A stretch of 44,697 bases of DNA from Lachnospiraceae bacterium. Its GTDB lineage: Bacteria > Bacillota > Clostridia > Lachnospirales > Lachnospiraceae. A model generated the notes under the pieces. It had not been told where the DNA came from and did no database searches. It saw only the letters and a program-made list of their open reading frames with translations. The translations under genes were made by a program, and so were the position numbers. This document shows positions 1-44,697 of the stretch, piece after piece (positions within the stretch are counted from its first letter, which is position 1; each line of letters begins with the position of its first letter). The DNA lies in NCBI GenBank assembly GCA_017441825.1, contig JAFRVD010000045.1:1-44697 (forward strand), read 5' to 3'.

Positions 1-1134
1 GATGCCATCGTAGAAGACATCACAGTCGGTATGCAGCAGAGGACCGAGATCCTAAAGATGCTTTACCGCGACAATGAGATCCTGATCTTTGACGAGCCGA
101 CGGCAGTTCTGACGCCTCAGGAGATCGACGAGCTCATGCAGATCATGAAGAACCTTGCGAAGGAAGGCAAATCGATCCTCTTCATCACGCATAAGCTCAA
201 TGAGATCATGGAGGTGGCGGACCGGTGCAGCGTTCTTAGGAAGGGCAAGTACATCGGCACAGTGGACGTGAAAGGGACGACCAAGGAAGAGCTTTCCGAG
301 ATGATGGTCGGCCGCATGGTGCAGTTTGAGGTGGATAAGAAGCCTGCCGTACCGAAGGAGGCCGTCCTTGAAGTCCGGAACCTGACCGTGAAGAGCGGCG
401 TCCATCATAAGGAAGCCGTGAAGAACGTCTCGTTTACGGTACGCGCGGGAGAGATCACCTGTATTGCGGGTATTGACGGAAACGGCCAGACGGAGCTCGG
501 CTACGCCATCACAGGCCTCGAAAAGCCGGTAAGCGGCAGCATTATCCTGAACGGCCAGGATATCACTCATACGTCCATCCGCGAACGGAGCGAGGACGGC
601 ATGAGCCATATCCCGGAGGACCGCCATAAGCACGGCCTGATCCTCGACTTCACGCTGGAAGAAAACATGGTCCTCCGGCGGTACCTTGAGCCGCAGTTCC
701 AGAGCCACGGCTTCATCCGCTTTGACGAAGTCCGGAAATACGCGGAGCGCCTGATCGATGAATTTGACGTGCGTTCCGGAGAAGGACCTCTTTCCACCGC
801 GCGTTCAATGTCCGGCGGCAACCAGCAGAAAGCTATTGTGGCGAGGGAGCTTGACCATAAGCACAAGCTCCTGGTTGCGATCCAGCCCACACGCGGCCTG
901 GACGTGGGCGCCATTGAATTTATCCACAGCGAGATCGTGAAGAAGCGTGACAATGGTGCCGCAATCCTCCTGATCTCCCTGGAGCTCGATGAAGTCATGA
1001 GCCTTTCGGACCGCATCCTCGTCATGTACGAGGGAGAGCTTACGGGCGAACTCGACCCGAAGAAGACCACAGTGCAGGAGCTCGGCCTCTACATGGCCGG
1101 TGCGAAGCGCGACACGCTGAGAGAGGAGGTGTAA
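1..1134 (+). CDS. Nucleoside ABC transporter ATP-binding protein (5' truncated by window edge)
   Basis: This is the ATPase of a BMP-family (NupO/YufO-like) nucleoside importer and energises the two permeases that follow. The frame is open from base 1, before the first ATG at 31, so the N-terminal part with the first Walker A lies outside the window. What is visible is a Walker B of the first nucleotide-binding domain (IFDEPTAVLTPQE) and a complete second domain. The second domain has a degenerate Walker A (GIDGNGQTEL), a signature MSGGNQQK and AIQPTRGLDVGA, all typical of the sugar/nucleoside family with two fused ATPase domains of about 500 residues. The stop lies 3 bp before the first permease. 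The family is clear; purine versus pyrimidine nucleoside specificity is inferred only from the downstream salvage genes. Confidence 0.93.
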   Translation, partial: DAIVEDITVGMQQRTEILKMLYRDNEILIFDEPTAVLTPQEIDELMQIMKNLAKEGKSILFITHKLNEIMEVADRCSVLRKGKYIGTVDVKGTTKEELSEMMVGRMVQFEVDKKPAVPKEAVLEVRNLTVKSGVHHKEAVKNVSFTVRAGEITCIAGIDGNGQTELGYAITGLEKPVSGSIILNGQDITHTSIRERSEDGMSHIPEDRHKHGLILDFTLEENMVLRRYLEPQFQSHGFIRFDEVRKYAERLIDEFDVRSGEGPLSTARSMSGGNQQKAIVARELDHKHKLLVAIQPTRGLDVGAIEFIHSEIVKKRDNGAAILLISLELDEVMSLSDRILVMYEGELTGELDPKKTTVQELGLYMAGAKRDTLREEV

Positions 1135-1137
1135 GAC

Positions 1138-2466
1138 ATGGCTGATTTCTTCCGTAACCTCAGGAACAAAGAAGGCTTCAAGTCCGTCATTTCTTCGATC
1201 CTCTGCATCCTGGCAGGTATCCTGGTCGGCTTCATCGTCATGGTGATCCTGGCGCTCACGAATGAGAATCTTCGCGTGGGCGATGCGTTCTACGGTCTCT
1301 CGATCCTTCTGGGCGGCCCGTTCTCAAGCGGCACGGCCATGTACATCAGGACGAACCTCGGAGATATGATCTTCTATTCAGGGCCGCTCATCATGACCGG
1401 TGTTTCCGTGGCCATCGCGTATAAGACGGGCCTGTTCAACATCGGCGCAGCAGGGCAGTTCCTGATGGGGACGATGGGCTCGCTTCTTGTGGCGCTCAAC
1501 ATCAATACGACCGGCAAGCCCGGTCTGGGCGTCCTCGTATGGTTTCTGGCGCTTCTTGTGGGCTGCCTTTTCGGCATGCTCTGGGGTGCGATCCCCGGCC
1601 TCTTCAAGGCATTCTTCAACGTGAACGAGGTCATCGTCTGCATCATGACGAACTGGATCGCGGCCAATATAGTGAGCTGGGTCTTCGGGACAATGCCTTC
1701 GCTCATCAATACCGGCGCAGGCAAGTCCGGCTACCTCATTACGACGGCGGCTACCGGCAACGGTACGCCAAAGGTCGGCCTTGACAAGCTGTTCGCGGGC
1801 TCCTACATTGACCTCGGCATCCTGCTCGCCATTGCGCTTGCGATCATCATGTCCGTGATCCTCACGAAGACCGTGTTTGGCTACGAGCTCCGTGCCTGCG
1901 GCGCGAACAAGTACGGCGCGCGATATGCGGGCATGAACGAGAAGAAAAACATCGTCCTGTCCATGGCTATTGCGGGCGGGCTTGCGGCGATCGGCGGTGC
2001 GATCTACTACCTGAACCCCGGCATTGAGTTCAAGTTCGACAGCGCCTACGGCAAGCTTCCGGACTACGGCTTCAACGGTATCCCGGCGGCCCTCCTCGGA
2101 AGCAGCAATCCGGTGGCGGTCATCTTTGTAGGCCTGTTCATCCGCTTCCTGAACATCGGCGGCGATAACCTGACCAGCGCCGGCTTCAACAAATACATCG
2201 CGGATATCATCATCGCGCTCATCATCTACTTTGCGGGCTTCTCGAAGCTGTTCCGTGACCTCCTGTTTAAGAGGCGGAAAGCGGCGGCAGCACCGGCAGA
2301 GCCGGAGGCCCTTCCGGAAAAGAAGGCCGAGCCCATTCCGGAGACCGGTACCGGGGACGATGCAGTAATCCCCGAGGAGACGCCTCCGGTGATCCCCGAG
2401 GAAGCTGAAATGGTGATCCCCGAAGATTTTTCGGAAAATACAGGAAAGGAGGACGGTGAACAATGA
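1138..2466 (+). CDS. Nucleoside ABC transporter permease 1 (NupP/YufP-like)
   Basis: This integral membrane subunit of the importer belongs to the BPD_transp_2 family (RbsC/NupP type). The protein is 442 aa with about ten hydrophobic segments and the conserved stretch GLFNIGAAGQF near residue 97. A GAGGAGG ribosome binding site at 1122-1128 precedes the ATG. After the last membrane helix (near residue 380) it carries a tail of about 60 residues rich in Ala, Pro and Glu that contains three VIPE-type repeats. This makes it longer than usual family members of about 350-370 aa. The stop overlaps the next start by 4 bp (ATGA), which suggests translational coupling with the second permease. Confidence 0.93.
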   Translation: MADFFRNLRNKEGFKSVISSILCILAGILVGFIVMVILALTNENLRVGDAFYGLSILLGGPFSSGTAMYIRTNLGDMIFYSGPLIMTGVSVAIAYKTGLFNIGAAGQFLMGTMGSLLVALNINTTGKPGLGVLVWFLALLVGCLFGMLWGAIPGLFKAFFNVNEVIVCIMTNWIAANIVSWVFGTMPSLINTGAGKSGYLITTAATGNGTPKVGLDKLFAGSYIDLGILLAIALAIIMSVILTKTVFGYELRACGANKYGARYAGMNEKKNIVLSMAIAGGLAAIGGAIYYLNPGIEFKFDSAYGKLPDYGFNGIPAALLGSSNPVAVIFVGLFIRFLNIGGDNLTSAGFNKYIADIIIALIIYFAGFSKLFRDLLFKRRKAAAAPAEPEALPEKKAEPIPETGTGDDAVIPEETPPVIPEEAEMVIPEDFSENTGKEDGEQ

Positions 2467-3419
2467 TTTTCCTTCTGCAGAAAACACTCATTTATGCGGC
2501 GCCGCTCCTCATTGTCGCCCTCGCCGGCATGTTCGCTGAACGAAGCGGCATCATCAACCTGGCCCTGGAAGGCGAAATGATCTTCGGCGCGTTCATCGGC
2601 GCGATTATGGCGCGGATCTTTTTAAACAACGAGATCCTCACCGGAAACATCCAGCTGTTCTTCGTGATCATCCTGCTGATCGCGGGCGTTTCCGGAGGCA
2701 TCTTCTCGATCCTACTGTCGATCTCCGCAGTCAAGCTGAAAGCGGACCAGACCATCGGCGGCACGGCCCTCAACATGCTGGCGCCGGCCATTGTAAACGC
2801 ATTCGCGCTGTCCCTGTTCAACAGTGAAAAGGTACAGATGCCCGCGAACTTCGGCGGCTACGTCATCAAGAACCCCGAGCTTCCCGCGCTCCTCCAGATC
2901 TTCGGAGACAAGGCGTACATTTCCACGTACATCATCGTGATCATGTTCATCGTCCTGTCCGTCTGGATCTACAAGACGAGGACCGGTCTCAGGCTCCGTT
3001 CCTGCGGCGAGCATCCTCAGGCTGCGGCATCCGTCGGTATCAACGTCTTTAAGATGCGGTATCTGGGCACCACCATTTCAGGCTTCCTTGCCGGCGTGGG
3101 CGGCTACACCTACATCGCGACGGTCGCGAACGGTACGGCGGAGAGCTCCGTGGGCGGCATGGGCTTCCTTGCCCTCGCCATCATGATCTTCGGCAACTGG
3201 AAGCCCCTTGGCATCGCGCTTGGCGCGCTCCTTTTCGGCTTCTTAAAGTGCATCGGCCCGGTCTCGTCGTCCATCGAGTTTTTGCAGAAGCTCGGGCTTC
3301 CGATGTATTTCTACAACATCATCCCGTACTTGGTCGTGCTGATCGTCCTTGCGCTCACCGCAAAGAAGTCCGGCTGCCCGAAGGCAGAGGGTATCCCGTA
3401 CGACAAGGGAATGAGGTAA
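2463..3419 (+). CDS. Nucleoside ABC transporter permease 2 (NupQ/YufQ-like)
   Basis: This is the second membrane subunit of the same importer, 318 aa, the usual length for the family. The motif ERSGIINLALEGEM near residue 27 is the hallmark of NupQ-type permeases, and about eight to nine hydrophobic segments follow. CGEHPQAAASVGI near residue 180 is the cytoplasmic loop expected to contact the ATPase. An AAAGGAGG ribosome binding site sits inside the end of the upstream permease gene. The tdk gene starts 3 bp after its stop, so transport and the first phosphorylation step are co-transcribed. Identification is firm at family level. Confidence 0.93.
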   Translation: MIFLLQKTLIYAAPLLIVALAGMFAERSGIINLALEGEMIFGAFIGAIMARIFLNNEILTGNIQLFFVIILLIAGVSGGIFSILLSISAVKLKADQTIGGTALNMLAPAIVNAFALSLFNSEKVQMPANFGGYVIKNPELPALLQIFGDKAYISTYIIVIMFIVLSVWIYKTRTGLRLRSCGEHPQAAASVGINVFKMRYLGTTISGFLAGVGGYTYIATVANGTAESSVGGMGFLALAIMIFGNWKPLGIALGALLFGFLKCIGPVSSSIEFLQKLGLPMYFYNIIPYLVVLIVLALTAKKSGCPKAEGIPYDKGMR

Positions 3420-3422
3420 GCG

Positions 3423-4013
3423 ATGGCAAAGCTTTATTTCAAATTCGGCGCGATGGGCTGCTCCAAGACGGCGCAGGCGCTTATCACCAAATTCAACTAT
3501 GAAGAGCGGGGCATGAAGGTGCTCCTTTTGAAGCCTGCAATAGACGACCGGGAGGCGGCGCCCATCGTGCGCTCCCGGATCGGGCTTCAGGCGCCGTGCG
3601 TTATGGTGCCGGATGACATGGACCTTCTTCAGTACTACGAGAACGAGTGCCCGGGGATCGACGTCATCATTGTGGACGAGTGCCAGTTTTTAACGCCCGA
3701 ACAGGTGGACCAGCTCGGCCAGGTCGTTCTGGACCATGACATTCCCGTGCTGTGCTTCGGCCTTTCCACGGACTTCATGACGCATCTCTTCCCGGGGTCC
3801 AAGCGGCTCTTTGAGATCGCCGAGTCCATCACGGAGATCAAATCGGTCTGCCGGTGCGGCGCGAAAGCGACAGTGAACGCACGCTTTGACGACGAAGGCA
3901 ACATCGTGTACTCCGGCGCGCAGATCCTGATAGGCGGCAACGACCGGTATGAAGCGATGTGCAGGCGCTGCTGGCAGAAAAGAAGAAAAGAACAGGAATT
4001 GAGAGGCAAATAA
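3423..4013 (+). CDS. tdk: Thymidine kinase
   Basis: TK1-type thymidine kinase transfers the ATP gamma-phosphate to deoxythymidine. At 196 aa the length is normal. The N-terminal [15 protein letters not shown] block, the DECQFL motif (Walker B-like, near residue 83) and the Zn-binding pairs CRC near 141 and CRRC near 179 match the E. coli-like branch. The P-loop reads GAMGCSKT, with Ser where the glycine before the catalytic lysine normally stands. The stop overlaps the deoC start by one base (TAATG). The position inside a nucleoside-uptake and deoxyribose-degradation operon supports a salvage role. Confidence 0.94.
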
Positions 4014-4672
4014 TGGATATTCAGGAAATTCTTTCGAAATGCGACCATACGCTGCTCGCGCAGACGGCCACGTGGGACGAGATCCGCGCGATCTGCGACG
4101 ACGGCATGCGCTACCATACGGCTTCCGTCTGCATCCCGCCTTCGTTCGTAAAACGTGCGAAGGACTATGTTGGGGATAAGCTTGCCATCTGCACCGTGAT
4201 CGGCTTCCCGAACGGCTACAGCACAACAAAGACGAAGCTTTTTGAGACGGAGGACGCTCTCAAAAACGGTGCCGATGAGATCGACATGGTGATCAACATC
4301 GGCGAGCTTAAGGCAGGAAACACGGACTATGTGCTCGAGGAGATCAAGGCGCTGAAGGCTGCCTGCGGGGATAAGATCCTCAAGGTCATCATCGAAACAT
4401 GCCTTTTAACAGACGAAGAGAAGGTGACCATGTGCCGTCTTGTAACGGAAGCAGGCGCGGACTTTATCAAGACTTCAACCGGCTTCTCAACTTCCGGCGC
4501 GACGTTTGCGGACGTCGAACTTTTCGCGAAGCACGTGGGACCGGACGTAAAGATCAAGGCTGCCGGCGGCATTTCGAGCATCGAGGATGCGGAGAAATTC
4601 GTCTCGCTCGGTGCGTCAAGGCTCGGCACCAGCAGGATCGTAAAGATCGTCAAGGCTTCGGAAATTTGCTGA
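4013..4672 (+). CDS. deoC: Deoxyribose-phosphate aldolase
   Basis: The enzyme cleaves 2-deoxyribose 5-phosphate to glyceraldehyde 3-phosphate and acetaldehyde, ending deoxynucleoside catabolism. At 219 aa it is a class I aldolase barrel. CDHTLL near the N terminus, [21 protein letters not shown] and FIKTSTGF (with the Schiff-base lysine) are all present. The frame is open upstream to 3959, but I chose the ATG at 4013. It overlaps the tdk stop, has GAGAGG at 4001-4006 as ribosome binding site, and gives the family's usual N terminus. The next gene supplies its substrate by isomerising deoxyribose 1-phosphate. Confidence 0.96.
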
Positions 4673-4691
4673 AGCGGTTCGAAAGGACTGT

Positions 4692-6281
4692 ATGGGTAAA
4701 CGTGTATTCATTATCGTGATGGACAGCATGGGGATCGGGGAGCTGCCGGATGCAGGTCTTTTTGGCGACGAGGGCAGCAATACCTTAGGCGCGATCCGGG
4801 ATCACGAGAATTTCTTCTGCCCGACGCTTAAAAGCCTCGGACTTTTCAACATCGAAGGAGTAGGCGGAGGCGTTCAGCACCCGCTCGGGTCATTCGCGCG
4901 CCTCGCGGAAAAAAGCATGGGGAAGGATACGACCATCGGCCACTGGGAGATAGCGGGGCTGATCTCGCCTAAGCCGCTGCCGACGTATCCTGACGGCTTC
5001 CCGGACGACGTGATCCGGGAATTTGAAGAGAGGACAGGCCGGAAAGTGCTCTGCAACAAGCCGTATTCAGGGACGGACGTGATCCGGGATTACGGCCGGG
5101 AGCATGTGGAGACCGGCGCGCTGATCGTCTATACTTCAGCGGACAGTGTGTTCCAGATCGCGGCGCACGAGGACGTAGTGCCGGTGCCGGAGCTCTACAA
5201 GATCTGCGAAACGGCAAGGGAAATGCTGCAGGGCGAGCACGGCGTGGGCCGTGTGATCGCACGCCCGTTTACAGGGGAATGGCCGTATACGAGGACTGCG
5301 AACCGCCACGATTTCTCTCTGGTTCCGCCCGGAGATACGATGCTCGACCTCCTTAATGAAGCGGGTTACGATACGCTTTCCGTCGGCAAGATCTACGATA
5401 TCTTTGCAGGGAAGAGCGTTTCCGAGATGAACCGCATCAAAAACAACCATGACGGCATGCTGAAGACGCTTGAAATGGCCGACCGGGACTTTAACGGACT
5501 CTGTTTCGTAAACCTTGTGGATTTCGACATGGTCTACGGGCACCGGAACGACGTGGCGGGGTACGCCCGCGCTATGACGGAATTCGACCGGGACCTGTCA
5601 GCGCTTCTTCCGAAGCTACGCGACGAGGACCTCCTCATCATCACCGCGGATCACGGCTGCGACCCGGCAACGCCATCGACGGACCATTCGCGGGAATACG
5701 TGCCGATGCTTCTCTACGGGAAGCACATTAAGGCCGGTACGGATCTTAAGACCCGCGGGACCTTCGCGGATATTTCCGCCACTGTGCTCGCGTATTTCGG
5801 CGTTTCCCCAGGGGATTCCGGCGGGACGGAATTCTTATCGGAGAGCGTCACGGAAGCCGGGAAACTGCCCGAATCCGCGCTTTCGGACGATGATCTTATG
5901 CAGATCGCGGAGGAGATGCGGAAACGCTCGTACGCACCGTATTCTCATTACACGGTGGGCGCCGCGCTTCTCACAACGGAAGGGAAGGTCTATACCGGCT
6001 GCAACATTGAAAACGCGGCGTTTACGCCTACAGTCTGTGCGGAGCGGACCGCTTTTTTCAAGGCGGTGAGCGAAGGGGAGCGGAATTTTGCGAAGCTCGC
6101 AATTGCCGGCGGGAGAGAAGGGGAAACTTCGGATTTCTGTTCGCCCTGCGGCGTCTGCCGCCAGGTCATGGCGGAGTTCTGCGCTCCGGATTTTATATTG
6201 GTGCTGGGGTCCGTCCGTGGACATAAAGAGTACCGGCTCTCTGAGGTGCTGCCGTTTATGTTTACCAATAAGGAATTATAA
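4692..6281 (+). CDS. Phosphopentomutase-cytidine deaminase fusion protein
   Basis: One uninterrupted 529-aa frame encodes two enzymes. Residues 1 to about 390 are phosphopentomutase DeoB, an alkaline-phosphatase-fold enzyme converting (deoxy)ribose 1-phosphate to the 5-phosphate. It shows [41 protein letters not shown] and [10 protein letters not shown], with the metal-binding Asp and His residues. Residues of about 400-529 are a complete cytidine deaminase: [24 protein letters not shown] with zinc ligand C449 and proton-shuttle E451, and PCGVCRQ with C486 and C489. A short linker of about ten residues joins them. Both activities belong to the same pyrimidine salvage route. The two enzymes are usually encoded separately, so a bifunctional product is the inference. 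Confidence 0.93.
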
Positions 6282-6290
6282 CCCTCATCT

Positions 6291-6336
6291 TTAGCCTTCC
6301 CTTCAAGGGGAAGCCTGATGGAAAGGCTAAGTTTTT
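6291..6336 (+). terminator. Terminator-like hairpin after the deoB-cdd fusion; degenerate CCTCATC/CCTTCCC repeat
   Basis: TTAGCCTTCC at 6291-6300 pairs with GGAAAGGCTAA at 6320-6330 with one bulge, and TTTTT follows. An inner hairpin CTTCCC/GGGAAG (6296-6301 with 6308-6313) is an alternative fold. The block starts with CCTCATC at 6283 and resembles the CCTCATCC...CCTTCCCC...GGGGAAGG units near 18330-18450, so it may be a decayed repeat copy acting as terminator. Confidence 0.6.
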
Positions 6337-6337
6337 G

Positions 6338-6366
6338 TTGACGGATACGGACAAGGAGTGCATAAT
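6338..6366 (+). promoter_or_regulatory. Promoter of upp
   Basis: TTGACG (6338-6343), a 17-bp spacer and CATAAT (6361-6366) form a near-consensus vegetative promoter. It begins just after the terminator-like hairpin. Transcription would start near 6373, leaving a 5' leader of about 60 nt before the upp ATG at 6437, with no obvious attenuator in it. Confidence 0.75.
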
Positions 6367-6436
6367 AATACAGATGGGGTCCGGAAACGGACAAATCACA
6401 GTTTTCCTTTGGAAACAGACGAAAGGGGAATACAGA

Positions 6437-7096
6437 ATGGCATACGTAGAACTGAAATACGGTCCTGAGGACAATGTTTTTGAGGAGAAGCATCCGCTTA
6501 TTCAGCATAAGATCACGATGATCCGCGACAAGGAAACGGGCACGAACGAATTCCGGAAGTGCATCGAAGAGATCGCGATGCTGATGGGCTATGACGCGCT
6601 GCGCGACCTTCCTCTGGAGGACGTCGAGGTGGAAACGCCCATTGAAAAGACGATGAGCCCCATGATCGCCGGCAAGAAGCTCGCGATCGTTCCGATCCTC
6701 CGCGCAGGCCTCGGCATGGTCAGCGGCATAACGGCGCTGGTCCCGTCCGCGAAGATCGGCCACATCGGCCTGTACCGCGACGAGACGACTCACGAGCCGC
6801 ACGAATACTACTGCAAGCTTCCGACGCCCATTGAGCTCCGTACCATCATTGTTCTCGACCCGATGCTCGCTACCGGAGGCTCCGCCGTTTCCGCCATCGA
6901 TTTCATCAAGCAGCACGGCGGCAGGCACATCAAATTCCTCTGCATCATCGCAGCTCCTGAGGGCATCAACCGCCTTCATGAAGCGCATCCGGACGTGGAG
7001 ATCTACGTAGGCCACATCGACCGCGAGCTGAATGACAACGCGTACATCTGCCCGGGTCTTGGCGACGCCGGCGACCGCATTTTCGGCACGAAGTAA
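6437..7096 (+). CDS. upp: Uracil phosphoribosyltransferase
   Basis: Converts uracil and PRPP to UMP. At 219 aa it is close to the family length of about 209. [18 protein letters not shown] near residue 18, [10 protein letters not shown] and the PRPP-binding [12 protein letters not shown] are all present, and the C terminus [15 protein letters not shown] is the typical uracil-binding end. The frame extends upstream to 6335, but the ATG at 6437 is preferred. GAAAGGGGA at 6421-6429 is its ribosome binding site, and the extra 34 residues would overlap the promoter. It is a single-gene unit between the nucleoside operon and pyrR. Confidence 0.96.
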
Positions 7097-7148
7097 ATTT
7101 TGACGAAGATTCTGCACCTTCCGTGCAAAATATTTGTGTTTTTTCATC
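7097..7148 (+). other. Gap between upp and the pyrR promoter
   Basis: This short AT-rich gap has a weak hairpin, TGCAC/GTGCA around 7116-7130, and a T6 run near 7138. It could be an inefficient upp terminator, but the stem is only five pairs and the T run is not adjacent. No gene is seen. Confidence 0.3.
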
Positions 7149-7176
7149 TTGCAATTACTATATATTGTGCTATACT
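7149..7176 (+). promoter_or_regulatory. Promoter of the pyrR-uracil permease unit
   Basis: TTGCAA (7149-7154), a 16-bp spacer and TATACT (7171-7176). The predicted start near 7183 gives a leader of about 120 nt that contains the complete PyrR attenuator. Confidence 0.7.
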
Positions 7177-7187
7177 TTCTCAGGTGG

Positions 7188-7290
7188 TTCTTTAAACCGG
7201 TACGGGATACCGGTAAGGCCTTCGGACAGCGTCCGCTTCACCCGTGTTTACTACGGCCTTACCGCATCCTGCGGTGAGGCCGTTTTTGTT
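7188..7290 (+). promoter_or_regulatory. PyrR-responsive transcription attenuator
   Basis: Three mutually exclusive structures can be read. The binding hairpin pairs CCGGTA (7197-7202) with TACCGG (7208-7213), preceded by the TTCTTTAA typical of PyrR sites. The antiterminator pairs CGGTAAGGCC (7211-7220) exactly with GGCCTTACCG (7255-7264). The terminator is a 14-bp stem, 7253-7266 with 7270-7283, followed by TTTTGTT. In known pyr leaders, UMP-bound PyrR stabilises the first hairpin and so frees the terminator. The loop here is CGGGA rather than the usual CNGNGAG-type sequence, so PyrR binding itself is inferred from structure and context. Confidence 0.8.
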
Positions 7291-7303
7291 AGTAAGGAGA
7301 CAA

Positions 7304-7837
7304 ATGGGTAAGGTCATTATCGATGAAAAAACCATGATGCGGACGCTTGCAAGGCTCTCGCACGAGATCATCGAGCGGCACCCGGACGAGTCCGAACTGT
7401 ACCTTGTGGGGATCCGGAGAAGAGGCGTTCCTCTCGCGGAGATCATACGGAAAAACATCGAGCAGTTCTCGGACATCCGCGTGTACTCCGGTGCACTGGA
7501 CATCACCCTGTACCGGGACGACCTCTCGGAACGGTACGAGGAGCCCACAGTTACAGGCTCTGAGATCGATTTTCCCGTAACGGGGCGGAAGATCATCCTG
7601 GTGGACGACGTGATCTTCACCGGACGCACTGCACGCGCGGCAATGGAAGCGCTCATGTCTCTCGGAAGGCCGTCCGGGATCGAGCTTCTGGTCATGGTCG
7701 ACCGGGGGCACAGGGAGCTCCCGATCTCCGCAAACTACGTCGGAAAGAACATCCCGACGTCCCGGTCGGAATTCATCTCCGTACAGGTCGATGAATACGA
7801 CGGCGTGAACCAGGTGGTTTTGGAGACCGCCGAATAA
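7304..7837 (+). CDS. pyrR: Bifunctional pyrimidine operon regulator / uracil phosphoribosyltransferase
   Basis: PyrR binds pyr leader RNA when charged with UMP and often has weak uracil phosphoribosyltransferase activity. At 177 aa the length is standard. The phosphoribosyltransferase signature IILVDDVIFTGRTARAA, the LVGIRRRGVPLA block and the C-terminal VDRGHRELPI are typical. I chose the ATG at 7304, with AAGGAGA at 7294-7300 as ribosome binding site. The longer frame from 7244 would start inside the attenuator terminator. It is first in a two-gene unit with the uracil permease and probably controls itself through the leader. Confidence 0.96.
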   Translation: MGKVIIDEKTMMRTLARLSHEIIERHPDESELYLVGIRRRGVPLAEIIRKNIEQFSDIRVYSGALDITLYRDDLSERYEEPTVTGSEIDFPVTGRKIILVDDVIFTGRTARAAMEALMSLGRPSGIELLVMVDRGHRELPISANYVGKNIPTSRSEFISVQVDEYDGVNQVVLETAE

Positions 7838-7903
7838 CCTCCGGTAATCAGCATTCTGCTTTTTACATATAATCCAACATTTTTTCACAGGAGGATGAAT
7901 CAG

Positions 7904-9238
7904 ATGAATTTAGTCTATGGCGTTAAAGACAAGCCCGCATTTGGGAAGCTCATTGTCTTCGCACTCCAGCAGCTTCTTGCGATCCTTGCGGCAACCATCG
8001 CCGTCCCGGCCATTGTAGGAAACGGCATGAGCCAGTCCGCGGCGCTCTTCGGTGCAGGCGTAGGTACCATCGTCTACCTGCTCTTCACGAAGTTCAGAAG
8101 CCCGGTGTTCCTTGGCAGCTCGTTCGCATTCCTCGGCTCCATGTTCGCAGCATTCGGCGGAGCGGCTTCCGTCTCAGTCGGCTATGCAGGCCTTCTGTTC
8201 GGTGCCTTCTTTGCCGGCCTGGTCTATGTTGTGATCGCCCTTGTAGTCAAGTTCGCGGGCGTCCAGTGGATCAACAAGCTGATGCCCCCGGTCGTTATCG
8301 GCCCGACGGTCGCGATCATCGGTCTGTCTCTGGCAGGCAACGCGATCAGCGACTCCCTGAAGGGTGCCTATGACGCCGGCGCAGGCGCATACGTCATGAC
8401 CGCAGAAGTATGGGTCTCCCTGATCTGCGCGCTCGTGACCCTGTTCACGGTCATCCTCTGTTCTGTATACGGCAAGAACATGGCCAAGCTGATCCCGTTC
8501 ATCATCGGTATCGCGGCAGGCTATGTGGTAGCACTGATCTTCACGCTGATCGGCCGCGCAACCGGCAACGATGCGCTGAAGGTCATCAACTTCGAGCTTT
8601 TCAACGATATGAAGTGGATCCCCGAGTTCTCCTTCATTGAAGCCTTCAAGGGCATGAGCGCAGTAGACGGCAAGTACATCGCCACCATCGCTGTCGCGTA
8701 CATCCCGGTCGCGTTCGTCGTTTTCGCCGAGCACATCGCCGACCATAAGAACCTTTCCACCATCATCGGCCAGGATCTCCTGGAGGAGCCGGGCCTTCAC
8801 AGGACGCTCCTTGGAGACGGCGTAGGCTCCATGCTTGGCGCATTCTTCGGCGGCTGCCCGAACACCACTTACGGTGAGTCCGTCGGCTGCGTAGCCATCA
8901 CGAAGAACGCTTCCGTGGTCACCATTCTCTGCACCGCCATCATCGCGATGCTGGTTTCCTTCTTCGGACCGTTCGTCACCCTGCTTGCGACCATCCCGAG
9001 CTGCGTCATGGGCGGTGTCTGCATCACCCTGTACGGCTTCATCGCCGTGTCCGGTCTTAAGATGCTCCAGCCCGTCGATCTCAACGACAACCGCAACCTG
9101 TTCACGGCTTCCGTGATCCTGATCGCCGGCATCGGCGGCATGACCCTCAAGATCGGTTCCGTCACCCTGACGGAGATCGCCGGCGCCCTGATCCTCGGCA
9201 TTATCGTGAATCTGGTCGTGAGAAGGAAGAAAAACTGA
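7904..9238 (+). CDS. uraA: Uracil permease (NCS2 family)
   Basis: This membrane symporter for uracil belongs to the nucleobase-cation symporter 2 family and feeds Upp and PyrR. It has 444 aa with about 12-14 hydrophobic segments. FALQQLLAILAATIAVP at the N terminus, VFAEHIADHKNL and the family signature GGCPNTTYGESVG are present. Of two close ATGs, 7904 is preferred because AGGAGG (7889-7894) lies 9 nt upstream, whereas it abuts the ATG at 7895. A TATAAT at 7868-7873 in the 57-bp gap after pyrR has no convincing -35, so co-transcription with pyrR is most likely. Confidence 0.94.
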   Translation: MNLVYGVKDKPAFGKLIVFALQQLLAILAATIAVPAIVGNGMSQSAALFGAGVGTIVYLLFTKFRSPVFLGSSFAFLGSMFAAFGGAASVSVGYAGLLFGAFFAGLVYVVIALVVKFAGVQWINKLMPPVVIGPTVAIIGLSLAGNAISDSLKGAYDAGAGAYVMTAEVWVSLICALVTLFTVILCSVYGKNMAKLIPFIIGIAAGYVVALIFTLIGRATGNDALKVINFELFNDMKWIPEFSFIEAFKGMSAVDGKYIATIAVAYIPVAFVVFAEHIADHKNLSTIIGQDLLEEPGLHRTLLGDGVGSMLGAFFGGCPNTTYGESVGCVAITKNASVVTILCTAIIAMLVSFFGPFVTLLATIPSCVMGGVCITLYGFIAVSGLKMLQPVDLNDNRNLFTASVILIAGIGGMTLKIGSVTLTEIAGALILGIIVNLVVRRKKN

Positions 9239-9246
9239 GATATTTC

Positions 9247-9275
9247 TTGACATCACGCCGCAACTGGTTTATGAT
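9247..9275 (+). promoter_or_regulatory. Promoter of the leader peptide-acyl-CoA ligase-iorAB operon
   Basis: TTGACA (9247-9252), exactly 17 bp, then TATGAT (9270-9275) is the strongest promoter in the window. Transcription is expected near 9282, giving a leader of about 190 nt before the first enzyme gene. Confidence 0.85.
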
Positions 9276-9305
9276 TCAGAAAATTGATCCATTTGGGAGC
9301 ACAGT

Positions 9306-9383
9306 ATGAAGCTTTCTGCAAAGGTATTCGGATACTATTATTTCAGCGGTGTGTACGCACCGCTCCTTTGCATGAACTTCTGA
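9306..9383 (+). CDS. Putative aromatic-rich leader peptide, 25 aa
   Basis: A 25-codon ORF with a good ribosome binding site (GGGAG at 9295-9299, 6 nt before the ATG) lies directly behind a consensus promoter and ahead of a strong terminator. It codes for seven aromatic residues out of 25: F8, Y10-Y11-Y12-F13 in a row, Y17 and F25, with no Trp. A hairpin of eight pairs (9345-9352 with 9357-9364) begins immediately after the YYYF codons. This layout is that of a ribosome-sensing attenuation leader. A small functional protein is the alternative, because I cannot test conservation here. Confidence 0.65.
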   Translation: MKLSAKVFGYYYFSGVYAPLLCMNF

Positions 9384-9405
9384 ATGTGTTCCTGAATATC
9401 CATAC

Positions 9406-9448
9406 ACGTAAAAAGGGAAGCATTCAGTGAATGCTTCCCTTTTTACGT
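9406..9448 (+). terminator. Attenuator-type intrinsic terminator, 20-bp perfect stem
   Basis: Positions 9406-9425 pair perfectly with 9429-9448 around a 3-nt loop. The stem has A- and T-runs on its two sides, so it could stop transcription from either direction. It lies between the leader ORF and the acyl-CoA ligase start at 9470. Its 5' arm can alternatively pair with 9382-9392, which overlaps the leader stop codon, giving a candidate antiterminator of about ten pairs. Confidence 0.85.
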
Positions 9449-9469
9449 AATACCGAAAGGAGCAACATC

Positions 9470-11107
9470 ATGCCTATTTTTGAAACGTTGGAACAGAACG
9501 CCAGGCTGTACCCGGATGAAACGGCCATCGTGGAGATCAATCCCAGCTTTGAGCCGGAGACCCGGATCACCTGGCGGGACTACGCCCTCATGCAGCCCAT
9601 CCCCGGCGAGCCGTTCAGACGGGAGATCACCTGGATGGATTTTGACTGCAGAGCGAACCGCTTTGCGAACCTCTTACTCACGCGCGGCGTGAAGAAGGGC
9701 GACAAGGTCGCGATCCTCCTCATGAACTCGATCGAATGGCTGCCCATCTATTTCGGCATCCTGAAGTCCGGCGCCGTGGCGGTGCCGCTCAACTACCGCT
9801 ATACCGCGGAGGAGATCAAGTACTGCCTTGAAAAGTCTGATTCCTCGCTTCTTGTGTTCGGTCCTGAATTTATCGGGCGTATGGAAGAGATCGTAGACAG
9901 GATCCCCTTCATCCGCCATCTGTTCTACGTGGGCGAAGAGTGCCCCACCTTTGCGGACAGTTACGACCACATGATCAAGCTCTGCACGTCCAAAAAACCG
10001 CAGATCGAGATCACTGACGAAGACGACGGCGCCATTTATTTCAGTTCCGGCACCACCGGCTTCCCGAAGGCCATCCTGCACGCGCACATGAGCCTCATGC
10101 ACGCAATGCGGGTGGAGCAGGCGCATCACCATCAGACGCACGACGATGTCTTCCTCTGCATTCCGCCATTATATCACACCGGCGCGAAGATGCACTGGTT
10201 CGGTTCTCTCATGGTCGGCGCAAAGGCAGTCCTCTTAAAGGGCACGCGGCCTGAGTGGATCATTCAGGCGGCTTCCGATGAGAAGGCATCTATCGTCTGG
10301 CTCCTGGTCCCGTGGGCACAGGATATTCTCGATAAGATCGACTCCGGTGCGATCGACCTTTCGAAGTACGACCTGTCCCGGTGGCGCCTCATGCACATCG
10401 GCGCGCAGCCGGTCCCGCCGTCACTTGTCAAGCGCTGGCTTACGGTCTTCCCGAACCACGACTACGATACGAACTACGGCCTTTCCGAGAGCATCGGCCC
10501 CGGCTGCGTGCATCTTGGCATCGGCAATAACCATAAGGTCGGCGCCATCGGCAAGGCAGGCTACGGCTGGCAGGTCATGATCGCCGATGAACACGACCAG
10601 CCTGTAGCGCGCGGCGAAGTGGGCGAGCTTTTCGTAAAGGGCCCCGGCGTCATGAAGTGCTATTACAAGGATGAAGAAGCGACCAGAGAGAGCCTGACGG
10701 ACGACCACTGGCTTCGTACCGGCGATATGGCAATGGAAGACGAGGACGGCTTCATTTACCTGGTCGACCGTAAGAAGGACGTCATCATCACCGGCGGCGA
10801 AAACCTGTACCCGGTGCAGATCGAAGACTTCCTTCGGAAGAACGACAAGATCAAGGACGTGGCCGTGATCGGCCTGCCGGATCCGCGGCTTGGCGAGATC
10901 GCCGGCGCGATCATCGAGGTCAAGGAAGGCATGACCATGACGGAAGAGGAAGTCATGAACTTCTGCCTGGATATGCCGAGATATAAGAGACCCCGGAGGA
11001 TCATCTTCGCCGACGTCCCGAGGAACCCCACAGGCAAGATTGAAAAGCCCGTGCTCCGCGCGCGTTACTGCGGCGAGTCGCTTGTCGCGCAGCAGATCGA
11101 ACTTTAA
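9470..11107 (+). CDS. AMP-forming acyl-CoA synthetase, probably aryl acid-CoA ligase
   Basis: An ANL-superfamily adenylate-forming ligase activates a carboxylic acid to the acyl-CoA. At 545 aa the domain order is complete: FSSGTTGFPKA (P-loop-like, near residue 194), YGLSE, TGD, LVDRKKDVIITGGENLYP (hinge) and NPTGKIEKP with the C-terminal catalytic lysine. The ATG at 9470 has AAAGGAG just upstream; the frame reaches back to 9431, but that start lies inside the terminator. It is followed by iorA, iorB and an aminotransferase, so an arylacetate (phenyl-, 4-hydroxyphenyl- or indoleacetate) is the inferred substrate. The sequence alone does not fix the substrate. Confidence 0.88.
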   Translation: MPIFETLEQNARLYPDETAIVEINPSFEPETRITWRDYALMQPIPGEPFRREITWMDFDCRANRFANLLLTRGVKKGDKVAILLMNSIEWLPIYFGILKSGAVAVPLNYRYTAEEIKYCLEKSDSSLLVFGPEFIGRMEEIVDRIPFIRHLFYVGEECPTFADSYDHMIKLCTSKKPQIEITDEDDGAIYFSSGTTGFPKAILHAHMSLMHAMRVEQAHHHQTHDDVFLCIPPLYHTGAKMHWFGSLMVGAKAVLLKGTRPEWIIQAASDEKASIVWLLVPWAQDILDKIDSGAIDLSKYDLSRWRLMHIGAQPVPPSLVKRWLTVFPNHDYDTNYGLSESIGPGCVHLGIGNNHKVGAIGKAGYGWQVMIADEHDQPVARGEVGELFVKGPGVMKCYYKDEEATRESLTDDHWLRTGDMAMEDEDGFIYLVDRKKDVIITGGENLYPVQIEDFLRKNDKIKDVAVIGLPDPRLGEIAGAIIEVKEGMTMTEEEVMNFCLDMPRYKRPRRIIFADVPRNPTGKIEKPVLRARYCGESLVAQQIEL

Positions 11108-11181
11108 CAGTATCACAAGGCGAAACTGCAGATCATGCCTGCATGAGTTTGCGGATAAGCCCTGAAGAAAGGCAAGAGATC

Positions 11182-12918
11182 ATGAAAAAGATAATGCTTG
11201 GCAATGAAGCGGTAGCCCGCGGCGCATACGAAGCGGGCGTCCGGTTTGTTTCCTCCTATCCGGGCACGCCCAGTACGGAGATCACGGAGAGCACCGTCCA
11301 GTACAAGGAGATCTACTGCGAGTGGGCACCCAATGAAAAGGTGGCGGCGGAAGCGGCCATCGGTGCGTCCATTGCAGGCGGCAGAGCGCTTTCGTGCTGC
11401 AAGCACGTGGGCTTAAACGTCATGGCGGACCCGGTGTTTACAGTCAGCTACACGGGCGTGAACGGCGGCCTCGTGTTCGCCGTTGCGGACGATCCCGGCA
11501 TGCACAGCTCCCAGAACGAGCAGGACTCGCGCCATTACGCCGAGGCTGCCAAGATCCTGATGCTGGAGCCTTCGGACTCACAGGAATGCAAGGAATTCAC
11601 CCGCCGCGCGTACGAGCTTTCCGAACAGTTCGATACCCCGGTGTTCTTAAGGCTTTCCACGCGTGTCTCACATTCTCAGAGCACGGTGGAGCTTCTGGAC
11701 CGCGCCGGCGATGAGATCAAGGACTACAGCAAGAATATTCCGAAGTACGTGATGATGCCGGCCATGGCCATCCGCCGCCACGTAGTGGTGGAGGAGCGCA
11801 TGAAGGCACTCCGTGAATTCGCGGAGACCACTGACTTGAATACGGTCGAGGACAACGGCGCGAAGATCGGCGTGATCACCTCCGGCATTTCCTATATGTA
11901 CGCGAAGGAAGCCCTGGGCGACCGCGTGAACTTCTTAAAGCTCGGTATGGCGTTCCCGATGCCCGAAAAGCTTATCCGCGACTTCTGTGCAAAATGCGAG
12001 CAGGTGTTCGTAGTGGAGGAGCTTGACCCGGTTATTGAGAATCACGTAAAGGCGCTCGGCATTTCCGTGTCCGGCAAGGACGTGTTCACTCTTCTTGGTG
12101 AATACACCCCGGCCATGATCCGGAAGGCAGTCTTCAATGAGGAATCCGCATCTCACTATGTACAGGAGACGGAGATCCCGAACCGTCCTCCGGTTCTTTG
12201 CCCCGGCTGCCCGCACCGCGCGACGTTCTACGTCTTAAAGAAGCTCGGCCTCACGGTTTCCGGCGATATCGGCTGCTACACGCTCGGCGCTGCAGCGCCT
12301 CTTCAGAGCGTGGATACGACCATCTGCATGGGCGCGTCGGTTAGCGCAGCGCACGGCATGACGAAGATCCGCGGTACTGAGTTCAACAAGAAGCTCGTAT
12401 CGGTTATCGGCGACTCCACGTTTATCCATTCGGGTATCACGGGCCTTATCGACATCGTCTACAACAAAGGCGCGAACACAGTGATCATCCTGGACAACTC
12501 CATCACCGGCATGACCGGCCACCAGGACAACCCGGCTACCGGTAAGACCATCTACGGTGAAGAAACGAAGGCCGTAGACCTGGTCCTTCTCGCGAAGGCA
12601 GTGGGCATCGAGCGCGTGGTTGTCTGCGATCCGTTCGACGTTAAGAAATTCGAGGAAGTTGTCCGCGAGGAGACTGCGGCAGACGAACCGTCGGTCATCA
12701 TCGCGCAGCGTCCATGCGCGCTCTTAAAGTACGTGAAGTACGAGGGACACTGCAAGGTGAATGAAGAGACGTGCAGAAAGTGCAAAATGTGCATGAGGAT
12801 CGGCTGCCCGGCCATCACATGGAAGGACGGCGCCGTGAAGATCGACTTAAGTCTCTGCAACGGCTGCGGGCTCTGCATGAATGTCTGCCCGTTCGTCGCG
12901 ATCGAAAAGGAGGCGTAA
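11182..12918 (+). CDS. iorA: Indolepyruvate:ferredoxin oxidoreductase, alpha subunit
   Basis: The large subunit of the TPP- and ferredoxin-dependent enzyme interconverts aryl pyruvates and arylacetyl-CoA plus CO2. At 578 aa it has MLGNEAVARGAYEAGV at the start and SYPGTPSTEI near residue 27. The TPP-binding half includes CPGCPHRATF, GDIGCYTLG and GDSTFIHSGI. The C terminus carries two ferredoxin-type clusters, CRKCKMCMRIGCP and CNGCGLCMNVCP. The frame opens at 11143, but the ATG at 11182 has AAAGG 9 nt upstream and matches the usual N terminus. iorB starts 2 bp after its stop. Confidence 0.95.
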   Translation: MKKIMLGNEAVARGAYEAGVRFVSSYPGTPSTEITESTVQYKEIYCEWAPNEKVAAEAAIGASIAGGRALSCCKHVGLNVMADPVFTVSYTGVNGGLVFAVADDPGMHSSQNEQDSRHYAEAAKILMLEPSDSQECKEFTRRAYELSEQFDTPVFLRLSTRVSHSQSTVELLDRAGDEIKDYSKNIPKYVMMPAMAIRRHVVVEERMKALREFAETTDLNTVEDNGAKIGVITSGISYMYAKEALGDRVNFLKLGMAFPMPEKLIRDFCAKCEQVFVVEELDPVIENHVKALGISVSGKDVFTLLGEYTPAMIRKAVFNEESASHYVQETEIPNRPPVLCPGCPHRATFYVLKKLGLTVSGDIGCYTLGAAAPLQSVDTTICMGASVSAAHGMTKIRGTEFNKKLVSVIGDSTFIHSGITGLIDIVYNKGANTVIILDNSITGMTGHQDNPATGKTIYGEETKAVDLVLLAKAVGIERVVVCDPFDVKKFEEVVREETAADEPSVIIAQRPCALLKYVKYEGHCKVNEETCRKCKMCMRIGCPAITWKDGAVKIDLSLCNGCGLCMNVCPFVAIEKEA

Positions 12919-12919
12919 T

Positions 12920-13498
12920 ATGAGCACAAAGAATATCATGATCACCGGCGTGGGCGGCCAGGGAACACTTCTTGCTGTCAGGATCCTCGCGCATATCGTG
13001 CAGGAGCAGGGCTATGACGTCAAAGTCAGCGAAGTCCACGGCATGAGCCAGCGCGGCGGGTCTGTAGTGACTTACCTCAAATACGGCGATAAAGTCTATT
13101 CCCCGATCATCGGCCTCGGAGAAGCGGACACGATCCTTTCCTTCGAAAAGCTGGAAGCGTTACGGTGCCTTCCGTACCTTAAAGAGGGCGGCGAGATCAT
13201 CGTGAACGACCAGGAGATCGACCCGATGCCGGTCATTACCGGTGCGATGGAATACCCGAAGGATATTGAAGAGACGCTCCGCGCATATGCGAAGGTCCGC
13301 CTTGTGAAGGCCGGCGAGCTCGCAGTGGAAGCCGGGAATACGAGGACCGCAAACGTGGTGCTTTTAGGCGCTATGGCAGCTGCGGGAAGCATCCCGAAGG
13401 AGACCTGGATCAGCGCGCTTAAGGACACCGTTCCCGAGCGGTTCTTAGAGGTCAACCTGAAGGCGTTCGACCTTGGCTATGCCGCGGCGGAAGCGTAA
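12920..13498 (+). CDS. iorB: Indolepyruvate:ferredoxin oxidoreductase, beta subunit
   Basis: This is the small (gamma-domain) subunit that pairs with IorA in the ketoacid oxidoreductase. At 192 aa it shows the family markers GVGGQGTLLA near residue 10, SEVHGMSQRGGSV near 41 and the N-R-TANVVLLGA region near 139. The ATG at 12920 has AAAAGGAGG at 12906-12913; the longer frame from 12881 would read back into iorA. Separate iorA and iorB genes are the usual arrangement. The neighbours indicate it acts with the ligase and aminotransferase on aromatic acids. Confidence 0.95.
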   Translation: MSTKNIMITGVGGQGTLLAVRILAHIVQEQGYDVKVSEVHGMSQRGGSVVTYLKYGDKVYSPIIGLGEADTILSFEKLEALRCLPYLKEGGEIIVNDQEIDPMPVITGAMEYPKDIEETLRAYAKVRLVKAGELAVEAGNTRTANVVLLGAMAAAGSIPKETWISALKDTVPERFLEVNLKAFDLGYAAAEA

Positions 13499-13526
13499 GG
13501 ATTCTCAGGATTTACGGGAGGAATGC

Positions 13527-14717
13527 ATGGAATACAAAATTTCTGACAAAATGGTCAATATGAAGCCGTCCGCCATCCGCGAGATCTTCAAGAGCCTGGG
13601 CACACCCGGCGCGATCTCCTTTGCGGCGGGCAATCCGGCGCCGGAATCCTTCCCGGTGAAGGACCTTGCGGCCATCAGCGCGGACATTTTTGAAAACCGT
13701 CCTGCACAGGCGCTGCAGTACAGCGTGACTGAAGGTTATCCGAGGCTTCGCGAGCAGGTGAAGGCGAGGATCAAAGAGAAGTTCGGAATCGGCGCGCCGG
13801 ACGATGAGACGATCATCGTGACAGGCGGACAGCAGGGCATCGAGCTGACCTGCAAGGTCATGTGCAACGAAGGCGACGTGGTGATCGCGGAGAATCCGAG
13901 CTTCATCGGCGCGCTGAATTCGTTCCGGTCGCTCGGCGCGAAGATCGTGGGCGTGGACGTGGAAGACGGCGGAATGAACATCGAAAAGCTGGAGCAGGCG
14001 CTTAAGGAGAATCCGAACGCGAAGCTTCTTTACGTGATCCCTACGTTCCAGAACCCGGGCGGCTTTACGACATCTCTTGAAAAGAGGAAGGCGATCTATG
14101 CGCTGGCGCAGAAGTACGACATCGTTATCCTCGAGGACAACCCCTACGGCGAGCTCCGCTTTAACGGTGAGGACATCCCGACCATTAAGAGCATGGACAC
14201 GGACGGCCGCGTCGTATACTGCGGCTCATTCTCCAAGGTCCTGTCCGCCGGCATGCGCGTAGGCTTCCTGTGCGGCAACGAAGCGATCATCCAGAAGATC
14301 GTGGTCGCGAAGCAGGTAGAGGACGTACATACGAACATCTTCTTCCAGATGCTGTGCTCGGAGTACATGGACCGCTGCGATATGGACGCGCACGTTCAGG
14401 AGATCCGCGCGCTGTACCGTGAAAAGTGCGGAAAGATGCTGGAGTGCCTGGACCGCGAAATGCCGGACTACGTAACCTATACGCGTCCCGAGGGCGGCCT
14501 CTTCCTGTGGTGCACGCTGCCGGATGAGATCGATTCCAACATTTTCGTCAAAAAGGCTGTCGAAAAGAACGTCTTTGTTGTGCCCGGCACCGCCTTTAAC
14601 TGCGACGAAACGAAGGGCAGCCAATCCTTCCGCCTGAACTATTCCATGCCTTCCATGGAAGAGATCGAAAAGGGCATCAAGATTCTTGCGGACATCATCA
14701 AGGAGCTGCACGGCTGA
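13527..14717 (+). CDS. PLP-dependent aminotransferase, class I/II (probable aromatic aminotransferase)
   Basis: A fold-type I aminotransferase of the 2-aminoadipate/aromatic/MocR-like branch, 396 aa. It has ISFAAGNPAPESFP near residue 31, YSVTEGYPRLRE, VTGGQQGIEL, PTFQNPGG, ILEDNPYGELRF with the PLP-pairing Asp, GSFSKVLSAGMRVG with the Schiff-base lysine, and a C-terminal FRLNYS arginine. The ATG at 13527 follows GGGAGGA at 13516-13522. It lies 28 bp behind iorB, which suggests that it transfers amino groups between glutamate and aryl pyruvates. Substrate specificity is inferred from this context; branched-chain or aminoadipate substrates remain possible. Confidence 0.9.
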   Translation: MEYKISDKMVNMKPSAIREIFKSLGTPGAISFAAGNPAPESFPVKDLAAISADIFENRPAQALQYSVTEGYPRLREQVKARIKEKFGIGAPDDETIIVTGGQQGIELTCKVMCNEGDVVIAENPSFIGALNSFRSLGAKIVGVDVEDGGMNIEKLEQALKENPNAKLLYVIPTFQNPGGFTTSLEKRKAIYALAQKYDIVILEDNPYGELRFNGEDIPTIKSMDTDGRVVYCGSFSKVLSAGMRVGFLCGNEAIIQKIVVAKQVEDVHTNIFFQMLCSEYMDRCDMDAHVQEIRALYREKCGKMLECLDREMPDYVTYTRPEGGLFLWCTLPDEIDSNIFVKKAVEKNVFVVPGTAFNCDETKGSQSFRLNYSMPSMEEIEKGIKILADIIKELHG

Positions 14718-14751
14718 ACATATTGCGACTGTGACAGGACAGGAGAGTGAC

Positions 14752-15744
14752 ATGAAACGCTTTGTCTATTTTGATTCAGGGACCACAAATTCAAGAGCAT
14801 ACCTCATTGAGGACGGAACGCTCGCCGATGAAGTCCGCGGCTCCGTGGGCACCATCACGAACGTGATGAACGGCAGCAATGACGTGCTACCGCAGGAGCT
14901 CTTTAAGCTTTACGAAGTCCTGCTGCACCGGAATGAACTTACGGATGCGGACGTTCATGGCATTTACATGTCCGGGATGGCTACCAGCAAGAACGGCGTT
15001 AAGGAGATCGGGTATCTCCGGCTGCCTTTGAGCCCTGAAAGCTATGCGGTCTCCGCGTCATACGCGGAGGTGCCGGCGTTCGGACGCGAGGTCGGGTTCC
15101 TGACGGGCATCGTGTACCGGCCGGACGAACCGGGCTGCCTTGACAATATTGAACTTTTCCACAATGCGCGGGGCGAGGAGATCGAGCTCTTCGGCATCAT
15201 GGAGAAGAAGCCGGAGCTCTTTTCAGGAAAGAACTGCGCGGTCATCATGCCGGGTACACATACGCATATCCTGTTCACCAAGGACAGAACCATCACGTCG
15301 ATGTGCTCATCCATAGGCGGAGAGCTTTTTCAAGCTGCCCGCGAGCACACGATCCTGAAGGCGTCCGTGCCGGTCATCCCGGAGGGTCTTGACGAAGAAG
15401 GAAAGCGGGCGCTCATAAAGGGTTATCACGCGGTACAGGAGCTTGGCTTCAACCGTGCGCTCTACATGGTCCGCACGTTCGACCTGTTCTCCGAGGAGAA
15501 CGACAACGTCCGCGGCTGCTTCATGGAAGGCGTCGTGAACGCGGACATCCTTCAGGGGATCGTGAATTACCGGAAGGAGCATGCACTGGACCAGGTGATC
15601 ATCGCCGGACAAGAGATCTATGCGGAAATCTTCGGGACGATGCTTTCCGAGGCGTTCCCGGAGCTGCCGTTCTTCGCGGTATATCCGGGCGGGGAGAGCT
15701 TTGCGCTGTCCGGGTTCATGAACCTGGTGCCGCATTTGAAATGA
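14752..15744 (+). CDS. dgoK: 2-dehydro-3-deoxygalactonokinase (DgoK-like)
   Basis: The family phosphorylates 2-keto-3-deoxygalactonate with ATP. The protein is 330 aa, slightly longer than common DgoK, with FDSGTTNSRAYLIED at the N terminus (phosphate-binding, actin-like ATPase fold), MSGMATSKNG near 80, MPGTHTHI near 165 and SSIGGELF near 185. AGGAGAG upstream supports the ATG at 14752. It sits only 35 bp behind the aminotransferase without an intervening terminator, so it is probably the last gene of the aromatic operon, although its function pairs with the aldolase gene that follows. No dehydratase is present nearby, so the true sugar-acid substrate is uncertain. Confidence 0.85.
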   Translation: MKRFVYFDSGTTNSRAYLIEDGTLADEVRGSVGTITNVMNGSNDVLPQELFKLYEVLLHRNELTDADVHGIYMSGMATSKNGVKEIGYLRLPLSPESYAVSASYAEVPAFGREVGFLTGIVYRPDEPGCLDNIELFHNARGEEIELFGIMEKKPELFSGKNCAVIMPGTHTHILFTKDRTITSMCSSIGGELFQAAREHTILKASVPVIPEGLDEEGKRALIKGYHAVQELGFNRALYMVRTFDLFSEENDNVRGCFMEGVVNADILQGIVNYRKEHALDQVIIAGQEIYAEIFGTMLSEAFPELPFFAVYPGGESFALSGFMNLVPHLK

Positions 15745-15753
15745 TCGATCAAT

Positions 15754-15812
15754 AACACCTGTGAAGATTTCTCTCCTAGTGACGGAAAAGTCTTCACAGG
15801 TGTTTTCTTTTC
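15754..15812 (+). terminator. Intrinsic terminator after dgoK
   Basis: AACACCTGTGAAGA (15754-15767) pairs perfectly with 15791-15804 and a T-rich run follows. The loop of about 23 nt is large. It ends the leader-to-dgoK transcription unit and overlaps a candidate promoter for the aldolase gene. Confidence 0.8.
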
Positions 15813-15821
15813 GTGTAACAT
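15793..15821 (+). promoter_or_regulatory. Candidate promoter of the aldolase gene
   Basis: TTCACA (15793-15798), 17 bp, TAACAT (15816-15821). The -35 box lies inside the 3' arm of the upstream terminator. Each box matches consensus imperfectly, so confidence is moderate. Confidence 0.45.
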
Positions 15822-15856
15822 AGCTGTCATGAGAACAACTCTGAAGGAGGAAGTTC

Positions 15857-16516
15857 ATGGATAGAGATGAATTGATTCAGCTTATCAAGGAAGACAGGCT
15901 TATTGCCATCATGCGCGGTATTTACGGCGATGACGCAGTCCGGACCGCGGAGGCCCTCGCGGAGGGCGGCATTACGCTGATGGAGGTGCCCTTCGACCAG
16001 AGCAGAGGAGAGGACCAGGAGAATACGCTTGACGCGATCCGGCGGATATCGGAGCTTGGATGCGGGATCCATGCAGGCGCAGGTACCGTGATGACGGTCG
16101 AACAGGTACAGTGGGCGAGTGATGCCGGCTCCGAATACATGATCACGCCGAACATGGATGCGGACGTGATCAGGAAGACCAGAGAGCTCGGCCGCGTGAT
16201 GATCTCCGGGGCGCTCACGCCTTCAGAGATCGCGGACGCATGGAAATACGGATCTGACTTTGTAAAGGTTTTTCCGGCGGGCAATATGGGCAGCGCCTAT
16301 ATCAAGGCCGTCCGCGCACCGCTTAAACATATTCCTCTTATGGCTGTGGGCGGCGTCAATGAGAACAACCTGAAGGAATTCTTAGACGCCGGCGTGTGCG
16401 GTTTCGGGATCGGCGGGAATTTAGTCAACGCTGAGTGGATCCGCGCGGGTGCGTTTGAGAAGATCACGGCGCTTGCGCGGGTGTACCGGGAGAGGCTGAT
16501 CGAGGCGCTTCAGTGA
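15857..16516 (+). CDS. eda: Bifunctional-type KDPG/KHG aldolase family protein
   Basis: A class I aldolase of the Eda/DgoA family cleaves 2-keto-3-deoxy-6-phospho sugar acids to pyruvate and glyceraldehyde 3-phosphate. At 219 aa it shows LIAIMRG near 15, MEVPF with the catalytic Glu, GAGTVMT, DFVKVFPAGNMG with the Schiff-base lysine and AVGGVNENN. GGAGG precedes the ATG by 7 nt. It immediately follows dgoK, so 2-keto-3-deoxy-6-phosphogalactonate is a reasonable substrate, though a terminator separates the two genes. Confidence 0.92.
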   Translation: MDRDELIQLIKEDRLIAIMRGIYGDDAVRTAEALAEGGITLMEVPFDQSRGEDQENTLDAIRRISELGCGIHAGAGTVMTVEQVQWASDAGSEYMITPNMDADVIRKTRELGRVMISGALTPSEIADAWKYGSDFVKVFPAGNMGSAYIKAVRAPLKHIPLMAVGGVNENNLKEFLDAGVCGFGIGGNLVNAEWIRAGAFEKITALARVYRERLIEALQ

Positions 16517-16580
16517 GGTTTTGTGTGCTGTTCTTATCGGCCGGTAAGAAAATGTTTACGCTGTAATCTTCCTGTAAGAT

Positions 16581-16616
16581 TCCTCCTGTATAGTGAAGCT
16601 ATCACTTACAGGAGGA
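16581..16616 (+). promoter_or_regulatory. Hairpin enclosing the ribosome binding site of the lipoprotein gene
   Basis: TCCTCCTGTA (16581-16590) is the exact reverse complement of TACAGGAGGA (16607-16616). The helix continues inward as AGTGA/TCACT with one bulged base, about 15 pairs in all. The 3' arm contains the GGAGG ribosome binding site (16611-16615) for the ATG at 16623. TATAGT (16589-16594) in the 5' arm looks like a -10 box without a clear -35. The palindrome could be a DNA operator or an RNA fold that limits translation. Confidence 0.5.
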
Positions 16617-16622
16617 TTTATT

Positions 16623-18287
16623 ATGCGCAAATTACGTTTGTTTATATGTATCGTTTGCCTTGGTATCATCCTGTGTTCGTGTATTTCACAGGGGGTGCCT
16701 TCATCTGCAGGAGACAAAGAGACAGGAGATGCCGCAGAGAGTCAGAATCAGGCTGATGAAAGCTCTGCCGCACCCGCCAGCCAATCCGGGACAGCCGCAT
16801 CTCCCGTCAAAACCTCGTATTCGTTTTATTATTCTATACCATCGACGGCCGTAATGGAGCAGAATTATCCCGGCAAGACGATCCTGACGTGGGTCTGCCC
16901 GGAGGGTTCCATTGTGAGAGGCAGCCATGAAGTTTACAATCTGTTCAATGAACTTCTGGATGAAAAAGGGTATGATTTTGTGGTGAATTTTGTACAGACG
17001 AAGATCGACCCCAAAAATCATCTGGATTACATCAAGGGCTTATACGGTACTGAGGCGCCGGCAGATATTTTCAACACAGGCTTCCTGTACAAGGGGGATG
17101 AGCTATCCCAGTGCATCCTGCTAGGCATGTGCGAGCCGCTGGACCCGTATCTTGATTCCGAGGCGGGAGAGAGGCTGAAAAACATGCACAGTGACGTCGT
17201 GTGGACTTCGGTTTCCGACGATGGAACCGTCTATGGCGTTCCATGCAACGGATATCCTTTTGTGCAATCGAGTTACGCCGTCAACGTCAATATGGAGCTT
17301 GCGGAAAAGTACGGGATCAGCGTGGACAGGCTTTTCTCAGACACGGTTTATCTTTGGGAATGTGCGGAAACGGTCGCACGGAAAGAAAAGGAACTTGGGA
17401 ACAATGGCTTCCGGTCGGTGCTGTGGCTCACGGACACAAATGATCTTTTGGACTACCTGGTGCCGGACGATATCATCGTCTGGAAGGCGGAGCCGCTTCT
17501 CGGGTTCCGCGTGGACGACGGGAAAGTGCAGACGGTGAATCTTCTGGAAGACGAACGGATCAGTGCTGCCGTGTCTGCATTTTCGCGCTTCAGGAAGTCC
17601 GACAGACTTCTCATTGAATACCCCGGGACTGACAACGGAAAGGCTGACGGCCTGATCGATTCGGGACAGTATTTCGTCGCTTTTACCGACAGGGACGTCG
17701 AGCTTCCCGGCGCAGTCACTCATAAGAACCGGCTGAGGCTCCAAAACCGGGAGGGGTCGGTAAACTGTATCGCGTCATGGCGGGATGAGGAGCATAAGCA
17801 AGCGGCTTTCCGGCTGCTTGCCGCAGTGCAAACTGATCCGGAGCTCTCGAACCTCCTGGCGTACGGCGTTACTGAAAAGGACTATACCGTGGAAAACGGA
17901 AAAGTGATTCCTTTAACGAAAGCAGATGGCAGCAGGACGTATCCGTATCTGGCACGGTACATGCTGACGAATACGGATGTTCTCATGCCGGATCAGGATG
18001 ACATCCGATCGCCTGAGATTACAGACGAGGATATTACGAATGCGCTGCAGAACCCGTTATTCGGGCGTCGGGTCGACCGGAGTCTCCTCCGGGACCAGGA
18101 GAAGCAGATATACAAGATCAGGGATTACTATGAGATGAGTATGAACTCGCTCGAGGATCCTAACGATATTCCCATAGATATGGATTCCCTCATCAGCGCG
18201 CTGAAGAACAGCGAGGAATATGATGTGCTTAAGGAGATCATCGGGATCACGGACGGGGTGCTGCGGGAGATGGGGATGTTGAAGTGA
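16623..18287 (+). CDS. Solute-binding-type lipoprotein, orphan
   Basis: A secreted lipoprotein of 554 aa with a hydrophobic signal peptide (residues 4-20) and lipobox LCSC near residue 22. A Ser/Ala/Gln-rich linker follows. The body resembles family 1 extracellular solute-binding proteins of sugar ABC transporters in length and layout, including a TWVCPEG strand near 90 and GVPCNGYPF near 205. I recognise no specific substrate family. No permease or ATPase gene is adjacent, so it may serve a transporter elsewhere or act as a surface sensor. GGAGGA at 16611-16616 supports the ATG at 16623 and is buried in a hairpin. Confidence 0.7.
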   Translation: MRKLRLFICIVCLGIILCSCISQGVPSSAGDKETGDAAESQNQADESSAAPASQSGTAASPVKTSYSFYYSIPSTAVMEQNYPGKTILTWVCPEGSIVRGSHEVYNLFNELLDEKGYDFVVNFVQTKIDPKNHLDYIKGLYGTEAPADIFNTGFLYKGDELSQCILLGMCEPLDPYLDSEAGERLKNMHSDVVWTSVSDDGTVYGVPCNGYPFVQSSYAVNVNMELAEKYGISVDRLFSDTVYLWECAETVARKEKELGNNGFRSVLWLTDTNDLLDYLVPDDIIVWKAEPLLGFRVDDGKVQTVNLLEDERISAAVSAFSRFRKSDRLLIEYPGTDNGKADGLIDSGQYFVAFTDRDVELPGAVTHKNRLRLQNREGSVNCIASWRDEEHKQAAFRLLAAVQTDPELSNLLAYGVTEKDYTVENGKVIPLTKADGSRTYPYLARYMLTNTDVLMPDQDDIRSPEITDEDITNALQNPLFGRRVDRSLLRDQEKQIYKIRDYYEMSMNSLEDPNDIPIDMDSLISALKNSEEYDVLKEIIGITDGVLREMGMLK

Positions 18288-18308
18288 AACTGAAGTGAAT
18301 TAAATATA

Positions 18309-18351
18309 CCGGCAGTGACTGCCGGCCGCCTCATCCGGCGCCTCAAACGCC
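18309..18351 (+). repeat. Two short hairpins leading into the terminator
   Basis: CCGGCAGT (18309-18316) pairs with ACTGCCGG (18318-18325), and CGGCG (18336-18340) pairs with CGCCG (18348-18352). The first loop is a single base as written, so in RNA the inner pairs would open. They form the left part of a hairpin-rich intergenic element. Confidence 0.55.
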
Positions 18352-18388
18352 GCCTTCCCCTCCGTTCGCGGAGGGGAAGGCTTTTTTT
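18352..18388 (+). terminator. Strong terminator within a CCTTCCCC-type repeat
   Basis: A 13-bp perfect stem (18352-18364 with 18369-18381) closes on a TTCG tetraloop and runs into seven T residues. It ends the lipoprotein transcript. The stem sequence is shared with a second copy just downstream. Confidence 0.9.
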
Positions 18389-18423
18389 ATGGCCGTAACA
18401 GCACTGGCGGACCACCTCATCCA

Positions 18424-18452
18424 CCTTCCCCTTCGAGACGGAGGGGAAGGCT
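18424..18452 (+). repeat. Second CCTCATCC/CCTTCCCC repeat copy
   Basis: CCTTCCCC pairs with GGGGAAGG around a loop that includes TTCGAGACGGA. It is preceded by CCACCTCATCCA, similar to the CCGCCTCATCCG ahead of the first copy. It lacks a T run, so it is a repeat rather than a terminator. It ends just before the priA -35 box. Confidence 0.6.
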
Positions 18453-18457
18453 CATAC

Positions 18458-18486
18458 TTGCGGTTTCTTCCCGGATGGAGTATAAT
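18458..18486 (+). promoter_or_regulatory. Promoter of the priA operon
   Basis: TTGCGG (18458-18463), 17 bp, TATAAT (18481-18486). The -10 overlaps an in-frame ATG at 18485, which argues against that codon as the priA start. Confidence 0.75.
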
Positions 18487-18514
18487 GAATAAGATTATGC
18501 TTATAAGGGGGAGT

Positions 18515-20722
18515 ATGTACGCTGGAGTTGTGATCGATATTCCGCATAAGAACGTGGACCGGCTGTTCACGTACCGGGTGCCTCAAGCACTTGAAAAAAG
18601 CCTGAAGGCCGGGGACTCTGTGCTTGTGCCCTTTGGGAAGGGGAATAAGCTGAGAAACGCGTACGTTGTCTCCCTGTCGGAGAAGACAGGCTATCCCGAG
18701 GAGGGGCTCAAGGAGATCGACAGCATCAAAGAGAAGGACTATTCCATTGAGGAACGTATGCTGCGGCTTGCCATATGGATGCGCGACCGCTACGGCGGGA
18801 CGCTCGACCAGGCGCTCCGGCTCACGGTGCCGACGAGGACCGAAGTGACTCCGCGTGACGAACGCTTCTACGTCTTCACAAAAGACCGTGAAGAGCTCGA
18901 AACGATGCTCGCAGTTGCTGAAAAGAAAAAGCACTACGCCAGGATCCGCCTGTTTACAGCCTTCCTTGACAATAACGAGCTCCCTGCGGGGCTCGTCTCG
19001 GACCGGCTGAACATCGGGAGCAGTACATTGAAAAGCCTGATCGGGTCCGGACACGTCCGCGTGATTTCAAAGAAGAATCGAAACTCCCTTGCGGGACCGG
19101 CTCTCGCCGATGGCCTCGCGAAAGGCCCTGAGCTCAACGAAGAGCAGGCAAACGCCGTCCGTGGTATCCTCGGCGCGGACCGTCCGGTCTCGATCCTCCA
19201 CGGCATTACGGGCTCCGGAAAAACGGAGGTCTACCTCCGCCTCATTGAAGAAGTCCTGAGAGAGGGAAAAGAAGTGATCGTCCTGATCCCGGAGATTGCC
19301 CTGACCTTCCAGACCGTCATGCGCTTTTACGCGCGGTTCGGCGACCTGGTCTCCGTAGTCCATTCCCGCGTCTCCAAAGGAGAGAAGTGCGAGCGGTTCG
19401 AGCTCGCGAAGAACGGTGAGGTCCGGGTCATGATCGGGCCGCGGAGCGCGCTGTTCACGCCGTTCCAGAAGCTTGGGATGATCATCATCGACGAGTTCCA
19501 CGAAAGCTCCTATATTTCCGAGCAGACGCCCCGGTACCACGCGGTGGAGACAGCCATCCGCAGAGCGGCTGATTTTGACGCTAAAGTGGTGCTCGGGTCC
19601 GCAACACCGGACGTTTCGTGCTATTATCAGGCGATGAATGGAGAATTCGGGCTGTTTGAGCTTCACGAACGTGCCGTTCCGGGAAGCGAGCTTCCGAAGG
19701 TCACGGTGGTGGATCTCCGTGAAGAACTGAAAAAAGGCAACCGGACCATTTTCTCGGAGGTCCTTCAGGAGAAGATCCGGGAGCGTTTAAAGAAAAACGA
19801 ACAGGTCATGCTGTTTTTAAACCGCCGGGGCTATGCGGGCTCCGTCAGCTGCAGAAGCTGCGGAAAGCCTGTGGAGTGCCCGCACTGCAGCGTATCCCTC
19901 CATTACCATAACAACCACAGGCTGAAATGCCATATCTGCGGCTATGAAATGCCTATGGTTGATGCCTGTCCGACCTGCGGCTCTTCGCTCATCGGCCGTT
20001 TCGGCACCGGCACGCAGAAGGTCGAGGAAGCCGTTCAGGAGCTTTTCCCGGGCGTACGGACGCTCCGGATGGACGCGGACACGACCTCGGGTAAGAACGG
20101 GCACCAGGAGATCATCGAAAAATTCATGAACCATGATGCGGATGTCCTCATCGGCACGCAGATGATCGTGAAGGGCCACGACTTCAAAAACGTCACTCTG
20201 ATGGGCATTCTGGCCGCGGACCTTTCGCTGAACGTCCCGGACTACCGCGCGAGCGAACGTACCTTCCAGCTCCTCACACAGGCGGAAGGGAGGGCCGGGC
20301 GCGCCGGAATCGCCGGCGAGTGCATCGTCCAGACCTACGTGCCGGAGCATTACGCGGTCCGGACTGCGGCAGAGCAGGATTTCAAGGCGTTTTATGAAGA
20401 AGAAATGGTCTTCCGTAAGCAGCTAATGTATCCGCCGGCCGGCTTCTTTATGATGCTGATGGTGTCCGGCGCGGACAGGACGGGGGTGCACGGTACCATC
20501 GGCGCCATAACGGAGGAGGCTCTTCCGAGGCTTCCCGCGGGCGTCCGGATCCTGGGACCCACGGACGCGGACATTTACCGCGTGAAGGACATGTACCGGG
20601 AGATGCTCTATTTTAAGGCCGGTGACGAAGAGACCCTGCTTCGCGCGAAGCGCGTATTTGAAGAGATCACAGAGACCGTTTCGGATGGGAAGCGGTATTA
20701 CATATCGTTTGAAGAACCGTAA
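18515..20722 (+). CDS. priA: Primosomal protein N' (replication restart helicase)
   Basis: PriA recognises stalled forks and reloads the replicative helicase. At 735 aa it has the full layout: the N-terminal 3'-end-binding domain (DIPHKNVDRLFTYRVP), Walker A GITGSGKTEVYLR near residue 231 and a DExH box reading DEFH, where PriA usually has DEEH. A zinc-binding insert of eight cysteines follows (CRSCGKPVECPHC and CHICGYEM...CPTCG). C-terminal helicase motifs include GTQMIVKGHDF and QAEGRAGR. I start at the ATG at 18515 behind AAGGGGGAG; the longer frame from 18389 would cross the promoter and repeat. It is the first gene of a long operon. Confidence 0.95.
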   Translation: MYAGVVIDIPHKNVDRLFTYRVPQALEKSLKAGDSVLVPFGKGNKLRNAYVVSLSEKTGYPEEGLKEIDSIKEKDYSIEERMLRLAIWMRDRYGGTLDQALRLTVPTRTEVTPRDERFYVFTKDREELETMLAVAEKKKHYARIRLFTAFLDNNELPAGLVSDRLNIGSSTLKSLIGSGHVRVISKKNRNSLAGPALADGLAKGPELNEEQANAVRGILGADRPVSILHGITGSGKTEVYLRLIEEVLREGKEVIVLIPEIALTFQTVMRFYARFGDLVSVVHSRVSKGEKCERFELAKNGEVRVMIGPRSALFTPFQKLGMIIIDEFHESSYISEQTPRYHAVETAIRRAADFDAKVVLGSATPDVSCYYQAMNGEFGLFELHERAVPGSELPKVTVVDLREELKKGNRTIFSEVLQEKIRERLKKNEQVMLFLNRRGYAGSVSCRSCGKPVECPHCSVSLHYHNNHRLKCHICGYEMPMVDACPTCGSSLIGRFGTGTQKVEEAVQELFPGVRTLRMDADTTSGKNGHQEIIEKFMNHDADVLIGTQMIVKGHDFKNVTLMGILAADLSLNVPDYRASERTFQLLTQAEGRAGRAGIAGECIVQTYVPEHYAVRTAAEQDFKAFYEEEMVFRKQLMYPPAGFFMMLMVSGADRTGVHGTIGAITEEALPRLPAGVRILGPTDADIYRVKDMYREMLYFKAGDEETLLRAKRVFEEITETVSDGKRYYISFEEP

Positions 20723-20735
20723 AAAGGAGGCCGGA

Positions 20736-21287
20736 ATGGCTATTTTAAACGTCAGGCAGCTGGGGGATGAGATCCTCACAAAGAAATGCAAGCCCGTCAG
20801 GCTGATCACGGGAAGGATCCGTGAGATCGTGGAGGACATGTACGATACGATGTACGATGCCGGCGGAGTCGGCCTTGCGGCGCCGCAAGTGGGGATCCTG
20901 AAAAGGATCGTCGTGATCGACGTGACGCCCGCGGACGACCCAGAGTCCGGGGAGCCCGCAGAACCCATGCGCTACACGATGATCAACCCCATGATCCTGG
21001 AAACGTCCGGTGAACAGCGGGGCTATGAAGGCTGCCTGAGCTATGTGGGGATGAGCGGCATCGTCACCCGGCCTGAGAAAGTAAAGGTCCGGTACACCGA
21101 TGAAAACGGAGACGTTTATGAGTTGGAGGGCGAAGGCCTTTTGGCCCGCGCGATCTGCCATGAATGCGACCATCTGGAAGGCGTCATGTATACGGAGCAC
21201 GTGGAGGGCGAGGTCATCACAAACGAAGAACTCGACAAGCTCATGAAGGAGCAGGCCGAAAAGGAAAACAAGGAAGGTGACGCATGA
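20736..21287 (+). CDS. def: Peptide deformylase
   Basis: Removes the formyl group from nascent proteins using a metal ion. At 183 aa all three signature motifs are present: GVGLAAPQVG near 43, EGCLS near 94 and HECDHLEG near 137, supplying the Cys and two His metal ligands plus the catalytic Glu. The ATG at 20736 has AAAGGAGG at 20723-20730; the longer frame begins inside priA. It overlaps fmt by 4 bp (ATGA), matching the functional pairing of formylation and deformylation. Confidence 0.97.
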   Translation: MAILNVRQLGDEILTKKCKPVRLITGRIREIVEDMYDTMYDAGGVGLAAPQVGILKRIVVIDVTPADDPESGEPAEPMRYTMINPMILETSGEQRGYEGCLSYVGMSGIVTRPEKVKVRYTDENGDVYELEGEGLLARAICHECDHLEGVMYTEHVEGEVITNEELDKLMKEQAEKENKEGDA

Positions 21288-22216
21288 GGATCATTTTCAT
21301 GGGGACGCCCGTCTTTGCGGTCCCGACACTCCGTACACTGATAGAAAGCCGGCATGAAGTCGCGGCCGTCTATACGCAGCCTGACAAGGAACAGGGACGC
21401 GGCAAGAAGGTCCAATTTCCGCCGGTAAAGGAGCTTGCGCTTTCTTGTGGTATTCCTGTCATTCAGCCCGAAAAGCTCGGGAAACGGGTCGTTTTGGACG
21501 AAATGAGGGGCTTTGAGGCCGACGTTATAGTGGTTGCGGCCTACGGGAAGATCCTCAGGCCTTCAGTCCTCGAAATGACGAAATATGGATGCCTCAACGT
21601 TCACGCGTCGATCCTGCCGAAATACCGCGGCGCGGCGCCCGTACAGTGGGCCATCCTCGAAGGGGAGACCGAGACCGGAGTAACCATCATGCAGATGGAC
21701 GAAGGCCTGGACACCGGCGATATGCTCGCGAAGGCCGTGATCCCGATCGATGACGCGGACACCGGGGACAGCCTTGAGGAAAAGCTTTCGGAGCTCGGCG
21801 GACCGCTGCTTCTGAAAGTGCTTGATGATATCGAAAACGGTACGGTTACGAGGATCCCGCAGCCTGAAGAATCCCCGTCCGTTTACGCGAAAATGCTCGA
21901 CAAGGAGATGGGGCTCATCGATTTTTCCGAGGGAACGGATACGATCCTCCGGAAGGTCCGGGCACTCAATTCCTGGCCTTCGGCGTACACGTTCCTTGAA
22001 GGAAAGATGCTGAAGATCTGGACTGCGGAGCGTGCGGATGCAACCGACGACGTCCTGCCGGGTACCGTCTTCGGCGTCACGAAGCACGGCTTTTTTGTGA
22101 AGACCGGCGACGGCGCGCTCCGGATCCTCGAGCTTCAGCCGGAAGGAAAGAAACGGATGGATACGGACGCGTTCATGCGGGGGACCCGGGTCCTCTATGG
22201 AATGCGTTTTACGTAA
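21284..22216 (+). CDS. fmt: Methionyl-tRNA formyltransferase
   Basis: Formylates initiator Met-tRNA using 10-formyl-tetrahydrofolate. At 310 aa it is the standard length. FMGTPVFAVPTL at the start, NVHASILPKYRGAAPVQWAI with catalytic Asn and His, and the DTGDML Asp region are intact, followed by the C-terminal OB-like domain that holds tRNA. The start overlaps the def stop, and the ribosome binding site (AAGGTGA) is inside def. Confidence 0.97.
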   Translation: MRIIFMGTPVFAVPTLRTLIESRHEVAAVYTQPDKEQGRGKKVQFPPVKELALSCGIPVIQPEKLGKRVVLDEMRGFEADVIVVAAYGKILRPSVLEMTKYGCLNVHASILPKYRGAAPVQWAILEGETETGVTIMQMDEGLDTGDMLAKAVIPIDDADTGDSLEEKLSELGGPLLLKVLDDIENGTVTRIPQPEESPSVYAKMLDKEMGLIDFSEGTDTILRKVRALNSWPSAYTFLEGKMLKIWTAERADATDDVLPGTVFGVTKHGFFVKTGDGALRILELQPEGKKRMDTDAFMRGTRVLYGMRFT

Positions 22217-22258
22217 ACACGGTAGATATACGTGAGAACAGGGAACAGGTAATTCGGG

Positions 22259-23620
22259 ATGACGGGCAGAGAAGCGGCTTTAAAGGTCCTTCATGAGGTC
22301 TTATATGACGGGGCGTTTTCAAATGACGCCCTGAGAGACTGCTTCCGCGGTCACGGGGAGATCGATTCCCGGGACCGCCGGTTCACTGAGCACCTCGTAA
22401 GGTCTTCGCTTAAAAACCGCCTTCCGATAGAGGACGTTTTAAATACCTGTTCTACTGTTAAGGTTAAACAGATGAAGCCTGAGATCCGCTGTATTCTGAC
22501 AGCCGGAGCCTGCGAGCTTCTTTACATGAATACGCCGGACCACGCGGCAGTCAGTGAATACGTGGAGCTTACGAAGAAGGCCGGATTCCGGGGGCTGTCC
22601 GGCTTTGTGAACGCGGTCCTCCGACGAAGCGCACGCGAAGGGCGGGAGATCGTCGGAAAAGAGACCGGCGCGCTTAAAGCCGGCCTCCCGGAGGAACTTT
22701 ATCAGGATATCGTTTCCTGGTACGGAGAAGAGGAAGCCCTGAAGATCTTTTCCTGGTATCAGAAGGAAGATACGGAAGGCCTCTGGATCCGGCGGAATGT
22801 TAGCTCGATCTCTCATGACGGACTGGTTCTCTGCCTTCAGGCGGAAAACCGGGAGCTCGTCCCGTCCGGGATCACGGATGACACATATCTCTTAAAAAAC
22901 GCCGGAGATCTCACGGAAAGCGCGGCTTTTCTGAACGGCCTTTTTATCGTGCAGGACTTGTCCTCGGCGCTGTCCGGGGAGATCGTCCGGGACCTCTTCG
23001 CTTCAAAGCGGGAGACCTTCCGGGTCATCGATTCCTGCGCCTCTCCGGGCGGGAAGACGCTGCATGCCGCGGACCTCATGGAATCAGGAATGCCTAAAAC
23101 AAAAAAAGAGCTGGTTTCATGCGACGTTTCCGAACGGAAAGCGGAACGGATCCGGGAAAACGTAAATCGCTGCGGCTTTTCCTTTGTAACGACTGAGGTC
23201 CGGGATGCGTCATTAATAACGGAGGAGTTTACGGATCGATTTGACCTTGTGATCCTGGACGTCCCGTGTTCCGGGCTCGGCGTCATCGGAAAGCGGCCCG
23301 AGATCCGGTTCCGTGCGGGGCGTGAAGCGCGGAAGAGCCTTACTGAGCTCCAGAAAAGGATCCTCGACGTGAATTCGCGGTACGTCCGCCCCGGCGGAAC
23401 GCTTGTGTATTCTACCTGTACCATCGCCCCGGAGGAAAATATCGGGCAGGTTCGGGCGTTTATCGGGAGCCGTCCGGAGTTTAAGCTCCGGGGCTTCGCG
23501 GAAAATCTTTCGGATAAGATCCCGGGCGCGGATAGCGCATCGGAAGGATATCTTCAGATCCTGCCGGGAAGCATCGGGTCCGACGGATTTTTCATGGCGA
23601 GAATGGAAAGAACGGAATGA
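22259..23620 (+). CDS. rsmB: 16S rRNA (cytosine-C5) methyltransferase RsmB
   Basis: A SAM-dependent m5C methyltransferase acting on 16S rRNA (C967 in E. coli numbering). At 453 aa it combines an N-terminal NusB-like RNA-binding domain (residues 1 to about 130) with a Rossmann methyltransferase domain. The SAM loop CASPGGKTLHAAD and the two catalytic cysteines, in LDVPCSGLGVIG and STCTIAPEEN, are present. The ribosome binding site before 22259 is weak. It overlaps rlmN by 4 bp. Confidence 0.95.
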   Translation: MTGREAALKVLHEVLYDGAFSNDALRDCFRGHGEIDSRDRRFTEHLVRSSLKNRLPIEDVLNTCSTVKVKQMKPEIRCILTAGACELLYMNTPDHAAVSEYVELTKKAGFRGLSGFVNAVLRRSAREGREIVGKETGALKAGLPEELYQDIVSWYGEEEALKIFSWYQKEDTEGLWIRRNVSSISHDGLVLCLQAENRELVPSGITDDTYLLKNAGDLTESAAFLNGLFIVQDLSSALSGEIVRDLFASKRETFRVIDSCASPGGKTLHAADLMESGMPKTKKELVSCDVSERKAERIRENVNRCGFSFVTTEVRDASLITEEFTDRFDLVILDVPCSGLGVIGKRPEIRFRAGREARKSLTELQKRILDVNSRYVRPGGTLVYSTCTIAPEENIGQVRAFIGSRPEFKLRGFAENLSDKIPGADSASEGYLQILPGSIGSDGFFMARMERTE

Positions 23621-24669
23621 CGGATATCAAACGAATGACGAAGGAGGAGCTCCGGGAATTCTTTACGGACCTCGGAGAAAAGCCATTCCGCGCGGACCAG
23701 GTGTTTTCCTGGCTCCACGTGAAGAAGTGCACCTCCTTCGATGAAATGACCAATTTATCGAAGGCGCTCCGGGAAAAGCTTCAGGACCTCGCGGAGATCC
23801 CGCACCTTGAGATCGCGGACCTTCAGGTGAGCAGGCTGGACGGCACCAGGAAGTATCTCCTGTCACTTTCGGACGGGAACGTGATCGAAAGCGTTCTTAT
23901 GCGGTACAAATTCGGGAACAGTGTCTGCGTTTCCTCGCAGGTCGGCTGCCGGATGGGCTGCAGGTTCTGCGCTTCCACCATAGGCGGGATCGTGAGGAAC
24001 CTGACCGCCTCTGAGATCCTGGACGAGGTCTACATGATCGAGCGGGACACCGGGGAGAGCGTCACTCACGTGGTGGTGATGGGCTCCGGCGAGCCATTTG
24101 ACAACTACGACGAGGTCGTCCGCTTTATCAGGCTTTTAAACGACCCGGACGGGCACAACTTAAGCCGGCGGAACGTCACCGTATCCACCTGCGGGCTTCC
24201 GGACAGGATCCGTGCCTTTGCGGACGAGGACGTGAGCTCGGAACTTGCGCTTTCTCTCCACGCGCCGGATGATGAGACCCGCAAAAAGCTCATGCCCATA
24301 GCGGAAAAATACCCGCTTTCAGAGGTGCTTGAAGCGTGCGATTATTATTTTGAAAAGACCGGAAGACGGATCACATACGAATATGCCTGTGTTAAGGACG
24401 TTAATTCCGACGTCCGTTCCGCGGAGAAGCTCGGCCGGCTCCTTCACGGAAGAAACGCCCTTGTGAACCTGATCCCGGTGAACAATGTTGCTGAAAGAAA
24501 TTACGAAAAGCCTGAGAGCGAGGCCCTCGCGGCCTTCCAAAATGCGCTTGCAAAATATGGAATTAATGCTACTATTAGAAGGGAAATGGGCGCCGATATA
24601 CAAGGTGCCTGCGGTCAGCTTCGCAGAAGCTTTCTGAAGAACGGCCGGAAAGGAGCAATGACGGAATGA
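23617..24669 (+). CDS. rlmN: Dual-specificity 23S rRNA/tRNA adenine-C2 methyltransferase RlmN
   Basis: A radical-SAM enzyme making 2-methyladenosine in 23S rRNA (A2503) and some tRNAs. At 350 aa it has the cluster motif CRMGCRFCAS near 112, a GSGEPFDNYDEV block near 153 (GMGEP in many relatives), STCGLPD and the C-terminal RREMGADIQGACGQL with the methyl-carrying cysteine. The start overlaps rsmB (ATGA) and the stop overlaps prpC. The last 100 bases hold a relatively AT-rich patch with a possible internal promoter. Confidence 0.96.
   Translation: MTDIKRMTKEELREFFTDLGEKPFRADQVFSWLHVKKCTSFDEMTNLSKALREKLQDLAEIPHLEIADLQVSRLDGTRKYLLSLSDGNVIESVLMRYKFGNSVCVSSQVGCRMGCRFCASTIGGIVRNLTASEILDEVYMIERDTGESVTHVVVMGSGEPFDNYDEVVRFIRLLNDPDGHNLSRRNVTVSTCGLPDRIRAFADEDVSSELALSLHAPDDETRKKLMPIAEKYPLSEVLEACDYYFEKTGRRITYEYACVKDVNSDVRSAEKLGRLLHGRNALVNLIPVNNVAERNYEKPESEALAAFQNALAKYGINATIRREMGADIQGACGQLRRSFLKNGRKGAMTE
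24548..24575 (+). promoter_or_regulatory. Candidate internal promoter for prpC-prkC
   Basis: TTGCAA (24548-24553), 16 bp, TACTAT (24570-24575), inside an AT-rich stretch at the end of rlmN. Each box matches consensus at four of six bases. It is about 90 bp before prpC. Confidence 0.3.
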
Positions 24670-25406
24670 GGATTCTTGGCAGGACTGATATCGGCCTGAA
24701 GCGCAAGAATAACGAAGACACGTTTTTTATTTCCGAGTCACCGGTAGGGATCTTTGACGCGTTCATGATCGTCGCGGACGGCATGGGCGGATATTCTTAC
24801 GGCGAGGTGGCTTCCGGACGCTGTGTGGATACTATCGTAAATTATATCAGGACGGCACCTGTGGATTTCCCGCAGATGCTTCTTCGGCGTGCAATTGAAG
24901 CCGCGAACACGCGGGTCCGGAAAGAGGCGCACAGCCTGATGAGCTACGGCATGGGCACTACCTGTGTGGCTGCCGGACTCATCAACGGCCACATCTACGC
25001 GGCAAACATCGGAGACAGCAGGCTGTATCTCATCAACGCGAATGACTTCTCCATGAAGCAGATCACGAAGGATCACTCCTTTGTGGAGGAGCAGGTCGCG
25101 AACGGTATGATGACGCGCGGAAGCGAGGAGTATGAGAGCCAGAAGAACGTGATCACAAGGGCAGTTGGGATCTACGAAAGGGTGGAGCCCGACCTGTTTG
25201 ATTTTGACCTGAACGACGGAGATTATCTGCTCCTGTGCTCCGACGGACTCACGAACATGGTGAACGACGTAGTCATCAAGAACCTGATCCTGGACGATTC
25301 GTTTACACTTGAAAGAAGGCTTGATTCACTGATCGACAATGCAAATAAAAACGGCGGAAAAGACAACATCACTGTCGTCCTTCTTGAGAAAGATGAGGTG
25401 ATGTGA
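24666..25406 (+). CDS. prpC: PP2C-family serine/threonine protein phosphatase
   Basis: The Stp/PrpC phosphatase reverses phosphorylation by the PASTA kinase encoded next. At 246 aa it has the PPM metal-binding residues: RKNNEDTFF near 15, VADGMGGYSYGE near 36, IGDSRLYL near 117, LCSDGLTNM near 194 and GGKDNITVVLL at the end. It overlaps rlmN by 4 bp and prkC by 1 bp, so the phosphatase-kinase pair is translationally coupled. Confidence 0.95.
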   Translation: MRILGRTDIGLKRKNNEDTFFISESPVGIFDAFMIVADGMGGYSYGEVASGRCVDTIVNYIRTAPVDFPQMLLRRAIEAANTRVRKEAHSLMSYGMGTTCVAAGLINGHIYAANIGDSRLYLINANDFSMKQITKDHSFVEEQVANGMMTRGSEEYESQKNVITRAVGIYERVEPDLFDFDLNDGDYLLLCSDGLTNMVNDVVIKNLILDDSFTLERRLDSLIDNANKNGGKDNITVVLLEKDEVM

Positions 25407-27883
25407 TGATCAGACCAGATACGATTTTAGCGGGAAGATACCAGATCCTGGAACTTATTGGCTCCGGCGGCATGGCGGACGTTTATAAGGCTGCGGACCT
25501 TAAGCTTGGCAGGCCTGTAGCGGTCAAGGTCCTCAAGCAGCACCTGAGCGAGGACGCCGCTTTTGTGAAGCGCTTCCAGGTGGAGGGGCAGGCGGCCGCT
25601 TCCCTCAACAACCCGAATATCATCAGCATTTACGACGTCGGCAGCCAGGGCGGTATCTACTATATCGTCATGGAGCTCATAAACGGCATCACGCTGAAGG
25701 AATACATCAGAAGAAAAGGCATGCTGACCGCGCGCGAGACCATGGCTATTACGGCCCAGGTCGCTGTCGGCCTCCGCGCCGCGCATGCGAAGCATATCGT
25801 GCACCGGGACATCAAGCCCCAGAACATCATCCTGTCCCGCGAGGGCAAGGTGAAGGTTACGGACTTCGGTATTGCGCGTGCCATAACGGACGAGACAAAA
25901 TCGACGAACAACAACAATGCCATGGGCAGCGTCCACTACATCGCGCCGGAGCAGGCCAAGGGCCTCATGTGCGATGAGAGGAGCGATATCTACTCGCTGG
26001 GCATCGTCATGTACGAGATGATCACGGGACAGGTGCCCTTCGACAAGGAATCCTCCATTGCAGTCGCGCTCGCTCACATGAACGAGACTATGGTGCCGCC
26101 CAGCGACCTCAATATCGACTGCCCGGTGGCTCTTGAGCAGATCATTTTCCGCTGCACGCAGAAATCCCGCGAGCGCCGTTACCACAACTGTTCGGAGCTC
26201 CTTGCGGACCTGAAGATCGCGGTCTCTTCTCCGGACTTCAACTTTGAGAAGCAGGAGCAGGAGAACCTCATGAAGAGCGATACGCTGGTGTTCTCTCCGG
26301 AAGAGGTGGAGAATGTCCGGCGGATGTCTCAGGGGTCAGCCGTGACCGTTGTGAACGGTGAGGAAGAAACCGCGGTGCAGAATACGCCTTCAGGACAGCA
26401 GGGAAGACAGCGGGTATCTTTGGACGACCGTGACCGTAAGAACGGGAAGCGGGACACCGGAAGCCTGTTCAATGAGGACAAGCGGGAGGACGAGAAGAAC
26501 TCGTTCGACCGGTTCGTGCTGCTGGCGGGCGTCGTGGTAGGCGCCATCATCATCTGCCTCATCATCTATATCGTCGCGAGTTTATCCGGCTGTCTCCAGA
26601 ACGATACGGGGAAGAAGCCCAATAATACGTCCGAGACGTTCCCGTCGGAATCCTACGTCCAGCCTGAGGAGGATGAAGAGGATACTACAGAAGAGGAAAT
26701 TACGCTGGAGACGATCCCGGAGGAAGAGTTCGACGAAGAGACCATGACTACGGTTCCGAACGTTATAGGCATGACGTTCCAGATGGCCATCCATCTCCTG
26801 GAGAACGCGGACCTGAAGTACAAGCTTTCTTCCACGTTCCTGTATTCGGACGATTACAAGATCGGCCTCATCTGCAAGCAGTCCTACGAGGAAGGAACGC
26901 GGGTGCTCAAGGGGAGCACCATCGTTGTCTACATGTCGCAAGGCACGGACAAGTTTGAAATTAAGGAGTCGTACGTGGGCGGGCCCATTGCCGCGTTCCG
27001 GAACGACGTCTCCAAGTTTACGGACATCATCACCGTGATCTATGAGAAGGTGCTGGACGACAACGTTCCGGCCAACACCATCATCTCCATCACGCCTTCC
27101 TCGGGTCTTGTCACGAACGGTGACACCATAACGGTTCGCTACAGCATAGGTCCGGAATATGTGTTGGTGCCCAACCTGATCGGGTATACCAAGGCGGAAG
27201 CGGAGATCGTGCTTTCCGACTACGGCCTTGTGCTGGGCGGGACTTCGCAGGCAAACGACGACAACATTGAAAAGGACAAGGTCTGCCAGCAGTCTCTTCC
27301 TGCAGGCTCGAAGGTGAAGAACGGTTCAGCCGTGAATATCGTACTGAGCCTTGGCGTACAGACGGTGGTCATCCCCGACTGGATCGGCCCCGGCCTGGAC
27401 ATCAAGACCGTCACGGACGAGCTTGGCTACCTCAACCTCCAGTACGTGATCGAAGAACAGTACAGCGCGGATATCCCGGCAGGCTGCCTTATTTCCATGA
27501 GCCATGAGCCCGGCTCCGAGGTGCGTCATGACGCGGTCATCACGCTGTATGTGAGCAAGAGCGAGGAGCAGACGGAGCCGGAGCCGCAGGAGGAGACGGT
27601 CCAGATGCCTGTCATTGCGGATCCTGAAAAGGGAATGCCGCTTGAGACGGCAAGGTCCTTCCTGGCCGGCATGGGCTTTACCAATATCGCCGTGGAAGAA
27701 TATCCCACGGACAACCCGAACTTCCATATGATGGTCTTCGAACAGACGCCGGCTGCAGGCACTTATGTAAAGGTGAGCGAAGTCGCATCGTATCCGGTCG
27801 TTCTGAAGGTATACAATTATTTCATGAATCATTCGGAGCCGGAGGAATCTTCGGTCGAAGACACCCCGCCTGCGGAGCCGTAA
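25406..27883 (+). CDS. prkC: PASTA-domain Ser/Thr protein kinase
   Basis: A membrane kinase that senses muropeptides or lipid II and phosphorylates cell-wall and growth proteins. The protein is 825 aa. The kinase domain (about 1-275) has a glycine loop GSGGMADVY, K41 in VAVKVLK, HRDIKPQN with catalytic D135, and DFGIA. One membrane helix lies near 369-394. The outside part carries about five PASTA repeats (starting near 450, 520, 585, 655 and 735), of which the second is divergent. I chose the ATG at 25406, overlapping the prpC stop; a GTG at 25403 is possible. The acidic Thr/Glu stretch after the membrane helix is a spacer. Confidence 0.95.
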   Translation: MIRPDTILAGRYQILELIGSGGMADVYKAADLKLGRPVAVKVLKQHLSEDAAFVKRFQVEGQAAASLNNPNIISIYDVGSQGGIYYIVMELINGITLKEYIRRKGMLTARETMAITAQVAVGLRAAHAKHIVHRDIKPQNIILSREGKVKVTDFGIARAITDETKSTNNNNAMGSVHYIAPEQAKGLMCDERSDIYSLGIVMYEMITGQVPFDKESSIAVALAHMNETMVPPSDLNIDCPVALEQIIFRCTQKSRERRYHNCSELLADLKIAVSSPDFNFEKQEQENLMKSDTLVFSPEEVENVRRMSQGSAVTVVNGEEETAVQNTPSGQQGRQRVSLDDRDRKNGKRDTGSLFNEDKREDEKNSFDRFVLLAGVVVGAIIICLIIYIVASLSGCLQNDTGKKPNNTSETFPSESYVQPEEDEEDTTEEEITLETIPEEEFDEETMTTVPNVIGMTFQMAIHLLENADLKYKLSSTFLYSDDYKIGLICKQSYEEGTRVLKGSTIVVYMSQGTDKFEIKESYVGGPIAAFRNDVSKFTDIITVIYEKVLDDNVPANTIISITPSSGLVTNGDTITVRYSIGPEYVLVPNLIGYTKAEAEIVLSDYGLVLGGTSQANDDNIEKDKVCQQSLPAGSKVKNGSAVNIVLSLGVQTVVIPDWIGPGLDIKTVTDELGYLNLQYVIEEQYSADIPAGCLISMSHEPGSEVRHDAVITLYVSKSEEQTEPEPQEETVQMPVIADPEKGMPLETARSFLAGMGFTNIAVEEYPTDNPNFHMMVFEQTPAAGTYVKVSEVASYPVVLKVYNYFMNHSEPEESSVEDTPPAEP

Positions 27884-27888
27884 GCCTT

Positions 27889-28773
27889 ATGGATCACGAA
27901 GGCAGGATCATCAAGGGGATCGCCGGATTCTACTATGTGGACGACGGCAGAGACGTCTATGAATGCAAAGCCAGGGGACTCTTCCGGAAGGCGCGCGTGA
28001 AGCCCCTTCCGGGAGACCTGGTCCGTTTTTCCGTGACGCCGGACACGGATATCCTGGGCGGCTATGTGGAAGAGCTGCTGCCCAGAAAAAACAGCATGAT
28101 CCGGCCGGAGGCCGCAAATGTCGACCAGGTCTTTCTGGTGTTTGCCGCGAAGGAGCCTGCGCCTAACATGGACATGCTGAACCGGTACCTTCTCATGTGC
28201 GAGCACTCCGGTATACCTGCCGTACTCGTCATGAACAAGTGCGACCTTGGGAAAGAAGAGACGGAAGAAGCGGTCCGCCGATGGTTCTCCGGTACCCCGT
28301 ACGAAACCGTCTGCATATCCGCGAAGGAGGGCTGGAATCTTTCAGAGCTTCGGGAACGCCTGTCCGGGAAGGTGACCGCATTCGCGGGCCCCTCGGGCGT
28401 CGGGAAATCGTCGCTTTTAAACGCCCTGTTCGGGGAAGACATGATGGAGACCGGTACGCTCAGCGAACGAATCGCCCGCGGAAAGAACACGACCCGCCAC
28501 ACGGAGCTGTTCCGCACCGGGGAAGACACGTATATTTTCGACACGCCCGGCTTCACCTCCGTGGAGCTCGACTTCATAGAGCAGGACGACCTGATGTATG
28601 ATTATCCGGAATTCATAAAATGGATCCCGGAATGCAGATTCAGTTCCTGCAGGCACTTAACAGAAAAAGACTGCGGCGTACGGGATGCCGTTTCCCGCGG
28701 AGAGATCTCCGATGAACGGTACCAGAGCTATACAAGGATCTGGCAATACTTATCCACATTAAAAAGGTACTGA
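27889..28773 (+). CDS. rsgA: Small ribosomal subunit biogenesis GTPase RsgA
   Basis: A circularly permuted GTPase that assists late 30S maturation. At 294 aa it has an N-terminal OB domain (about 1-70), then the G domain in permuted order: NKCD (G4) near 116, SAKEG (G5), GPSGVGKSSLLNAL (G1) near 167 and DTPG (G3) near 220. A C-terminal zinc knuckle follows, with C near 250, CRHL and DCGV. It lies 5 bp behind prkC and 1 bp before rpe. Confidence 0.96.
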   Translation: MDHEGRIIKGIAGFYYVDDGRDVYECKARGLFRKARVKPLPGDLVRFSVTPDTDILGGYVEELLPRKNSMIRPEAANVDQVFLVFAAKEPAPNMDMLNRYLLMCEHSGIPAVLVMNKCDLGKEETEEAVRRWFSGTPYETVCISAKEGWNLSELRERLSGKVTAFAGPSGVGKSSLLNALFGEDMMETGTLSERIARGKNTTRHTELFRTGEDTYIFDTPGFTSVELDFIEQDDLMYDYPEFIKWIPECRFSSCRHLTEKDCGVRDAVSRGEISDERYQSYTRIWQYLSTLKRY

Positions 28774-28774
28774 T

Positions 28775-29446
28775 ATGATGCCTGTACTTATTAACCCTTC
28801 CATTCTGGGTGCGGATCTCCTGCATCTCTCGGACGAGCTCCGTGCACTGAAAGAAGGCGGTGCTGATTATATCCATTTTGACGTCATGGACGGCAGGTTT
28901 GTCCCGGAGATCTCTTTTGGAGAGCTTCTTTTACGGGAAGTCCGGGCATTTTCCGATATTCCGACGGACGTGCACCTTATGGTCACGGAGTCGGAGCGGC
29001 ATCTGGATTCTTTTATCAGGGCCGGCGCATCCAGGATCACAGTCCATGTGGAAGCCGCGGAAGACCTCTCAGGTATCCTTGACACGCTGGAGCAGGCTGG
29101 TGTTCTTTCAGGGATCTCGGTCAATCCGGAAACACCTGTTGTAAGTGTATTTCCGTATCTTGACAGGGTCGACAGTATTCTCGTAATGACGGTTCACCCG
29201 GGGTTTGGCGGGCAGCACTTCATGGAGGAGTCCCTGCCGCGTATCCGTACGCTCCGGGAGGAGATCGTAAGAAAAGGAAGCCGGACGAGGATCGCAGTGG
29301 ACGGCGGCATCAACACGGAGACTGCGCTTCTCGCGAGAAAAGCCGGTGCGGACACGTTCGTTTCCGGGACGTTCGTCTTCAGGAACGGTCCTGAAACTGT
29401 AATCAGAAAGCTCCGGGAACTCTTGGAGGACCCTCAGGTTGAATAA
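28775..29446 (+). CDS. rpe: Ribulose-phosphate 3-epimerase
   Basis: Interconverts ribulose 5-phosphate and xylulose 5-phosphate in the pentose phosphate pathway. At 223 aa it is a TIM barrel with INPSILGADLLHL, IHFDVMDGRFVPEISFG (metal-binding His and Asp), DVHLMV, MTVHPGFGGQHF and VDGGIN, all intact. Two adjacent ATGs (28775 and 28778) are possible, and AAAGG upstream suits the first. Its end overlaps the next gene by 8 bp. In many relatives thiN follows rpe; here a lipoprotein does. Confidence 0.96.
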   Translation: MMPVLINPSILGADLLHLSDELRALKEGGADYIHFDVMDGRFVPEISFGELLLREVRAFSDIPTDVHLMVTESERHLDSFIRAGASRITVHVEAAEDLSGILDTLEQAGVLSGISVNPETPVVSVFPYLDRVDSILVMTVHPGFGGQHFMEESLPRIRTLREEIVRKGSRTRIAVDGGINTETALLARKAGADTFVSGTFVFRNGPETVIRKLRELLEDPQVE

Positions 29447-30413
29447 AAAACTCACGTCTTTCCTGCTTGCGCTCATGCTGCTCGGCCTGACTTCCTGCGG
29501 GAGCATTCCGCTGGATTTCAACATCGGCCATCACATAGCTGTCTCATCCGGAAGCATCCGCCTTTCAGAGGAGGAGCTCCGGCTGATCGCGCTCCAGTAC
29601 AAGACGGAAAACGAAAGTTATTACAAGCCGCTCCTCGGCATTGATTTCTGGCAGATGGAAGTCACGGATGACATGACCTATGAGGAGTATATCCGGGAAT
29701 ATTACGTCTTCAGCGAGTGCCGCGCACTCCTGTGCCTCCTGAAGGAGGCCGAGGACCAGGGAATAACGCTTTCAAGGACTGAAGAAGAGGCCGCGGATAC
29801 TGCCGCGGAAGCCTATTATAAGGACCTTACGGAGGACGAGATCTCATTTACCGGGGCCGGCCTTTCCGATATCAGAAGCCTGTTTTCTTCATATATGCTT
29901 GCGGGCAAAACGGTCGAAAAGCTGATCGAAGGAAAGCGGCTGGAGGTCAGCGATGAAGAGAGCCGGGTCGCGGATTTTTTCCTGATCAGGCTGGATTCCA
30001 AAGAAAAGGCGCAGGAGATCCATGACCGCGTGACGGCCGGGGAAAGCTTCCGGTCCGTGGCCACGGAGAATTCTCTTGATGAGAAGATCGATTATACGGC
30101 GTCCCGTGAGGAGCTCCTTCCGGCAGTTGCGGAGATCGTCTTCTCCATGAGCAACGGCGAGATCAGCAATATCATCGCCTATAACGGCAGCTATTTCATC
30201 ATCTATCTCGAAAACAGCTACGATACGCTGCTTTCACTGAATCACAAGATGAACCTGCTTGCCGAACGCCGGTTTGAAGGCTGGGAGGACGTGTATTCCG
30301 CCTTTATTTCGAAAAACGAGCTGAAGCGGGACAACCGCATGTTTGAGGAGCTGTCGCTTTCAGAGGACGGGGATTTCCCGTATGTTGACATGTTCTCTTA
30401 TTTTGATGAATAA
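29439..30413 (+). CDS. Parvulin-like (PrsA/SurA-type) lipoprotein
   Basis: A 324-aa secreted lipoprotein with signal peptide TSFLLALMLLGL and lipobox LTSC at residues 17-20. Residues of about 175-260 read like a divergent rotamase domain: FLIRLDSKEKAQEIHDRV, GESFRSVATENS and FSMSNGEISNII. An SurA-N-like helical region comes before it. It probably acts outside the membrane on folding of exported proteins; catalytic competence is uncertain. Translation seems to start at TTG 29439, 9 nt after GGAGG (29425-29429), overlapping the rpe end by 8 bp. No ATG is available upstream of the signal peptide. Confidence 0.75.
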   Translation: MNKKLTSFLLALMLLGLTSCGSIPLDFNIGHHIAVSSGSIRLSEEELRLIALQYKTENESYYKPLLGIDFWQMEVTDDMTYEEYIREYYVFSECRALLCLLKEAEDQGITLSRTEEEAADTAAEAYYKDLTEDEISFTGAGLSDIRSLFSSYMLAGKTVEKLIEGKRLEVSDEESRVADFFLIRLDSKEKAQEIHDRVTAGESFRSVATENSLDEKIDYTASREELLPAVAEIVFSMSNGEISNIIAYNGSYFIIYLENSYDTLLSLNHKMNLLAERRFEGWEDVYSAFISKNELKRDNRMFEELSLSEDGDFPYVDMFSYFDE

Positions 30414-30415
30414 AT

Positions 30416-30450
30416 AAGCTGTTTCAGTGTATCCGGGAAACGAGCTTTTT
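30416..30450 (+). terminator. Weak terminator between the lipoprotein and comEA
   Basis: AAGCTGTTTC (30416-30425) pairs with GAAACGAGCTT (30437-30447) with one bulged G, followed by a T run to 30450. The comEA TTG start lies in that T run, so this hairpin could act as a terminator or lower comEA translation. Confidence 0.5.
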
Positions 30451-31039
30451 GTATAAAAAGAATTACAGAAGAGTTCTTGCGGTCACAGCCGCAGTCCTCA
30501 TCCTCGGGATCATCTATCTTGTAAACCGCAGAATGAATATGAAGGAAGAACGGGTCGTTCTTCTCAGTACGGGTTCTGCGGTATCAGAGGAGAATGCCGG
30601 GGAGGGGGAGACGCAGTCTCCTGAAAGTACGGATATTTGTGTATTTATTACAGGCTGCGTGAAGTCCCCCGGCGTCTATACGGTGCCTGAGGGCACGCGC
30701 ATCCACGAGGTTCTTGCACTTGCAGGAGGCTTTTCAGAAGATGCGGACACCGGGGCCGTTAACCTCGCCGAAGCCTTATACGACGGTGAGGCGGTGCGGA
30801 TCCCCGGAAAAAACGAAGAATACGGAGAGACCGCGGCGCCTTCGGACGGACGGGTCGACCTGAACACGGCAGATAAGGAACAACTCATGACGCTCCCCGG
30901 GATCGGGGAGGCAAAAGCAGAAGCGATCCTCTCATACAGGAAAACCCACGGAAGATTCTCTTCAGTGGACGATCTCCTTGGGGTATCGGGAATAGGTGAA
31001 GGCATACTCAGCCGGATCCGGGACAAAATCAGGATATAG
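30449..31039 (+). CDS. comEA: Competence protein ComEA
   Basis: A membrane-anchored DNA receptor that hands incoming DNA to the ComEC channel. The 196-aa protein has an N-terminal membrane helix (about 8-26), an SLBB domain (about 62-118, ITGCVKSPGVYTVP) and a C-terminal double helix-hairpin-helix DNA-binding module (about 135-196, VDLNTADKEQLMTLPGIG). The only start that keeps the membrane anchor is TTG at 30449, with a poor ribosome binding site, so expression is likely low. comEC follows only after three unrelated genes. Confidence 0.9.
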   Translation: MYKKNYRRVLAVTAAVLILGIIYLVNRRMNMKEERVVLLSTGSAVSEENAGEGETQSPESTDICVFITGCVKSPGVYTVPEGTRIHEVLALAGGFSEDADTGAVNLAEALYDGEAVRIPGKNEEYGETAAPSDGRVDLNTADKEQLMTLPGIGEAKAEAILSYRKTHGRFSSVDDLLGVSGIGEGILSRIRDKIRI

Positions 31040-31051
31040 GTGGAGCTGTCA

Positions 31052-31765
31052 ATGGCAAAGATTCTGGTAGTGGATGATGAAAAAATGATCGTAAAGGGCA
31101 TCCGGTTTTCACTCCTTCAGGAGCAGTGGGAAGTGGACTGCGCCTATGACGGCGAAGAAGGGCTTGCGCTTGCGAAGGAGAATGAGTACGACCTCGTTCT
31201 TCTGGACATCATGCTTCCCAAGATGGACGGCCTTACCGTATGCCGCGAGATCCGTGAGTTTTCCAACATGCCCATCATCATGCTGACCGCGAAGGGCGAT
31301 GATATGGACAAGATCATGGGCCTTGAGTACGGTGCGGACGATTACATCACAAAGCCGTTCAACATCCTGGAGGTTAAAGCCCGGATGAAGGCCATCATGA
31401 GGAGGAGCCACCAGGCGGGAGGCGTGAAGGAAGCGGAGCAGGAAGAGACGCCGCAGATCATTACAGCCGGCGATCTCCGTCTGGATGTAGAAAACGAGCG
31501 CATCTTCGTTTCCGGGAAGGAAGTGAACATCACCGCCCGGGAATTCGACCTGATCTATCTTTTAGTCACCAATCCGAACAAGGTCTACAGCCGTGAAAAG
31601 CTTCTCGAGCTCATCTGGGGCGCTGATTATCCCGGCGATGCGAGGACAGTGGACGTCCATATCCGGAGGCTTCGCGAAAAGATCGAAAAGAACCCCTCGG
31701 AACCCAAATATGTTCAGACAAAGTGGGGCGTAGGATACTATTACAGGAATGAAGCGGGTATTTGA
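31052..31765 (+). CDS. OmpR/PhoB-family response regulator
   Basis: A 237-aa DNA-binding response regulator. The receiver domain has DDE at 8-10, phospho-acceptor D52 in LLDIMLPKMDG, the MLTAK switch Thr/Ala and ITKPF Lys. The C-terminal winged-helix domain contains TAREFDLIYLL and DVHIRRLREKI. AGGTGGAG before the ATG at 31052 decides the start; a GTG at 31040 is less likely. It overlaps the histidine kinase by 17 bp. The target genes are unknown. The order regulator-kinase-GerM lipoprotein resembles MtrA-MtrB-LpqB. Confidence 0.95.
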   Translation: MAKILVVDDEKMIVKGIRFSLLQEQWEVDCAYDGEEGLALAKENEYDLVLLDIMLPKMDGLTVCREIREFSNMPIIMLTAKGDDMDKIMGLEYGADDYITKPFNILEVKARMKAIMRRSHQAGGVKEAEQEETPQIITAGDLRLDVENERIFVSGKEVNITAREFDLIYLLVTNPNKVYSREKLLELIWGADYPGDARTVDVHIRRLREKIEKNPSEPKYVQTKWGVGYYYRNEAGI

Positions 31766-33182
31766 TTCATTAAAGAGCAGAATAACGCTGAGTATGCTTC
31801 TCATCAGCATACTCCCTGTTGTTCTGCTCCATTTTATTATAGTCAATTCATATGAGCGCAACCTGATCGACCGAAGGACCCTGGAGATCCATCAGCGCTG
31901 CAACCGTATCTGCACGCGCCTCGGGGGAAACGCAGAGATCGAAGACTCTCTAACTTCGGACATTGTGGAGATCCTGAACTGGTACTCCAGCGCGTACGGC
32001 GGGCGGATACTGGTTGTGAACAGCGTCTTCCATATCGTTTACGATTCCTATAACGCCGACCTCGGAAAACAGTGTATTTCGGACGCTGTCTTCAAGGCGT
32101 TCTCCGGGACGGAGTACTCGGATTATCAGAGCTCCACGGAATTCATTTCTGAAGTTCTTCCCGTCTATTACACAGAAGAAGATGAAGAAGAGATCACCGG
32201 CGTGCTGCTGTTTTCATCCACCACGTCGTGGATCAACGACGCCCTTGAAACGGTGGAAGAGGAGGTACTTCTCATCGACGCCGTGCTGCTTGTGATCCTG
32301 GTCCTCCTGTCATTCTATGCGGGATATCTCATCTCGAGGCCTGTCCGGAACGTCGCGTACGAGGTAGACAGGCTGAACGCCGGAAACACGGACGTAGACC
32401 TGTCCGCCATCCATTCCTACAAGGAGATCAATGAGATCCTGGAGTCCTCCGAACAGGTCGTGCAGAAATTCCAGGAGCTCGAAAAGAGCCAGGAGGAATT
32501 CGTATCCAACGTGTCGCATGAGCTCAGGACGCCCATCACGTCCGTCAGGGTGCTTGCGGACTCGCTGATCGGACAGGAAAACATTGAAGAAGAGGTCTAT
32601 CAGGACTTCCTGAAGGATATCTCCTATGAGGTCGACCGTGAGGCGAGGATCATTGAGGACCTTCTCACCATGGTCCGTCTCGGCAAGGAGAATACACGTC
32701 TCAATATCCAGACAGTCAATATCAACGAGCTTCTCCTGAATATCCTCAAGGTCATCCGGCCGATCGCAGAGGAGCGGAACATCGAGCTCACGTTAGAATC
32801 CTTCCGCCAGGTGACCGCGGACGTGGACGAGATCAAGCTCGGCCAGGCCATTTCAAACCTGATCGACAATGCGGTCAAATACAACCGGGAGGACGGCTAC
32901 GTCCGCGTATCCCTGGATGCGGATACGGAATACTTCTACATCCGGATCTCGGACAACGGCATCGGCATCCCGGAGGATTCCCTCCCGCATATTTTCGACC
33001 GGTTCTACCGGGTGGACAAGGCGCGGTCGAGAGAGACCGGAGGTACGGGACTGGGTCTCTTCATCACGAGGTCCATCATCCTGCTGCATTACGGCGTGAT
33101 CAAGGCGGAGAGCACGGACGGAGAAGGCACTGCCTTCACGATCCGGATCCCGCTCCGGCACGTGGAACAGGGAGGTGTGTAA
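31749..33182 (+). CDS. Sensor histidine kinase (MtrB/WalK-like architecture)
   Basis: A 477-aa membrane kinase partner of the preceding regulator. A membrane helix (about 12-31), an extracellular sensor region of about 140 residues and a second helix (about 172-192) are followed by a HAMP domain. The dimerisation domain has NVSHELRTPITS with phospho-acceptor H257. The ATPase domain carries N box NLIDNAVKYN, G1 DNGIGI and G2 GGTGLGLFI. Its start overlaps the regulator and its stop overlaps the GerM lipoprotein start by one base, so the three are a coupled unit. Confidence 0.94.
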   Translation: MKRVFDSLKSRITLSMLLISILPVVLLHFIIVNSYERNLIDRRTLEIHQRCNRICTRLGGNAEIEDSLTSDIVEILNWYSSAYGGRILVVNSVFHIVYDSYNADLGKQCISDAVFKAFSGTEYSDYQSSTEFISEVLPVYYTEEDEEEITGVLLFSSTTSWINDALETVEEEVLLIDAVLLVILVLLSFYAGYLISRPVRNVAYEVDRLNAGNTDVDLSAIHSYKEINEILESSEQVVQKFQELEKSQEEFVSNVSHELRTPITSVRVLADSLIGQENIEEEVYQDFLKDISYEVDREARIIEDLLTMVRLGKENTRLNIQTVNINELLLNILKVIRPIAEERNIELTLESFRQVTADVDEIKLGQAISNLIDNAVKYNREDGYVRVSLDADTEYFYIRISDNGIGIPEDSLPHIFDRFYRVDKARSRETGGTGLGLFITRSIILLHYGVIKAESTDGEGTAFTIRIPLRHVEQGGV

Positions 33183-34132
33183 TGAAAAGCATTCGGATCT
33201 TCCCGGCCGTTCTCATAATCACGGTGCTGTGCCTGTCCCTCGTCTCCTGCAGGAAGCAGAATGCGTCTCCGGAGACAGCAGGGGATACGGTCTATCTCTA
33301 TTTCCTGAACCAGAACAAGGATGAACTGTACCCGGTGGAGGCAGTCATCGAACAGGAAATGGATACCAATACGCTGGTTGACGCTGTGTACGCCAGCCTG
33401 AAAACGCCCGAGGACGGCGCGAGCTACCTTTCCGCTCTGGCGGACCCCGTCGTACTCCGGTCGTATTCCTTAGCCGAGCACAACCTGGTCTTCGACTATG
33501 AAAGCACGTACTATTCAATGGACCCCGTCACGGAGCTCCTTATGCGTGCGGCACTTGTGAAGACGTTCACCCAGTTCGACGATATTACTACCGTTGAGGT
33601 ACGTGTGGACTCGCAGCCCCTGCTCCTTTCGGACGGCAGTCTCACCGGGCCCGAGCGCGGACGCGACTTTGTGGATATTATTTCCTCAGGCATCAACGCG
33701 TATACGCGCGGAACCATCGTCCTCTATTTCGCAACGCCGGACGGCACCGCGCTTCGTGAAAGCACGCTGAACGTCGCATACCAGAATTCATCTCCCCTGG
33801 AGAGATACGTACTGCAGCGCCTGGTCACGGGACCCTCGGACGAGTCCCAGGGCATCGCTACGCTGCCTTCAAATACGAAGATCCTTTCTGTCAGCACCAA
33901 GGACGGTATCTGCCAGGTGGATCTCAACGATGCATTCTTAAAGGAATCCATGGTCCTGACGCCTGAAGTCATCATTTATTCGATCGTGAATTCCCTCACG
34001 GAGGTGAACGGAGTCACCGGCGTGCAGATCTCAGTCAACGGAAGCAGCAGCGTGCTGTTCATGGATGAGATCCCGCTTTCACAGACCTTCGTGAAAAACG
34101 TCAATCTGATGGAAGGAGAAACAGAAGATTAA
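33182..34132 (+). CDS. GerM-domain lipoprotein (LpqB-like partner of the two-component system)
   Basis: A 316-aa lipoprotein with a signal peptide and lipobox LVSC near residues 20-23. Two GerM-type domains are visible at about 36-160 and 170-305: VYLYFLNQNKDELYPVE with LLMRAALVKTF, and IVLYFATPDGTALRE with LERYVLQRLVTGPS. GerM domains occur in spore germination proteins and in actinobacterial LpqB, which modulates the MtrB kinase. The tight coupling to the kinase suggests it tunes the sensor; that role is inferred. The end overlaps the comEC start. Confidence 0.85.
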   Translation: MKSIRIFPAVLIITVLCLSLVSCRKQNASPETAGDTVYLYFLNQNKDELYPVEAVIEQEMDTNTLVDAVYASLKTPEDGASYLSALADPVVLRSYSLAEHNLVFDYESTYYSMDPVTELLMRAALVKTFTQFDDITTVEVRVDSQPLLLSDGSLTGPERGRDFVDIISSGINAYTRGTIVLYFATPDGTALRESTLNVAYQNSSPLERYVLQRLVTGPSDESQGIATLPSNTKILSVSTKDGICQVDLNDAFLKESMVLTPEVIIYSIVNSLTEVNGVTGVQISVNGSSSVLFMDEIPLSQTFVKNVNLMEGETED

Positions 34133-36344
34133 GCGGCCGGCAGTTCTTGCGGCAGCGGTTCTGGCACTTGGGATTTTCATATTGTACAGGTGGGAGGAAG
34201 CCAGACGGGAGCATATCCTGTTCGGGCCTCCTTCTTTGCGCCGTGAAACTGAAAGTTCACCGGAGGGAAACGTGGCCTGCGAGATCACGGGAACGGTCCT
34301 CTCTGTCAGGGTCCAGAGTGACCGTACGGTCATGACGGTGCGGGGCGGCAAAAACGCCGGCAAACTCCGGGTGACACTTCGGGACGCGGATCTCACTCCC
34401 GTCCCGGGAAGCGTCATCAGGATGCGCGGGAAGACCGGACTCTATGACAAGGCGCTGAATCCCGGCGCGTTTTCCTACAGGGACTATTATGACAGCATAG
34501 GCGTATGGCTCAGATTCAGCCCTGATGAGATAGAAACGGTCCGGGAGGGGTCCCGGATCCTGAGATTTGTGTATACGCTTCGCGACCGGCTTGCAGAGGG
34601 GATCCGCACGTATGCGGACCCGGAGGACACGGGGCTTCTTGCGTCGCTCCTCCTGTCCGACGATTCTGACGTGGATCCGGACGTGAAGGATTCTTTTTCC
34701 TTCCTCGGGCTATACCAGATGATCTCGCTTTCGGGTCTCCAGATGCTTTTCTTAGGCTCCCTTCTCTTTGAGCTTGTCCGAAAACGCACCGGAAGGAAAT
34801 GGGAAGCCTTCTTTCTCGGTCTTTCAGCCGTACTTGTTCTTGCGCTCTTCACCGGCTTTTCAATGTCCGCGCTTCGGGCGGCCGTGATATATATGATCCG
34901 CTGCGGCGCTGTATTCTTAAAGCGTCACTTCGATTTTGCCACGGGATGCGCCTGGGCGCTCATACTGCTCATTCTGACCGAGCCTCTCCGGGTCCTCACG
35001 TCCGGCTTCTTATTCATGGCCGGGATCATGGTATCCATAGGGATCTTAGGCGACCTCCTGCTCCGGTATCTTAAGATACGCGGCGGGGCGTACCGTGCGC
35101 TTTTTACGGCGCTTTCCGTTCAGACCGTGCTTCTTCCGGTACGGCTTATGACGAGCTATGCCTTTAGCCTCGTGAGCCCCTTTGTTTACGCACTCCTCCT
35201 TCCGTGCTACGGGATCATTTTTATCCTTGGGCTTCTCGGGACTATTATCTCTGTCTTTTCCGGCGCAGCAGGGACGTTTCTTTTCGGCGCAGAACACTAT
35301 TTCCTCACCTTCATGAGGCTCGTTACGGAATACGCGTCCTCCGCACGGGGTTTTACAGTGATCACGGGGAAGCCCGCGGCTGTCCGTGTGCTCCTGTATT
35401 TCCTTCCTGTAGTACTCGTTACGGTCATCTTAAGGGTCCTCATAAACAGGAGAAAGCATGTTCACGAGGACCGGGAGCACAGGATCACGTCCGCGCATAA
35501 GCTCGCGGCCTTTGGGACGCTTCTTTCCATCATCATTATCGGGCTCGTTTTTCTCCGCCCGACGCCTCTGAAAGCAGGCACGGCGGAGCTTCTCATGATG
35601 GACTGCGGGCAGGGAGACGCGTTTCTGATAAGAACATCGGAGGGCACGGTGATCCTTTCGGACAGCGGGAGCTCGACGGACGACAGATTTTACAGGGATC
35701 AGCTGAAAAAGGTGCTCCTTTATTACGGGATCGAAAGGATCGATCTTGTGCTCGCGTCGCACCCGGACGATGACCACACGAACGCGCTTCACGAACTCTT
35801 TGCCGAGGGTCTCTTTGAAGCCGGGTACCTGCTTTACCCGTCGATCCTTTCTCAAGACTCTGAATATGCGGAGCTCTTTACACTGGCCGGAGAGAACGGG
35901 ACACAGGTTCTTCCGGCGCAAAGAGGACAGACACTTGCGATCCCCGGGGGGAAGCTCTTATTCCTGTGGCCGGCGCCCGGGGCAGCAGTCTCCGGAAACG
36001 ACGCGTCTCTCGTATACCGCTTTGAGTACGGAGACCGTTCGGTGCTTTTTACCGGCGATATCTCTTCTGAGATCGAACGGAAGCTCATGGGACTCACGAA
36101 AACGGATGTCCTCAAGGTCCCGCACCACGGGGCGCGTTTCTCATCGTCGGAACACTTTCTGGCCGCGATTTCCCCTGATTTCGCGCTTATAAGCTGTGCC
36201 AGGAGGAACAGCTACGGGCACCCGGCCGAAGAGACGCTCGCACGCCTTTCGGATGCCGGTGCAAAGATCCTGACAACGCAGCATCAAGGCGCAGTATTCG
36301 TGTCGCTCACACCGGGCGGCGTCCTTGTCAAACGGATGGAGTGA
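34128..36344 (+). CDS. comEC: DNA internalization channel ComEC/Rec2
   Basis: The membrane channel for single-stranded DNA uptake. The frame is open from 34110. The first conventional start is TTG at 34182, but upstream codons 34131-34181 encode a hydrophobic helix expected at the ComEC N terminus. An ATT codon at 34128 lies 9 nt after AAGGAG (34113-34118), so an AUU start, giving 738 aa, is my preferred reading. Then come a soluble OB region, the competence-domain membrane bundle (about 180-480) with SLSGLQMLFLGS and ALRAAVIYM, and a C-terminal metallo-beta-lactamase-like domain with SHPDDDHTNAL, TGD and VPHHGARFS. Confidence 0.9.
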   Translation: MKRPAVLAAAVLALGIFILYRWEEARREHILFGPPSLRRETESSPEGNVACEITGTVLSVRVQSDRTVMTVRGGKNAGKLRVTLRDADLTPVPGSVIRMRGKTGLYDKALNPGAFSYRDYYDSIGVWLRFSPDEIETVREGSRILRFVYTLRDRLAEGIRTYADPEDTGLLASLLLSDDSDVDPDVKDSFSFLGLYQMISLSGLQMLFLGSLLFELVRKRTGRKWEAFFLGLSAVLVLALFTGFSMSALRAAVIYMIRCGAVFLKRHFDFATGCAWALILLILTEPLRVLTSGFLFMAGIMVSIGILGDLLLRYLKIRGGAYRALFTALSVQTVLLPVRLMTSYAFSLVSPFVYALLLPCYGIIFILGLLGTIISVFSGAAGTFLFGAEHYFLTFMRLVTEYASSARGFTVITGKPAAVRVLLYFLPVVLVTVILRVLINRRKHVHEDREHRITSAHKLAAFGTLLSIIIIGLVFLRPTPLKAGTAELLMMDCGQGDAFLIRTSEGTVILSDSGSSTDDRFYRDQLKKVLLYYGIERIDLVLASHPDDDHTNALHELFAEGLFEAGYLLYPSILSQDSEYAELFTLAGENGTQVLPAQRGQTLAIPGGKLLFLWPAPGAAVSGNDASLVYRFEYGDRSVLFTGDISSEIERKLMGLTKTDVLKVPHHGARFSSSEHFLAAISPDFALISCARRNSYGHPAEETLARLSDAGAKILTTQHQGAVFVSLTPGGVLVKRME

Positions 36345-36359
36345 TGGTAGAATAAGATC

Positions 36360-37337
36360 ATGAAAATATTGAACCAGGACCTTAAGTCCCGTGAATTCAA
36401 AAAAGCATATCTCCTTTACGGCGACGAAGCCTACCTCCGGCGTTACTATGTCAATGCGTTCCGGGATAAGATCCTCGGAGACGATCGGATGAACCTTCTT
36501 GAACTCGAAGGGAAGGAGCCCGACCTTGGCGCACTCCGGGATTTCACGGATACCATGCCGCTTTTTGCGGAAAAGCGCCTGGTGATCCTCCGGGATACGG
36601 GACTGTTCAAGGCATCGTCGGAAGAGTACGCGGAATGGATCGGAAGCCTCCCGGATACCGCTGTAGTGATCTTTTCCGAGGAAGAAGCGGACAAGCGGAA
36701 CCGGCTTTATAAAAGAGTTTCAGAAAACGGCTACGCCGCAGAACTTTCGACCCCGGACGAACAGGGGAAAGGCGCCTTTGTGCAGCGCTTCCTGAAGGCG
36801 CATGACATGAAGATCACACGGGACGCGTACGACCTTCTGCTTTCGCGCCTTACGGGCGGACTCGACTCCATCACGAATGAGCTTGAAAAACTCTTAGGCT
36901 ACGCCGGAGAGGGCGGCTCCGTACGTGCGGAAGACGTCCGCGCCGTCATCACGGAGAGTACGGAGATCCGGGTTTTTGACCTCACGGACGCTCTTTCAGA
37001 AGGCCGGACCGAACGCGCTTTTGACATCTACTACAGTCTCCTCAGGGAGCGGGAGCCGGCAATGCGCCTTCTGTTCCTGATCTCACGCCAGTTTTCTCAG
37101 CTATATTCCATAAAAAGGATGGCCTCCGAAGGCTTGCGCGACGATGACGTCGCGAAAACCCTCGCGATCCGTTCGCCCTATGTGGTGAAGCGGCTCAGGA
37201 GGACCGCGGACAGATTCACGGAGGAGCGGCTCCTTTCCGCACTTACGAATATCCGAAGGACGGAGGAGGACGTGAAAACCGGGAACCTCGCAGAGGCGCC
37301 GGCGCTTGAGATCCTGATGATCTCTTTATGTGAATGA
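36360..37337 (+). CDS. holA: DNA polymerase III delta subunit
   Basis: The clamp-loader wrench subunit that opens the sliding clamp. At 325 aa it has YLLYGDEAYLRR near 17 (degenerate P-loop region), the MPLFAEKRLVIL beta-clamp-binding segment near 66, a GGLDSITNELEKL motif near 165 and the C-terminal collar helices. The ribosome binding site is weak (GGTAGAATAAG). comEC-holA adjacency is common in Firmicutes. This is the last gene before a new promoter. Confidence 0.95.
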   Translation: MKILNQDLKSREFKKAYLLYGDEAYLRRYYVNAFRDKILGDDRMNLLELEGKEPDLGALRDFTDTMPLFAEKRLVILRDTGLFKASSEEYAEWIGSLPDTAVVIFSEEEADKRNRLYKRVSENGYAAELSTPDEQGKGAFVQRFLKAHDMKITRDAYDLLLSRLTGGLDSITNELEKLLGYAGEGGSVRAEDVRAVITESTEIRVFDLTDALSEGRTERAFDIYYSLLREREPAMRLLFLISRQFSQLYSIKRMASEGLRDDDVAKTLAIRSPYVVKRLRRTADRFTEERLLSALTNIRRTEEDVKTGNLAEAPALEILMISLCE

Positions 37338-37355
37338 CGGCTTATTAAAAAAAGC

Positions 37356-37384
37356 GTGCAAAAATGCGCAGATTAATGTATAAT
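37356..37384 (+). promoter_or_regulatory. Promoter of murC
   Basis: GTGCAA (37356-37361), 17 bp, TATAAT (37379-37384). A leader of about 90 nt follows and contains two short hairpins. Confidence 0.6.
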
Positions 37385-37407
37385 ATTCTTTTGTGAATCG
37401 ACAGGCC

Positions 37408-37462
37408 CTTAAGTTTACAAAAGGGCGTGAATATACAGTCGGCTCTCTCTTTTTTGAGAGCC
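37408..37462 (+). other. Two hairpins in the murC 5' leader
   Basis: GCCCTT and AAGGGC, about 37408-37413 with 37424-37429, form one small stem. GGCTCTC (37441-37447) with GAGAGCC (37456-37462) forms a second, with a T-rich loop. Neither is followed by a T run, so they are not terminators. They may stabilise the mRNA or regulate translation. Confidence 0.4.
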
Positions 37463-37479
37463 TGCATAAGGAGCAGGAT

Positions 37480-38922
37480 ATGTCATTTTGCGGTTCAGCG
37501 CATGTACATTTTATGGGGATCTGCGGAAGCGGCTGCGCATCCATCGCGATGATCGCGGCGCGCGCTGGCTACAAGGTCACGGGCTGCGACCAGAGTACGG
37601 ATTCCTACTACGCCAAGGAACTGAAAAAGCTCGGGATCGAGATCCACGAAGGGCATAACAGGGAGCATTTGACGGAGGACGTGGATTTTGTAGCCGTCTC
37701 TCCGGCACTCTTTGACATAAGCCCCGATGAGCCTGAGCTTCTTCTTGCGAAGGAGCGCGGTATCCTCATGACGTGGCAGGAATTCATGGGGAAATACCTC
37801 CAGAAGGACAAAAAGGTAATAGCGGTCTCCGGCACTCACGGGAAGACCACCACAACGTTCATGACGGCGGAGCTCTTAATAGGCGGAAAGCTTGACCCGA
37901 CAGTTGAGGGCGGCTCCGTGTATAAAAAGTGGGGAAACGGCGGACGCTACGGCGAAGGGGAGATCTTCCTCTGCGAAGCGGATGAATTCAACCGGAATTT
38001 CCTCAATTACCATCCGGAGATCGCGGCGGTGAACAACGCGGAGATGGACCATCCGGAATGCTTCAGGGATTTCGACGATATGATCGACGCGTACGTAAGC
38101 TTCCTTACGGGCAGCCGGAACCTTAAGACGGTCATTCTGAACGCGGACAGTGAAGGTGCGATGGAAGTGCTCGGTAAAGCACTTGACGAGCCGCGCGTAC
38201 AGGCCGCCCGGAAGATCCTTTATACCAGGGACCGTGAGAGGACGTCGGACGACACAAAGACGGAGATCGTATTTTACGAAAGCACGGAAAAGACGAAGGA
38301 CGGTACAGCCTTCAGATTTACGGACAGGGACGGCGTGCATGAATTCCGCATGAAGCTCTACGGAGAGTACAACGTCAGTAACGCAGTAACAGCTTCCCTC
38401 ATTGCGCGTGCCGCAGGGCTTTCCGATGAAGTGATCGCGGAGTCGCTCCTTTCGTTTTCCGGCGTAGGCCGCCGCTTTGACTATGTGGGCGATTTCTCCG
38501 GAATCCCGGTCTTTGACGATTACGCGCATCATCCCACGGAGATCAAATCCGTGCTTACCATGTGCAGGGAATACTTCGGAGACCGGAAGGTCACCGCGGT
38601 CTTTGAGCCGCACCAGGTATCCCGCCTGACCCTGATGTTTGACCGGTACGTGGACGCGCTCAACATTGCGGACCATGTGATCATCATGAAAACGCACCTT
38701 GGCCGCGAGATCCATAAAGGGGTACGTCCGATCCCTGAGGAGACGTGGAAGGCGGCGTCCCCGAAGATGCTGTACGAGGAAGAGTACGAATCGATCCGGG
38801 GTGCGCTCCTTAAACTTATAGAGCAGGACGAATGCGGCATCATCGTCGTCATCGGCGCTGCGAATTCCTACAGGATCTCGCAGGCACTGGCAGCGGAAGG
38901 AAAAACAGCGAATGGCAAGTGA
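37480..38922 (+). CDS. murC: UDP-N-acetylmuramate--L-alanine ligase (MurC-type Mur ligase)
   Basis: Adds the first amino acid of the peptidoglycan stem peptide in the cytoplasm. At 480 aa it has an N-terminal Rossmann domain (HVHFMGICGSGCASIA), ATP loop SGTHGKTTTTF near 112, CEADEFNRNFL near 165, NNAEMDH and DDYAHHPTEI, the last being a MurC hallmark. The N-terminal nucleotide loop differs from the usual GIGGIGMSGLA, so Mpl-like activity cannot be excluded. AAGGAG at 37468-37473 fixes the ATG at 37480; a GTG-started frame from 37393 would include the leader. It overlaps the next gene by 11 bp. Confidence 0.88.
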   Translation: MSFCGSAHVHFMGICGSGCASIAMIAARAGYKVTGCDQSTDSYYAKELKKLGIEIHEGHNREHLTEDVDFVAVSPALFDISPDEPELLLAKERGILMTWQEFMGKYLQKDKKVIAVSGTHGKTTTTFMTAELLIGGKLDPTVEGGSVYKKWGNGGRYGEGEIFLCEADEFNRNFLNYHPEIAAVNNAEMDHPECFRDFDDMIDAYVSFLTGSRNLKTVILNADSEGAMEVLGKALDEPRVQAARKILYTRDRERTSDDTKTEIVFYESTEKTKDGTAFRFTDRDGVHEFRMKLYGEYNVSNAVTASLIARAAGLSDEVIAESLLSFSGVGRRFDYVGDFSGIPVFDDYAHHPTEIKSVLTMCREYFGDRKVTAVFEPHQVSRLTLMFDRYVDALNIADHVIIMKTHLGREIHKGVRPIPEETWKAASPKMLYEEEYESIRGALLKLIEQDECGIIVVIGAANSYRISQALAAEGKTANGK

Positions 38923-40231
38923 AAATACTACTCAGGAGTCCCGGGAGGAGATCCGGAAGAGAAGACAGGCAGAGCAGAGAAGGAAGCAGAGGATCCGCTC
39001 CGCGCTCATCATCCTGTTCATCCTGTTCTCTCTTATCAACATCGGCTTCGGCATCCTGAACTTAAAAACACTGATCGATAAAAAGCGCGAAGGGAACGCT
39101 CAGGAATCGCAGGAGGCAGTTCCGGAGGAGACACCGGGGGAAGACTCTCGTGAAAGCGGTGCGCCGGACGTTACGGAAAGCACTCCGGAAGAGACTGAGC
39201 CTCCTGAAACGGACACAAAGCCCACTGAGACTGAGCCTCCGGAAACAGAGACGGAGCCCCGGGTGACGGAGCCTTCCGAGACGCCGTCTGAAAGCGGCTC
39301 CCAGTCCGGGCTTGAGAACGATCCGCGCTATGAAGTCACGAAGAAGTACGAAAACATCGGCGTGATCCACAATGTGAACAACTTCCTGAACATCCGGAAG
39401 GAGCCGGACTCTTCGTCAGTGACTATCGGCAAAGCCATGCGGAGGTCCGCGGTGACGGTCCTCGAGACAGAGGATAACGGCTGGCTTAAGATCCGTTCGG
39501 GCGAACATGAAGGCTTTGTGTCCGGAGATTACGTCGCGACGGGTGAAGAGGGCAAGGTCCTCGCCATGGAGTACTGCAAGAACAACGCGTTCTCGACAGA
39601 ACGCGATACGCCCGTCTACCGGAGCGCGAGCAAGGACGAGGAAGTCATCTTCTCCATCAATCCGGAGAACGGCTATTCAGTGTTAGACGTCTTAGGCACA
39701 TGGGTCAAGATCCAGATCACTGAGGGCCTTTCGGGATACGTGGAGCGCGACGCCGTGAACGTGCGCTACACGCTGGAGGAGCCCATCTTCTTCGTAAATG
39801 ACCAGGACGTGTCCGAGCTCCGGCTGGACATCGTCAACAAGGCGTTTGAATATTATGGCGGCAAGTACGTCTGGGGCGGCGCCGATCTTGCGACCGGAGT
39901 GGACTGCTCCGGCTTTACGCTCCGGATCTACGAATCGTTCGGGATCAGCCTGCCGAGGCTTTCCTATGAACAGGCAAAGTGGGGCAGGGCCGTTTCGAGC
40001 ATGTCGGAAGCGCAGCCCGGCGATCTCCTGTTCTTCCACGGCTACCGCAACGGGACCGTAACGCCCGGCATCGGGCACGTGGCCATCTACATCGGCAACG
40101 GCAAAATGATCCACGCGGCGTCCGAAGCCCGAGGGATCGTTGCCGACAACTACAACTACCTGGGCGAGCCTGTGTCCATCCGCCGTGTGGTGACGGAGCA
40201 GGCGGAAGCATCCTATAAGGGGAATCATTAA
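38912..40231 (+). CDS. SH3-NlpC/P60 cell-wall peptidase, membrane anchored
   Basis: A 439-aa secreted peptidase. A charged cytoplasmic tail (1-30) precedes a membrane helix (about 31-53). A Pro/Thr/Glu linker (about 65-130) has TEPPET-type repeats. Two SH3-like domains (about 145-210 and 225-290) recognise wall polymer. The C-terminal NlpC/P60 domain has catalytic C332 in VDCSGF, H389 in GHVAIYIG and H400 in MIHAAS. It probably cleaves the D-Glu-diamino-acid bond in stem peptides. It is translationally coupled to murC upstream and to the rhomboid-like gene (TAATG) downstream. Confidence 0.93.
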   Translation: MASENTTQESREEIRKRRQAEQRRKQRIRSALIILFILFSLINIGFGILNLKTLIDKKREGNAQESQEAVPEETPGEDSRESGAPDVTESTPEETEPPETDTKPTETEPPETETEPRVTEPSETPSESGSQSGLENDPRYEVTKKYENIGVIHNVNNFLNIRKEPDSSSVTIGKAMRRSAVTVLETEDNGWLKIRSGEHEGFVSGDYVATGEEGKVLAMEYCKNNAFSTERDTPVYRSASKDEEVIFSINPENGYSVLDVLGTWVKIQITEGLSGYVERDAVNVRYTLEEPIFFVNDQDVSELRLDIVNKAFEYYGGKYVWGGADLATGVDCSGFTLRIYESFGISLPRLSYEQAKWGRAVSSMSEAQPGDLLFFHGYRNGTVTPGIGHVAIYIGNGKMIHAASEARGIVADNYNYLGEPVSIRRVVTEQAEASYKGNH

Positions 40232-41115
40232 TGTCAGCTCTTGACCGGCTTGAAAGCAAATTCGGGAAGCTCAAGCTCCCGAATCTGATCTATGTTTTTG
40301 TGGGCGCCTATGTGCTCGGCTACGTGATCTCCTTCACGGCGCCGTTTATCCTGAACTACCTGTGTTTTGATCCCGAACGGATCTTCCACGGTCAGGTCTT
40401 TCGGCTCTTCACGTTCATCACGATGACACAGAGCTCTTCGAACGTGTTCATGGTGTTCATCACATGCTTTATCTACATCTCCATCGCGAAGGCGCTGGAG
40501 CGGATCATCGGCCGTTTCCGGATCAATTTTTTCCTGGTCTCGGGATGGCTCATGCTCCTCATTTTCGGCTTCCTGTTCTACTTCATCATGCCTGACCTGT
40601 ACGCTATGTACGTTGTTCAGCTGAAGCCGTACTACCTGCTCGCGATGCTGTTCGTGCTGTTCGCGATGATCTTCCCGGACGCGCGGTTTTTGCTCATGTT
40701 CATCATCCCGATCAAGGGAAGATGGATGATCTTCATCACGCTCGCGCTCTATGCGCTGGACGTGATCCAGGCCTTTTCCTACGGTATCTACGGATACGGC
40801 TGGGTCCTGGTCTTCATGATCGTCTCAGCCATCCTGACGCTTCTTCTGTTCCTGTACCTGTCAGGCTACAGGCGGCGGTCCGTAAGGAGGCCCGTCAATA
40901 TCCGTGCGTACAGGAGCCAGAGATCTTCCGGCGGTTCTCCCCGGCAGGCTTCGGAAAAGCCCTTCCGCCACAAATGCGTGATCTGCGGCAGGACCGACGT
41001 TTCGAACCCGGAGCTCGATTTCCGCTACTGTACGAAATGCGCAGGCAATTATGAATACTGCAGCGAGCACCTGTACACGCATATCCACAGAGGCGCGCCG
41101 GACAGCACTGTGTAA
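40231..41115 (+). CDS. Rhomboid-fold membrane protein lacking catalytic residues, with zinc-ribbon-like tail
   Basis: A 294-aa membrane protein with about six hydrophobic helices in residues 20-215. The block MLFVLFAMIFPDARFLLMF followed by IPIKGRWM corresponds to the rhomboid L4-L5 region, where active proteases carry GxSG. Here the equivalent residues are KPYYLL, and no helix-6 His is seen, so it is presumably a pseudoprotease. The C-terminal soluble tail has CVICGRTD, YCTKCAGNYEYCSEH and HIH, a likely zinc-binding cluster. Function unknown; coupling to a wall peptidase gene suggests an envelope role. Confidence 0.75.
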   Translation: MSALDRLESKFGKLKLPNLIYVFVGAYVLGYVISFTAPFILNYLCFDPERIFHGQVFRLFTFITMTQSSSNVFMVFITCFIYISIAKALERIIGRFRINFFLVSGWLMLLIFGFLFYFIMPDLYAMYVVQLKPYYLLAMLFVLFAMIFPDARFLLMFIIPIKGRWMIFITLALYALDVIQAFSYGIYGYGWVLVFMIVSAILTLLLFLYLSGYRRRSVRRPVNIRAYRSQRSSGGSPRQASEKPFRHKCVICGRTDVSNPELDFRYCTKCAGNYEYCSEHLYTHIHRGAPDSTV

Positions 41116-41172
41116 ATATCTTTCCGGCAAGCAGCAAAGAAGGAACCATAAAAGATCCCGAGGATCGATCTC

Positions 41173-42435
41173 ATGAAAACTGTCATCATTACAGGCGGCG
41201 GCGCATCCGGGATGGCTGCCGCCTTCGGCGCATCAGAGAAAGCACGCGTGATCCTCCTTGAGCAGAACGAGAAGCTCGGGAAGAAGCTGTACATCACGGG
41301 GAAGGGCCGCTGCAACCTGACGAATGCCGCGGATACCGAAACGCAGCTTCAGAACGTGGTCACAAACCGGCGGTTTCTATACAGTGCGCTGTATTCATTT
41401 TCAAATACCGATCTCATGGCACTCATGGAAGGATCCGGGCTGCCTCTGAAAACAGAGCGCGGAGGCCGCGTTTTTCCGGCGTCCGACCATTCTTCGGACG
41501 TGATCCGGACGTGGGAAAGGCTTCTTAAGAGCCGTAACGTTGAGATACGCCTGGGAACCCGTGTCACGGAGATCCTTACGGAAAACGGGTGTGTGACCGG
41601 CGTACGGGCAAAATGCGGCGGACGAGAAGAGATCCTTTCCTGTGACGCACTGGTGCTTGCGACCGGCGGCCTGTCCTACAGATCGACCGGCGCGACGGGA
41701 GACGGCTACCGGTTTTCCGAGGCGCTCGGACATACGGTCACAAGGAGGCGGCCTGCGCTGTGTCCCCTGACTGTAAAGGAGTCCTTCGTTTCGGACCTTC
41801 AGGGACTTTCCCTGAAGAACGTCGGGATCCGGATCCTGGGGTCAAAGAAGGCTCTTTATGAGGATTTCGGAGAACTCCTCTTTACCCATTTCGGAGTCAG
41901 CGGCCCCGTCATCCTGTCCGCGAGCTCCATCGTCGGAAAAGAATTTGAAAAGGCGCCGGAGCTTACGCTTCTCATAGATCTTAAGCCGGCACTTACGGAA
42001 GAGCAGCTGGACGCACGGATCCTTCGGGATCTTCAGGAGAATCTCAATAAAAAGTTCCGGAACGCGCTCGGGAAACTGCTTCCGCAGCGCCTTATAGGAA
42101 CAGTCATAGAACAGTCCGGGATCGACCCGGAAAAGCCTGTGAACGAAGTGACGCGGGAGGAGCGGAAGGCACTTCTTTCCGTGCTCAAGGGGCTTCCCTT
42201 GACGCTTACGGGCCTTCACGGCTACGATGACGCGGTGATCACCCAGGGCGGCGTTAACGTGAAGGAAGTCAATGCTTCGACCATGGAAAGCAGGCTGATC
42301 AAAAATCTCTACTTCGCAGGAGAGCTCCTCGACGTGGACGCGATGACGGGAGGGTTCAATCTCCAAATCGCCTGGTCCACCGGGGTGCTGGCCGGAAGAA
42401 GCATCGGAGAAAAGGAGGAAACGGATGGGGTTTGA
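41173..42435 (+). CDS. HI0933/BaiN-family FAD-dependent oxidoreductase
   Basis: A 420-aa flavoprotein of the YhiN/HI0933 family. The FAD-binding ITGGGASGMAAAFGA is at the N terminus, KLYITGKGRCNLTN near 38, GGRVFPASDHSSDV near 97, ATGGLSYRSTGATGDG near 163, FTHFGVSGPVIL near 239 and the closing GELLDVDAMTGGFNLQIAWSTG. Family members include BaiN of bile acid dehydroxylating clostridia, but no bai genes lie nearby, so the substrate is unknown. AGGA in the 57-bp gap is its ribosome binding site. It overlaps cmk by 11 bp, an order common in clostridia. Confidence 0.92.
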   Translation: MKTVIITGGGASGMAAAFGASEKARVILLEQNEKLGKKLYITGKGRCNLTNAADTETQLQNVVTNRRFLYSALYSFSNTDLMALMEGSGLPLKTERGGRVFPASDHSSDVIRTWERLLKSRNVEIRLGTRVTEILTENGCVTGVRAKCGGREEILSCDALVLATGGLSYRSTGATGDGYRFSEALGHTVTRRRPALCPLTVKESFVSDLQGLSLKNVGIRILGSKKALYEDFGELLFTHFGVSGPVILSASSIVGKEFEKAPELTLLIDLKPALTEEQLDARILRDLQENLNKKFRNALGKLLPQRLIGTVIEQSGIDPEKPVNEVTREERKALLSVLKGLPLTLTGLHGYDDAVITQGGVNVKEVNASTMESRLIKNLYFAGELLDVDAMTGGFNLQIAWSTGVLAGRSIGEKEETDGV

Positions 42436-43093
42436 CATTGCTATCGACGGACCCGCAGGGGCGGGCAAGAGCACCATTGCGAAGGGTATTGCAAAACGGA
42501 TGGGCTTTATCTACGTGGATACCGGCGCACTGTACCGTGCGGTCGGGCTTTACATGCTGGACAAGGGCATTCCGACAGACGACCGTGATAAAGTTTCCGC
42601 GGCGCTTCCGGAGATCACCGTAGACATCGAATACGAAAATGAAGAGCAGCAGGTGCTCCTTCTCGGGAAAAACGTGACGCCGTATCTCAGGACACAGGAG
42701 GTCGGCGAAGCGGCGTCGGTCACGTCTGCATATCCCGAGGTGCGCGACAAGCTTCTCGATCTTCAGCGGACGCTTGCGGAAAAATACGACGTTGTAATGG
42801 ACGGACGGGACATCGGCACCGTGGTGCTGCCGGACGCGGATTTAAAGATCTACCTCACGGCGGACAGCAGGGTACGCGCGAAACGGCGCTTTGACGAGCT
42901 TAAGGCGAAGGGCGGGGACCCGGACTTCTTTGAGGTCTTAAAGGAAGTCGAGGAACGGGACTACCGCGACTCGCACCGTGAGACGGCGCCTCTTAAGCAG
43001 GCGGACGACGCAGTGCTTCTCGATTCCTCACGGATGTCCGTCGAGGAAGTGCTCTGCACCATTGAAGGGCTGATCCGGGAGAAGCGTGCATGA
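42425..43093 (+). CDS. cmk: Cytidylate kinase
   Basis: Phosphorylates CMP and dCMP with ATP. At 222 aa it has the P-loop IDGPAGAGKSTIAK at 7-20, VDTGALYRAVG, VVMDGRDIGTVVLP near 120 and RRFDELKAKG, plus RDYRDSHRETAPL near 178 in the C-terminal lid and CMP-binding part. An AAAAGGAGG-like site in the end of the upstream gene serves its start. It overlaps ispH by 4 bp. Confidence 0.97.
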   Translation: MGFDIAIDGPAGAGKSTIAKGIAKRMGFIYVDTGALYRAVGLYMLDKGIPTDDRDKVSAALPEITVDIEYENEEQQVLLLGKNVTPYLRTQEVGEAASVTSAYPEVRDKLLDLQRTLAEKYDVVMDGRDIGTVVLPDADLKIYLTADSRVRAKRRFDELKAKGGDPDFFEVLKEVEERDYRDSHRETAPLKQADDAVLLDSSRMSVEEVLCTIEGLIREKRA

Positions 43094-43935
43094 GAGAAGT
43101 TATTACCGCGGAGCACGCCGGCTTCTGCTTCGGCGTGGAACGGGCGGTGCGGATGGCGATGGACGCTTCCGAGGGGGACCTCCCGGTTTACACGCTGGGC
43201 CCGGTCGTCCACAACGAGGAAGTCCTTAAGACACTTTCGGATAAAGGCGTCCGTGTGGTCACGGAGGAGGAGCTTTCAGCGCTTCCCGAAGGGATCCTGA
43301 TCATCAGGGCCCACGGCATTTCCAAGGCGCTTTCGGAGAAACTCTTAAGCCTGCCTCTTCACGTGCAGGACGCGACGTGCCCGTTTGTTAAAAAAATACA
43401 CCGGATCGTCGCGGAACACGCGGCGCTCGGAGAATGGATCATCATAGTGGGAGACCCGGATCATCCGGAGGTCCGCGGGATCATGGGATGGGCCGGAGAA
43501 CACGTTTTCACGGTCAATTCTGAAAAAGAATGGGATTTAATGACGATTCCGCTTGGACAGAAATACTGTATTGTCTCACAGACCACGTTCAACGATAAAA
43601 AATTTAAAATAATTGTTGAAAATATTATTGACAAAGGCTATAATGTCGTTACAGTGAATACTATATGCAATGCTACAAGGGACAGGCAGGAGGAAGCCCG
43701 GGCACTTTCAGAGCGCGCAGACGTCATGATCGTCATCGGGGACCCCGCGTCGTCCAATTCGCAGAAGCTTTATAGTATCTGTAAAGAAAGATGTAATCAC
43801 ACATATTTTATTCAAACAGCAGATGATCTGCATTGTGAGTGGTATCAGGATGTAAAGTGCGTGGGGATTACAGCCGGGGCTTCTACCCCAAAGAATATTA
43901 TCCAGGAGGTTCAAACGAATGTCAGAAAGTTTTGA
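43090..43935 (+). CDS. ispH: 4-hydroxy-3-methylbut-2-enyl diphosphate reductase
   Basis: The last step of the MEP isoprenoid pathway, producing IPP and DMAPP with a 4Fe-4S cluster. At 281 aa the cluster cysteines C13, C97 and C193 are present, together with TLGPVVHNEEV, RAHGIS, DATCPFVKKIH and GDPASSNSQKL. It is a separate protein: rpsA starts 17 bp before its stop in another frame. In many clostridia the two are fused. Bases of about 43590-43670 and 43770-43860 are noticeably AT-rich compared with neighbours. Confidence 0.97.
   Translation: MREVITAEHAGFCFGVERAVRMAMDASEGDLPVYTLGPVVHNEEVLKTLSDKGVRVVTEEELSALPEGILIIRAHGISKALSEKLLSLPLHVQDATCPFVKKIHRIVAEHAALGEWIIIVGDPDHPEVRGIMGWAGEHVFTVNSEKEWDLMTIPLGQKYCIVSQTTFNDKKFKIIVENIIDKGYNVVTVNTICNATRDRQEEARALSERADVMIVIGDPASSNSQKLYSICKERCNHTYFIQTADDLHCEWYQDVKCVGITAGASTPKNIIQEVQTNVRKF
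43616..43644 (+). promoter_or_regulatory. Internal promoter inside ispH, probably for rpsA
   Basis: TTGAAA (43616-43621), exactly 17 bp, TATAAT (43639-43644), in an AT-rich patch of the coding sequence. It is about 275 bp ahead of the rpsA start. Confidence 0.55.
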
Positions 43936-44697
43936 ACAGATGCTTAATGAATCGTTAAAGACAACGATCAGAAGCGGAGAGGTTGTAAAAGGCACTGTCA
44001 TCGCTGTTAAAGAGAATGAGATCGTGTTGAACATCGGCTACAAGGCTGACGGAATCATTCAGAAGAAAGAGTTCACCAACGAAGACGGCGCAGATCTTGC
44101 AAGCCTTGTCAACGTAGGTGATGAGATCGAAGCAAAGGTCATTAAGGTCAATGATGGCGAAGGCCAGGTACAGCTTTCCACACGCAGGATGCGTGTTGAG
44201 AAGACCAGCCAGGTGCTGGAAGATGCGTTCAACAACGGCACAGTCCTCAAGTCAACAGTTGATGAAGTCGTCAAGGGCGGTCTCACAACGACCATTGACG
44301 AGGTGAAGGTCTTTATTCCGGCAAGCCTTGTTTCAGACGTATTTGAGAAGAATCTTGCGAAGTATGAAGGTCAGGAGATCGAATTCCTGCTGACTGAATA
44401 TAATCCGAGAAAGCACCGCATCATCGGCGACAGAAAGCAGCTGATCGTTAAGAGCAAGAAGGAAGCGCTTGAGCAGCTTCTTTCCCGCGTGAATGTTGGC
44501 GACACCGTTGAAGGCACCGTGAAGAACGTTACCGACTTCGGCGCGTTCATCGACCTTGGCGGCGCAGACGGCCTGCTCCACATCTCAGAAATGAGCTGGG
44601 GCCGTATCGAAAGCCCGAAGAAGGTTTTCACCACCGGCCAGACCGTAAGAGCGTTCATCAAGAACATCGACGGCAGCAAGATCGCGTTGTCCTGCAA
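43919..44697 (+). CDS. rpsA: Ribosomal protein S1 (3' truncated by window edge)
   Basis: S1 binds mRNA and helps initiation on structured messages. The frame opens at ATG 43919 behind CAGGAGG (about 43902-43909) and runs off the window after 259 codons. It shows S1/OB domains: GEVVKGTVIAVKENEIVLNI near residue 20, a second at about 100-165, and the start of a third, GDTVEGTVKNVTDFGAFIDL near 202, with LLHISEMSWGRI. It overlaps ispH by 17 bp in the +1 frame, so it is not a fusion here. Gram-positive S1 homologues vary in number of domains, and the total length cannot be seen. Confidence 0.92.
   Translation, partial: MSESFEQMLNESLKTTIRSGEVVKGTVIAVKENEIVLNIGYKADGIIQKKEFTNEDGADLASLVNVGDEIEAKVIKVNDGEGQVQLSTRRMRVEKTSQVLEDAFNNGTVLKSTVDEVVKGGLTTTIDEVKVFIPASLVSDVFEKNLAKYEGQEIEFLLTEYNPRKHRIIGDRKQLIVKSKKEALEQLLSRVNVGDTVEGTVKNVTDFGAFIDLGGADGLLHISEMSWGRIESPKKVFTTGQTVRAFIKNIDGSKIALSC

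Follow-up and report, generated by a model that had tools for sequence, protein, structure and literature searches.

Indolepyruvate ferredoxin oxidoreductase (IorAB) and aryl-CoA ligases are mostly interpreted as enzymes of amino acid breakdown. In a 44,697-nucleotide stretch of DNA from a Lachnospiraceae bacterium (contig JAFRVD010000045.1, positions 1 to 44,697; the whole stretch analysed is called the window here), genes of both kinds and an aminotransferase gene follow a leader at 9247–9448, which raises the question of what signal this operon answers and in which direction its pathway runs. A sequence-only reading had proposed an attenuator with aromatic control codons. We consider it likely that the leader is a ribosome-mediated transcription attenuator that responds to charged tRNA-Tyr and tRNA-Phe and governs the ligase-iorAB-aminotransferase operon, while our confidence in the details of the switch and in the direction of the pathway is lower than in the mechanism itself.

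Results

The leader upstream of the ligase

The window locus (L001, in genome G000) holds all of the elements claimed for it, namely a promoter, a leader ORF with its ribosome binding site, a YYYF codon run, a hairpin and a terminator, each at the position given for it (Table 1). The promoter (TTGACA 9247–9252, TATGAT 9270–9275, spacer 17) agrees with the consensus in 11 of 12 letters, and shuffles lead one to expect 0.3 comparable sites by chance in the 701 nt scanned. The GGGAG of the ribosome binding site lies six nt upstream of the leader ATG, and the hairpin behind the presumed control codons (arms 9345–9352 and 9357–9364) comprises seven Watson–Crick pairs and one G-U. Among 5000 base shuffles of the leader ORF, 5 reached its five aromatics within six residues and 51 its total of seven. 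The terminator arms (9406–9425 and 9429–9448) form a perfect 20 bp stem with a 3-nt loop; because the T5 tract sits within the stem, the hairpin is absent from the list of a consensus terminator scanner, but two other scans found it.

Table 1. Features of the window locus, leaders of congeneric loci and the PaaK-type locus of the same genome.
Feature	Position	Strand	Basis or remark
Sigma-70-type promoter TTGACA-17-TATGAT	9247..9275	+	Sequence scan
Region 1	9291..9303	+	Pairs with 9385–9397; contains leader RBS GGGAG 9295–9299
Leader ORF MKLSAKVFGYYYFSGVYAPLLCMNF	9306..9383	+	Stop TGA 9381–9383; similar leaders in L002–L005
Presumed control codons TAC TAT TAT TTC (Y10–F13)	9333..9344	+	Sequence; putative role
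Hairpin directly 3′ of control codons, possible pause hairpin	9345..9364	+	Folding; putative role
Region 2	9382..9397	+	9385–9397 pairs with region 1; 9382–9392 can pair with region 3
Intrinsic terminator hairpin, between leader ORF and ligase	9406..9448	+	Region 3 = 9416–9425
AMP-binding acyl/aryl-CoA ligase	9470..11107	+	PF00501, PF13193; SD AAAGGAG 9456–9462; putative substrate
iorA, indolepyruvate ferredoxin oxidoreductase alpha	11143..12918	+	TIGR03336 738 bits, above cut-off
iorB, beta subunit	12881..13498	+	NF005325 273 bits, above cut-off; PF01558; ORF overlaps iorA
Class I/II aminotransferase	13473..14717	+	PF00155; actual start probably 3′ of this first TTG
L002 leader MKRTGLYFTYFDGVGFRFSGCGRNTR			
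L003 leader LKKRTGLYAAYGHGVSFRFSGRGEYVR			TTG start
L004 leader MKRTGLYAAYFLYVSFRFSGR			
L005 leader VLIRTGNLYFGFTYGYYFSRSLCCA			GTG start
PaaK-type ligase locus	L295:8641–10173 (G000:C39:48641–50173)		Aromatic leader and terminator

The folded leader reaches –75.4 kcal/mol, a value that none of 200 shuffles equalled (z –9.6) and to which the perfect terminator contributes much. A plain terminator, ending the upstream permease transcript or acting constitutively, with a leader ORF present by chance, would account for this share of the folding energy and would suit the position of the hairpin 167 nt after the permease stop, but the promoter lies between the two. At the end of the ORF, GAATGTGTTCC (9382–9392) can, as had been claimed, pair with GGAAGCATTC (9416–9425); the pairing consists of 5 + 4 bp flanking a small internal loop and excludes the terminator. 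Folding adds a pairing that the sequence-only reading had overlooked, of 13 bp between 9291–9303 and 9385–9397, whose strength was equalled in 7 of 1000 shuffles; region 2 can thus pair either with region 1 or with the 5′ arm of the terminator.

The expectation that no T-box precedes this ligase was borne out: with 17 candidates scored, RF00230 gave no hit in G000 at E ≤ 0.001, and a regular expression for the T-box bulge motif (AGGTGG) found nothing upstream of the gene. Rfam leader families did not match the leader at the gathering score or at E ≤ 1, where only eukaryotic miRNA and snoRNA names appeared, far under their cut-offs. Despite the Tyr T-boxes that occupy the same place in relatives, these searches make a degenerate T-box or another tRNA-binding leader extremely improbable.

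Leader peptides and T-boxes in the genus

Fifteen genomes of the genus were compared, G000 itself being a 2.6 Mb assembly that is 81.6% complete. The counts refer to 12 congeneric ligase loci with an intact 5′ end; the ligase of G010 (L013), whose contig begins inside the gene, the distant matches in G001 and G014 and the cut-off matches in G160 and G020 were left out. A Tyr/Phe-rich leader ORF with a hairpin precedes ligase-iorAB in five loci (L001–L005), four (L006, L007, L009, L012) have instead a T-box whose specifier is UAC (Tyr), and three (L008, L010, L011) have neither. No leader-bearing locus matched RF00230 and none of the four T-box loci has a leader. The four T-boxes were found at E ≤ 0.001, under the Rfam gathering score (64–91 of 93 bits), with GAATAC at the specifier place. 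At that same threshold G000 has no T-box match anywhere, whereas 14 of the 15 genomes have at least one.

All five leaders contain five to seven aromatic residues, so that the aromatic codons do not vary freely beside a retained terminator; what is conserved is this aromatic richness, while the positions of the residues vary and the YYYF run itself is not kept. By letters, L002–L004 alone are plainly homologous, L001 and L005 aligning poorly with the rest, and a search of the 14 congeners with the DNA of 9240–9470 turned up no convincing counterpart of the leader (the best E outside G000 was 0.0138). A pairing of a segment near the stop with the 5′ arm of the terminator nevertheless recurs in all five, as GAAUG with CAUUC in L001–L004 and as GAAUGGA with UCCAUUU in L005. 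The leader stop overlaps GAAUG in L001, L003 and L005 and precedes it, start to start, by 5 nt in L002 and 17 nt in L004. Shuffles of region 2 gave a pairing with region 3 as good in 23 (L001), 5 (L002), 92 (L003), 4 (L004) and 27 (L005) of 1000 cases; single leaders are therefore suggestive and the set of five is stronger.

Folding with ribosomes in place

Leaders were folded with a ribosome footprint masked from 15 nt behind to 12 nt ahead of the A-site, the RNA being stopped before the 3′ arm of the terminator, and the probability of the 2:3 pairing was read out from an equilibrium model that ignores co-transcriptional kinetics. For L001 this probability is 0.00 in the free RNA, 0.00 with a ribosome at the stop and 0.00–0.05 with a single ribosome at Y10–F13, at odds with the earlier proposal that a lone ribosome stalled at YYYF frees the antiterminator. 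The antiterminator stays bound because 9291–9303 holds 9385–9397. If the mask is extended from the stalled ribosome back to the start site, the value rises to 0.72–0.83. The additional stretch covered for Y10–F13 measures 27–36 nt, about one ribosome, so that codons 10–13 would lie one ribosome length from the start codon. On this model the attenuation scheme first put forward is incomplete, a second ribosome at the start being needed.

The other leaders differ in their behaviour. With one ribosome, L005 moves from 0.24 (free) and 0.00 (at the stop) to 0.82–0.93 at Y9–Y14, L002 from 0.64 and 0.05 to 0.90–0.92 at Y7–F11, and L003 from 0.02 and 0.00 to 0.24 at Y8 and 0.02 at Y11. L004, whose stop precedes region 2 by 17 nt, stays at 0.84–0.85 in every state and thus shows no switch. 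The predicted block of the antiterminator by a ribosome at the stop therefore holds in four of the five leaders and fails in L004 (0.85). A weak or unswitched 2:3 pairing in L002, L003 and L004, together with a leader from another genus that has no clear antiterminator (L336, below), would suit a model in which leader translation acts through Rho access, mRNA decay or polarity and no 2:3 antiterminator exists. The conservation of GAAUG:CAUUC in four of five leaders and the clean switching of L005, L298 and L305 in the folding speak against that model, which we regard as very unlikely.

A second aromatic leader, upstream of a PaaK-type ligase

A scan that covered 1,316,879 of the 2,597,701 bases of G000 and looked for a short ORF with a ribosome binding site, a T-run hairpin and a downstream gene returned 110 + 26 rows, some repeated. 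By aromatic density the L001 leader comes first among these 136 rows, which was to be expected of a leader chosen beforehand. The second rank falls to MKSLNCSAKMYWFIFYFTMRHRDG (MYWFIFYF), which has its own promoter (TTGACA-17-TATACT) and stands ahead of a PaaK-type ligase (TIGR02155 518 bits, under the cut-off of 646). In the folding model this leader behaves like a textbook attenuator, with 2:3 probabilities of 0.04 free, 0.00 at the stop and 0.84–0.85 with one ribosome at Y11–F13; shuffles were as good in 115 of 1000 cases for the 2:3 pairing and in 8 of 1000 for the 1:2 pairing. Rfam gave it one match (E 0.088), to an sRNA on the opposite strand and far under its cut-off, and no leader family. 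Another row of the scan, MYYEYWKKVK, was rejected as the end of a longer protein.

The PaaK leader of G010 keeps the YWFIFYF core (AKMYWFIFYFTMRHR) and changes frame afterwards, and among 397 family genomes 2 contain the 15-mer GTTGATTTGCGATGC, each time within this leader. Phe-run leaders precede PaaK in G067 and G180. By locus, leaders on PaaK stand at L305 and, in other genera, at L335 (MKHRTANFFFFFSFSFTGEDGKVSLLC) and L336 (MNKTHSFAFSFSFFFSFTDDDGRVDLRC); the folding gives a weak switch for L335 and no clear one for L336. The other PaaK loci read, 14 of 16 in the genus and 26 of 28 in the family, yielded no accepted leader, and the candidates L337 and L348 were rejected as their U-tracts belong to upstream terminators. 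A second such leader in the same genome, the aromatic leaders at five of 12 congeneric loci and 1:2 and 2:3 pairings that beat most shuffles render a plain terminator with a chance ORF unlikely, even with the unswitched L004 counted in its favour.

Wider survey of ligase loci

Relatives of the ligase were found in 139 of 397 family genomes and 83 of 391 class genomes (29 new loci read), to which 80 loci of named genomes were added. From 61 genomes matched in another search, 28 new loci were read. The total of 255 ligase loci read includes 8 pairs identical over 150 nt upstream. A T-box core expression matched 30 of the 255 (28 distinct), L117 being counted here although its match is unlike a T-box core and probably false; GAA-UAC precedes GAG in 24 of these 30 (22 of the 28 distinct). 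The Rfam alignment of L023 places UAC at the specifier position. At the gathering score Rfam reported a T-box in L023 alone of 20 sources, missing the congeneric T-boxes that appear at E ≤ 0.001. Tyr T-boxes with a UAC specifier stand before this ligase in other Clostridia as well.

A mechanical test for an ORF plus terminator, applied to 146 loci, flagged ten: L001, L003, L004, L005, L024, L034, L043, L078, L109 and L123. The last six, with TTG or GTG starts, were set aside by eye, and L002, whose terminator has T3 only, was not flagged. In the 80-locus set, where no terminator was required, 17 loci apart from L158 and L159 showed aromatic ORFs. Among ligase loci, leader attenuators were accepted by judgement in L001–L005 only. 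Two other upstream regions deserve mention: L168 has a long aromatic-rich ORF and a T-run hairpin without a clear ribosome binding site and could be another leader, and in L164 a promoter-like sequence and a strong terminator-like hairpin precede the ligase with no evident leader ORF or T-box.

L001–L004 form a clade (SH-aLRT 98) in a rapidly built tree of 111 ligases; this clade lies within a larger one containing Tyr T-box loci, and the L005 ligase falls in a different clade with no Tyr T-box loci nearby. The leader thus tracks the genus more than the ligase lineage, suggesting that it was exchanged or transferred repeatedly.

Downstream genes and the direction of the pathway

The ligase of L001 reaches no NCBIfam cut-off, and we therefore infer its substrate from the neighbouring genes. 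The aminotransferase is followed by a DGOK-type kinase and then by a KDPG-aldolase-type ORF. Elsewhere in the window, 4692–6281 is a single ORF whose translation, judged by eye, is phosphopentomutase-like in its first part and cytidine deaminase-like in its last.

Since T-boxes and leader peptides both respond to uncharged tRNA, expression of the operon is to be expected on starvation, and such control argues for a pathway running in the biosynthetic direction. The ligase would convert an aryl acid to aryl-CoA, IorAB would carboxylate this reductively to the aryl pyruvate, and the aminotransferase would yield the amino acid; expression when tyrosine or phenylalanine is short would fit such a route. 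There is precedent in the literature as far as the available parts of two papers go: PMC7356843 cites Allison 1965 for phenylalanine from phenylacetic acid in rumen anaerobes, and on aryl acids in M. maripaludis PMC4162585 refers to Porat et al. Prephenate dehydratase and dehydrogenase (PF00800, PF02153) had no match in G000, an absence that may reflect the incompleteness of the 81.6% complete assembly. A dependence of G000 on the carboxylation route for lack of these enzymes is a weak proposition; both are present in its near relative G010 and in the leader-bearing G007, G009 and G012.

The opposite direction would follow if the leader encoded a TnaC-type arrest peptide, with a free aromatic amino acid stalling the ribosome at the leader end and inducing the operon for catabolism. 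IorAB and the ligase are able to run oxidatively, and both readings share a switch that requires leader translation. However, the five leaders all end differently (MNF, NTR, YVR, SGR, CCA), unlike an arrest motif; with a ribosome at the stop, region 2 is covered, which favours the terminator; and orthologous loci have Tyr T-boxes, which respond to uncharged tRNA. We judge an arrest peptide that induces such a pathway, from aryl pyruvate through aryl-CoA to the acid and ATP, quite unlikely.

Discussion

The proposal of a Tyr/Phe leader attenuator ahead of an aromatic acid operon is supported by this analysis, with a switch that would work as follows. With tyrosine and phenylalanine in ample supply, a ribosome at the leader stop would cover region 2, the hairpin at 9406–9448 would form and transcription would end; if the leader were untranslated, region 1 would hold region 2 and termination would ensue too. 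For the opposite outcome we infer a ribosome stalled at codons 10–13 for want of charged tRNA and a following ribosome on the start region that covers region 1, which would leave region 2 free to pair with 9416–9425 and let transcription continue into the ligase gene.

With the chances slightly against the proposal as a whole, we suggest further that within one uncultured Lachnospiraceae genus leader-peptide attenuators have replaced the Tyr T-box of an operon for aryl-acid carboxylation, at least twice by the ligase tree (the clades of L001–L004 and of L005); that PaaK, a second aryl-acid ligase gene of the same genome, has an aromatic leader of its own; that aryl-acid salvage may thus be biosynthesis under charged-tRNA control; and that a queued ribosome at the start site may be part of the switch.

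The class of mechanism is known. The pheL, trpL and hisL attenuators of gamma-proteobacteria, familiar from the background given in the available part of PMC9413887, likewise combine leader control codons, alternative pairings near the stop and an intrinsic terminator, but L001 differs in its host, a Lachnospiraceae bacterium, in its target, ligase-iorAB, and in a region 1 that is the leader ribosome binding site and not the control-codon stretch. Within the Firmicutes, the accessible parts of two papers describe His leader peptides for hisS*/hisZ of bacilli (PMC2965389) and for his operons of the B. cereus group, Peptostreptococcaceae and Erysipelotrichales (PMC9413887). Like L001, these are sequence-predicted leaders of genes that are under T-box control in other members; unlike them, L001 concerns Tyr/Phe, with both kinds of control at one operon within one genus. 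The Leu-rich ilv-leu attenuator of Staphylococcus aureus (PMC5794164, seen in part) also joins a leader peptide to a terminator in a Firmicute and has bench support in S. aureus, but it serves branched-chain amino acids and another target. In the portion of PMC8632094 at hand, uORFC-13-1 before aroF in Acholeplasma resembles L001 in its Phe codons, its terminator and an aromatic pathway gene, and differs in lineage and gene and as a possible Phe uORF without a Tyr run. The closest counterpart is the Tyr T-box (UAC) itself, which serves the same operon and the same signal in four congeners and other Clostridia, but senses the tRNA directly without a leader peptide and is absent at L001. Our literature search, which had most subscription journals outside its reach, found no report of such control for iorAB or PaaK, and the available parts of the T-box survey PMC2494555 and of PMC3766115 make no mention of indolepyruvate. 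The target, the lineage and the exchange with a T-box therefore look new.

If the proposed attenuation is correct, the logic of its control would reveal the direction of a widespread anaerobic pathway, which these Clostridia would turn on when tyrosine or phenylalanine is short. The occurrence of a T-box and a leader peptide at one operon within a genus would, moreover, make it possible to study between close relatives how one charged-tRNA sensor gives way to another.
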